Assembly: GCA_902551155.1 (NCBI GenBank) | Contig: CACDBG010000012.1 | Coordinates: forward strand, 1 to 44,591 | DNA: 44,591 nt | Source: an uncultured Verrucomicrobiota bacterium | GTDB taxonomy: Bacteria > Verrucomicrobiota > Verrucomicrobiia > Limisphaerales > UBA1100 | Direction of reading: 5' to 3' | In this document: piece after piece, positions 1 through 44,591 of the stretch | How the letters are laid out: the number at the start of each line of letters is the position of its first letter | Numbering within the stretch: position 1 is the stretch's first letter | Notes under the pieces: model-generated | Database searches by the model: none | The model's input: only the letters and a program-made list of their open reading frames with translations | Told to the model about the DNA's origin: nothing | Program-made: the position numbers and the translations under genes

Positions 1-2
1 TT

Positions 3-392
3 GCAGCTGCTACACGCGCGATTCTTGCCCAGCGATTGGTTCGTAAATTTTGTAAAATTTGCGTTGCCCCGCATACTCTACACAAAGATGAAATTCATGC
101 CCTGTCGCTAACTGAAGAAGAAATGCAGGATTGTCGGCCGATGATGGGTGTTGGCTGCGAAACTTGTGATGGAGGAGGTTATAAGGGGCGTATGGGGCTT
201 TTCGAGGTGTTGGAGCTTGAAGATCAACTTAAGCGCATGATTATTGACGAACGTCCGGTAGGTGACTTGAGGGATTATGCCGTGGAGCATGGCCACATGA
301 ATACTTTAAGAACGGACGGTGTGCGCAAGGTTACAACAGGTCAGACTTCTGTTGCAGAAGTTATGAGGGTAACGGCAAGTGATGAACATTAA
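3..392 (+). CDS. PilB/GspE-type ATPase, C-terminal fragment (cut by window start)
   Basis: This is the C-terminal 129 residues of a type IV pilus assembly / type II secretion ATPase. The frame is open to the left edge: codons before the track's TTG start read AAATRAILAQRLVRKFC, which matches the family's 'ILAQRLVRxxC' segment, so the gene begins outside the window. The tetracysteine zinc site of PilB/GspE is visible (CKIC, then CETCDGGGYKGRMGLFEVL), followed by the usual C-terminal helix region. The Walker boxes lie upstream of the window. It ends 8 nt before pilT and is a paralogue of the complete PilB-like ATPase at 1592. Which of the two drives pilus extension cannot be decided here. Confidence 0.9.
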   Translation, partial: AAATRAILAQRLVRKFCKICVAPHTLHKDEIHALSLTEEEMQDCRPMMGVGCETCDGGGYKGRMGLFEVLELEDQLKRMIIDERPVGDLRDYAVEHGHMNTLRTDGVRKVTTGQTSVAEVMRVTASDEH

Positions 393-400
393 ATAGATTT

Positions 401-1579
401 ATGCCAGAAAAAGAACCGATGTATAAAATGCCGGACCTACTCAACCTAATGGTTGACTCAGGGGCGGCTGATTTACACGTGCGAGTAGGTATTCCTCCTG
501 CGTATCGGGATGGAGGTACATTGAAGCGCGTTGAAGGGCCGGACTGTGAGCCTGAAGATGTAGAATATTTAGTAAAGGCAATCGCAAACGATGATGAAGT
601 TCAAAATATCAGAACTGTAGGGGGAGCTGATTTTGGCTTTGCATTCGGCACCAAGGCGCGTTTTCGGGTTTCTGCATTTAAGGAGCGAGGTAATATGGCG
701 CTTGTTCTTAGGCAAATTCCCAATGAGTTGTTGCCACTGGATGTGATTGGGCTTGATGAGACGCTCATCATGCGATTGCTTAATACGCCTCGTGGAATGA
801 TATTGGTGACAGGGCCAACTGGTTCGGGGAAATCAACTACGCTTGCCTCGATGATCAATATCATTAACGAGGAACAGGATCATGCTCATATTATTACCAT
901 TGAGGACCCCATTGAATTCTATCATCCTCATAAGGAGGCAATCACTACTCAGCGTGAAGTTCACAAGGATGTGCCGAGCTTTGCGGAGGCTTTGAGGCGT
1001 GCGCTGCGTCAGGATCCAGAAGTGATTCTAGTGGGCGAGCTGCGTGACTTGGAAACCATTGAAATGGCGGTGTCTGCAGCAGAAACTGGTCACTTAGTAT
1101 TTGGTACACTTCATACCACTGGAGCAGCAAAGACAGTTGATCGAATTGTAAATGCTTTTCCGATGCAGCAGCAGGAAACAATCCGTATTCAGTTATCTAC
1201 AGTTTTGCAGGCTGTGATTTCACAGATTTTAGTCAAACGAATTCCAAAAGGTCGGTGCGCGATTCATGATATTATGATTAATACACCATCAATTGCCGCA
1301 CTTATACGTGATAATAAAACATTCCGTATTCCTTCCGATCAGCAAACTGGACAGAAATATGGAATGGTGACACTCGATGATGGATTATTTAACAGATATG
1401 CTGAGGGTGTTGTTAGTCGGGAAGATTGTCAGGATAAGGCGCAGGACTACAATGGCATGATGATGCGTTTAAAAGAATATGATGAGCAACAGGCGGCAGA
1501 GGCTGCTGAGCGAGGGGATGCTCCTCCTGGAGCGCCCGGGGCCGAGGGCGCGCCTCCTCCGCCTCCACCACCTGGATAA
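401..1579 (+). CDS. pilT: Type IV pilus retraction ATPase PilT
   Basis: This is the cytoplasmic hexameric ATPase that powers pilus depolymerisation and twitching. The Walker A motif GPTGSGKST is at residues 138-146. A Walker B-like VILVGELRD follows, then the His box HLVFGTLHTTGA. The N-terminal PAS-like domain begins with 'LLNLMVDSGAADLHVRVG', typical of PilT. At 392 residues it is somewhat longer than common PilT proteins (about 345-370). The extra length is a C-terminal tail rich in Ala, Gly and Pro that ends in seven consecutive prolines before a final glycine. The C-terminal 'SIAALIRDNK' corresponds to the retraction motif region AIRNLIREGK. It sits between two PilB/GspE paralogues and upstream of pilC, within one tight + strand operon. 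Confidence 0.95.
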   Translation: MPEKEPMYKMPDLLNLMVDSGAADLHVRVGIPPAYRDGGTLKRVEGPDCEPEDVEYLVKAIANDDEVQNIRTVGGADFGFAFGTKARFRVSAFKERGNMALVLRQIPNELLPLDVIGLDETLIMRLLNTPRGMILVTGPTGSGKSTTLASMINIINEEQDHAHIITIEDPIEFYHPHKEAITTQREVHKDVPSFAEALRRALRQDPEVILVGELRDLETIEMAVSAAETGHLVFGTLHTTGAAKTVDRIVNAFPMQQQETIRIQLSTVLQAVISQILVKRIPKGRCAIHDIMINTPSIAALIRDNKTFRIPSDQQTGQKYGMVTLDDGLFNRYAEGVVSREDCQDKAQDYNGMMMRLKEYDEQQAAEAAERGDAPPGAPGAEGAPPPPPPPG

Positions 1580-1591
1580 ACCAATTAGATA

Positions 1592-3352
1592 ATGGAAGGA
1601 TTAATTACAAATCCGTTGTTGAATTTGATTTCAGAACGGCAGCTCGCTGATCCGCAGGATATTGAGGCGATACAGGGAGAGCATAATTTATCAGGTGAAT
1701 CGATAAACAAGCTTCTTAACGCTCAAGGTGTTCTCGATACCGCTTCGCAACTCGAGTTAATGGCTGAGTATTTAGGAACAGACGTAATTGATGTATCGGC
1801 AATTGAGTTTTCTGATGAATTACTGGAATTAATTCCTGCCGAAATAGCCAAGAACAACCATTGTATTCCAATCGGTATGGACGGAGAGACACTTCACCTG
1901 TGCCTGGTGGATCCACTTAATCCAACAATTCTGGATGATTTAGCTTTTCAGTTAAACAAACCATTGCAGGTGCGTATTGCTGATCCGGCCGCAGTGCAAA
2001 AGTTAATAGATGAAAAATATTCAGAAGAAGAAGAGTCCTATCAGCAGCTAGTGGATGCTTTTGAGGCTAAGAAGAATGCAGTTTCAGATGAAGACAGTAT
2101 CGCGGCCAAGATCAATAAACTTAGGGGCAGGGATCCGTCAGGCGAAGTCGAGGATGAAGCACCGGAAGCTTTGGAGATTTTAGAGGAAGTAGGTGATGAG
2201 GCGCCAATAGTTAGATTCGTGAATATGATTCTTTATCAGGCCTTAAAGGATTCGGCTGCAGATATACACTTTGAGCCTTTTGAAGACACCTATCAGATTC
2301 GTATGAAGGTTGATGGTTCCATGAAGATTATGACGCCGCCTCCGAAGGAATTAGCGCCAGCGATTGCGTCACGTTTGAAGATCATGGCGGGGTTGAATAT
2401 TGCTGAGCGAAGGATTCCTCAGGACGGGCGTATTCAGGAAACAATCGCTGGACTAGAGCTCGTCTTTCGCATGAGTACATTGCCAACCAAGTTTGGGGAA
2501 TCGGTGGTGCTCCGTCTATTGGATTCTTCAAACGATGATTTAACCAGCCTTGAGGCGTTAAGTATACCTGAGAAAATTGATTATAGCATTCGCCATTGCG
2601 TTGAGCAGCCTAACGGGGTTTTTCTTGTAACTGGGCCTACAGGCTCAGGCAAGACAACAACCCTGTATGCCTGCCTGCGAATGCTTAACACGGTAGAGAC
2701 CAAGATACTTACAGCAGAAGACCCCGTTGAATTTCCGGTAGAAGGAATTGTTCAATGCCACATTGTTGAATCCATGGGGATGTCGTTTGCCAAAGCACTT
2801 AAGTCATTTCTCCGGCAGGATCCTGACATTATTCTGGTAGGAGAGATGCGTGATTTAGAAACTGCTGCAATTGGTATCGAGGCGGCACTTACAGGTCACT
2901 TGGTGGTTAGTACACTGCACACAAATAGCTCCACTGAGGCAATTACTAGGCTTTTGGATATGGGGGTTGAGCCGTTTATGATTTCCTCTTCAGTTAATGG
3001 TATATTAGCACAACGCCTCTGTAAGACGATTTGTCAAAAATGTAAGGTGAGCAACAAAGTTACTCCCGATCAGCAAAAAATGCTTCGGCTTAAAGACGAG
3101 GAAGTTACTGGGGATCTATACTATGGGACCGGTTGCGATTTTTGTAGCAATACTGGATACCGGGGTAGACGTGGGATTTATGAGGCTTTAGTCATGAACG
3201 ATGAAATTCGAAATTTAATTGCTGATCGGACTCCTGCTTTGGAACTACGTGATAAATGTGTGGATGCAGGAATGCAGACCTTGCGAATTGATGGTTTGCG
3301 GCTTATGTTCGAGGGGACTTCCACCTTTGAGGAAGTCATGAAGTATACCTGA
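1592..3352 (+). CDS. pilB: Type IV pilus assembly / type II secretion ATPase (PilB/GspE family)
   Basis: This is a full-length 586-residue secretion ATPase that energises pilin or pseudopilin polymerisation at the inner membrane. The N-terminal MshEN/GspE-N domain covers roughly residues 1-150. An acidic linker (about 140-200) leads into the N2 domain ('AADIHFEPFEDTYQIRMKVDG'). The ATPase core has Walker A GPTGSGKTT at 348-356, Asp box ILTAEDPVE, Walker B IILVGEMRD and His box HLVVSTLHTNSS. The zinc tetracysteine is CKTICQKCK and CDFCSNTGYRGRRGIYEAL. It is 12 nt downstream of pilT and 5 nt upstream of pilC. It is a second ATPase of the same family as the fragment at the window start, so the locus has two assembly motors. 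Confidence 0.94.
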   Translation: MEGLITNPLLNLISERQLADPQDIEAIQGEHNLSGESINKLLNAQGVLDTASQLELMAEYLGTDVIDVSAIEFSDELLELIPAEIAKNNHCIPIGMDGETLHLCLVDPLNPTILDDLAFQLNKPLQVRIADPAAVQKLIDEKYSEEEESYQQLVDAFEAKKNAVSDEDSIAAKINKLRGRDPSGEVEDEAPEALEILEEVGDEAPIVRFVNMILYQALKDSAADIHFEPFEDTYQIRMKVDGSMKIMTPPPKELAPAIASRLKIMAGLNIAERRIPQDGRIQETIAGLELVFRMSTLPTKFGESVVLRLLDSSNDDLTSLEALSIPEKIDYSIRHCVEQPNGVFLVTGPTGSGKTTTLYACLRMLNTVETKILTAEDPVEFPVEGIVQCHIVESMGMSFAKALKSFLRQDPDIILVGEMRDLETAAIGIEAALTGHLVVSTLHTNSSTEAITRLLDMGVEPFMISSSVNGILAQRLCKTICQKCKVSNKVTPDQQKMLRLKDEEVTGDLYYGTGCDFCSNTGYRGRRGIYEALVMNDEIRNLIADRTPALELRDKCVDAGMQTLRIDGLRLMFEGTSTFEEVMKYT

Positions 3353-3357
3353 TACAA

Positions 3358-4620
3358 ATGCCACTTTTTAGCTACATTGCCATCGACAAGGATGGAAAGC
3401 AAAAGGAGGGGACTCTTGAAGTCACTAGCCAGAATGAGGCTATTTCACGAATCAAGGAGATGGGCTTTTATCCAACTCAGGTAGCTGAGGTTAAGGACAC
3501 ACCTGAGGAGGCAAAAAAGCGCAAAGAGAAAAAAGGAAAGAAAAAGGGGGAGATCGGTTTTGCTTTACCGTTTGTAAATACCAAAGAGCTTTGTATGTTT
3601 ACCCGCCAATTGGCGGTTTTGATTGATGCGGGTTTGCCGCTCATGAGGGGGATGAGCACCCTTTCCAAGTCTATTCCTAACGTTTACTTCAAGGGCGTCA
3701 TCAATGATATAGGAGAAACGATTGGAGGAGGTTCCACATTTTCTGAAGCATTAGCCAAGCACCCCAAGATTTTTGATAAATTGTATATCAATATGGTCAA
3801 GGCTGGAGAGATTGGCGGTGTGTTAGAGATTGCACTGAACCGTTTGGCTGAGTTCCAAGAAAAAGCTGAATCCATCAAGGGAAAGGTTAAGTCCGCAATG
3901 TTCTATCCGGTCGCGGTAATGATTGTGGCTACTATTATCGTTGGCATATTGATGACTTTTGTGATTCCGAAGTTTAAGGCAATTTTTGCCGATATGTTGG
4001 GAGATGGAGAAACGCTTCCAGGGTTTACCATGCTGGTACTGAATATTTCAGATGCTATTAGGAATAACGTGGTGGCCGTTATTGGAGGCGTATTTGCCTT
4101 CTTTATTGTTTTCAAACTAATAGTAGGAAAAACCAAGGCTGGTAGATGGGCTTGGGACAAATTTAAATTGATATTGCCAGCTCTCGGACCATTGGTAAGA
4201 AAAGTAGCAATCGCGCGTTTTGCTCGCACCTTGGGGACTCTCATTTCTTCAGGTGTGCCTATTCTTCAGGCTTTAAGTATCGTTAAAGAGACTGCTGGTA
4301 ATGTTCATCTTTCCAATGCGATCGATAAGGTATACGACGCGGTAAAAGAGGGTGAAACCATTACTAAGCCTCTTGAGGCTTCGGGCATCTTTCCTCCAAT
4401 GGTTGTGAGCATGATTGACATTGGTGAAGAAACCGGTGCCTTGCCCGAAATGTTAGTGAAAGTCGCCGATGTTTATGAGGAAGAGGTGGATAATGCGGTT
4501 AGCGCTCTTACATCACTTTTGGAACCTGTGATGATTTGTTTTCTAGCTGTTGTCGTTGGAAGTATCGTTATTGCGATGTTTTTGCCGCTTATCAAGATGA
4601 TGGATAAGCTCGGATCCTAA
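3358..4620 (+). CDS. pilC: Type IV pilus / type II secretion inner-membrane platform protein (PilC/GspF)
   Basis: This 420-residue polytopic platform protein connects the cytoplasmic motor ATPases to the growing pilus. It starts 'MPLFSYIAIDKDGKQKEGTLE', the standard PilC/GspF opening. It contains two T2SSF domains: the first begins at 'LCMFTRQLAVLIDAGLPLMRG', the second at 'IARFARTLGTLISSGVPILQA'. Three hydrophobic spans are visible near residues 180-205, 237-258 and 384-413. A Lys-rich linker (KKRKEKKGKKKGE) precedes the first domain. It follows the pilB-like gene after 5 nt and ends the compact pilB-pilT-pilB-pilC motor block. The following 114-nt gap separates it from the small BrnT-like gene. 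Confidence 0.95.
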   Translation: MPLFSYIAIDKDGKQKEGTLEVTSQNEAISRIKEMGFYPTQVAEVKDTPEEAKKRKEKKGKKKGEIGFALPFVNTKELCMFTRQLAVLIDAGLPLMRGMSTLSKSIPNVYFKGVINDIGETIGGGSTFSEALAKHPKIFDKLYINMVKAGEIGGVLEIALNRLAEFQEKAESIKGKVKSAMFYPVAVMIVATIIVGILMTFVIPKFKAIFADMLGDGETLPGFTMLVLNISDAIRNNVVAVIGGVFAFFIVFKLIVGKTKAGRWAWDKFKLILPALGPLVRKVAIARFARTLGTLISSGVPILQALSIVKETAGNVHLSNAIDKVYDAVKEGETITKPLEASGIFPPMVVSMIDIGEETGALPEMLVKVADVYEEEVDNAVSALTSLLEPVMICFLAVVVGSIVIAMFLPLIKMMDKLGS

Positions 4621-4734
4621 ATTATTTGGAAAATTTTCAAAAAAATACCCCCCGGCAGGTTGATTTTTACCCAAAATGGATGTAAATACTTTGTAGGGAC
4701 TTGGGATGGCTATATGAATCAGACATTTTGAAGA

Positions 4735-5037
4735 ATGGATTTTGATTGGGATAAGTGGTCAGACCGCCCTGGTTGTTCCTTGAAACAGCGCGAGATAGAA
4801 GAATCCTTCGAGGATCCGTTTTCTGTCAGGCTTTTACCGGATGCCCCTCGTTTTTCAGTAAACGCCAGATATTTCAATTTTGGAAAAACGTCCTCTGGGG
4901 AGGGGGTTTTTGCGGTCTACCGAGCAAATGGCAGGCAGATTCAGGTGGTATGTGCGCGGTTGTTTACGCCGGAGGAAGGGTTCTTTTACGAGCGCCAGCA
5001 GGATAAATTATTAAGTAATAATGGAGGATCGGGATGA
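4735..5037 (+). CDS. brnT: BrnT-like (DUF497) small protein, putative toxin component
   Basis: This 100-residue protein fits the BrnT/DUF497 layout: a 'FDWDKW' opening, 'EIEESFEDPFSV' where BrnT has its EExF-DP segment, an aromatic 'ARYFNFGKTSSG' strand, and the closing 'IQVVCARLFTPEEGFFYER', which resembles BrnT 'IRIISARxATxxERxxYE'. Characterised BrnT proteins are RelE-fold ribonucleases neutralised by BrnA. The basic 'KHG' patch usual near residue 15 is replaced by 'PGC', so activity is doubtful. Its stop overlaps the next start (ATGA), and the toxin-first order with a CopG/RHH partner is the brnTA order. The location inside a pilus operon is unusual. Function is inferred by pattern only. 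Confidence 0.6.
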   Translation: MDFDWDKWSDRPGCSLKQREIEESFEDPFSVRLLPDAPRFSVNARYFNFGKTSSGEGVFAVYRANGRQIQVVCARLFTPEEGFFYERQQDKLLSNNGGSG

Positions 5038-5303
5038 TAGTTAGTGATTGGAAAGAAGTTCCGGAGTTTTCCGGGGAAAAAGAGGAAGCAGCCTTTTGGG
5101 AAGAGGCACAACTGGACGTGCGATTGATGGAAAATTCAGTGATGGCCAGCCCAACCTCCAAGGATTCGGTAACCATTACTCTACGCATGGATCCGCGCAT
5201 GTTGTCCAAAATCAAGTGGATTGCCCGAACACGTTTCCTGAATTACCAAAGCATGATCAAGCAATGGTTGAGCGAACGAATGGAGGAAGAAAATAAAAAA
5301 TAA
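5034..5303 (+). CDS. brnA: BrnA-like CopG/RHH antitoxin-type regulator
   Basis: This 89-residue protein has the BrnA/CopG antitoxin pattern. An N-terminal acidic segment 'VPEFSGEKEEAAFWEE' (compare 'FxSExEExxFWxxHD') leads to a C-terminal ribbon-helix-helix, 'VTITLRMDPRMLSKIKWIARTR', then 'NYQSMIKQWLSERM'. RHH proteins of this type bind operator DNA as dimers and neutralise the partner toxin. A good Shine-Dalgarno GGAGG (5023-5027) lies 6 nt before the chosen ATG. The ATG overlaps the stop of the BrnT-like gene by 4 nt, which implies translational coupling. It ends 4 nt before the first pseudopilin gene, so it might instead be a local regulator of the pilin genes. Confidence 0.65.
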   Translation: MIVSDWKEVPEFSGEKEEAAFWEEAQLDVRLMENSVMASPTSKDSVTITLRMDPRMLSKIKWIARTRFLNYQSMIKQWLSERMEEENKK

Positions 5304-5307
5304 ACTT

Positions 5308-5880
5308 ATGAGACGGACTCAAAGACAAAATAAAGTTCGCGGCTTTACCTTGACCGAGATTCTGGTGGTGATGGTGATTGCCGGGATTTTATTGGCATTG
5401 ACACTGGGTTTGTACAGCCGAGTAAAGAGTAAGCAGGTAGAGTCACGACTGAAGACGGAAATGGCAACCATTGAACTGGCGCTGGAAAACTACAAGGCAG
5501 AGAAGAATGGGTTTCCGACAAGTATATCGTGGAATGGAATTCAATATCCGAGGAAAGGATGGGGTGAAGCTGTGGCTCTGGATACAACTGGCAAGCCTTG
5601 GGCAAACAGGCTTTATAAACATTTATGCCCAAGTCAAGGCAGGCAATTTTTACCAAACGGTCGAAATAGCGCTGATCCAAGCGATAACCCCGAAGTTCTT
5701 CTTTCATCGGCTCCAGATGTTGTGCAAGGGAAGTTAACAAAGTGGCACTACAATTCCTACAATCCAGTATATAACAAGAACTCGTATGATCTTTGGGTTG
5801 AATATGGGGATTATGGCGATGATGGAGTCGCCGGAGGTGGTGATGATGTTATAAAAGTTATTTCAAACTGGTCAAATTAA
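5308..5880 (+). CDS. GspG-like type II secretion / type IV pilin-like pseudopilin
   Basis: This 190-residue pseudopilin has a basic leader (MRRTQRQNKVR), then a class III prepilin cleavage site G-FTLTE with Glu at mature position 5, followed by a hydrophobic helix 'ILVVMVIAGILLALTLGLYS'. The C-terminal domain has the GspG features: 'MATIELALENYKAEKNGFPTS', then 'YDLWVEYGDYGDDGVAGGGDDV', a calcium-loop-like acidic stretch. It is the only pseudopilin in this cluster with the canonical Gly at -1. It is probably a major or minor subunit of the fibre assembled by the upstream motor. It starts 4 nt after the BrnA-like gene. Confidence 0.85.
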   Translation: MRRTQRQNKVRGFTLTEILVVMVIAGILLALTLGLYSRVKSKQVESRLKTEMATIELALENYKAEKNGFPTSISWNGIQYPRKGWGEAVALDTTGKPWANRLYKHLCPSQGRQFLPNGRNSADPSDNPEVLLSSAPDVVQGKLTKWHYNSYNPVYNKNSYDLWVEYGDYGDDGVAGGGDDVIKVISNWSN

Positions 5881-5890
5881 GAGGAGAAAC

Positions 5891-6691
5891 ATGAAAGAGA
5901 AAATAGAAATTACAAGAAGGGCCTTCACGCTGGTTGAGCTTTTAGTGGTTATCGCTATCGTTGCTATTTTGGCCGGTATTTTATTGCCGGTGATTGCCAA
6001 GTCCAAAACAAAAGCCAAAGTTGCTACTGCCCGTTTTAGTATAAAGGACTTGGACGCAGCGATTAAAGCCTATAGGACCGACTATCAACGGTTTCCGATT
6101 CCGGCCAACTATCCACGAAATATGTTTGGTGATGCGAGTGTAGACCCGGTTCCGCTACAGGCTCTAGCCAACAGGAATGCAGAATACAAAATCCCTTTCC
6201 CGACGCATTCTAATAATAACCAGCCTGCTCGTAACAGCGATATCATGTATATCCTCATGAACGATGTAAATGCGAACGGTTCGAACCCAGGAGGATCCAG
6301 GAATCCGAAGAAAAATATCTATCTCTCACCCAAGGAGTTGGGCCCAGAGAATAGTGCCAAATCGCTTAGAAAAACAGGAGTTTCCGATGCCAGAATTTAC
6401 CGTGATCCATTTGGAAATAGGTTTAAGATATCCATGGATTTAAACCGGGATGGGTACTGTTTCGATTATTATTACGGGTCAAAATTTGGCGGCACATTCG
6501 CGGAGGAAGGCTTAATAACACATCAGGCCAAAGTTAGGTGGAATGGGCATCCGCTTAATGGGCAAGATCTCCAGTACAGTGCGTTTAAGGGGGATGCTAT
6601 GATTTGGACTGCGGGTCCTGACAGGGTGGTTGAAGGAATGAGCCAGGACGCGAATAATCCTGATATTGATAATATAAAGAGCTGGGATTGA
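5891..6691 (+). CDS. GspG/prepilin-type N-cleavage protein, second pseudopilin
   Basis: This 266-residue prepilin-like protein has leader MKEKIEITRRA and cleavage motif A-FTLVE followed by 'LLVVIAIVAILAGILLPVI'. The residue at -1 is Ala, not Gly. The mature region has 'ARFSIKDLDAAIKAYRTDYQRFP', the GspG-type helix 2, and a C-terminal 'GDAMIWTAGPDRVVE', common in this group of planctomycete and verrucomicrobial pseudopilins. A strong Shine-Dalgarno (gaggaga, from 5881) supports this start. It lies 10 nt after the first pseudopilin and one base before the cassette D-like gene. It is likely secreted through or assembled by the same motor. Confidence 0.82.
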   Translation: MKEKIEITRRAFTLVELLVVIAIVAILAGILLPVIAKSKTKAKVATARFSIKDLDAAIKAYRTDYQRFPIPANYPRNMFGDASVDPVPLQALANRNAEYKIPFPTHSNNNQPARNSDIMYILMNDVNANGSNPGGSRNPKKNIYLSPKELGPENSAKSLRKTGVSDARIYRDPFGNRFKISMDLNRDGYCFDYYYGSKFGGTFAEEGLITHQAKVRWNGHPLNGQDLQYSAFKGDAMIWTAGPDRVVEGMSQDANNPDIDNIKSWD

Positions 6692-6692
6692 T

Positions 6693-7892
6693 ATGAATTT
6701 AGATGGCCAGAAGACGGTTGAACTAGATAGAAGGCAAACCGCCTTTACTCTAGTTGAATTGTTGGGGGTCGTGGCGATTATTGTAATTATTCTTAGGCTT
6801 ACGCTTCCTGCATTGGATGGTATTTTAAGCGGAGACGGGGACGGGATGGCGCGAACTCAGGTGGTCGGTGATCTTAACCGCGCGCGTCAAATGGCATTGG
6901 AGAAGGGGGTGTCAGTCTACATGGTGTTCATGCCGCTCTATGATGATATACATCCGAACTCAGGTGACCCGCACAGCACACCCCCTATACCCCCAATAAA
7001 TACAGTGGTTGATGGCACTGTATTCCGTGATGCTGATAAGCGGGCTTATTTTTCACAGGATAAAGGCGTGAATGCGCTCCTTGGCTCTCAGTTAACTAGT
7101 TACGCAATTTATGCAGAGTATATGCCGGGAGATCAGCCGGGAAACCCATCAACCAAGTGGTTGACTGACTGGAAGGAGCTGCCCGCTGGGTATCATTTTA
7201 ATCGAACTGAATTAAATCTGCTGGAGCGGTTAAAGGTCCAATACTTGAAGGGCAATAAACCACTTCCTGCTAATCGTATCGGTCTTGAGCTTCCTCATAT
7301 AAAATTTAATAAGCGAGGGGAATTAGAATCGAAACGAGGTGATAGGGTTATGGGGGGTATATTTCTTTCGGTTGGCAAGGGCGGGGTGTTGCCTCCAGGG
7401 AAAAATCAATCTGATAAATATATCCCCGGTGACGCGGACCCACCTGAGGCGGTTGCTTCTGCTGATAGGAAATGGCTTTTCATCAACGGCATAACGGGGC
7501 GTGCCGAAATTAAAGAGTTGTCAGAGGAGGAGGCTGCTGCTGGGTTAGATTTAGAAAAAAGCGAATATCAGCTTTTTATCTATGCATCGCCTAAATATCC
7601 CCCTGATTTTCATGCCGCACTCATTAATTCTACCGATGTAACCGGGTACGTTAGTAAAGTGGGTGCAGTTTATGATTCAGGCTGGCCTGGGCCGAGAGAG
7701 TGGAGTGTGGGGCCGGACGGTCTCTCCTATAGGAGTAAAACTTGGCCTTCCAGTAATGATTACGTGCCGGCTTTCTCGCGTTTACTAGATCGACAATCGG
7801 CTCTCACTCTCAAGAGAAAAATTGAAAAGTTAGTGAGTTCGGACCCAGCTCTTAGAGGGAAAAAGTTAGAAGTTTATATCAGGAGTAAATAA
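6693..7892 (+). CDS. Verru_Chthon cassette protein D-like prepilin-type protein
   Basis: This 399-residue protein has a prepilin N-terminus (TA-FTLVELLGVVAIIVIILRLTLPAL) followed by 'TQVVGDLNRARQMALEKGVSVYMVF'. That GspH-like arrangement matches the Verru_Chthon cassette D family, although family members I recall are much shorter (about 200 residues). The extra length lies in the mature periplasmic or extracellular region, which I do not recognise. Its stop codon TAA shares its last base with the ATG of the next gene, so translation is probably coupled. Assignment rests on gene order (D-B-C-A) and the N-terminal pattern. Confidence 0.7.
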   Translation: MNLDGQKTVELDRRQTAFTLVELLGVVAIIVIILRLTLPALDGILSGDGDGMARTQVVGDLNRARQMALEKGVSVYMVFMPLYDDIHPNSGDPHSTPPIPPINTVVDGTVFRDADKRAYFSQDKGVNALLGSQLTSYAIYAEYMPGDQPGNPSTKWLTDWKELPAGYHFNRTELNLLERLKVQYLKGNKPLPANRIGLELPHIKFNKRGELESKRGDRVMGGIFLSVGKGGVLPPGKNQSDKYIPGDADPPEAVASADRKWLFINGITGRAEIKELSEEEAAAGLDLEKSEYQLFIYASPKYPPDFHAALINSTDVTGYVSKVGAVYDSGWPGPREWSVGPDGLSYRSKTWPSSNDYVPAFSRLLDRQSALTLKRKIEKLVSSDPALRGKKLEVYIRSK

Positions 7893-9592
7893 TGATTTTA
7901 ATGCGGCTTATAGCGCCAGGAAAGCGAGCCTTCACCTTGCCGGAGGTAGCTTTGGCTATTGGGGTGATAGCATTGGGCTTAGTCGGAGTATTTTCTATTC
8001 TTCCTTTCGGATTAACGGCGCAAAAGAATAATCAAGAGGAAACGATTATTCGTTACGAAGCTCAATATTGGCATGAGGCATTACTTTCAGATGGTTTACT
8101 GTTAGAGGATATTAATGAGCGAGTAGACCGGGTAGAGGTGCATGATGAAAATGCTTCTGTAACCCATACCTTTATTAATCCACTTCGTTCTCGCCCTGAC
8201 CCGCAGAACAGTGCTCGGGAAATAGTCAGGTACGAGGAGAATGGGACTGTTAGAACCCCTTACTCTTATCCGGCTTCTAGCCTTTCCTTATTCAAGGCGA
8301 AAAAATATTGGTCTTCAGATGTGCAGGGATGGTTGTTAAATCCCATTGATATAACAGGTCTCAGTGGAAGTTTTGCTCTGGTAAGGGCTATTAACGGTCC
8401 GTTGTTTGATCGTTTTTATGGGGCGGAGCCACAGAATGATGTTTATCATTTTCCAAACCGTGATTTTTCCGCCGGTTATATTTTGCAAGTGCAGCCGGAG
8501 AATACTTCGTTCGGTTCTGAGATTAGGATGACCTTTTATTGGCCATTATTTGAGGAGGTTATGGAAAAGCTAGAGCCTAAGCCGACTACTACGGGAGGGC
8601 AAATTAATACAATTAAGAGCGTTATTGTGGATTCAATGTCGCCAGATTCAGTTATTAAATTTAAAACAAAAAGTTTTACGATAAAAGTACCGGGAAAAAT
8701 TCACCAAGCTTTGACTGAAGATAAACTTACTCTTCAGGAGCGACGTTTTATGGGAGAAATGCGTGTTCTCAGGCCGGGAGAACGGATAGATTCTGATGAT
8801 CCCAGATTGAAGGGAGTCTTTAAGGACTATTATTCTTTTTCTCATCCTTATGCAGATGATCTAGGGAACCCATGGGTTAGCCCGCTACAATATCGCCCGA
8901 GGAGAATGTTTAATAACGGGAGTAGTTTAATTTTTAAGGTGAAGATGCCGGGAGGTAGTTGGGTTAATGTATTAAATAACTATCCTGATAAGAATAAAGA
9001 TCCATCATTCCGGCCAGACAGGTGGGCTGTTCAACTTCCGGGAGAACTAGAGATTTGGGCAAGGGCGAGTTATGAAAATATTTTGGGGCCGACAAGTCAT
9101 TCGGGCATGTGGCTCCATTCGAATGGGCACCCTCCTGTTCAGATCGGCTGGGTAGGATCCAATCAGTTTCCATTTTTTGGAGTTCTTAAGTATAATGGTT
9201 CTGATGAAGGTTCTTATGCTGTTTTGGGGCCCGGCCAATTGCCTTACCATCTGGTTAACACCAGTAATTTGGGCCCCGAAAATAACTACAGGATTAGCTT
9301 TCTTGGGCTTGATCTAAAGGGGTTGCCTCAGGACTGGGAGAGCGTTTTACGTGGGTATGCTGATACCATAACCGACTCCGATGCGGTTTTGCTGAGCCGC
9401 CCTAAAATTCTTACCCCCAGGCCCAATCTGGTTACTGATGCAGGAGGTTATTTTGTGCTCGCCAGAAGGTTGAGGGTGACTACTCATCGTCCAGCTACCA
9501 CCGATGAAAAGGTGTTTAATGGTCAGGGTCTTGCTCTTTGGGATTGGGTTCCCGATGAGGATTCTGTGCCTAGATTATGGAGGGTTGAGTAG
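7892..9592 (+). CDS. Verru_Chthon cassette protein B-like prepilin-type protein
   Basis: This 566-residue protein has leader MILMRLIAPGKRA and the site A-FTLPE, then 'VALAIGVIALGLVGVFSILPFGL', the GspI/PilV-like helix ending in 'LPxGL' that is typical of Verru_Chthon cassette B. A helical segment 'QKNNQEETIIRYEAQYWHEAL' follows. The remaining roughly 500 residues have no domain I can name. They are rich in Pro, Gly and aromatic residues, consistent with a beta-rich exported domain. It overlaps both neighbours by one base (TAATG at its start, TAGTG at its end), so D, B and C are translated as a unit. Confidence 0.72.
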   Translation: MILMRLIAPGKRAFTLPEVALAIGVIALGLVGVFSILPFGLTAQKNNQEETIIRYEAQYWHEALLSDGLLLEDINERVDRVEVHDENASVTHTFINPLRSRPDPQNSAREIVRYEENGTVRTPYSYPASSLSLFKAKKYWSSDVQGWLLNPIDITGLSGSFALVRAINGPLFDRFYGAEPQNDVYHFPNRDFSAGYILQVQPENTSFGSEIRMTFYWPLFEEVMEKLEPKPTTTGGQINTIKSVIVDSMSPDSVIKFKTKSFTIKVPGKIHQALTEDKLTLQERRFMGEMRVLRPGERIDSDDPRLKGVFKDYYSFSHPYADDLGNPWVSPLQYRPRRMFNNGSSLIFKVKMPGGSWVNVLNNYPDKNKDPSFRPDRWAVQLPGELEIWARASYENILGPTSHSGMWLHSNGHPPVQIGWVGSNQFPFFGVLKYNGSDEGSYAVLGPGQLPYHLVNTSNLGPENNYRISFLGLDLKGLPQDWESVLRGYADTITDSDAVLLSRPKILTPRPNLVTDAGGYFVLARRLRVTTHRPATTDEKVFNGQGLALWDWVPDEDSVPRLWRVE

Positions 9593-10881
9593 TGAACTTT
9601 TCTTTGGGTCATTTTCCAATAAGGATAAAAGCTTTCACAATGGTGGAATTAATGGGGGCTGTGACAATAGCCTTAGTTCTTATCATTATGCTTTATAATA
9701 TATTTGATAAAGTGCAGAGGGTTTTTGTCATTGGGCAAAACCGGGCAATTGCCATGGATGAATCTCGCTCGGCAATGGATATGATGGTTGAGGATTTTCA
9801 GCAGCTAAATGTTATTGGGGACCTAAACGGAAGCGAGCCTAACCTGAATTGGTTGCCAGAACGCGGTGTTATGTGGGATCAAAATAAAGGAGCTTTTGAA
9901 TATACATTGCCTGTCTATACGAGCTTGATAGCTCAACCATTCAAAATCACAAGGGTATCGATTAACGGGACGCGATTAGGTGCTAATGCTACACTCAGTG
10001 CGCAACCTGCTGAGTTTATCGACCATAATGGAAATGAAGCTCCCATAGCGAGTTTTCCTGCGGGTTCAAGCTTGGGGTTATATCACCATAATTGCCGGTT
10101 TTTCACATATGATGGCGGTGCATGGCGGCTGGTGCATTACAGGTTTGGAACTAGTGAGCGTTACTTTATGCCAATTTCAGATCCTCTGGGTATTCAAGCT
10201 GATTTAATGGATACTCCGGTTGGTGCTCTGTGGTTGTATCGTTCGCCTCCCTCTGGTCGTTCTGGGCTTAATGGGCATATACCTGAACATGTGAGTTTTC
10301 AAAATTTGGAAAGACCTCCAGTATGGAATTCTCTAACAAATTGGCCAAAAGGGTCATTGGTATTTTTTTATGAAGATAAAAATTATTATCGTGCTTTATC
10401 CAGTGTGTTTTCAGGATCATTAGTTTTTCCACCAAATCAAGATGCCTTAAATTGGGCAAAGCTAAATTCAGGAGGAATTGATGCCCCCATGGGCTTTTCC
10501 CGGCTAATAGATGGGGTAATTCATTTCCGTGTTCGGGCGGTGGCTGCAAATAATTTTAACCGTGGTATGGAAGAATACATTTATCCCAAAAATCCCTTTA
10601 GAGGCAACCAGCTTCCATCTTATGTCATGCTAGAACTTGCAGTTTTAGACCGTAAGCTTCGAGAGGAGGTTGGGAAAGGGATGGAGCAAGAGCTGGAAGG
10701 GGTGCAGCTTTCTGTGGCAGAAGATTCATTCATTAGCGCAAGTTATTCGTCGGCTGATCAGAAAGTGCAGCGTGAAAGAAGATTGGCCTCTGAAAGATGT
10801 AGGTTGCGATTAAAAAGGATAAACGAAAATCTGGATCGAGTTTATTTTTTTAGGCAACTTGTTAAAGTGCGCAACCAATAA
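9592..10881 (+). CDS. Verru_Chthon cassette protein C-like prepilin-type protein with CBM5/12-like segment
   Basis: This 429-residue protein starts at GTG. It has cleavage motif A-FTMVE and the helix 'LMGAVTIALVLIIMLYNIFDKVQ', then 'DESRSAMDMMVEDFQQL', matching the GspJ-like cassette C layout. Around residues 242-293 the pattern 'PVWNSLTNWPKGS' ... 'YYRAL' ... 'P' ... 'NWAKL' resembles CBM5/12 modules (W-x-Y-x-G-x-V ... Y-x-A ... P ... W), which bind chitin or cellulose. The C-terminus is very basic and charged (Arg/Lys/Glu-rich). It sits between cassette B and A genes and overlaps B by one base. The cassette role is good; the carbohydrate-binding idea is inference. Confidence 0.72.
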   Translation: MNFSLGHFPIRIKAFTMVELMGAVTIALVLIIMLYNIFDKVQRVFVIGQNRAIAMDESRSAMDMMVEDFQQLNVIGDLNGSEPNLNWLPERGVMWDQNKGAFEYTLPVYTSLIAQPFKITRVSINGTRLGANATLSAQPAEFIDHNGNEAPIASFPAGSSLGLYHHNCRFFTYDGGAWRLVHYRFGTSERYFMPISDPLGIQADLMDTPVGALWLYRSPPSGRSGLNGHIPEHVSFQNLERPPVWNSLTNWPKGSLVFFYEDKNYYRALSSVFSGSLVFPPNQDALNWAKLNSGGIDAPMGFSRLIDGVIHFRVRAVAANNFNRGMEEYIYPKNPFRGNQLPSYVMLELAVLDRKLREEVGKGMEQELEGVQLSVAEDSFISASYSSADQKVQRERRLASERCRLRLKRINENLDRVYFFRQLVKVRNQ

Positions 10882-10893
10882 TAAGGAATGTTT

Positions 10894-13800
10894 ATGAGCC
10901 GAAATAATACTGAGAGAGGGGCGGTTTTGGTCGTTGCTTTGGTTATGTTAGCCATGGTGACTTTTTTGGTCGTTGCGTTCGTTGGCTTTGCACGTTTTGA
11001 GCGCGCCTCGGTTACGGCTTCTTTGAAGCGCACTGAGGCAATGTTTATTCAGGGTAATAGTCAGTCAGTTTCGTGGAAAACTGCAGTCAATCACGTATTC
11101 ATTGACAGCAATGCAACACCGACTATTAGGGTGTCGCAAAGATTTTCTACGAATCAAAACGTACCTGTCTACATAGATACAACTGGTGACGGGGTGCAGG
11201 ATACTATTTCTACTTACTTAAATTTGAATGCGGAGGTGAACAATCCTTTGCTTGGTGGTGATCGTTTTTTTCAGCCCTCAAATCCGGAGGCATTGGTATT
11301 CGGAGACCCTGAATGGATCGGGTTGCTTGAAAATCCAAATGAACCTCATGGTCCTGAGAATCATTTTGTCGCCCGGACGGCGTATATGGTTGTTCCGGTT
11401 AGTGAGATACTAAATGTCCGTTATAACCACCGTTTTGGGGCTAGCGCATTAAATAGTCATTACCGCGGTCAAGGGGGTTCTCCTCGTAGCATTGACCTGG
11501 CCGCACCGTTGTTTCATATGCATCCTGAATGGTTTAGTGGTCCAAGACGTAATCCTTATCTATATGCCGGCGCCTTGCATGAATTAGGTGCAGCAGTGGG
11601 GGATGCTTACTTTTATGGTCGCCCTTCCTTAGAGTTTAAACAGGCAAGAATTGAGAATAAAACAACCCCGGTTACTTTCCGAGCGCATCAGGCCGCTGAA
11701 AAGCTGTTAACTGAGACGGATCTGGCAGGAGGGTTTGGTGGTTCATTGAATGCTTGGTTCAGGGAAAATGGTGAAGGGAAAAAACCGTATGGGTTATATA
11801 AATTTTTAGGAACCTTTTCGGCTGCTGAATTGCCTGAGGAAAAAATGGGTTTCGATATCAGCTCTATTCGCGATGAATCTACAAGTGGCTTTGGCTATCC
11901 ATATATTGATGCTTTAGGAGGGTCTGCTGTGAGGTTTCTACAGCCTCACGGCCTGAAAGATGGCGATAAGATAGAAGAGCAAGCAGGGCTGCCTCCACAC
12001 ATCGTTGACCCAATTAAATTTGATCTCGTTACCTCTGACCCAGCGGAAATAAAAGCGTTGCTCATTAAGCTTATCCAAGGCGGATCCCTTCTAACCACTG
12101 TTCCCCATCGGTTGAATCCGGGTGATACAGTCAGTATGGTTATGTCTGGTATAGATTCCAATTGGCGCATATTGGCTAGAAATAAACCAAGCGATCCTTG
12201 GGTGCCTATTTCTTCCAGCCCCGGAATAGTTACTCCCAATATGATTCAGGTGCCCGCTAGTGGGAGGTTGCCTCTTCATTGGAAAACAGTAGCCTCCAAA
12301 TTGAATTCCCCCTCCTCAACGCCATTAACTCATAAGATAAGATTTAGTGTTGATGGAGAATCAGCTATTCAAGTTAATTTTAATCGTTTTCCTCCGCCGG
12401 TAGAATATGCCTGGGGTATAAAAGATACTGTTACTGGTGGCTGGGTTTCGCAGATGCTCATACTCGAGGATCCTGTTGCACCTTTGCCAGCCTCCCTACA
12501 GGATGTTACCTGCCAACTTGTTTATCGGCCTACGTATTTGGAGGCTGATAATATTCCCTATTTCACCAAAGTATGGGATAAGCAAACAGTTTCCATGCAT
12601 CGTTCAGCACAGTTGGATGAGCAATCAAGGGTACAGTTTAGAAGCAAGCCTGACTCTATTCCTTTTATTTCTCCTGGCCTCAGATCTGTTAATCCTGGTG
12701 ATATATTCAAGTACGAAGCGAGCGGTGAATTTATTACTTCCCTACCCAGTAGGTGGGAAAATGGTGATTATGTTCGGTTCCGGAGCGATGCTTCGTTTTC
12801 GAGCGGAGGAGCAGTTCATCCTGATCATGTTTTTCAGATGAAACTGATTGATACAACTGCCACTGAGCAAAAATTTAAGCTTAGCTTTATCGAGCCACCT
12901 TATGGTGAGCTTAAATTAACGGATGCAAAGAATTATAAATTGCATTTAGTACATCGTTTTAAGACAGATCGACTTACTGATGCAGTGGAGAAAATGGCTG
13001 GGGCCATGCTAAATGAATCCTTGGATGTTGAAAGTGGTGGGGCGACTCCTTTCAAGCTGGGTGGGCAAACTCTACCAATTCCAGATCCATCTAATACTTT
13101 CCCTCTTATTTACGGTATAGGCGGTCATCATGAACCCATGGGGCTATGGCATCAGACCAGTGGAGGTATTCCCATTGTTTCCTATACTAATGAGACTGAG
13201 CGTATCCTTCAAGTGGCCGCTAATATTGCAGAAATTTATTCTGACCCACCATTAACGCAACTCAAGGGCAGGGATGTTGTTTATTCTTCAGGAATGAAGT
13301 ATTTGCCATCTGGGGAAGAGGCTGCAGCTGATGGGACAGTTAGTGCGCAGATGCGTTACCTAGTTGTTAGTAAAGCGGGGATAGATTATGGCCCTTATCG
13401 AGCATTTTTTGAACCTGATTCGCCCTTTAAAATTTCAGATGGCTTTATCAGGGGGACCATTAAATTGATCGAGAAAGCCGCCTTTGACTTTGATAAGGCC
13501 CCGACGATTCTCCCTAATGACAAGCTGCTTGCTCAGTCAGCGCCTTGTAGGGTGAGGCTTTATGAAGAACAAGCTAATAGCGGTTCCTGGAAATGGAATC
13601 TTGAAGAGTGGGTGTGGAAAAATGGATATGCGGTTAGTGCGGGCAAATTTCAGTGGTTGGGGCTTCATTTGGCCATTGAGATGGAGAGCGGTCGTTTTAT
13701 TAAAGTTTTTCTCGATGGAAAAGAGGTGGTTAATTATGCATCATCTTTAAGGGTAGGTCCTGAGTTGGGGGCGACAAACTGGAAAGCTGTTGATCCTTCC

Positions 13801-16320
13801 ACTGGAAACCTTCGGCAGGGAGGTTTATGGTCTCTTGGTGGAGAGGCCTACTTTACCTGTATTCATCCTGCTGCGCCAGCACCGGGAGGTGCGTTGCCAG
13901 CGGGATGGATGTATCAATCTAATGCACGGCCACCAAATCCCCTTCCTAATGCCTATGAAGGAGTTTTCCGCCGTGATTACCTTAATAATGTTTATCTAAG
14001 TAGCTTGCAGAGAAGAGCTTGGTTCACGGGTGATGATTCTGCTACAAGTTGGTACCGAAGAGGCGCGCCCAAGATATTGGGGGTAAAGGATCGTTCCGGG
14101 AATTATGCAGGTCGAATGCCGGCGATTAGTGAAGTTTCACTGAGACTTACCTACGATCGCAAAAATAATAAGGTAATGGCTCGTTTGGCGATGGAAGTAA
14201 ATATGCCTCCAGCAGGGCTGCTTCCATCGTGCCAACTGCAGGTTAAAGAATTAACCCTGAGTGGTAACGGGATGCCAGAGTACCGGGATGTTAATGGTTT
14301 TAATGCTGAAGATGGGGCTGCCTTTCCCGTTAATGGAAATATAAATAAAACTACCACGTTAGATCTTTTTACTACAGGTAGTGATATTTCAGCTGTATTG
14401 CTCTCCGGGACCTTGCCGAACGGTTTTAATCGCGTTCTTTCCGATTCTGCCACCGGTGCTGTTAAGTCACTGGCTGATATTAAGTTTAGTGATATGCAAG
14501 TTTCATTTAAGGCACAAATAATAGCAGGAGGCAGCAGGGTGGTTGATTTCTTTGATGGAACACTGGCCTTACCCTCAGCCAGTTTGGGAAATCCCATGAC
14601 CAATCATGAACTCCATGCTCCAGTTTGGAACGCAACAGATGCTGGAGGGTACGGGGTAGGCAAGGTTGTGTTGGATCCCGTTAATCATAATTATTACCAG
14701 CTCCTGCCTAGCGGTTCGGGCACAGTCAAGCCGCCTGCTGCCGGATGGGCGCAGCTAACTGGCCGAAAATTTCGTAAGATTGATCTTTCCAGTCAGGTAA
14801 ATGATCCATTGGTCAATGGTTCACAAAGAGGTTGGCAGACTCGTGTTTATGCGCCCACTTATGTATCGGGTGGGAAGTTGGTTTCTAATATGAATGAAAC
14901 CAAGGTCTTGTGGAGTCCGTTGGTTATTGACCCTCCGATTTCAATAGGAAAAATGTATACAGATAAATCGTTCGCCACGGTATTCGGTTTGCCTGCAAGG
15001 CATTATTTTGGCGTGAATTTGGGTGCGGTTAATGATGCTTATCAACCATGGGGAAGAACTAATACTGGCGGAAAAAATGACTCCAGTATTAAGGACCCAG
15101 CTATTAATCCTTTTTATAGTTGGTGGAAATTTCCTGACGTTATGCGTGGTGGGGTAAAGAGCGTTGGTTGGCTTGGTCAAGTGCACCGCGGGACACCGTG
15201 GCAAACGTTATACCTGAAATCCAAGCCTAGTCCGGGGGTAGTTGCGATACAATCTATCAACGATGACACTGGTGTAATCACGACTGCTGAACCTCATAAT
15301 CTAGAAGTGGGTGATGTAGTGGGATTCTCAGGTAAAAAGCACGATACATGGACTGCACCGGGTGATTATCTTGGTAAAGATTATGTAGTAAAGTTAGTTG
15401 TTGGTCCTAATCAGTATACTTTAACCGAGGCCGGATTGGATGCGGTTATCAATTGGAATAAGGTTGGTGATGGATTCTACCTCACGCCAGACTTGTTTCT
15501 TGATTCCAAATTATGGACCGATTGGGCGGGAAGTTCCGATACCAAGCCGGCAAATGATCGTCGTTTATTGGAGGCATTTTATGTGTCAGGAGGTAAGAAG
15601 GTTCGTGGGAGATTGTCGGTCAATAACCGTACGGCTGAAGCGTGGAGTGGAGTGCTTCATGGAGTTTCCCTGCCCTTTATTCCTGATGTGGCCGGGTCGC
15701 CTCCGATTCCCAAGCGTATACTAGGGGTTTATGCCGGCCAAACAGGATGGAGTAGTAACTATATTGAAACCGATAAAGGGGCTACTGATACGAAATGGAA
15801 TTTTGGGATATTGGGAGGGATAGCTGCAGAAAGGAAAAAAGGTCGGTTCAAGAGAGCGACCGATATCCTTGGGGCGCCTCAATTAACTGATCAATCCCCT
15901 TATCTGCCCGCAATCGTGGGGGCAGCTAACCTTGGTCAATATTACTCCATGGTCGGTAAAGTTGATGAGTTGGATATAGAGAGAATCCCCATGCAGATAC
16001 TTTCTCTGCTAAAGGCAGGCGGCCCCAAGCGATATCAAATGTATATTTTTACCCAGCAATTAAAGCCAGCGCGCCGGTACCAGCCGACAGTTGGAGAGGG
16101 TAGGCCCGGGTTTGATGATGATGGGAATGTTTATAACTATGAAGTGGTCAGTCAGGCAGCTGAACGGGTGCTCGTTGAGTTGATTGGCGCTGAAGAATGG
16201 CATGAATCACTCAAGAGAGGTAATTATGGGCAATATAGGGATGCTGACGGAACCCTGAAGGACCTATCCAAGCCTTACCCAAAAATTATCAGAAAATATC
16301 CGATTGACATGGGATATTGA
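10894..16320 (+). CDS. Verru_Chthon cassette protein A-like giant protein (about 1808 aa)
   Basis: The ORF track starts at 10888, but AAGGA (10883-10887) abuts that ATG and lies 6 nt before the ATG at 10894, so MSRNNTERGAVLV is preferred. The N-terminus is GspK/PilX-like: 'ERGAVLVVALVMLAMVTFLVVAFVGFARF', one membrane helix with no FTxxE motif. The very long exported part shows 'HxLxxGDxV' segments near residues 350, 400 and 1470. The last continues into 'YVVKLVVGPNQYTLTEAG', as in E1_FCCH-type repeats. Near residue 1245 there is a CBM5/12-like segment (APVWNATDAGG ... YYQLLPSG ... GWAQL). It is probably the large tip or surface component of the cassette fibre. Confidence 0.75.
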   Translation: MSRNNTERGAVLVVALVMLAMVTFLVVAFVGFARFERASVTASLKRTEAMFIQGNSQSVSWKTAVNHVFIDSNATPTIRVSQRFSTNQNVPVYIDTTGDGVQDTISTYLNLNAEVNNPLLGGDRFFQPSNPEALVFGDPEWIGLLENPNEPHGPENHFVARTAYMVVPVSEILNVRYNHRFGASALNSHYRGQGGSPRSIDLAAPLFHMHPEWFSGPRRNPYLYAGALHELGAAVGDAYFYGRPSLEFKQARIENKTTPVTFRAHQAAEKLLTETDLAGGFGGSLNAWFRENGEGKKPYGLYKFLGTFSAAELPEEKMGFDISSIRDESTSGFGYPYIDALGGSAVRFLQPHGLKDGDKIEEQAGLPPHIVDPIKFDLVTSDPAEIKALLIKLIQGGSLLTTVPHRLNPGDTVSMVMSGIDSNWRILARNKPSDPWVPISSSPGIVTPNMIQVPASGRLPLHWKTVASKLNSPSSTPLTHKIRFSVDGESAIQVNFNRFPPPVEYAWGIKDTVTGGWVSQMLILEDPVAPLPASLQDVTCQLVYRPTYLEADNIPYFTKVWDKQTVSMHRSAQLDEQSRVQFRSKPDSIPFISPGLRSVNPGDIFKYEASGEFITSLPSRWENGDYVRFRSDASFSSGGAVHPDHVFQMKLIDTTATEQKFKLSFIEPPYGELKLTDAKNYKLHLVHRFKTDRLTDAVEKMAGAMLNESLDVESGGATPFKLGGQTLPIPDPSNTFPLIYGIGGHHEPMGLWHQTSGGIPIVSYTNETERILQVAANIAEIYSDPPLTQLKGRDVVYSSGMKYLPSGEEAAADGTVSAQMRYLVVSKAGIDYGPYRAFFEPDSPFKISDGFIRGTIKLIEKAAFDFDKAPTILPNDKLLAQSAPCRVRLYEEQANSGSWKWNLEEWVWKNGYAVSAGKFQWLGLHLAIEMESGRFIKVFLDGKEVVNYASSLRVGPELGATNWKAVDPSTGNLRQGGLWSLGGEAYFTCIHPAAPAPGGALPAGWMYQSNARPPNPLPNAYEGVFRRDYLNNVYLSSLQRRAWFTGDDSATSWYRRGAPKILGVKDRSGNYAGRMPAISEVSLRLTYDRKNNKVMARLAMEVNMPPAGLLPSCQLQVKELTLSGNGMPEYRDVNGFNAEDGAAFPVNGNINKTTTLDLFTTGSDISAVLLSGTLPNGFNRVLSDSATGAVKSLADIKFSDMQVSFKAQIIAGGSRVVDFFDGTLALPSASLGNPMTNHELHAPVWNATDAGGYGVGKVVLDPVNHNYYQLLPSGSGTVKPPAAGWAQLTGRKFRKIDLSSQVNDPLVNGSQRGWQTRVYAPTYVSGGKLVSNMNETKVLWSPLVIDPPISIGKMYTDKSFATVFGLPARHYFGVNLGAVNDAYQPWGRTNTGGKNDSSIKDPAINPFYSWWKFPDVMRGGVKSVGWLGQVHRGTPWQTLYLKSKPSPGVVAIQSINDDTGVITTAEPHNLEVGDVVGFSGKKHDTWTAPGDYLGKDYVVKLVVGPNQYTLTEAGLDAVINWNKVGDGFYLTPDLFLDSKLWTDWAGSSDTKPANDRRLLEAFYVSGGKKVRGRLSVNNRTAEAWSGVLHGVSLPFIPDVAGSPPIPKRILGVYAGQTGWSSNYIETDKGATDTKWNFGILGGIAAERKKGRFKRATDILGAPQLTDQSPYLPAIVGAANLGQYYSMVGKVDELDIERIPMQILSLLKAGGPKRYQMYIFTQQLKPARRYQPTVGEGRPGFDDDGNVYNYEVVSQAAERVLVELIGAEEWHESLKRGNYGQYRDADGTLKDLSKPYPKIIRKYPIDMGY

Positions 16321-16368
16321 TTCATTGATTTGCCGGCTCGCCGGTTTGCGGTTATTCTTCAACAGCGC

Positions 16369-19329
16369 ATGGCGGTTGATGAGATTAGAATCGGGGGGGC
16401 GAAAGAACATAACTTAAAGAATCTTTCTCTTTCCATTCCTCGCGATCAGTTGGTTGTTGTTACCGGGTTAAGTGGCTCAGGTAAGTCCTCACTTGCGTTT
16501 GATACTATTTACGCAGAGGGCCAGCGCAAATATGTAGAGTCACTTTCTGCATATGCCCGCCAGTTTTTGGATCAAATGCAGAAACCGGATGTGGAGTTCA
16601 TTGAGGGGCTTTCTCCTACAATAGCTATAGAACAGCGTAGTGCAGGGGGGAGCATGCGTTCGATTATTGCCACGACTACCGAGATTTATGATTACCTGCG
16701 CTTACTCTATGCTCATGTTGGCCAACCGCATTGTCCTGAAAGTGGTGAGCCGATGTCTTCTCAGACTCCGACTCAAATTATCGATCGACTTCTTAAATTG
16801 CCTGAGGGAACGAGGTTGATGTTGTTGGCTCCGGTGATTAATCACCAAAAAGGTGAGTTCAGAGATGTCATTGAGAAGCTGGCCCGTGAGGGTTTTGTAA
16901 GGGCGCGTGTTGATGGGGAGTTGATTGAATTGGAAGTCAATACCCGAATAAAAATTGACCCCAAGAAAAAGCATTATATAGAGGCGGTGGTAGACCGACT
17001 GGTGATCAATCAGGACATGCGTCAACGATTAGCTGATTCGGTCGAGACAGCATTAAAATGGGGTAAGGGAAAGTTAATCGCACTGACTCAAGGTAAGACA
17101 AAAAAGGAAAAGGGGCAATGGGATGAAGAGCTTCATTCATCGCAGATGGTTTCAGCCAAGACTGGGAAAAGTTTTGATACGCTAACTCCGAAGCATTTTT
17201 CGTTTAATTCCCCGTTTGGGGCTTGTCCTGTTTGTCATGGGCTTGGGCAAAAACTCGTTTTTGATCCTGAACTGGTGGTTCCTAATCCTGAGAAATCTCT
17301 TTCGACCGGGGCTGTTGCACCGTGGAGACGGGGTGGGCGGCGGATGATCATTTATTATAACCATGTGATTCGAACCGTTGCTAAACATTATAACCAGTCT
17401 ACAGATGCTCCATGGCAGAATTTACCAGAGGAATTCAAAGAGGTAATTCTTTTCGGCTCGGGAGATGAGGAGATAAGTTTCAATTTTCGAAAAAATGGTA
17501 AGCCAACTGTAAAACCTTTTGAGGGAGTTATCCCGAATTTGGAGCGTCTTCTGCAGGAGACAGATAGTGAATTTACGAAGAAACGTGTAAAGGTCTGTAT
17601 GAGCAGCCAGCCTTGTGATGTTTGTAATGGACAGCGATTACGCCCTGAAATTTTGGCGTGCACTGTTGGCGGTAAAATGGCCGATAAATTCCGTCCGTCA
17701 TTGAAGGGTAAGCGCAGAAAGGTTGCTTTGCCGGGGCTATCGATAATGGAGGTTTGTCGATTATCGGTGAGGGAAGCTATGGAATTTTTTGATAAGTTGG
17801 TTTTTACCGAGCTCGAAGAAAAAATTGCCGGAGAAGTATTTAAAGAGATCCGATCTCGGTTGGGCTTTCTGAACAATGTTGGATTGGGTTACTTATCACT
17901 TAATCGAGAAAGCGGTACCTTAAGCGGAGGGGAGGCACAGAGAATCAGATTAGCTACTCAAATTGGGGCGGGTTTGGTAGGGGTGATATATATTCTGGAT
18001 GAGCCCAGTATTGGATTACATCAACGTGACAATGACAGGTTGATGGATACCCTTAAAGGGTTACGGGATTTGGGAAACACGGTAATTGTCGTTGAGCACG
18101 ATGAGGATACGATCCGTTCTGCTGATTACTTGATAGATTTAGGGCCTGGTGCAGGGGTGCATGGTGGGGAACTTGTGGCAATTGGTTCTTTAGAGGAAGT
18201 TTGCCAGTCTAAAAGATCAATAACCGGTAAATATTTGACAGGGGAATTTAAAATTGCTGTCCCTAATGAACGTGCCAAGGGCTCAATTGATAAAGGTTGG
18301 CTGGAAATTATAGGGGCAGCTGAGAACAATTTGAAGTCGATTGATGTGAAGATACCATTAGGCACACTCACATGCGTTACGGGAGTAAGTGGATCGGGTA
18401 AAAGCACATTGGTAAATGATATTTTACAGCGTGCTCTTTATAGGAAGTGGCACGGATCCAAAGAGAAGCCTGGGCTCCATGATGCCATTAACGGGGCTGA
18501 TTTATTGGACAAGGCTATTGTTATTGATCAGTCCCCCATTGGTCGTACTCCCAGAAGTAATCCAGCTACTTACACGGGTATGTTTACTCATATACGCGAT
18601 CTATTCGCAAAATTACCGGCAGCCAAGGTGAGGGCATATGGGCCAGGTCGATTCAGTTTTAATGTAAAGGGGGGGCGATGTGAAAAGTGTCAAGGGGACG
18701 GGGTATTGAAAATAGAAATGCATTTTTTACCGGCAGTTTACGTGGATTGTGAGGAATGTGCTGGGCAAAGATATAATCGTGAAACCTTAGAGATACATTA
18801 TAAAGGATTAAATATATCAGACGTACTGAAAATGACTGCAGATGAGGCCTGCTCCTTTTTTAGGGCAGTGCCTCAAATTTATGGTATATGTCTGACTTTA
18901 TCTGAGGTAGGATTAGGGTATCTACGGTTAGGGCAGTCAGCTACAACTCTTAGCGGTGGAGAGGCTCAGAGGGTTAAATTGGCTTCTGAATTATGCAAGC
19001 GATCAACTGGAAGTACATTATATCTTATGGATGAACCCACCACTGGGCTGCATTTTCAGGATGTTTCTCGTTTGCTTGATGTGTTTGGCAAATTGCGTGA
19101 TGCTGGGAATACTCTCGTTGTGATTGAGCATAATCTTGACGTGATTAAATGTTCCGATTGGATTATTGATCTCGGCCCTGACGGTGGTGATGAGGGCGGT
19201 GAATTAATTGCTCAAGGCCCTCCAGAATATATAGCTGAGAGTAAAGTGAGTTGCACTGGAAAATTTTTGAAACGATTCCTTCCGAAGGCTAAGCTTAAAA
19301 GAGGGAAAGCCAAAAAAGTGGCTGCATGA
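16369..19329 (+). CDS. uvrA: UvrABC excinuclease subunit A
   Basis: UvrA is the damage-sensing ABC-type ATPase of nucleotide excision repair. From the ATG at 16369 (MAVDEIRIGGAKEHNLKNL) it is 986 residues. The track's TTG start at 16330 adds 13 unconserved residues. The first Walker A GLSGSGKSS is at 33-41 and the second GVSGSGKST from 672. Two signature motifs (LSGGEAQRIRLA and LSGGEAQRVKLA) and Walker B LDEPSIGLH / MDEPTTGLH are present. Zinc modules include CPVCHGLG, CDVCNGQRLRP and CEKCQGDG...CEECAGQRY. It lies 48 nt after the cassette A gene and is followed after 1 nt by a TPR gene. The C-terminal tail is Lys-rich. Nothing is missing. Confidence 0.97.
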   Translation: MAVDEIRIGGAKEHNLKNLSLSIPRDQLVVVTGLSGSGKSSLAFDTIYAEGQRKYVESLSAYARQFLDQMQKPDVEFIEGLSPTIAIEQRSAGGSMRSIIATTTEIYDYLRLLYAHVGQPHCPESGEPMSSQTPTQIIDRLLKLPEGTRLMLLAPVINHQKGEFRDVIEKLAREGFVRARVDGELIELEVNTRIKIDPKKKHYIEAVVDRLVINQDMRQRLADSVETALKWGKGKLIALTQGKTKKEKGQWDEELHSSQMVSAKTGKSFDTLTPKHFSFNSPFGACPVCHGLGQKLVFDPELVVPNPEKSLSTGAVAPWRRGGRRMIIYYNHVIRTVAKHYNQSTDAPWQNLPEEFKEVILFGSGDEEISFNFRKNGKPTVKPFEGVIPNLERLLQETDSEFTKKRVKVCMSSQPCDVCNGQRLRPEILACTVGGKMADKFRPSLKGKRRKVALPGLSIMEVCRLSVREAMEFFDKLVFTELEEKIAGEVFKEIRSRLGFLNNVGLGYLSLNRESGTLSGGEAQRIRLATQIGAGLVGVIYILDEPSIGLHQRDNDRLMDTLKGLRDLGNTVIVVEHDEDTIRSADYLIDLGPGAGVHGGELVAIGSLEEVCQSKRSITGKYLTGEFKIAVPNERAKGSIDKGWLEIIGAAENNLKSIDVKIPLGTLTCVTGVSGSGKSTLVNDILQRALYRKWHGSKEKPGLHDAINGADLLDKAIVIDQSPIGRTPRSNPATYTGMFTHIRDLFAKLPAAKVRAYGPGRFSFNVKGGRCEKCQGDGVLKIEMHFLPAVYVDCEECAGQRYNRETLEIHYKGLNISDVLKMTADEACSFFRAVPQIYGICLTLSEVGLGYLRLGQSATTLSGGEAQRVKLASELCKRSTGSTLYLMDEPTTGLHFQDVSRLLDVFGKLRDAGNTLVVIEHNLDVIKCSDWIIDLGPDGGDEGGELIAQGPPEYIAESKVSCTGKFLKRFLPKAKLKRGKAKKVAA

Positions 19330-19330
19330 A

Positions 19331-22006
19331 ATGCGGTATCTGAAGTACTATCTTTTATTTAGTTTAGTTTTTCCGAGTTTTCATGCGGTCAGTGCTGAGT
19401 TGGTAGGTGAGGCTAAATTTGATAAAGATGACAGATATTATCTGGCCGCCCTCAAGAGTATTGATAGTAAAGCATGGGCCAATGCGGCAAAGTGGTTCAA
19501 TAGGTTGCTTAAGGAATATCCAGATTTTGAAAAACGTTCAAAGGTCGTTCTTCTTCTAGCGCAGTCGCTCTATAAACAAGGGAATATAAAAGAAGCTTAC
19601 GGTATATTATCAAATAATAAGCAAGCCGCGGGAAAGTTCGCCGACGAATATATTTACTGGATGGCTGAGTGTCGCGTTAGGCAGGGTAATTACGCTGCTG
19701 CTGACCAACATTTTAATGAGTTGTTAGCGCGTTACCCAAATTCAGAGAGGGTTTTGGAAGCCACGGTGAATTCAGCGTTTACAGCTTCTGAACGTGAGGA
19801 TTGGCCGAGAGTGATCTCACTGTTACGCCCTGTCGATAGCGCATTTCAAATAAGGGCACAAAAGAATTTTGATTCGAAGGTTTTACAAGAAGGAGGTTTG
19901 CTTTTGGCTAAGGCGTTATTGGAGCAAAAAGACGGGATATCAGCTGAACTACTTTTGGATAGGTTTCCGGAGGAGCTTGGGTCAGAGTCAGGTTGGCGCC
20001 GAGCTATATTGTATGTTGATATATTAATATTTAATAAAAGCTTCGAGGAAGCAATTACTAAAATCAGTCGCTTGCGTGAAGCATTGAGGCAGGCAAAAGC
20101 TAATTCATCATGGCAATTGAGTGCAGCGAGAAAACATTCACAACTCTTGGAGGCGATGGGTGATTTGGACATGGCCGCTGAAGTTTATAATGAACTCATA
20201 GGTGAAGGTATTCAGGGGTATGGTAGAGCATATTCATGCTTAGATGCATCTAGACTATATGTGATGTCCGGAAAGTTCGATGATTCGGTTAGGTTGCTCA
20301 AAGTATTAGAAGGTATTTCGGATTCTAATTCTACGCTGGCACTTAGTCATCTTCTCATGGGGGAAATACAAATGAGTAAAAATCAACCTCTCGAATTTGA
20401 CGTTGCCCTAAAATTTTTCCAAGAAGCATCTAAATATAATATTCAAGGTGATCTGGGAGCCAGAATTTATATGAGGGTAGGCGAGTGTTTTTTAAGGAAA
20501 GGAGAGTATCAAGCGGCAGTTGAAGAATTTCATAAAGGCATGGATCGAGCAAGCGATTCGGTTATTTTAGCCAGAATGAACTATTTGGACGGTTTAGCTA
20601 AAGTCAATTTAGGTAGACTAGAAAATGCGAAGGATGTTTTCTCCAGAATAGTGAAGATATCAAATCCCAATAAACTGGGTTTGGATCGAATAAAAGATTG
20701 TGCAAATTGGATGTGGTTCAAATCAGCTATAGAGCAGTCGAATCTGGTTGAGGCGGATGCACTGCTTACGGGTGCGAGAGAAAATTTATCATCATTTTTT
20801 CCATATTTTTTATTGGGCATGGCTCAAGCACGCATAACAGCCGGACAATTAGATTTGGCGCAAGAGCATTTGATTGAATTTAACAATCAGAAGCAAGATC
20901 ATGATCTATTTGCCGCGGCGGAGATTGAAGCAATCAGGGTTCAAATAACTAAGGGGCAATGGGTTGATGCAATAAAGCTGTATGACAGATGGCTTAAAAA
21001 ATATCCTGAGCATAATATGAGGAGTAAAGTTTTGCTGGACCGTGCGTGGGCTTTAATGCGCTCGGGGAAAAAGGCTGATGCGACGAGGGCCTACGAGAAC
21101 CTAGCGTTTACCAAGGCGAAATCTCCTGAGGTTTATACGGCGAAAATTTGGTTGGCGGATCAATACTTTAATTCGATAACAAACCGTCTAGCGGCGGAAA
21201 AGATATATCAAGAGATTGCTTCGGAAACAAATTGCCCTCCATATTTAAGACATAGGTCTCAATTGATGGCAGGACGGGCGGCAATGGTTAGACAGGGTTA
21301 TGATGATGCAAAAAAGAGCTTTGTTGACTTGATAAATAACAAGGATGTATCCGGCCCTGAGCGTATTCAAGCAACATTTGCTCTCGGAGATTTGATTATG
21401 TTTGAGTTGAAATCATCACCCGTCAATTCTCCACAAGCCGAAAAAATACAAAACGAGAAAATTCACCAGTCAACAAACACATTGTTTGGGTTGACGCAGA
21501 TTGTGCAAACCAATCGGGTAGCAGCCCGGGCTTGGGGCAGGATCGGCGATATATCCCTAATGGTGGCACGTAAACGTGAATCTCATTATGTGCACGCTAA
21601 GGTGGCTTATGAAAAATCGAGATCCATTTCAGAACAGCAGTTAAAAGGTTTATCGGGTGCCGCCGATTATGATGATATTTTATATCAGGCGCTGATGGGG
21701 TTGGCTTATTGTTCAGATAGATCTACGATAGGCAGCGTTGGTGAAATACGTAAAGTTGCGCTAGAGGATGCACTCAAGAATGTTACTGATGTGTATGAAG
21801 ATAGTTACGGTCACCCCACCAAAAAGATTAATCTGTATTGGCGCGGGCAAAGCGGAGTTATGGCTATAAGGTTTCTCACTGAGTTAGATAGATATGATGA
21901 TGCACTGCGTAAGTATGATGAATTGGAAATATTATTTCCTAATATGCGGCCCTTTTTTAGGGAAAAAAAACAGCGACTGGAGGAACTTAGGGCTGCAAAT
22001 CCCTAA
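19331..22006 (+). CDS. Secreted tetratricopeptide-repeat protein
   Basis: This 891-residue protein has a signal peptide (MRYLKYYLLFSLVFPSFHAVSA, likely cut before ELVGE) and is then almost entirely helical TPR-type repeats. Examples are 'AAKWFNRLLKEYPDFEKRSKV', 'YAAADQHFNELLARYPNSERV', 'YQAAVEEFHKGMDRA' and 'WVDAIKLYDRWLKKYPEHNM'. The pattern 'FxxLLxxYPxSxxxxxA' is that of the YbgF/BamD-like outer-membrane TPR group, which scaffold envelope complexes. No catalytic domain is seen. Its start is one base after the uvrA stop, but a shared role with DNA repair is unlikely; the proximity probably only reflects co-transcription. A part in the pilus or secretion locus upstream is possible but unproven. 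Confidence 0.8.
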   Translation: MRYLKYYLLFSLVFPSFHAVSAELVGEAKFDKDDRYYLAALKSIDSKAWANAAKWFNRLLKEYPDFEKRSKVVLLLAQSLYKQGNIKEAYGILSNNKQAAGKFADEYIYWMAECRVRQGNYAAADQHFNELLARYPNSERVLEATVNSAFTASEREDWPRVISLLRPVDSAFQIRAQKNFDSKVLQEGGLLLAKALLEQKDGISAELLLDRFPEELGSESGWRRAILYVDILIFNKSFEEAITKISRLREALRQAKANSSWQLSAARKHSQLLEAMGDLDMAAEVYNELIGEGIQGYGRAYSCLDASRLYVMSGKFDDSVRLLKVLEGISDSNSTLALSHLLMGEIQMSKNQPLEFDVALKFFQEASKYNIQGDLGARIYMRVGECFLRKGEYQAAVEEFHKGMDRASDSVILARMNYLDGLAKVNLGRLENAKDVFSRIVKISNPNKLGLDRIKDCANWMWFKSAIEQSNLVEADALLTGARENLSSFFPYFLLGMAQARITAGQLDLAQEHLIEFNNQKQDHDLFAAAEIEAIRVQITKGQWVDAIKLYDRWLKKYPEHNMRSKVLLDRAWALMRSGKKADATRAYENLAFTKAKSPEVYTAKIWLADQYFNSITNRLAAEKIYQEIASETNCPPYLRHRSQLMAGRAAMVRQGYDDAKKSFVDLINNKDVSGPERIQATFALGDLIMFELKSSPVNSPQAEKIQNEKIHQSTNTLFGLTQIVQTNRVAARAWGRIGDISLMVARKRESHYVHAKVAYEKSRSISEQQLKGLSGAADYDDILYQALMGLAYCSDRSTIGSVGEIRKVALEDALKNVTDVYEDSYGHPTKKINLYWRGQSGVMAIRFLTELDRYDDALRKYDELEILFPNMRPFFREKKQRLEELRAANP

Positions 22007-22035
22007 TTATGAATAGGTTTTGAAAAACACAATAG

Positions 22036-23964
<1,929 letters not shown>

Positions 23965-24094
23965 TCCTACTCTTACGTTCTTTTCCAGATTCATATTAAG
24001 CTTTAAAGATAATTTGAATTTATATCCCCAGGAATCGACTTACTGTAGATATTTTGAAGGCGAATGCTTAACAAAGTTCGGGAAGATTAAGTGA

Positions 24095-24802
24095 ATGATT
24101 ATGTCGCTTGAAAAGACTATTGCTAAAAAGGTTGTGGTGATTACTGGGGTGAGTCGGGGTTTAGGCCGTGCAATGGCGAGGGAGTTTGTTGCTCAAGGTC
24201 ACACCGTGGCAGGGTGTAGCCGAAATGAAAAAAAAATTTTAGCTTTGGGGGAGGATCTTGGTGATTCAAACATATTTTCCCAGGTAAATGTGGCCGATGA
24301 CTTTTCTGTGCAGCAGTGGGCAGTTAAGGTGATCAAAGAATTGGGAGCGCCTGATTTATTGATAAACAATGCAGCTGTGATAAACAAAAATCAGTTTTTA
24401 TGGGAACTCAGCGCTGAGGGATTTAGTGAAGTGGTTGATGTAAACATCAAAGGTGTTGCTAATGTAATTCGTCATTTTGTTAAACCAATGGCAAAAGCAG
24501 GGAGAGGAGTAATTGTTAACTTCAGTTCCGGATGGGGCAGAAGTGCTTCTCCTGAGGTGGCACCATATTGTGCCACAAAATGGGCAATTGAAGGTATGAC
24601 CCAATCACTCGCCCAAGAATTACCAGAAGGGTTGGCGGCTGTGCCTTTAAATCCAGGTGTAATAAATACAGATATGCTCAGGAGTTGCTTTGGTCCTTCT
24701 GCAGCTGATTTGCCCTCTGCAGATGAATGGGCGACGATTGCAGTTCCCTTTTTATTAGGATTGAGTACCAAAAATAATGGTCAGTCGCTGACGGTCAGCT
24801 AG
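24095..24802 (+). CDS. Short-chain dehydrogenase/reductase
   Basis: This 235-residue classical SDR oxidoreductase has the Rossmann nucleotide motif TGVSRGLG near residues 14-21, the structural LLINNAA, the catalytic Ser in VNFSSGWG and YxxxK (YCATK). After these comes 'PGVINTDM', the usual segment that follows the active site. Substrate cannot be predicted. Arg after the second Gly position (GVSRGLG) and 'CSRN' at the end of strand 2 suggest NADP(H) preference. Two ATGs (24095 and 24101) are possible starts. It is 130 nt downstream of thiC with no clear terminator between, and is followed closely by a small hypothetical gene. Confidence 0.88.
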   Translation: MIMSLEKTIAKKVVVITGVSRGLGRAMAREFVAQGHTVAGCSRNEKKILALGEDLGDSNIFSQVNVADDFSVQQWAVKVIKELGAPDLLINNAAVINKNQFLWELSAEGFSEVVDVNIKGVANVIRHFVKPMAKAGRGVIVNFSSGWGRSASPEVAPYCATKWAIEGMTQSLAQELPEGLAAVPLNPGVINTDMLRSCFGPSAADLPSADEWATIAVPFLLGLSTKNNGQSLTVS

Positions 24803-24845
24803 TTTCGACTTGTTCACAGGCTGTGAATTTGATAGTGTAATCCAA

Positions 24846-25118
24846 ATGGCAAATTCGCCACGTAAAAATGATCAACCCAAAAGCATGATGCTTGGAGTTG
24901 GGTTGGATTCCGACGGTCATAAACGAATCACCAAAGGGGAAAACTTTGCCCTAGTAGGTGGCTCAAAGGATACCCACGAAGAGATGACTGAAAAGGCGGT
25001 TAAAATAAACGAAAAGTTGGATGAACGCGGTAAGAGGTTGGAAGATGTTAGCCGTGAGGAGTTCGATGACATTGCCAACGATGTTGGGCTTCAACGTTTT
25101 GATCCTGATAAAAATTAA
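24846..25118 (+). CDS. Small hydrophilic hypothetical protein
   Basis: This is an unrecognised 90-residue protein starting MANSPRKNDQPKSMMLGVGLD. The track's TTG start at 24810 adds 12 residues that look like non-coding sequence, so the ATG at 24846 is preferred. It is highly charged, with no cysteine, no signal peptide and no membrane segment. The middle reads 'HKRITKGENFALVGGSKDTHEEM', followed by a helical 'TEKAVKINEKLDERGKRLEDVSREEFDDIANDVG'. Its composition and balanced helix suggest a real folded cytosolic protein. It is the last + strand gene before the 25272-25305 hairpin and lies 43 nt after the SDR. No function can be given. Confidence 0.6.
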   Translation: MANSPRKNDQPKSMMLGVGLDSDGHKRITKGENFALVGGSKDTHEEMTEKAVKINEKLDERGKRLEDVSREEFDDIANDVGLQRFDPDKN

Positions 25119-25271
25119 TATAACCTAAATTGAGGTTCGTTATTATCTTTTTTCACCCTGTGGTTTTAATCAAAATATTCAGTTATTTGAATTTCTCGCA
25201 AAGTCACCATATGGATTCACAGGCCTTGGTGGTGATGTGAGAGGCAGGACAAGTATTGGCTACTAAAAGGT

Positions 25272-25305
25272 CTTCACCCGTCGACTTATTAGTCGGCGGG
25301 TGAAG
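25272..25305. terminator. Strong hairpin between convergent genes, likely bidirectional terminator
   Basis: A 14-bp stem (CTTCACCCGTCGAC with GTCGGCGGGTGAAG, one G-T wobble) encloses a 6-nt loop TTATTA. It lies between the end of the + strand hypothetical gene (25118) and the end of the - strand mtfA-like gene (25308). On the - strand it is followed by ACCTTTTAGT, a short T-run; on the + strand no T-run follows. It sits 2 bases beyond the mtfA-like stop, so it is best placed to end that transcript. Confidence 0.75.
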
Positions 25306-25307
25306 TA

Positions 25308-26129
25308 TCAATTCCAGGTCAGAGGGTCTACTTTATAATACTCTGCAAATAATTCGTAAAGTTCGGGGCGTTTCTTTTTGAGATAGTAGGGTTTTTCAAA
25401 AAATGTTTCAGTAGTAACACTAAAGAATTCGGCGGGGTTGGTTGCCCCATAGTAATCAATGACTGTCTTATCACCGCTTTCAACCTTTTTTTGTAAATCT
25501 GCAAATACTCGAGTGCAGACTTTCCTCCATTGTTTGTATTGTTCCTTGGATCCGAGTATCGGTGCTCCATCAGCTAGTCCGTCGGCCTGATCCAACTGGT
25601 GTGCGAATTCATGCAGAACTAAATTCCTGCCGTCTTTGGTGTTTTGAGCTCCGGATTTGGTATTATCCCAAGATAATACTACTAATCCTGATTCCCACGA
25701 TTGACCCAAAACTTGGATGTTTTTTTCTGTGTGTATGCCGCCATAGGCCTCTTGTTTTGTGGCAGTGTAACTCTTTGGTCGGATTATCACAGAACGTAAT
25801 TTATCAGGGAAAAATGTATTTTGATTTACTAAAAGTAGGCATGCTTGGGATGCAGTCAGTACACGAATTTCATCAGTGATTTTTAAGCCTTCAGCTCCTC
25901 GGATATCTATTCGCTCAATAAATAAAAGTGTAAGCTGCTCTAGTTGATCTTGTAATTCTTTTGGGAGCCGTAAATAGAGCGGCCATTGTTTTTCGAGTAT
26001 TGATTTCCACTCAGTTGGGAAAGGTTTTCGTGGTGCATCGATTTGGGGTTGGAGTGATTTTTTAGCCAAAAATTTTGAAGACAGTATGGCTGTCAATAAA
26101 ATTAAAATTATAATGGTGGTCTCTAACAT
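25308..26129 (-). CDS. mtfA: MtfA-like zinc-dependent peptidase
   Basis: This 273-residue protein matches the MtfA (Mlc titration factor A) peptidase family. It has an N-terminal membrane anchor (MLETTIIILILLTAILSS), then 'WPLYLRLPKELQDQLEQLTLLFIERIDI' as in MtfA. The zinc motif HEFAH is at residues 173-177 (followed by QLDQADG), and the downstream 'NPAEFFSVTTETFFEKP' carries the third ligand Glu. In Enterobacteria MtfA binds the glucose repressor Mlc. No Mlc homologue is in this window, so only the peptidase family is claimed. Its start is 3 nt after the hydrolase stop, so the two are probably co-translated. Confidence 0.88.
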   Translation of the reverse strand: MLETTIIILILLTAILSSKFLAKKSLQPQIDAPRKPFPTEWKSILEKQWPLYLRLPKELQDQLEQLTLLFIERIDIRGAEGLKITDEIRVLTASQACLLLVNQNTFFPDKLRSVIIRPKSYTATKQEAYGGIHTEKNIQVLGQSWESGLVVLSWDNTKSGAQNTKDGRNLVLHEFAHQLDQADGLADGAPILGSKEQYKQWRKVCTRVFADLQKKVESGDKTVIDYYGATNPAEFFSVTTETFFEKPYYLKKKRPELYELFAEYYKVDPLTWN

Positions 26130-26132
26130 CTT

Positions 26133-28463
26133 TTAGTTACTTGGCCATTTGAGATGTCTGTGAAGAAAGTCAAATGTTCCTTTGCCATTTATTGTATGTG
26201 GTCCTTGGAAGAATTCTATTTCAGTTTTTTCTGGGATATCAAGGGCGGCGTACAACCTTCGAACCTTGGCATATTCGTAAGCTACCCATTCATCAGGTGC
26301 GACACCATCTTTATGTCCGCGTTCGACCATGAAAGGTCTGGGTGCTATGAGTGCAGCCATCTCCGCATAGTTAAATGTGTGGCCAAGGTTGTATTCAAAG
26401 ATTTCATATTCTCCCGTGTATAGATAACTGTAACGCCAATCTGTTGTAGTGTTTTTTTTGATCCATTCATTAAAATCAGCTGAACATATAGAAAGACAGT
26501 ATCGTGGGATCAATGCTGGTACTCTCATTGCTGTTTTGCCTCCATATGACAATCCGTAGAAACCGATTCTGTTTTTATCGACGTATGGAAGGGTTTCCAG
26601 CCAATCTATGATCCGGTTGTGTTGAGGTATAATGACCGAGAATAGTGTTTTTCCCAATGGGTTTGCTTTACGTTGTAAAACACGAAATGCATCCTGTCCA
26701 CGGTAGGGATTATGTGGAGCAAAAACAACAAAACCCCGATCAGCTAACTCCGCGGAAAAACCCTTATATGGACCAAATGCCCTCGATTTAGGATCGCGGG
26801 TTATAGTGTCATTAGGCACCCCCTCCAGTCCATGCTGACAGACAACGACTGGCCGTTTCTCCCCTGGTTCAATGCCTTTTGGTGTAAGCAGGTATCCCCA
26901 CGCAAAAACGTCCTTCCAAACGTCCAAAACGATTTCATGACATGTCCATTTACCAGTTTCCAATATCTTTCTACTTCTAGGATTAATCGGAAGATTAGCA
27001 TTGGGGAACTTCCCGATGACTTCATTCCAGAATCGCTCTTTGTGTTTATCGGTTTGCTTGTTCCAGGTAGAAGGTTTTTCATACCGGAAAGATTTCCAAA
27101 AATTTTCTTGTCTGCGGTATTCAGAAAAACGAAGAAGCCTTTGTGTATGATCAACCAATTGTATTACCTGCCGTTTTTGCCGGTCAGTTGGCGCTTCTAT
27201 TTTATGGTTGAGTGGTTTAGGTCGTAAATTTATCTCTTTAGTTGATATATTGAGCTCTTTTAAAAATTTCTTTATGGAGGTTGGGTTACAAAAATTATCT
27301 ACCGGAATTTTTTTATTTATTCCATCTTGGGTACTGTAAAGATGTATGTAATTATTTTTAAAACCGAGGTTTCTGGCTCTTAGAAATTCTGATTCAACTA
27401 GATGGGTTGCTGGGGTGGCTAATATTCCAGGGGCAGCTCCTCCACGGCGGCCTCGTCTGGCCATGGGGGGGGCATCAATTTGCTTAATGCTACTATGTTC
27501 TACGATTAGGGTCCGGGGGCATATTAGGCTGGCAATCTCAGCATCGCCAAATTGTTCTAGTAGGCCAAACACATTTCTGTATATAGGTTCATTCCAGATT
27601 CTGTCGCGTTCGCAAAAATAACCACTTACCATAGTTGCTTTTACGCGGTTATCTATGGCCGCCGCATAGAATCCTATGAGAGCTCCCTCATTATAGCCCA
27701 CTATTCCAATTGGAATTACATTGGGTGTCTTTGAGTTTTCTAAATTAAACCAATTTATTGCTGCTCGTATTTTTTGTACTTCGTAGCCGATTATATGACG
27801 ACCCATTTCAAATGCCTGACGGTAGATCCATTCCCGGTGGGTTTGGTTTGTATATGCTATTCCTTCAGCGCCTGAAAATTCATCGTCACGATTAATGAGT
27901 GTTGGTACCAATACCTGACAGCCTGCAATTGCTAGATGACGAGCAAATTGTGATTCGGGATTTATGCCGGGACTTAATCCTGCTATCTGTTCCGGGGTTT
28001 GGTCAGCGTCGGGAAGGGCAATGATGCGACCTCGGATAGGGCCAATGGGGTTAATTAATAAACCTTCCCCAGTGACGCCTTTGAAGACCGGCCAATAAAC
28101 AGAGTGTACTTCCATATGCTCATCTTTATATCGAAGCGAGCTGGTTGTTGTATTTGAGTTTAGGCCAAGACTTTTAAAAGGGATTAGTTCATCGGTAGCA
28201 CCAATGCAAAATTGAAAATGTTTTCTATTTTTTTCTATCGATTTTACGTATGCCTCATCTGATGTATTATTACGATTCCAGAAATTTTTACGGAGTTTCC
28301 GTGACAATTGGATTTTTTTATCCAGAAAAATGCTGATTCCGGAAACCATGCGAACAGACAAATCTCCATCCATTTCCAACGGGCGTGTATGTGGGAATTC
28401 TTCGCCTTCTAATGAAATACTTAGAAATAAAACTATTAAAGAGATGGCAAGGTTCATGCCCAA
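26133..28463 (-). CDS. Secreted tandem alpha/beta-hydrolase (acetyl-xylan-esterase / dienelactone-hydrolase-like)
   Basis: This 776-residue protein has a signal peptide (MGMNLAISLIVLFLSISLEG). It contains two alpha/beta-hydrolase halves. The C-terminal half has 'PVVVCQHGLEG' (oxyanion region), the nucleophile elbow G-L-S-Y-G-G with Ser639, 'RPFMVERGHKDGVAPDE' near the acid and 'GPHTING' with the likely catalytic His. The N-terminal half has the equivalent elbow G-Y-N-E-G (256-260), so Asn258 stands where Ser is expected and this half is probably inactive. Such enzymes in this phylum are often carbohydrate esterases or peptidases. It lies 37 nt after rng and 3 nt before mtfA. The substrate is unknown. 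Confidence 0.8.
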   Translation of the reverse strand: MGMNLAISLIVLFLSISLEGEEFPHTRPLEMDGDLSVRMVSGISIFLDKKIQLSRKLRKNFWNRNNTSDEAYVKSIEKNRKHFQFCIGATDELIPFKSLGLNSNTTTSSLRYKDEHMEVHSVYWPVFKGVTGEGLLINPIGPIRGRIIALPDADQTPEQIAGLSPGINPESQFARHLAIAGCQVLVPTLINRDDEFSGAEGIAYTNQTHREWIYRQAFEMGRHIIGYEVQKIRAAINWFNLENSKTPNVIPIGIVGYNEGALIGFYAAAIDNRVKATMVSGYFCERDRIWNEPIYRNVFGLLEQFGDAEIASLICPRTLIVEHSSIKQIDAPPMARRGRRGGAAPGILATPATHLVESEFLRARNLGFKNNYIHLYSTQDGINKKIPVDNFCNPTSIKKFLKELNISTKEINLRPKPLNHKIEAPTDRQKRQVIQLVDHTQRLLRFSEYRRQENFWKSFRYEKPSTWNKQTDKHKERFWNEVIGKFPNANLPINPRSRKILETGKWTCHEIVLDVWKDVFAWGYLLTPKGIEPGEKRPVVVCQHGLEGVPNDTITRDPKSRAFGPYKGFSAELADRGFVVFAPHNPYRGQDAFRVLQRKANPLGKTLFSVIIPQHNRIIDWLETLPYVDKNRIGFYGLSYGGKTAMRVPALIPRYCLSICSADFNEWIKKNTTTDWRYSYLYTGEYEIFEYNLGHTFNYAEMAALIAPRPFMVERGHKDGVAPDEWVAYEYAKVRRLYAALDIPEKTEIEFFQGPHTINGKGTFDFLHRHLKWPSN

Positions 28464-28500
28464 TGCCAGCTATTTGTTCCAATCTTGTCAATGAAAACGC

Positions 28501-30369
28501 TTAGCTATGCTCACCGACGCTGGCCAACTCTTGATTGTTATTTGCATCTAAAATCATGAATTGTTCAGCGTGGAAAGCTGTCTCAGCTCTAAATTCGAGT
28601 TTTACTAGGTATTTCTTTTCAAAATTAATTATCAAATCTTCATCTTCCCTGCGGAGTCTATCCAAAACATTTGGGTTTACCACAATTCGAAGGATGAAAT
28701 CTGATTCGTCTTGGTCACGTCCTCTGAGAATTTCTGTGAGTTTGCGTTGAATTTCAACACTCATTGTGACGGGGCTCTTTATGTTGCCACGTCCATTGCA
28801 ATAATGACATTCGTCATGAAATGTAGATTGAACGCTTTCGGAATGTCTTTGGCGCGTCATTTCCATTAGCCCTAGTTGTGAAATCGGCAATACGTGGGTT
28901 TTTGCTTTATCATTCCTGAGGCACTCCTTTACCTTGTTTCCTACTTTATCCCGATCACGTCGGTTTTTCATGTCAATGAAGTCGATTACAATCAACCCTC
29001 CCATATTCCTTAACTTGAGTTGACGGCAAATTTCTTCAGCGGCTTCTAAATTTACCCGAAGAATTGTGCTTCCTTGATCTTTCCCTCCGCCTTTGTGACT
29101 TCCGGTATTAACATCGATAGCTACCAATGCTTCAGTTTCATCAATCACAAGAGCTCCGCCGCTCTTGAGGCTGACTTTTCTTGAAAAGGCCTGTTCTAGC
29201 TGCTTAGTAATTCCATGCTTGTCAAAAATGGGTTGCGCATCCGTGTAAAGTTGAATTTTTTTCTTTGATTGTTTTGAGATTTTGCCAACGAGTTCCTCCA
29301 TTCTGGTAAAAGCATCCCGATTATCGATAAGAATTCGATCTACGTCTTCGGTTAAAAAATCTCGGACTGTACGTTCTATCAAATCGGGTTCTCTAAATAC
29401 ACAGGAGGGAGCCTTATTAGAATTGATATTATTTTCTACTTTTTCCCATTGATCCATTAAGATTGCTAAGTCTCTTACAAAATAACCTTTACGGCGGCCT
29501 TCTCCGGCTGTGCGTAAGATTGCCCCCATGTTGCTAGGGATATTGAGAGATTGGAGAATTGATTTAAGTCGTTTGCGCTCTTTTGGATCTTGTATCTTTT
29601 TTGAAATACCCAGTTGGTCAGAGTATGGCAGCAGGACGAGAAATCTTCCTGGGATAGATAAATGCGTAGTGGCACGGGGGCCTTTGGTGCCGATAGGGCC
29701 TTTTTGGATTTGCAGTACAATATCGCTGCCTGCTGGATATTTCTTTGGAATATCTTTTTTTGATATGCGAGGTATTTTCCGGCGACCTCCCTTTCGTTCA
29801 ATAACTTCATACTGTTTTTCAAGGTTTGCTGGAAGTATGTCCCAGTAGTGGAGGAATGCGTTTTTGTCTATGCCGATATCAACAAAAGCGGCTTCTAATC
29901 GGTTTTCTAGGTTTCGTACTTTACCTTTATATATACTCGCCACTATACGTTCGTCATTGTTTCTTTCCATTGTGAAATCTTCCAGTTGGCTAGATTTCAT
30001 TATGGCAATACGCGTTTCTAAGCTCTCAGCACTAATAATAATTTCTCTTCCCGATGGTTTTTTGGGGAGCAGTTTCTGTATAAACCTTTTTACCTTTCCG
30101 ACAAAGCCTGGCTCTTCCTCTTTCTCCCTGTTTTTAGGTATTGTCTCTTTTTGTTTGGATGGTTCAGGTGCGGGCTTAACACCAAAGGCCTTGTTTTCTG
30201 ATTTTAAAATTTCATCTTCATGACCATGGTTGAATATTGGCTCGTCTAGGATTCTCCCGTTTTCCATGTCTTCACGGCCTTTTTCTTTTTTAGGAATTTG
30301 GCTTCGCATGCCGCCTGTAGGGCGGAAGTTTTGACGTTTCTTTCTCGTGCCGAAATTTTTATTACTCAT
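28501..30369 (-). CDS. rng: Ribonuclease E/G family endoribonuclease
   Basis: This is a 622-residue endoribonuclease of rRNA and mRNA processing. After a charged, low-complexity N-terminal extension of about 107 residues comes the catalytic core 'EIIISAESLETRIAIM', an S1 domain ('IYKGKVRNLENRLEAAFVDIG'), RNase H-like and 5'-sensor parts, and the DNase I-like subdomain. The two catalytic Asp residues lie in 'LVAIDVNTG' and 'LIVIDFIDM'. The zinc-link is CHYCNGRG (CxxCxG). No long RNase E-type C-terminal scaffold is present, so it is closer to RNase G in size. It starts 8 nt after rodA; rng next to mre genes is also known in proteobacteria. Confidence 0.94.
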   Translation of the reverse strand: MSNKNFGTRKKRQNFRPTGGMRSQIPKKEKGREDMENGRILDEPIFNHGHEDEILKSENKAFGVKPAPEPSKQKETIPKNREKEEEPGFVGKVKRFIQKLLPKKPSGREIIISAESLETRIAIMKSSQLEDFTMERNNDERIVASIYKGKVRNLENRLEAAFVDIGIDKNAFLHYWDILPANLEKQYEVIERKGGRRKIPRISKKDIPKKYPAGSDIVLQIQKGPIGTKGPRATTHLSIPGRFLVLLPYSDQLGISKKIQDPKERKRLKSILQSLNIPSNMGAILRTAGEGRRKGYFVRDLAILMDQWEKVENNINSNKAPSCVFREPDLIERTVRDFLTEDVDRILIDNRDAFTRMEELVGKISKQSKKKIQLYTDAQPIFDKHGITKQLEQAFSRKVSLKSGGALVIDETEALVAIDVNTGSHKGGGKDQGSTILRVNLEAAEEICRQLKLRNMGGLIVIDFIDMKNRRDRDKVGNKVKECLRNDKAKTHVLPISQLGLMEMTRQRHSESVQSTFHDECHYCNGRGNIKSPVTMSVEIQRKLTEILRGRDQDESDFILRIVVNPNVLDRLRREDEDLIINFEKKYLVKLEFRAETAFHAEQFMILDANNNQELASVGEHS

Positions 30370-30377
30370 AATTTAAA

Positions 30378-31601
30378 TTATATTGTCTTTTGGTATAGCT
30401 TAATGTTTTGCAGAAGCCCTAAGGCTGCTAACGAACAGATCACAGACGAACCGCCTGAGCTCAGTAGGGGGAGGGGTAGGCCTGTGACAGGCACCATGCG
30501 TATGTTCATGCCGATATTAACAAATACGTGGAAGAACATCATTGTTACCACTCCCATGGCAAGAATCCTACCCAGCCGGTCACGACTTCGGATCGCGGTT
30601 CTAATTCCAACAGCAATGATTGTTCCGTACAATAAGATCACTGCAGTGCTGCCGATAAATCCACTTTCCTCAGCGATGACTGAAAAAATAAAATCATTGT
30701 GGGCTACTCCTCTTGGTAAATATCCGTATGTGTTTTGTATTCCATTCTTCCAGCCTTTGCCAGTGAGTCCGCCAGATCCGACAGAAATCATAGCTTGAAC
30801 TACATTATAGGAATCCTGTTTTTGTAGAGCTCGTGCGCGGCTTATTTCTGTATTTGTGGCGTTGGGGCCTGCGTAATGTTTGGCATAATCTACGCCAAAA
30901 TATACCATCAATCTGCGTTTTTGATGGTCAGGTAGTCGGATTGGCTTCCACTCGTTGGGTACAAAAAAGACATACGCTAGGGCAAGGACTGTTAAAATTG
31001 TTGCTCCGCCTACAAGTTTTTTCATAAATCCCCAAGGCGCTCCGGCAACGTACATCATCACGAGTCCTGTGGGAAGGATCATTAGCGACGTGCCAAGATC
31101 TGGCTCCATTAGTATTAAGGCAAATGGAAGCATGGCTAATCCGATTCCTTTTAGAAGCACTCTGGAATCAGATAACTCTCTCCTTGGTCGACTTAAGAAT
31201 TGCGCTAAAGCCAAAACAAAAGCGACTTTGGCCATTTCTGACGGTTGGAACTGTGTAAAGCCAAGGTCGAACCACCTTCGGGCTCCATAGCGCATGGAGC
31301 CAATGCCGGGAATTAAGACCAGTGTCAGCATGGTGATATTAAGCCAATAGAAAACGTATGCCCACCGTGCTATCTGGTTGTAATCTTTCAGGCAAAGAAC
31401 AAATGCAATGGTCACCCCTGCAAGATAAAAAATACCCTGCTTGAAGTAGGGTTGTTTTATCAGTGTGGAAGAAGAGAAAAGCTCATTGTTGTACGTTGCG
31501 CTGTAAACGAAGAGTAGACCGAAAGTCATTAGGCCAAACAAAGCAATTAATAGTACCTTATCAACACGATTCCAGGGTAATATTTGAGTCAAAAAATTCA
31601 T
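30378..31601 (-). CDS. rodA: Rod-shape SEDS peptidoglycan polymerase RodA
   Basis: RodA is the polytopic SEDS-family glycosyltransferase that polymerises lipid II during cell elongation with PBP2. The 407 residues contain about ten hydrophobic spans. The SEDS signature 'GGLTGKGWKNG', 'YGYLPRGVAHNDFIFSVIAEESGF' (with the conserved Asp) and C-terminal 'VPVTGLPLPLLSSGGSS' are all present. Its ATG directly follows the mrdA stop with no gap, so the SEDS polymerase and its transpeptidase are made together. The insertion 'QKRRLMVYFGVDYAKHYAGPNATNTE' lies in the large extracytoplasmic loop. No anomaly is seen. Confidence 0.96.
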   Translation of the reverse strand: MNFLTQILPWNRVDKVLLIALFGLMTFGLLFVYSATYNNELFSSSTLIKQPYFKQGIFYLAGVTIAFVLCLKDYNQIARWAYVFYWLNITMLTLVLIPGIGSMRYGARRWFDLGFTQFQPSEMAKVAFVLALAQFLSRPRRELSDSRVLLKGIGLAMLPFALILMEPDLGTSLMILPTGLVMMYVAGAPWGFMKKLVGGATILTVLALAYVFFVPNEWKPIRLPDHQKRRLMVYFGVDYAKHYAGPNATNTEISRARALQKQDSYNVVQAMISVGSGGLTGKGWKNGIQNTYGYLPRGVAHNDFIFSVIAEESGFIGSTAVILLYGTIIAVGIRTAIRSRDRLGRILAMGVVTMMFFHVFVNIGMNIRMVPVTGLPLPLLSSGGSSVICSLAALGLLQNIKLYQKTI

Positions 31602-33503
31602 TTATTTTCCCGCTAAGGAACCATTTCTTTTTTGGTCGATTAAAACTTCGTAGATTTCTTTAGCTATTGGGGCGCATGTTTTGCCCCCAGAAACACCTCT
31701 CTCAACCATGACAACGACAGCATATTTTGGTTTTTCGAAAGGACCAAATGAAACAAACCATGTAATTTTGTGAAAGTCTCCTGGTTTTTTTACTTCGGCA
31801 GTGCCGGTTTTCCCACAGATATTGTAATCAGGAATCATTGCGGGCTGTCCGGTTCCCTCTTCTTCGGCTACATCTGCAAACATGGCTTCACGTATTATTT
31901 TCAAGCTATCAGTTCGCTTTATTAAAAGTTGACTGCGTTTTTGCGCACGACGGAATCTTATCGTGTTTTCTTTAATATTTGGATTTGGTGACTGTATTCT
32001 ATCAACCACGCGTGGATGATAAATTGTGCCTCCGTTTGCGATGGCTGAGGTCATAAGTGCCATTTGAAGGGGTGTAACGGTAATTTCGCCTTGGCCAATG
32101 CAAAGGTTGGCTGTGTCTCCTTCGCTCCAGCCATCTCTTACTCTTTTGATTGAAGGGAATTGTCCTGCCGTTTCCTGTTCAGGTAGCAGGCCTGTTTTTT
32201 CTCCTAAATGGAACTGTTTTCCCATCTGGACTATATGCTCCTTGCCGTGCCCTTCGACTACTGCTTGGTGAATGAAATAATAATTGCTGGATTTTTTAAA
32301 GGCCCGCTTAAAGTCGTACATTCCTGGGCTTGCCGTGTCCTTGATTGATCGTTTGCCTATTCGAAAACTCCCGGTCGATTCGATTAGCTTTTTTGGATTT
32401 AAACCGTTTTCCAGTGCTGCTAGTCCAGAGATAATTTTAAATATTGACCCAGGAGGGTAACGTTCTTGAGTTGCGCGAAAGAGAAGAGGAGATGGTCGGT
32501 TAGTGAGGTATTGATTCCAGAGGGCGTGACTTATTCCAGGTGTAAATTTATTTGGATCAAATACAGGAGCTGACACCATTGCGGTTATATCACCTGAATT
32601 TACATCCATCACGATGGCGGATCCGGCCTTTGCTCCACATTTTTTTAAGCCTTTCTCTAAGGCGTTCATTGTGGCGTTTTGTATTGTCATATCCAGAGTT
32701 AATACAACATTGCTGCCGGGCTGTGAGGTAACTGGGGTTGATTCCCCCTGTCGGTAGCCGAGGTTGTTAACCTGAACAGCTCTTGTCCCTGGTTGGCCGC
32801 ATAAATATTGGTCAAACATTTTTTCTAATCCCACTTTTCCAGAATAGTCAGGCAGTCGGTAATTGTAAGGGAGTTCCTCCTTGGCCTGGTAATTGTATCG
32901 TTTCAGATGGCCTGTAAGGTGGGCGGTTGAAGGCGACGGGTACATTCTTTTTGGTGTAGCTTCCAGCTCAAGTCCCGGCACTTTCCAGCTGTTTTCCGCA
33001 AAGCGAGCTACATTAGTGATCGACAGCCCTGTGATTACCGGCAACGGAAGTGCTCTTTGGTTGGTGAAGTGGGATTCCATTTTATTTGGGGAGATGGCAA
33101 TTTGTTGATCCAATTGAAGCATTTCAATGAATCGTTTGACGACTCTGTGCCTTACTTGAATCTCAAGTTGCCTGCTTTCAGCTGCACTCAAACTTTTGGC
33201 GGGTCGGCTTCTTTTCCATTCTTCTCTGAAGTGCGGTCGTAATTCCTCGAGATAAGCATTTACTACAAACGTAGGGATATCTTGGGCTATTGGTCTTCCG
33301 TGTTTGTCCAAAATGCTGCCTCTTACCGCAGGGATGCGCACCGTTCGCATCGATTGTATCTCTTGGTCATTGATATATACGAGAGCTGTTGCTACTTGCA
33401 CATACCATAATCCAATGAGCAGCAATGTTATGCCGATGCCGATCGCTGCACCAGTCACATAAACTCGCTTATCTGTTTTCGGTTTATCTAGTGAGTTATC
33501 CAT
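31602..33503 (-). CDS. mrdA: Penicillin-binding protein 2 (elongasome transpeptidase)
   Basis: MrdA is the class B PBP that cross-links peptidoglycan in the elongasome. The track start (33554) lies deep inside mreD; the ATG at 33503 (MDNSLDKPKTDKRVYV) overlaps mreD by only 8 nt and gives 633 residues with an N-terminal TM helix ('GAAIGIGITLLLIGLWYVQVA'). The PBP dimer domain includes 'VRIPAVRGSILDKHGRPIA'. The transpeptidase motifs are SxxK (YPPGSIFKI), SxN (KKSSNYYF) and KTG (CGKTGTAEV). It lies between mreD and rodA, the normal partner order. Confidence 0.96.
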   Translation of the reverse strand: MDNSLDKPKTDKRVYVTGAAIGIGITLLLIGLWYVQVATALVYINDQEIQSMRTVRIPAVRGSILDKHGRPIAQDIPTFVVNAYLEELRPHFREEWKRSRPAKSLSAAESRQLEIQVRHRVVKRFIEMLQLDQQIAISPNKMESHFTNQRALPLPVITGLSITNVARFAENSWKVPGLELEATPKRMYPSPSTAHLTGHLKRYNYQAKEELPYNYRLPDYSGKVGLEKMFDQYLCGQPGTRAVQVNNLGYRQGESTPVTSQPGSNVVLTLDMTIQNATMNALEKGLKKCGAKAGSAIVMDVNSGDITAMVSAPVFDPNKFTPGISHALWNQYLTNRPSPLLFRATQERYPPGSIFKIISGLAALENGLNPKKLIESTGSFRIGKRSIKDTASPGMYDFKRAFKKSSNYYFIHQAVVEGHGKEHIVQMGKQFHLGEKTGLLPEQETAGQFPSIKRVRDGWSEGDTANLCIGQGEITVTPLQMALMTSAIANGGTIYHPRVVDRIQSPNPNIKENTIRFRRAQKRSQLLIKRTDSLKIIREAMFADVAEEEGTGQPAMIPDYNICGKTGTAEVKKPGDFHKITWFVSFGPFEKPKYAVVVMVERGVSGGKTCAPIAKEIYEVLIDQKRNGSLAGK

Positions 33504-34053
33504 GAATGTGAGGGCCACGAATAATCCGAGTTGAGGTGTCGTACGGAGCAACAAGCGGCTGTTCTTCTACTGATCGATTTAGCCAGTTAACAATGGGGAA
33601 AAAGACCAGTGCTAATAGGCCGCTCATGCCGGCTGTAGCTATCCACTGCCAAAAAGAAAACCAGCCGAACAGGGGCTGTTGGTTTGAAAGCAGTAATATA
33701 CACAAAGATGTAATTGAGACAAAGGCACCGGCAGATGCGCCCAGGATGAATCGTGTTCCAACATTGTTGAATGCAATGTGTTGGCTATTCATGTGTACGA
33801 TAAACCCTAATGTGTAGAGTGGAAGGATAGTAGTACCTATAGAGCTCGTAGAAAGCGCACTTTGGGTTAGGGATCCAAATATAGACAGTATTCCGATTGT
33901 TGAGATTGGGCAGCGAAGAGCAACCACTATTAGTAAGGCGGGAAGTGGGTCTATTTGGAACCCGAATGTTCTCTGTGGAAAGCTCCATGTAGTCAGCACA
34001 TACGTACTTACAAGGGCAGTTGCTAGGATTGATAATGTGAGAAAACCTCTCAT
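33496..34053 (-). CDS. mreD: Rod shape-determining protein MreD
   Basis: MreD is a small polytopic membrane protein linking MreC to the elongation machinery. The track start at 34068 gives 190 residues. The ATG at 34053 (MRGFLTLSILATAL) overlaps the mreC stop as ATGA, the usual coupling signal, and gives 185 residues, so it is preferred. Four or five hydrophobic segments are visible, for example 'LPALLIVVALRC' and 'WIATAGMSGLLALVFFPIV'. Sequence similarity in this family is low; the call depends mainly on topology and its place between mreC and mrdA. Confidence 0.88.
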   Translation of the reverse strand: MRGFLTLSILATALVSTYVLTTWSFPQRTFGFQIDPLPALLIVVALRCPISTIGILSIFGSLTQSALSTSSIGTTILPLYTLGFIVHMNSQHIAFNNVGTRFILGASAGAFVSITSLCILLLSNQQPLFGWFSFWQWIATAGMSGLLALVFFPIVNWLNRSVEEQPLVAPYDTSTRIIRGPHIHG

Positions 34054-34856
34054 GGCATAAGTACCCAAACTTCATGGAGTTGGGAGGTGTTGGTTGAGAG
34101 TTTTACTGTTGCTGTTGTCGTTAGGGATCCGGGTCTGGAGTGTATTGCAAGAAGTTTGCCGACATATATTCCTCTGGGAAAAATTTCGCCAAGTCCACTG
34201 CTATATAGTTTGTCGCCCGGTCTGGCAAGAGTGACTCCCGGCAGGTGGGTTAGCTTTACTAATGTCGGGTCGTAAACTGTTTCTCCAGTTGATTTGAGGA
34301 TGCCGGTCTCTTTGGTTGCCTCAATGGTCACTGAAACTCTGCAATCGGGGTCTCCCAGTAAAGCGATCTGTGAGTGGTTTGGGTACGCCTCTTGCACTCG
34401 ACCTATTAGGCCAGTTTTGGCAACCACCGGCATATCAATTTTTACACCGTCGTTCGCGCCTAAATCAATTAGGATTGATCTCCACCAGTTAGATGGGTCT
34501 CGCCCAATGATGCGTGCCAAACGAGGGTTCCACTCTGGCCGGGGGCGCATTTTGAGTTGTTCGCGCAGGTTCCGGTTTTCCTTTGATAATGGTACTGTTT
34601 GTTCAAGTTTTAGCTCTAGTATGGAGTTTTGGCGTTTTAGTTCGGCGTTTTCATCTAGCAGGGCTTCACGGGAAATAGTTTGGTTAGATAGGTATTCCCC
34701 GGTGCTTTGGGCTATTCTTTGGGTTTTAAATAACGGAGTATATAAGCTGCTAAACAAGCGCTTTGCACGCTTTGCCGCTGTAGGTGACAAACTAAAGCAG
34801 ATTACTGCAAAAAGCAGAACTATGCTAGTTGTGATGACGTATGGTCTATTAGTCAT
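34050..34856 (-). CDS. mreC: Rod shape-determining protein MreC
   Basis: This 268-residue bitopic protein scaffolds the elongasome in the periplasm. It has one N-terminal TM helix ('PYVITTSIVLLFAVICFSLS'), a coiled coil of about 40 residues ('ALLDENAELKRQNSILELKLEQ'), then the beta-rich MreC domain with 'ARIIGRDPSNWWRSILIDLGANDGV', 'GLIGRVQEAYPNHSQIALLGDPDCRVSV' and 'GDKLYSSGLGEIFPRGIYVG', all characteristic. It starts 41 nt after mreB and its TGA overlaps the mreD ATG. Confidence 0.95.
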   Translation of the reverse strand: MTNRPYVITTSIVLLFAVICFSLSPTAAKRAKRLFSSLYTPLFKTQRIAQSTGEYLSNQTISREALLDENAELKRQNSILELKLEQTVPLSKENRNLREQLKMRPRPEWNPRLARIIGRDPSNWWRSILIDLGANDGVKIDMPVVAKTGLIGRVQEAYPNHSQIALLGDPDCRVSVTIEATKETGILKSTGETVYDPTLVKLTHLPGVTLARPGDKLYSSGLGEIFPRGIYVGKLLAIHSRPGSLTTTATVKLSTNTSQLHEVWVLMP

Positions 34857-34897
34857 TTACCCGGGTGGTCCGGGCGAGCGAATGTGAGAGAAATCAA

Positions 34898-35923
34898 TCA
34901 TGAAGTGGCTGCTGCATTGCGCCAGTAATCAATATTTTGAAGAACCTTTCCAGTTCCGTTTGCTACTGAAATGAGAGGGTCGTCAGCAATGACTACAGGA
35001 AGTTGGGTTTCTTTTGCTACGAGTCGGTCGATTCCTCTTAAAAGAGCACCTCCGCCAGCTATAACAATCCCGCGATCAACTAAATCTCCGGAGAGTTCCG
35101 GCAGGCACTGTTCAAGAATTTGCCGGATGGACTCGAGGATTGCAGTTAAAGGCTCTTTGAGCGCCTCGCGTATTTCCTCTGAGCGGATAGTTAATGTCCT
35201 TGGTAGTCCTTGATTTAGGTCGCGGCCCTTTACTTCCATAGTTAATTCGTCTTCCAACGGGAAGGCCGAACCGATTTTCAGTTTGATTTCCTCAGCTGTT
35301 CGTTCGCCGATTAAAAGGTTATGGGCGCGTTTCATATGATTAATGATCGCACCATCGAATTGGTCGCCACCAACCCGCAGGCTAGTAGCTTGAACAATGT
35401 TTGCCAGAGAGATGACAGCAATTTCTGCTGTTCCACCACCAATATCTACCACCATATTACCCGCTGGTTCTGCGACGGGAAGGCCAGCTCCGATGGCTGC
35501 GGCTAAAGGTTGCTTGATGGGGTAGAATTCGCTTGCCCCTGCACGCGTTACTGAATCCTCAACGGCTCGTCTTTCCACCTCAGTTATTCCGGAAGGGACC
35601 GCAACGACTACTCGAGGTTGGACTAGCTTCCGGTGATGAACCTTGGTGATGAAATAGCGAAGCATTGCTTCGGTTACGTCAAAATCTGCAATCACACCAT
35701 CCTTCATCGGACGGATGGCAGTGATATTAGGAGGGGTGCGAGCGAGCATGGATTTTGCCTCACTGCCAACTGCGAGTACATTTTTTGTACCTGACTGGAT
35801 TGCTACCACTGAAGGCTCCCGCATGACTATTCCGCGGTCTTTAAGGAAAACCAGCGTGTTTGCAGTGCCTAAATCTATCCCAATATCATTGGAAAAAAGG
35901 CCTTTTAATCCATCAAGCATCAA
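34898..35923 (-). CDS. mreB: Rod shape-determining actin homologue MreB
   Basis: MreB is the bacterial actin that orients cell-wall synthesis. The 341 residues contain phosphate loop 1 'GIDLGTANT', '[16 protein letters not shown]', phosphate loop 2 '[14 protein letters not shown]' and the adenosine motif '[17 protein letters not shown]'. The start may be either of two adjacent ATGs (35923 or 35920). It heads the mreBCD-mrdA-rodA-rng block and lies 93 nt downstream of the tRNA-Met gene on the same strand. A rod-shaped or elongating cell is implied. Confidence 0.97.
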
Positions 35924-36016
35924 ATGTTTCGTGACTCGCGGCTGACAATGCCCTTGGTGCCTAGGGCTAACAAGGAAAGGTTATTCAGGGTATTTCCTAA
36001 TAAAGTGCAAAAAAAA

Positions 36017-36092
36017 TGGTACCAGAGGAGGGACTTGAACCCCCGACAAATGGATTATGATCCCACTGCTCTACCGACTGAGCTACTCTGGC
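36017..36092 (-). tRNA. tRNA-Met (anticodon CAT)
   Basis: Read on the - strand, the 76-nt cloverleaf begins GCCAGAGTAGCTCAG, with acceptor stem GCCAGAG pairing with CTCTGGT (a terminal G-U pair), encoded ACCA, D arm GCTC...GAGC and T arm GGGGGTTCAAGTCCCTC. The anticodon stem is GTGGG/TCCAT and the loop ATCATAA, giving CAT. G1 pairs with U72 and the 29-31/39-41 pairs are not three G-C, so elongator Met is favoured over initiator. A lysidine-type tRNA-Ile2 cannot be fully excluded. Eight Ts follow the CCA on the - strand. Confidence 0.95.
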
Positions 36093-36105
36093 TCTCTTCG
36101 GGCTG

Positions 36106-36136
36106 ATTATCTGTTCAACAGCCCCGATTTTGTCAA
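36106..36136 (-). promoter_or_regulatory. Sigma-70-like promoter of tRNA-Met
   Basis: On the - strand a perfect TTGACA (36131-36136) is followed, after 19 nt, by GATAAT (36106-36111, five of six consensus bases). The predicted transcription start would fall just upstream of the tRNA 5' end at 36092. The 19-nt spacer is longer than the ideal 17. Confidence 0.6.
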
Positions 36137-36165
36137 ATAGTTTCGGTTTATAGGCGATATTATCA

Positions 36166-36171
36166 TATAAT
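36166..36171 (+). promoter_or_regulatory. Candidate -10 element for rpsO
   Basis: A perfect TATAAT lies 53 nt before the rpsO ATG on the + strand. The region 17 nt further upstream (around TCGGTT) is a poor -35, so the call rests on the -10 alone. It is divergent from the tRNA promoter in the same 131-nt gap. Confidence 0.4.
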
Positions 36172-36223
36172 ATCTCTTGCTAATGCTGAGCGGGTATTTT
36201 AGGTTGCGCCGCTGAAAAGATAA

Positions 36224-36484
36224 ATGGATAGGAAAGTAAAAGCTGAGACAATTTCTGAATTCGGTGTTCACGAGAAGGATACCGGTTCTGCTGACGTGCA
36301 AATTGCGGTTTTGAGCCGCCGTATTAAACATTTGGAGGGTCATCTTAGGGCCAACAAAAAGGATCGTCATTCCCGTCGAGGTCTCACCAATATGGTGAGT
36401 CGACGCAAGCGCCTGTTGCGCTATCTGCAAGGGAAGGATTCAAATCGTATGGTTGAGTTGAAGAAACAGCTCGGCATTCGTTAA
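36224..36484 (+). CDS. rpsO: 30S ribosomal protein S15
   Basis: S15 is the small-subunit primary-binding protein that contacts 16S rRNA helices 20-22. The 86 residues (family about 88-89) include '[27 protein letters not shown]', '[24 protein letters not shown]' and C-terminal 'LKKQLGIR', all canonical. The gene lies 172 nt upstream of pnp, the classical rpsO-pnp order. The intervening sequence (36485-36656) has no clear gene; in other bacteria RNase processing of this intergenic region controls pnp, but no particular stem could be assigned with confidence here. Confidence 0.97.
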
Positions 36485-36656
36485 GTCAGTTTCACTTTCC
36501 CGGGCTGCTGAAACGCCGTTTTTACACCCGGATTCCTAAAAATAATAATTGCGATGAAAAATGTCGCTGTAAATTTGGGTGATTTCATTCAGTGCCTCAC
36601 TAGGGGCCATGTATGAAGTTCCTCAAGTCAGCAGTGACTAAATCTAAATACTAATA

Positions 36657-39107
36657 ATGATTAAAGACCAAGTAACCGCCAAAGTTGGCGATAAAGAAAT
36701 CACCATCGGCAGTGGTAATATTACCAAGCAAGCTGATGGCACCGTAACAGTACAAATGGGAGAGACGATTGTAATGACCGCCGTTGTGGCGGCCACTAAA
36801 GGTCGTGAGGGGCAGGATTGGTTCCCATTGCAAGTGGATTATCGGGAGCGTGCTCATGCCGCCGGCCAAATCCCTGGAAATTATTTCCGTCGAGAAGGTC
36901 GTCCGAGTGATAAGGAAATACTTACTTGTAGGCTCACAGATCGTCCTATTAGGCCGCTCTTCAAAAAGGGCTGGTTCAATGAATGTCAGGTGTATGGCTT
37001 GCTGCTCAGCGCTGATGGTGAGAATGAGCCTGATGTGCTAAGTATTCTCGGGGCTTCTGCTGCGCTAATGGTAAGTGATATTCCCTGGGATGGACCTCTA
37101 GGGGCTGTGCGCGTAGGGAGAGTGAATGGCGAATTTGTTGCTAATCCAACTCATGAGGAAATGGCAGAGAGTGACCTTGACCTTCTTTATGTCGGTAACG
37201 AAACCGATGTGGTAATGTATGAAGGAGCTGCAGATCAGATTAAAGAGGAAGATTTTATTGCTGCTTTGAAATATGGTCAGGAATGTTGCTTGCCGCAGAT
37301 TGAAGCTCAAAAGGAGTTGGTTAAATTATGCGGAAAGGAAAAACGCGACATATCGGACCAATTGTTCGTTGTTCCGGATAAGATTTTCTCCAAGGCTGAG
37401 GAGCTTGGCGGAGGTGGTCGTATCGTAGAGGCTTTGCTTACGGTTGCCAAGTTAGAACGTGAGCGGAAAGTTGGAGCTATTAAAGATGAAGTGGCGGGTA
37501 AGTTGCGTGAAGAATTTGGTGAAGAAGAGGTGACTGATGCAGTGGTGGATCAAGCTTTTTACCACATTCAAAAGACGGCTCTGCGCGGCCTGATCCTTGA
37601 GCAGGGCAAACGGTTGGATGGTCGAGGGCTAGATGAATTGCGTTCAATCGAGTGTAAGGTAGGGGTTTTACCTCGCACTCATGGTTCGGCTCTATTTACT
37701 CGTGGGGAAACGCAAGCACTTGTTCTGACAACTCTCGGTACGACAGATTCTGCCCAGCGTTTTGATAGTTATACAGGAGGGGAAGACAGCAAGCAGTACA
37801 TGATGCATTATAACTTCCCCAATTATTCAGTCGGCGAGACAGGGCGAATTATGGGCCCAGGACGTCGTGAGGTTGGGCATGGTGCTTTGGCGGAAAGATC
37901 GCTTTTGGCGATGTTGCCTATTGATGATAATTACCCTTACGCAGTACGTCAGGTTTCTGAAATATTGGAATCCAATGGCTCTAGTTCCATGGCGACGGTC
38001 TGTGGAGGTAGTCTGTCACTCATGGATGCGGGGGTTGAAGTAAAGGGTGCCTGTGCCGGGATTAGTATAGGAATCTGCACTGATCTTGATGATGAGGGGA
38101 AAATCACCGATCATAAAATCCTTACTGACATTATGGGTTGGGAAGACGCATTCTGTGACATGGATTGTAAAATAGCTGGCTCTAAGGAAGGTATCACAGG
38201 TTTCCAGTTGGACCTTAAGCTCAAAGGCCTTCCAATGAATATTATGGAAGAAGCCATTGAGGCTGCTCGGAAATCCCGCCATGAAATCATCGATATTATG
38301 AATGAGACGATCAATGGGCCGGGGGAAATGAGTAAATACGCCCCGCGGATTACCCAGTTGAAGGTTGATCCAGATAAGATTGGAATGATTATAGGGCCGG
38401 GAGGCAAAAATATTAAAAGAATCGTCGAGGAGTCGGGTTGTGAAATTAATATCGAAGACGATGGCACGGTCAATGTTTACTCACTAAATCCGGAAGGCAT
38501 GCAGGTGGCAGTGGAGGAAATTGAGGGAATGACTGCTGAGCCAGAGGTGGGTCGTGTGTATGAGGGAACAGTTGTTTCTGTTAAGGACTTCGGCTGCTTT
38601 GTTGAGTTCCTGCCTGGCAAGGACGGTTTATGTCATATTAGTGAGCTATCTGATAAGCGCGTTGATAAAACCGAAGATGTTGCAAGAGAAGGTGACAGGA
38701 TGACTGTGAAGCTTATCGGGGTAGATGAACGTGGAAAAGTAAAGCTGTCTCGTAAAGCTGCTATGATTGAAAGCGGAGAAATAGAGGCGCCTGCAGAAGG
38801 AGAAGAGCCGAATGAGCCTAGAGCGGAACGTGAAGTAAGCGATGAAGAGCCCGAGGTAGGCAAGCTCTATCAGGGTACCGTTGTGACTGTAAAAGAATAT
38901 GGCGCTTTCGTCGAATTTCTCCCGGGACGTGATGGGTTGTGCCATGTGAGTGAACTGGCAACAGCCCGGGTTAAGAATGTTGAGGATATAGCTAAGGTTG
39001 GAGAAAAAATTTGGGTAAAACTCCTTGAGATAGATGAACGCGGCAAGGTTCGCTTATCTCGCAAGGCAGCGCTAGAGGAACGTGAGGCGGCTGAGGCGGG
39101 AGAGTAA
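36657..39107 (+). CDS. pnp: Polyribonucleotide nucleotidyltransferase with two S1 domains
   Basis: PNPase is the 3'-5' phosphorolytic exoribonuclease. The order is RNase PH-like 1 ('[34 protein letters not shown]'), helical linker, RNase PH-like 2 with catalytic Asp residues in '[15 protein letters not shown]', a KH domain ('[14 protein letters not shown]', about 576-589), then an S1 domain from about residue 630 and a second near-copy from about 733. The usual enzyme has one S1 and about 700 residues; this one has 816. An acidic linker ([18 protein letters not shown]) joins the two S1 domains. It is followed after 48 nt by lpxC-fabZ. Confidence 0.96.
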
Positions 39108-39155
39108 ATATTATCGCGGCTTGCTTCAGAATCCTGCATTTAGTTAAATAATCTC

Positions 39156-39803
39156 GTGTTGAATCAGCAGACACTGGCTGGCCAAGCCAGCTTTAGTGGC
39201 ATTGGCCTGCATAGCGGCAATAAGGTGAAAATGACATTTTTACCTGCGCCGCCAAACCATGGGATATGTTTTCGCCGGGTCGATCTCGATGGGCAACCAG
39301 AGGTTGTCGCGTCGGTTGAGAATGTTTCGGAGACAAATCGATCTACCACGCTATCCAAGGGGAGTGTTAAACTTCACACTGTTGAACATGTGCTGGCTGC
39401 TTTCTCAGGGTTCGGGGTTGATAACGCAGTTGTGGAACTCGATGCGAACGAGCCGCCCATAGGTGACGGGAGCTCGGATCAGTTCTGTCAAATGATTGAG
39501 GAGGCAGGGGTCGTTGCTCAGGATGAACAACGTGAGGTGTATCTGCTTGAGGCTCCCATTGAGCTTCAGAGCGGAGAAACTCAAATGATGGCATTTCCTC
39601 ATGACCGCTTTAAGATTACCTGTACTAGTGCGGGTGAAAACGGGCGTTTCACTCAACTCTTTAGCTGTGAACTAAATTCAGACACGTGGCGTAATGAAAT
39701 TTCAAGGGCTCGTACATTTTGTTATTATGAAGAGATAGAGCACTTGTATAAAAATGGTATGATTAAAGGGGGGGGGGTTGGAAAATGCTGTAGTGATTCG
39801 TGA
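39156..39803 (+). CDS. lpxC: LpxC part of LpxC-FabZ fusion (5' part, interrupted by frameshift)
   Basis: This is the N-terminal part of UDP-3-O-acyl-GlcNAc deacetylase, the committed step of lipid A synthesis. It shows 'QTLAGQASFSGIGLHSGNKVKM', 'TVEHVLAAFSGFGVDNAVVELD' (zinc ligand His) and 'EISRARTFCYYEEIEHLYKNGMIKGGG'. After a run of ten Gs the frame reads VGKCCSDS and stops at 39803, whereas the expected continuation 'LENAVVIRDD' is in the next frame. The other zinc ligands lie after the shift, so this piece alone would be inactive. Removing one G restores a single 453-residue fusion. It is probably a sequencing error or a slippage site, not a dead gene. Confidence 0.9.
   Translation: MLNQQTLAGQASFSGIGLHSGNKVKMTFLPAPPNHGICFRRVDLDGQPEVVASVENVSETNRSTTLSKGSVKLHTVEHVLAAFSGFGVDNAVVELDANEPPIGDGSSDQFCQMIEEAGVVAQDEQREVYLLEAPIELQSGETQMMAFPHDRFKITCTSAGENGRFTQLFSCELNSDTWRNEISRARTFCYYEEIEHLYKNGMIKGGGVGKCCSDS
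39768..39777 (+). other. G10 homopolymer at the lpxC-fabZ frameshift
   Basis: Ten consecutive Gs follow ATTAAA within lpxC. Nine Gs would read I-K-G-G-G-L-E-N-A-V-V, matching the family; ten put the 3' half out of frame. Such runs are hot spots for base-call errors and for transcriptional or replication slippage. Confidence 0.95.
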
Positions 39804-40518
39804 TGATGCAGTTCTTACCAATGAGCCTCTAAGGTATGCCAACGAATTTGTTCGCCATAAGATTCTCGATATAATAGGCGACCTCTCTTTGATGGGTAGG
39901 CCGATCGGTGCTCATATTGTTGCTGTAAAGCCAAGTCATGCTGCAAATTGCGAGATGGCTCGAAGGATTTTATCCCAGAGTAGGAAGTCTAAGGAGGTTG
40001 CTGAAACTTTTGCGCCTCCTCCTGAAAAAGAACGTTTAGCTAAAGTGGCGGTGGAGGAAAAAGCCCGTGAATCGATCGTTCAGGATGGTGCAATTTTGGA
40101 TGTAAACCATATAATGAAAGTGTTGCCGCATCGGTTTCCTTTCCTAATGGTGGATCGGGTTACCTTGATTGAAGGCAGTCACATCGTTGCTCAAAAAAAT
40201 ATCAGTATTAATGAACCTTACTTTGAAGGACATTTCCCTAATCATCCAATAATGCCGGGAGTGTTACAATTAGAGGCGATTGCGCAGGTTGCAGGTGTTT
40301 TAATGCTTAAAAAAGCCGAGAACATAGGAAAACTTGCTTATTTCATGGCTGCCGAAAACGTAAAATGGCGTAAACCAGTGCTTCCCGGTGACGTGCTTAC
40401 CATTGACGTGGAACTGACGAAATCACGGGGTAAAATCGGAAAGGCGATTGGTAAATGTTTTGTGGATGGGGCACAAGTTAGTGAGGCATTAGTCACATTC
40501 ATGCTAGTTGATTCCTGA
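39778..40518 (+). CDS. fabZ: 3' part of LpxC-FabZ fusion: LpxC C-terminus plus 3-hydroxyacyl-ACP dehydratase
   Basis: Residues 1-70 finish LpxC ('EFVRHKILDIIGDLSLMGRPIGAHIVAVKPSHAAN', with zinc-ligand His and Asp plus the catalytic-region His). A charged linker follows, then the FabZ hot-dog domain: 'ILDVNHIMKVLPHRFPFLMVDRVT', 'GHFPNHPIMPGVLQLEAIAQVAG' (catalytic His and Glu) and 'KWRKPVLPGDVLTIDVELTK'. FabZ dehydrates 3-hydroxyacyl-ACP; LpxC-FabZ fusions are known from Bacteroidota and related groups. The track's TTG start is an artefact of the frameshift; there is no natural start here. It is followed after 2 nt by lpxA. Confidence 0.92.
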   Translation: MENAVVIRDDAVLTNEPLRYANEFVRHKILDIIGDLSLMGRPIGAHIVAVKPSHAANCEMARRILSQSRKSKEVAETFAPPPEKERLAKVAVEEKARESIVQDGAILDVNHIMKVLPHRFPFLMVDRVTLIEGSHIVAQKNISINEPYFEGHFPNHPIMPGVLQLEAIAQVAGVLMLKKAENIGKLAYFMAAENVKWRKPVLPGDVLTIDVELTKSRGKIGKAIGKCFVDGAQVSEALVTFMLVDS

Positions 40519-40520
40519 GA

Positions 40521-41297
40521 ATGATGAGCGAAATTCATTCTACCGCTATCATTGAAGATGGTGCACAGATTGGTGATGAATGCAAAATTGGACCCTATTG
40601 TGTTATTGGACCCAATGTGACACTGGGATCAGGATGCAATCTGCACTCTCATGTAGTGATCGATGGCCGCACTGAAATTGGCGAGGGTAATGAGTTTTAT
40701 CCGTTTTGCTCAATTGGTCTCAAGACTCAGGATTTGAAGTGGAAAGATGGGGATTCAGGCACGGAAATAGGTTCCAATAACACATTCAGGGAGTATGTAA
40801 CGGTACATAGTGCAACTGGCGATGGGGATGTTACGGTTATCGGATCACACAATAATTTATTGGCTTACACGCACGTTGCCCACGATTGTCGGTTGGGTGA
40901 CCATATTATTATTTCCAATGTAGGTACCCTAGCCGGGCACGTAATAGTGGAAGATCGAGCAATTATCGGTGGCTTGGCAGCGGTGCATCAATTTTGCCGT
41001 ATTGGAACAATGTCAATTATAGGCGGCTGCAGTAAGGTTGTGCAGGATGTTCCGCCCTATATGATGGCTGATGGTAATCCGGCTTCAACGCGTGCTTTGA
41101 ACAAGGAAGGGCTTAAGCGTAATAATATAACTGACGAAACGCAGAGCGCATTAAAGCAGGCGCATAAGATATTATTTCGAGAAAACCTCACAATGGCCGT
41201 TGCCGTGGAAAAAGTAAGGTCTGAGGTTGCAGATTGTCCTCAGTTAGACCATCTGTTGAGTTTTATAGAATCCAGTGAGCGCGGCATTGCGAAGTAG
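40521..41297 (+). CDS. lpxA: UDP-N-acetylglucosamine acyltransferase LpxA
   Basis: LpxA is the first enzyme of lipid A biosynthesis, transferring a 3-hydroxyacyl chain from ACP to UDP-GlcNAc. The 258 residues begin with left-handed beta-helix hexapeptide repeats ('IIEDGAQIGDECKIGPYCVIGPNVTLG'), the catalytic His is in 'THVAHDCRLGDH', and 'HQFCRIGTMSIIGGCSKVVQDVPPYMMADGNPA' is diagnostic. The C-terminal helical domain is normal. The start may be 40521 or 40524 (two adjacent ATGs). It directly follows lpxC-fabZ, so acyl-ACP supply, deacetylase and acyltransferase are co-expressed. Confidence 0.97.
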   Translation: MMSEIHSTAIIEDGAQIGDECKIGPYCVIGPNVTLGSGCNLHSHVVIDGRTEIGEGNEFYPFCSIGLKTQDLKWKDGDSGTEIGSNNTFREYVTVHSATGDGDVTVIGSHNNLLAYTHVAHDCRLGDHIIISNVGTLAGHVIVEDRAIIGGLAAVHQFCRIGTMSIIGGCSKVVQDVPPYMMADGNPASTRALNKEGLKRNNITDETQSALKQAHKILFRENLTMAVAVEKVRSEVADCPQLDHLLSFIESSERGIAK

Positions 41298-41362
41298 AAT
41301 GAAAGTGGAAACTGTAAGGATTATTTTTGTTCATTTTCCTAAAAATTGAAACGCAATTTGGG

Positions 41363-42163
41363 TTACAAATTCACCATTGCTTTTTCTAATTTGGTGAAAG
41401 TGCAGTAACTGTGATAGCCGCATTTTTTTGCTAGATTTACTGCTTCATCCAAGTTTAGGCCAACTTCATGGGGTGCGTGAGCGTCAGAGCCAAAAGAGAT
41501 TTGAACGTTGTGTGATCTGGCAAGTTTCAAAAATTCGATGTTAGGGTATATTTCTTTACAGTCTTTTCGTAGTCCGGCTGTATTTAATTCAATACAGGTA
41601 TGTGTTGCTTCGCATGCAGTGAGGAAGGATGAGTAGAGGTTGGAGCAATCATGCTTTGGGTAGTGGCCGAATTTTTTAGGGAGATCCGGATGGCCGATGA
41701 TTTGAAATAAGCCAGAGGCTGCGGCACGTGTTAGTAGGTCAAAGTATTCTGACCACACCTCATCAGCTGAGCGCTTGTCCCACTCTTTAATATGCTTTGG
41801 ATTATCAAAATCCCATTTGCCGGAGATGTAATGCACTGAGCCTATAAAATAATCCCACTCATGGTTTTCAGCCATTTTTTTTATCCAAGGTTCATGGCCG
41901 GAAATAAAGTCAACTTCAAGGCCAAGTCGAATGGGCAGGGCGGGGTAGGTGTCACGTGCATGTTCCACTTTCTCGACGTACTTTGTTAACTCAGATGAAA
42001 GCATGCGCCAGTCGTCCTGATCATCATGTTCTACGGGTGAATGATCGCTAAAGCCAATCTCTGGTAGATTTAGTTCCAGTGCGCGTGCGGCATATTCGAC
42101 AGGCTCACCCTTTGCGTGTCGGCAAAGGGGCGTATGCATGTGGTAATCAGCAGGTAGAGCCAT
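41363..42163 (-). CDS. hisJ: PHP-type histidinol-phosphatase (HisJ/HisK family)
   Basis: This 266-residue PHP-domain phosphoesterase probably dephosphorylates histidinol phosphate in histidine synthesis. Metal-binding motifs are 'DYHMHTPLCRHAKGEPVEYAARA', 'GFSDHSPV', 'GSVHYIS', 'IGHPDLPKKF' and 'SFGSDAHAPHEVG', with a final 'KLEKAMVNL'. The 'CRHA.G' opening is typical of HisJ and distinguishes it from PHP domains of polymerases. No other his gene is nearby. It converges on lpxA (65-nt gap) and is divergent from purA, sharing a 125-nt intergenic region. Confidence 0.9.
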   Translation of the reverse strand: MALPADYHMHTPLCRHAKGEPVEYAARALELNLPEIGFSDHSPVEHDDQDDWRMLSSELTKYVEKVEHARDTYPALPIRLGLEVDFISGHEPWIKKMAENHEWDYFIGSVHYISGKWDFDNPKHIKEWDKRSADEVWSEYFDLLTRAAASGLFQIIGHPDLPKKFGHYPKHDCSNLYSSFLTACEATHTCIELNTAGLRKDCKEIYPNIEFLKLARSHNVQISFGSDAHAPHEVGLNLDEAVNLAKKCGYHSYCTFTKLEKAMVNL

Positions 42164-42207
42164 AGGCGGAGGATAGCCATCAAATCGTCATTCGTGAAGG
42201 GATTTGA

Positions 42208-42236
42208 TTGACATGAATATGCCAGAATTTCATTAT
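42208..42236 (+). promoter_or_regulatory. Sigma-70-like promoter of purA-uppS-cdsA
   Basis: A perfect TTGACA (42208-42213), a 17-nt spacer and CATTAT (42231-42236, four of six consensus bases) lie 52 nt before the ATG at 42289. The predicted transcription start is near 42243, giving a leader of about 45 nt that holds the two overlapping hairpins. Confidence 0.65.
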
Positions 42237-42241
42237 CCGCA

Positions 42242-42264
42242 GGCAAATCCCAATGGTATTTGCC
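42242..42264 (+). promoter_or_regulatory. Upstream hairpin in the purA leader, possible antiterminator
   Basis: GGCAAAT (42242-42248) pairs with ATTTGCC (42258-42264), a perfect 7-bp stem around a 9-nt loop. Its 3' arm shares 42262-42264 with the 5' arm of the terminator hairpin that follows, so the two full stems cannot form together. It begins at about the predicted transcription start, which weakens the idea if the start lies slightly downstream. Confidence 0.4.
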
Positions 42265-42288
42265 CCGCAAGGCGGGGCTTTTTGTTTT
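42262..42288 (+). terminator. Intrinsic terminator directly before purA ATG, probable attenuator
   Basis: GCCCCGC, loop AAG, GCGGGGC forms a perfect 7-bp GC-rich stem followed by TTTTTGTTTT, a textbook intrinsic terminator. The T-run ends exactly where the ATG at 42289 begins. No upstream + strand gene is close enough to need a terminator here: lpxA ends about 960 nt before, with the opposing hisJ between. It therefore most likely acts on the purA transcript itself. Confidence 0.75.
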
Positions 42289-43557
42289 ATGGCTAATACA
42301 ATTTTGATAGGGGCGCAGTGGGGCGACGAAGGCAAGGGTAAGATCATCGATGTGCTCACCGAGAAGGCAGATCTAGTTGTTCGTAGCCAGGGTGGAGCCA
42401 ATGCAGGGCACACGGTTCGCGTGGGGGCTAATGAATATATATTACACCTAATTCCGTCGGGGATTTTGCGTAGGAGCAAAGTGTGCCTGATTGGAAATGG
42501 TGTAGTAATTAACCCTATCTCACTGGTTAAGGAGCTTGATGGGCTCAGAAAGAAAAAAGTCAGCGTTAAGGGTCGGCTTTTTATCAGTGATAAAGCACAT
42601 GTGGTAATGCCTTATCATAGTGAACTTGAATCCTGTGCCGAACGTTTGAAAGGCAAAAACAAAATCGGGACCACTCTCCGTGGGATTGGCCCCGCTTATG
42701 GTGATAAAATTGCCCGCACGGGACTACGGATGGCTGACTTAATTAACGTACAGCGCTTCGAAAGCCAATTGCGTAAACGGGTTCGGGATGCAAACCGACT
42801 GATCAAGGCATTAGGAGGTAAGCCGATTTCATTCAAGGCAATATATGGTGAATATTGTAGTGCGGCAAGGCGGTTGAAGCCATTTGTGGCAAATACCACT
42901 GGGATGCTGCACGAGGCGTTGGAAAAGGATAAAGAGATTTTATTTGAGGGAGCTCAGGGAACATATCTGGACATTGATCAAGGAACTTATCCGTTTGTTA
43001 CATCTTCGAATACAACTTCTGGGGGCGCATGTACCGGTTCAGGAATGCCACCCAATAAGGTTGATCATGTCATGGGTGTTATTAAGGCTTATACGACCCG
43101 GGTGGGTAGCGGACCGTTCCCTACTGAGGATGATGCGATTGGTGATATGCTCCATAATATGGGCAGGGAATTTGGGGCTACCACAGGGAGGCCTCGTAGG
43201 TGTGGTTGGTTTGATGCGGTGGCGACTCGCCAGGCCGCACAGGTAAACGGGATAGATCAGTTGGCGGTAACAAATATTGACGGGCTGGACAAGCTTTCTG
43301 AAATACGTGTTTGCACCGCATACCGTTTGCGCGGAAGAACAATAGATTACGTTCCTACAGTATCCGAGGATATTGAACAGCTTAAGCCGGTGTACGAGAC
43401 TTTCCCGGGGTGGTTAACTGATACGACCCAATCAAAAAGTTGGGTGGATCTTCCTGTTAATGCAAGGAAATATCTAAATGCCATTTCAAATTTGATTAGA
43501 GCTAAGATAGTAATCGCATCAGTAGGCCCGGCTAGGAATCAGACCATATTCAGGTGA
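42289..43557 (+). CDS. purA: Adenylosuccinate synthetase
   Basis: PurA joins IMP and aspartate using GTP in AMP synthesis. From the ATG at 42289 (MANTILIGAQWGDEGKGK) it has 422 residues, normal for the family. Motifs are GDEGKGK (P-loop-like), 'GGANAGHTV', 'GTTLRGIGPAYGDK', 'FEGAQGTYLDID' and 'TSSNTTSGGACTGSG'. The track start at 42253 adds MVFAPQGGAFCF, encoded by the terminator hairpin. The 42289 ATG has no Shine-Dalgarno (only T-run upstream), while AGG at 42241-42243 precedes 42253, so the start is not settled. It overlaps uppS by 4 nt. Confidence 0.95.
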   Translation: MANTILIGAQWGDEGKGKIIDVLTEKADLVVRSQGGANAGHTVRVGANEYILHLIPSGILRRSKVCLIGNGVVINPISLVKELDGLRKKKVSVKGRLFISDKAHVVMPYHSELESCAERLKGKNKIGTTLRGIGPAYGDKIARTGLRMADLINVQRFESQLRKRVRDANRLIKALGGKPISFKAIYGEYCSAARRLKPFVANTTGMLHEALEKDKEILFEGAQGTYLDIDQGTYPFVTSSNTTSGGACTGSGMPPNKVDHVMGVIKAYTTRVGSGPFPTEDDAIGDMLHNMGREFGATTGRPRRCGWFDAVATRQAAQVNGIDQLAVTNIDGLDKLSEIRVCTAYRLRGRTIDYVPTVSEDIEQLKPVYETFPGWLTDTTQSKSWVDLPVNARKYLNAISNLIRAKIVIASVGPARNQTIFR

Positions 43558-44291
43558 GTGTTCGAACTTCCAAGCTTAGTGCTGTGGCGCAAGAATTATT
43601 GCCACATCATGTTGCTGTGATCATGGATGGTAACGGCCGGTGGGCCAATGAAAAGGGGCTGCCTAGGGCGGAGGGGCACCGTCGCGGTGCAGAGTCAGCT
43701 AAAGCAATAACTAGGGTTGCTTCTGATTTAGGCATTCGTTATCTGACCTTGTATACTTTTTCAACTGAAAATTGGAATCGCCCCAAAATGGAAATCGACG
43801 CCATTATGAGGTATTTGGTATACTACTTGAAAAAAGAGACGCCAGAATTAAATAAGCACAATGTAAGATTAGAGGTTATCGGTCAGTTATATAGGCTTCC
43901 TGAGAAGGTTCAGGATCAAATAGCCAAATCAAAACGGGAACTATCGAAGAATACGGGATTAACATTAGTGCTTGCTCTGAATTATGGATCTCGTGCTGAA
44001 ATTGTTGAGGCAGCACGAAATATCGGAGAGAAGATCCGATCGGGAGAATTATCTCCGGAGGATATAGATGAAACTTTAATAGGCATGCATCTTTATACGA
44101 GCCAGGTTCCTGACCCCGATTTGTTAATACGCACTAGCGGTGAGGTGCGATTGAGTAATTTCTTGCTCTGGCAAATTTCTTATTCAGAAATAGTGGTTAC
44201 TCAGGTGTTATGGCCGAATTTTAGAAAGGCCGCATTTTTTGACGCGTTGGAGGAATATGCAAAACGGCATAGGAGGTTCGGTAAGATATAG
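43554..44291 (+). CDS. uppS: Isoprenyl transferase (undecaprenyl diphosphate synthase family)
   Basis: This cis-prenyltransferase makes the C55 lipid carrier for peptidoglycan and LPS. The 245 residues show 'HHVAVIMDGNGRWANEKGLPRAEGHRRGAE' (with the catalytic Asp), 'LTLYTFSTENWNRP', 'ALNYGSRAEI' and 'DLLIRTSGEVRLSNFLLWQISYSEI', all diagnostic. The start is GTG, overlapping the purA stop as GTGA, so translation is coupled. cdsA follows after 50 nt, as in many uppS-cdsA operons. Confidence 0.96.
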   Translation: MSVRTSKLSAVAQELLPHHVAVIMDGNGRWANEKGLPRAEGHRRGAESAKAITRVASDLGIRYLTLYTFSTENWNRPKMEIDAIMRYLVYYLKKETPELNKHNVRLEVIGQLYRLPEKVQDQIAKSKRELSKNTGLTLVLALNYGSRAEIVEAARNIGEKIRSGELSPEDIDETLIGMHLYTSQVPDPDLLIRTSGEVRLSNFLLWQISYSEIVVTQVLWPNFRKAAFFDALEEYAKRHRRFGKI

Positions 44292-44341
44292 TTTATATCT
44301 ATGACTGAGTAATTGCTCATTAAAATTATAATTTCAACTCC

Positions 44342-44591
44342 ATGCCAAAAATAGAGCAGGTAAAACTAACTAAATCACAGGTCCTTGTGAGGCGCCTGTG
44401 CAGCAGTTTGTTTTTATATGGTATATTGTTGTTGGGGCTCTTCGGGCCAGGTCAAATATCAGTTCTGGCTTTTGGGTTTGCCATTATAATTTCCGGACTT
44501 ATGGCTGTTAGTGAGCTGTACTATATGGCAGAGAAATGTGGTCATTCTCCCTTTAAAAATGTTGGGCTAATTTTCTCGGGCGTCCTGTTGG
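44342..44591 (+). CDS. cdsA: Phosphatidate cytidylyltransferase, N-terminal part (cut by window end)
   Basis: An open frame from ATG 44342 to the window end (83 codons, not in the ORF track) begins MPKIEQVKLTKSQVLVRRLCSS, followed by two hydrophobic spans ('LFLYGILLLGLFGP' and 'ISVLAFGFAIIISGLMAV') and 'SELYYMAEKCG'. The 'RRL.S' opening, early TM pair and 'ELYxM' pattern fit CdsA, and cdsA commonly follows uppS. CdsA makes CDP-diacylglycerol for phospholipid synthesis. The diagnostic C-terminal signature lies outside the window. Confidence 0.72.
   Translation, partial: MPKIEQVKLTKSQVLVRRLCSSLFLYGILLLGLFGPGQISVLAFGFAIIISGLMAVSELYYMAEKCGHSPFKNVGLIFSGVLL

Follow-up and report, generated by a model that had tools for sequence, protein, structure and literature searches.

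Divergent CBM5/12-like modules in two pilin-like proteins of a Verrucomicrobiota type IV filament operon: possible contact points at the filament tip

Introduction

What could a short segment with the residue layout of a chitin-binding module be doing in the head of a minor pilin? The question is raised by a stretch of 44,591 nucleotides (contig CACDBG010000012.1 of assembly GCA_902551155.1, hereafter the window) from an uncultured Verrucomicrobiota bacterium, in which two neighbouring pilin-like proteins, C and A, each carry such a segment. An initial annotation of the letters had read both segments as CBM5/12-like and proposed that they form a carbohydrate-binding tip on a pilin-like fibre. 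Pilin cassettes of the Verru_Chthon type are widespread in uncultured Verrucomicrobiota and their function appears undescribed in the literature searched. Searches returned no paper for the cassette name and, judged by title and abstract, none of relevance for CBM5 together with pilin. A recurring module of carbohydrate-binding type in the tip subunits would provide the testable idea that the fibre touches polysaccharide, and CBM5/12 would join the few modules that have been described from tip pilins. The new aspect is the location, namely the tip pilins of a widespread and little-studied cassette.

The host is an uncultured marine bacterium that probably degrades polysaccharide. Its genome, about 50% complete, contains 68 sulfatase matches in 1.7 Mb, several members of the same genus have at least about 100, and this sulfatase richness fits a polysaccharide-degrading life. 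No GH18 chitinase was found in the about 50% complete host genome; the family is present in seven of the nine genomes of the genus.

Results and discussion

A filament operon ending in a D-B-C-A pilin cassette

Positions 401-16320 of the window hold a complete-looking type IV filament operon including PilT, PilB, PilC and six pilins, with the machine genes upstream of the pilins on the same strand, in the order PilT, PilB/GspE, PilC/GspF, a 100-residue reading frame, two GspG-like pilins, D, B, C and A (Table 1). A family scan of the 100-residue frame returned no convincing match, and the gene directly after that of protein A we take to be uvrA from its sequence alone.

Table 1. Features of the filament operon and of the two CBM5/12-like modules (nucleotide positions in the window)
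Feature	Position (nt)	Strand	Residues	Match or sequence
PilT	401-1579	+		TIGR01420 411.6 bits, above cut-off
PilB/GspE	1592-3352	+		TIGR02538 569.7 bits
PilC/GspF	3358-4620	+		NF052606 408.4 bits
100-aa ORF between PilC and first pilin	4735-5037		100 aa	best match TolB propeller, 11.6 bits only
GspG-like pilin, candidate main subunit	5308-5880	+		TIGR01710 39.3 bits
GspG-like pilin, candidate main subunit	5891-6691	+		TIGR01710 45.2 bits
Protein D, H-position minor pilin	6693..7892	+		TIGR02596-like N-terminus, 31.7 bits
Protein B, I-position minor pilin	7892..9592	+		TIGR02598-like N-terminus, 20.1 bits
Protein C, GspJ-like minor pilin resembling Verru_Chthon cassette C	9592-10881	+	429 aa	GTG start
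CBM5/12-like module of protein C	10318-10467	+	243-292	PVWNSLTNWPKGSLVFFYEDKNYYRALSSVFSGSLVFPPNQDALNWAKLN
Protein A, giant K-like minor pilin	10888-16320	+	1810 aa	
CBM5/12-like module of protein A	14620-14763	+	1245-1292	PVWNATDAGGYGVGKVVLDPVNHNYYQLLPSGSGTVKPPAAGWAQLTG
GWLGxVHRGTPWQTxYLK motif of protein A	about 15166-15219		1427-1444	nearly invariant in A order-wide

The cassette resembles the Verru_Chthon cassette A-D (TIGR02600, TIGR02598, TIGR02599, TIGR02596) in its D-B-C-A order and in the N-terminal matches of B, C and D, but differs from it in that all scores are far below the curated cut-offs (B 20.1 against 51.4, C 22 against 256.5 and D 31.7 against 70 bits) and in that the A protein of the window matches no model. 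The D-B-C-A order is kept at loci L061-L065 and L070 and at the order-level loci L075-L080, as far as the contig extends. Likewise, the operon is similar to the GspH-I-J-K systems of type II secretion and type 4 pili in having four minor subunits, in the match of the C N-terminus to GspJ (23.3 bits, below the cut-off of 64.85) and in that A, like K, has no Glu5, but A is several times the size of GspK and a PilT is encoded in the operon. The GspK model itself does not match protein A, and a homologue (L076), whose N-terminus matches Verru_Chthon_A with 24.4 bits, reaches 20.4 bits against a GspK cut-off of 130. Glu5 of the prepilin motif is found in B, C (KAFTMVEL) and D, while the N-terminus of A reads RG followed by AVLVVALVM. 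K-type minor pilins lack Glu5 and cap the HIJK tip (PMC9934059), A is K-like and C J-like, and by analogy with this complex both are probably located at the filament tip. A structural resemblance of C to EpsJ (2ret_B) was set aside as proof, since the TMt of 0.47 came with E = 1.5.

Protein A was detected in 48 of 58 related genomes. It was not found in the family members G001, G003, G004, G010, G013, G015 and G019, the last of these searches having no positive control, and the cassette is therefore either patchy or too diverged there. Some genomes in which cassette A was not detected are more than 90% complete. A scan of genome contigs with protein A gave a single relative, PBEJ01000008.1 (a Verrucomicrobiales MAG), apparently the same contig as that of relative G007, and a plasmid search with protein C gave no match.

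Two segments below profile detection

In protein C the module is inserted in the pilin head between the strands VGALW and RLIDGVIHFRV, whereas according to the alignments that of protein A lies between an invariant Asp and an invariant QxNDPLV block, immediately upstream of the latter. The motifs quoted in the initial annotation are indeed present at these places, and the core of the proposed layout (W-Y-G-V, Y-x-A, P and W) is kept in both, as W1247, Y1255, G1258, V1261, Y1270, P1282 and W1287 in A and as W245, W251, G254, V257, Y266, P280 and W288 in C. The agreement is however incomplete, since a tryptophan (W251) takes the place of the first core tyrosine in C and A has Y-Q-L for Y-x-A.

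Neither protein of the window nor the excised segments match Pfam PF02839 (CBM_5_12, curated cut-off 26.2 bits), no CBM was found in the two proteins with Pfam or NCBIfam models, and PF02839 has no match across the host genome. Single-sequence HMM scores of the window proteins are likewise near zero and within the range of shuffled sequences. The profile search by which the reading was to be checked thus failed, and judged on the window sequences alone a CBM5/12 assignment would count as refuted by it.

Relatives at the same positions nevertheless rescue the assignment, as homologues in sister genera do score on PF02839. The segment before NDPLV in the A protein of G011 reaches 29.8 bits when excised, above the cut-off, and that of G017 26.1 bits, also excised, although sister-genus segments score lower inside longer sequences and the full-length G011 protein drops to 20.5 bits. 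At E <= 1 PF02839 matches four of 13 aligned A fragments. The nearest relatives, G005 and G007, have C proteins that are 63 and 50% and A proteins that are 62 and 67% identical to those of the window, and both keep both segments. Among the aligned sequences the C insert between VGALW and RLIDGVIHFRV occurs in these two and the host only; the C protein of G009 has a similar insert, but in another loop. The module was considered as a defining trait of the gene family and rejected as such, aligned order-level A proteins outside the family having no module at this place.

Profile-profile comparison and predicted structure

The relationship was furthermore addressed with a CBM5/12 profile of 19 domains from the PDB and the order, including chitinase A1 (1ED7) and excluding sequences of the window's own family. 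Against this profile a genus-level profile of C scores 25.9 at residues 245-286, the best of 300 column shuffles being 20.1, and a family-level profile of A scores 27.3 at residues 1247-1288, the best of 200 shuffles being 18.0. When the A profile is restricted to the genus, the score falls to 19.4, with up to 17.4 reached in 150 shuffles. Since the scores exceed all column shuffles, and do so at exactly the segments in question, the layout in C and A is more than chance. The B and D profiles score 12.6 and 11.1 at unrelated places and show no module. When C and A are compared with each other, the two segments pick one another with a score of 36 at 39% identity, the next best place scoring 14. 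In the PDB, a related profile of these domains recovers CBM5/12 chains that include chitinase A1 (1ED7) and chitin deacetylases, and solved phage tail fibres are weakly matched as well.

Structure prediction, the second check proposed at the outset, gave defined strands for one segment only. The AlphaFold model of A residues 1062-1475 places strands at 1260-1262, 1269-1272 and 1287-1289 in a block with pLDDT 83-88, in the number and order expected for CBM5/12, but the segment of C, modelled from 16 sequences, has pLDDT 32-44 and no fold. Foldseek searches gave no significant match to the PDB for either model, nor to BFVD for the A model; such whole-model searches are uninformative here because the remainder of the model outweighs the small module.

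Taken together, the profile-profile matches, the scoring homologues and, for A, the three predicted strands support the proposed kinship of both segments with CBM5/12. The A segment is very probably a divergent module of CBM5/12 fold, and the same seems likely, with somewhat less confidence, for the C segment. Like established CBM5 and CBM12 domains (PF02839; 1ED7, CjCBM5) they have the W-Y/W-G-V-Y-P-W order and about 45-50 residues, with three short strands predicted for A. They differ in falling below profile detection on their own, in a turn from strand 1 to strand 2 that is two to three residues longer, in the loss of the ligand residues considered below, and in sitting within a pilin and not a glycosidase.

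Ligand residues

In CBM5 domains chitin is contacted by two adjacent residues, Tyr/Trp and Trp, and by a third, a tyrosine, while another tyrosine and a tryptophan belong to the core, and in chitinase A1 Gln679 and Trp687 matter for the ligand (PMC8449059). The core pair is retained in both segments (Y1255 and W1287 in A, W251 and W288 in C), but in place of the binding pair the alignment shows L-P-S (A) and L-S-S (C). The place of Gln679 is taken by P1274 in A and S270 in C, and that of Trp687 by V/K (A) and V278/F279 (C), F279 being the sole aromatic nearby, where these equivalences come from a short, diverged alignment and may be off by one or two positions. An HTS/HTA motif following strand 2, which sister genera share with chitinase A1, is furthermore lost in the window segments. 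Since A has no counterparts of the binding pair, Gln679 and Trp687, and F279 is the most that C can offer, binding of chitin in the known way is unlikely, and a chitin-specific function of the modules is disfavoured. Sugar binding as such is plausible only, and the modules may bind other sugars or none. Carbohydrate binding is not supported so far, given also the failed direct profile match and the low-confidence prediction for the C segment.

A possible role at the filament tip

The original proposal is also supported in that C and A are pilin-like proteins of a kind that occurs at filament tips; binding of carbohydrate by the tip is not supported so far. In the explanation that we favour, one strongly diverged CBM5/12-type module is carried in a head loop of each of two minor pilins, the J-like C and the K-like A, which probably come together in an HIJK-type complex at the tip, so that both modules would face outward. 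The machine would extend the filament, PilT would retract it, and the modules would act as the contact points of the tip, most likely for a polysaccharide or a glycosylated surface; crystalline chitin is not the expected partner, as the residues that usually grip chitin have been lost. We put it at about an even chance that these are degenerate CBM5/12-type modules grafted on tip pilins and possibly touching a polysaccharide other than chitin, the sugar contact being the least certain step. A precedent exists in PilC of the Streptococcus sanguinis type 4 pilus, a tip minor pilin whose lectin module binds glycans (PMC9934059). Both systems have a modular tip minor pilin with a module of carbohydrate-binding type on a pilin stalk, but PilC combines a ConA-like lectin with an Ig-like module and its glycan binding is proven, whereas here a 50-residue CBM5/12-like insert is found in two subunits and binding is putative.

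It may instead be that the fold has been kept and the function has not, and that the module is a small structural or protein-protein element, for instance one that joins A to C or acts as a spacer in the giant tip protein. This we consider a tentative alternative with perhaps one chance in three, which is in agreement with the absence of the known ligand residues, with the presence of similar modules in both C and A, and with the wide occurrence of the same fold in collagen-like proteins of the order and its weak match to tail fibres, where it may be structural. It is however in poor agreement with the insertion of the module in differing loops of A, B and C across lineages and with its absence from many relatives, which look like an optional attachment and not a required interface.

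The operon could also encode a type II secretion pseudopilus, with the modules recognising periplasmic cargo, such as exoenzymes that are glycosylated or bound to polysaccharide, and not an outer surface. The C, A, D and G-like subunits do resemble Gsp J, K, H and G, and the genome is rich in sulfatases, but a PilT-family retraction ATPase within the operon argues for a retractable pilus and makes this improbable. Least probable, if only slightly more so, is a chance resemblance of an unrelated aromatic-rich beta-hairpin insert, which would account for the missing direct Pfam match, the single-sequence scores and a genus-only A profile barely above shuffles, but not for profile matches at the exact segments exceeding all shuffles, for the PF02839-scoring positional homologues or for the three strands predicted in A.

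Distribution of CBM5/12 modules in the order

A whole-genome search of 146 genomes of the order with PF02839 gave nothing above the cut-off, and at E <= 0.05 found 40 places, which are spread over about 28 reading frames. About nine of these frames are cassette proteins, namely A in G121, G141, G159, G103, G048, G094, G012 and G014 and B in G101 (22.6 bits, beside N_methyl), while cassette genes presumably make up a tiny share of each genome. Scanned as a full-length protein, A of G141 reaches 37.0 bits, above the cut-off, at another position than the module of the window. A CBM5/12 profile built from PDB and non-cassette domains only gave 13 matches with E < 0.01 in cassette A and B proteins, the best reversed decoy scoring 2.3 bits, and the sites within A vary from far upstream to the NDPLV site and to the region after the RGTPW motif. 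It is conceivable, although we hold it to be rather unlikely, that the tip pilins of the order (I-, J- and K-type, with up to four modules in one K-type protein) have repeatedly been grafted with CBM5/12-type modules at varying places, the tip acting as a head that binds marine polysaccharides and is exchangeable like those of phage tail fibres.

As for single proteins, the cassette A protein of G141 (L117, contig C107, 666-6203) contains four CBM5/12-like modules that lie apart from one another, and one of them exceeds the Pfam cut-off. Most of the other matching frames that were read encode collagen-like proteins with GPQG repeats. Such proteins have CBM5/12-like modules between the repeats at L113, L115, L116, L121, L123, L125 and L128-L130, and up to eight of these modules occur in a collagen-like protein of contig C277 of G108.
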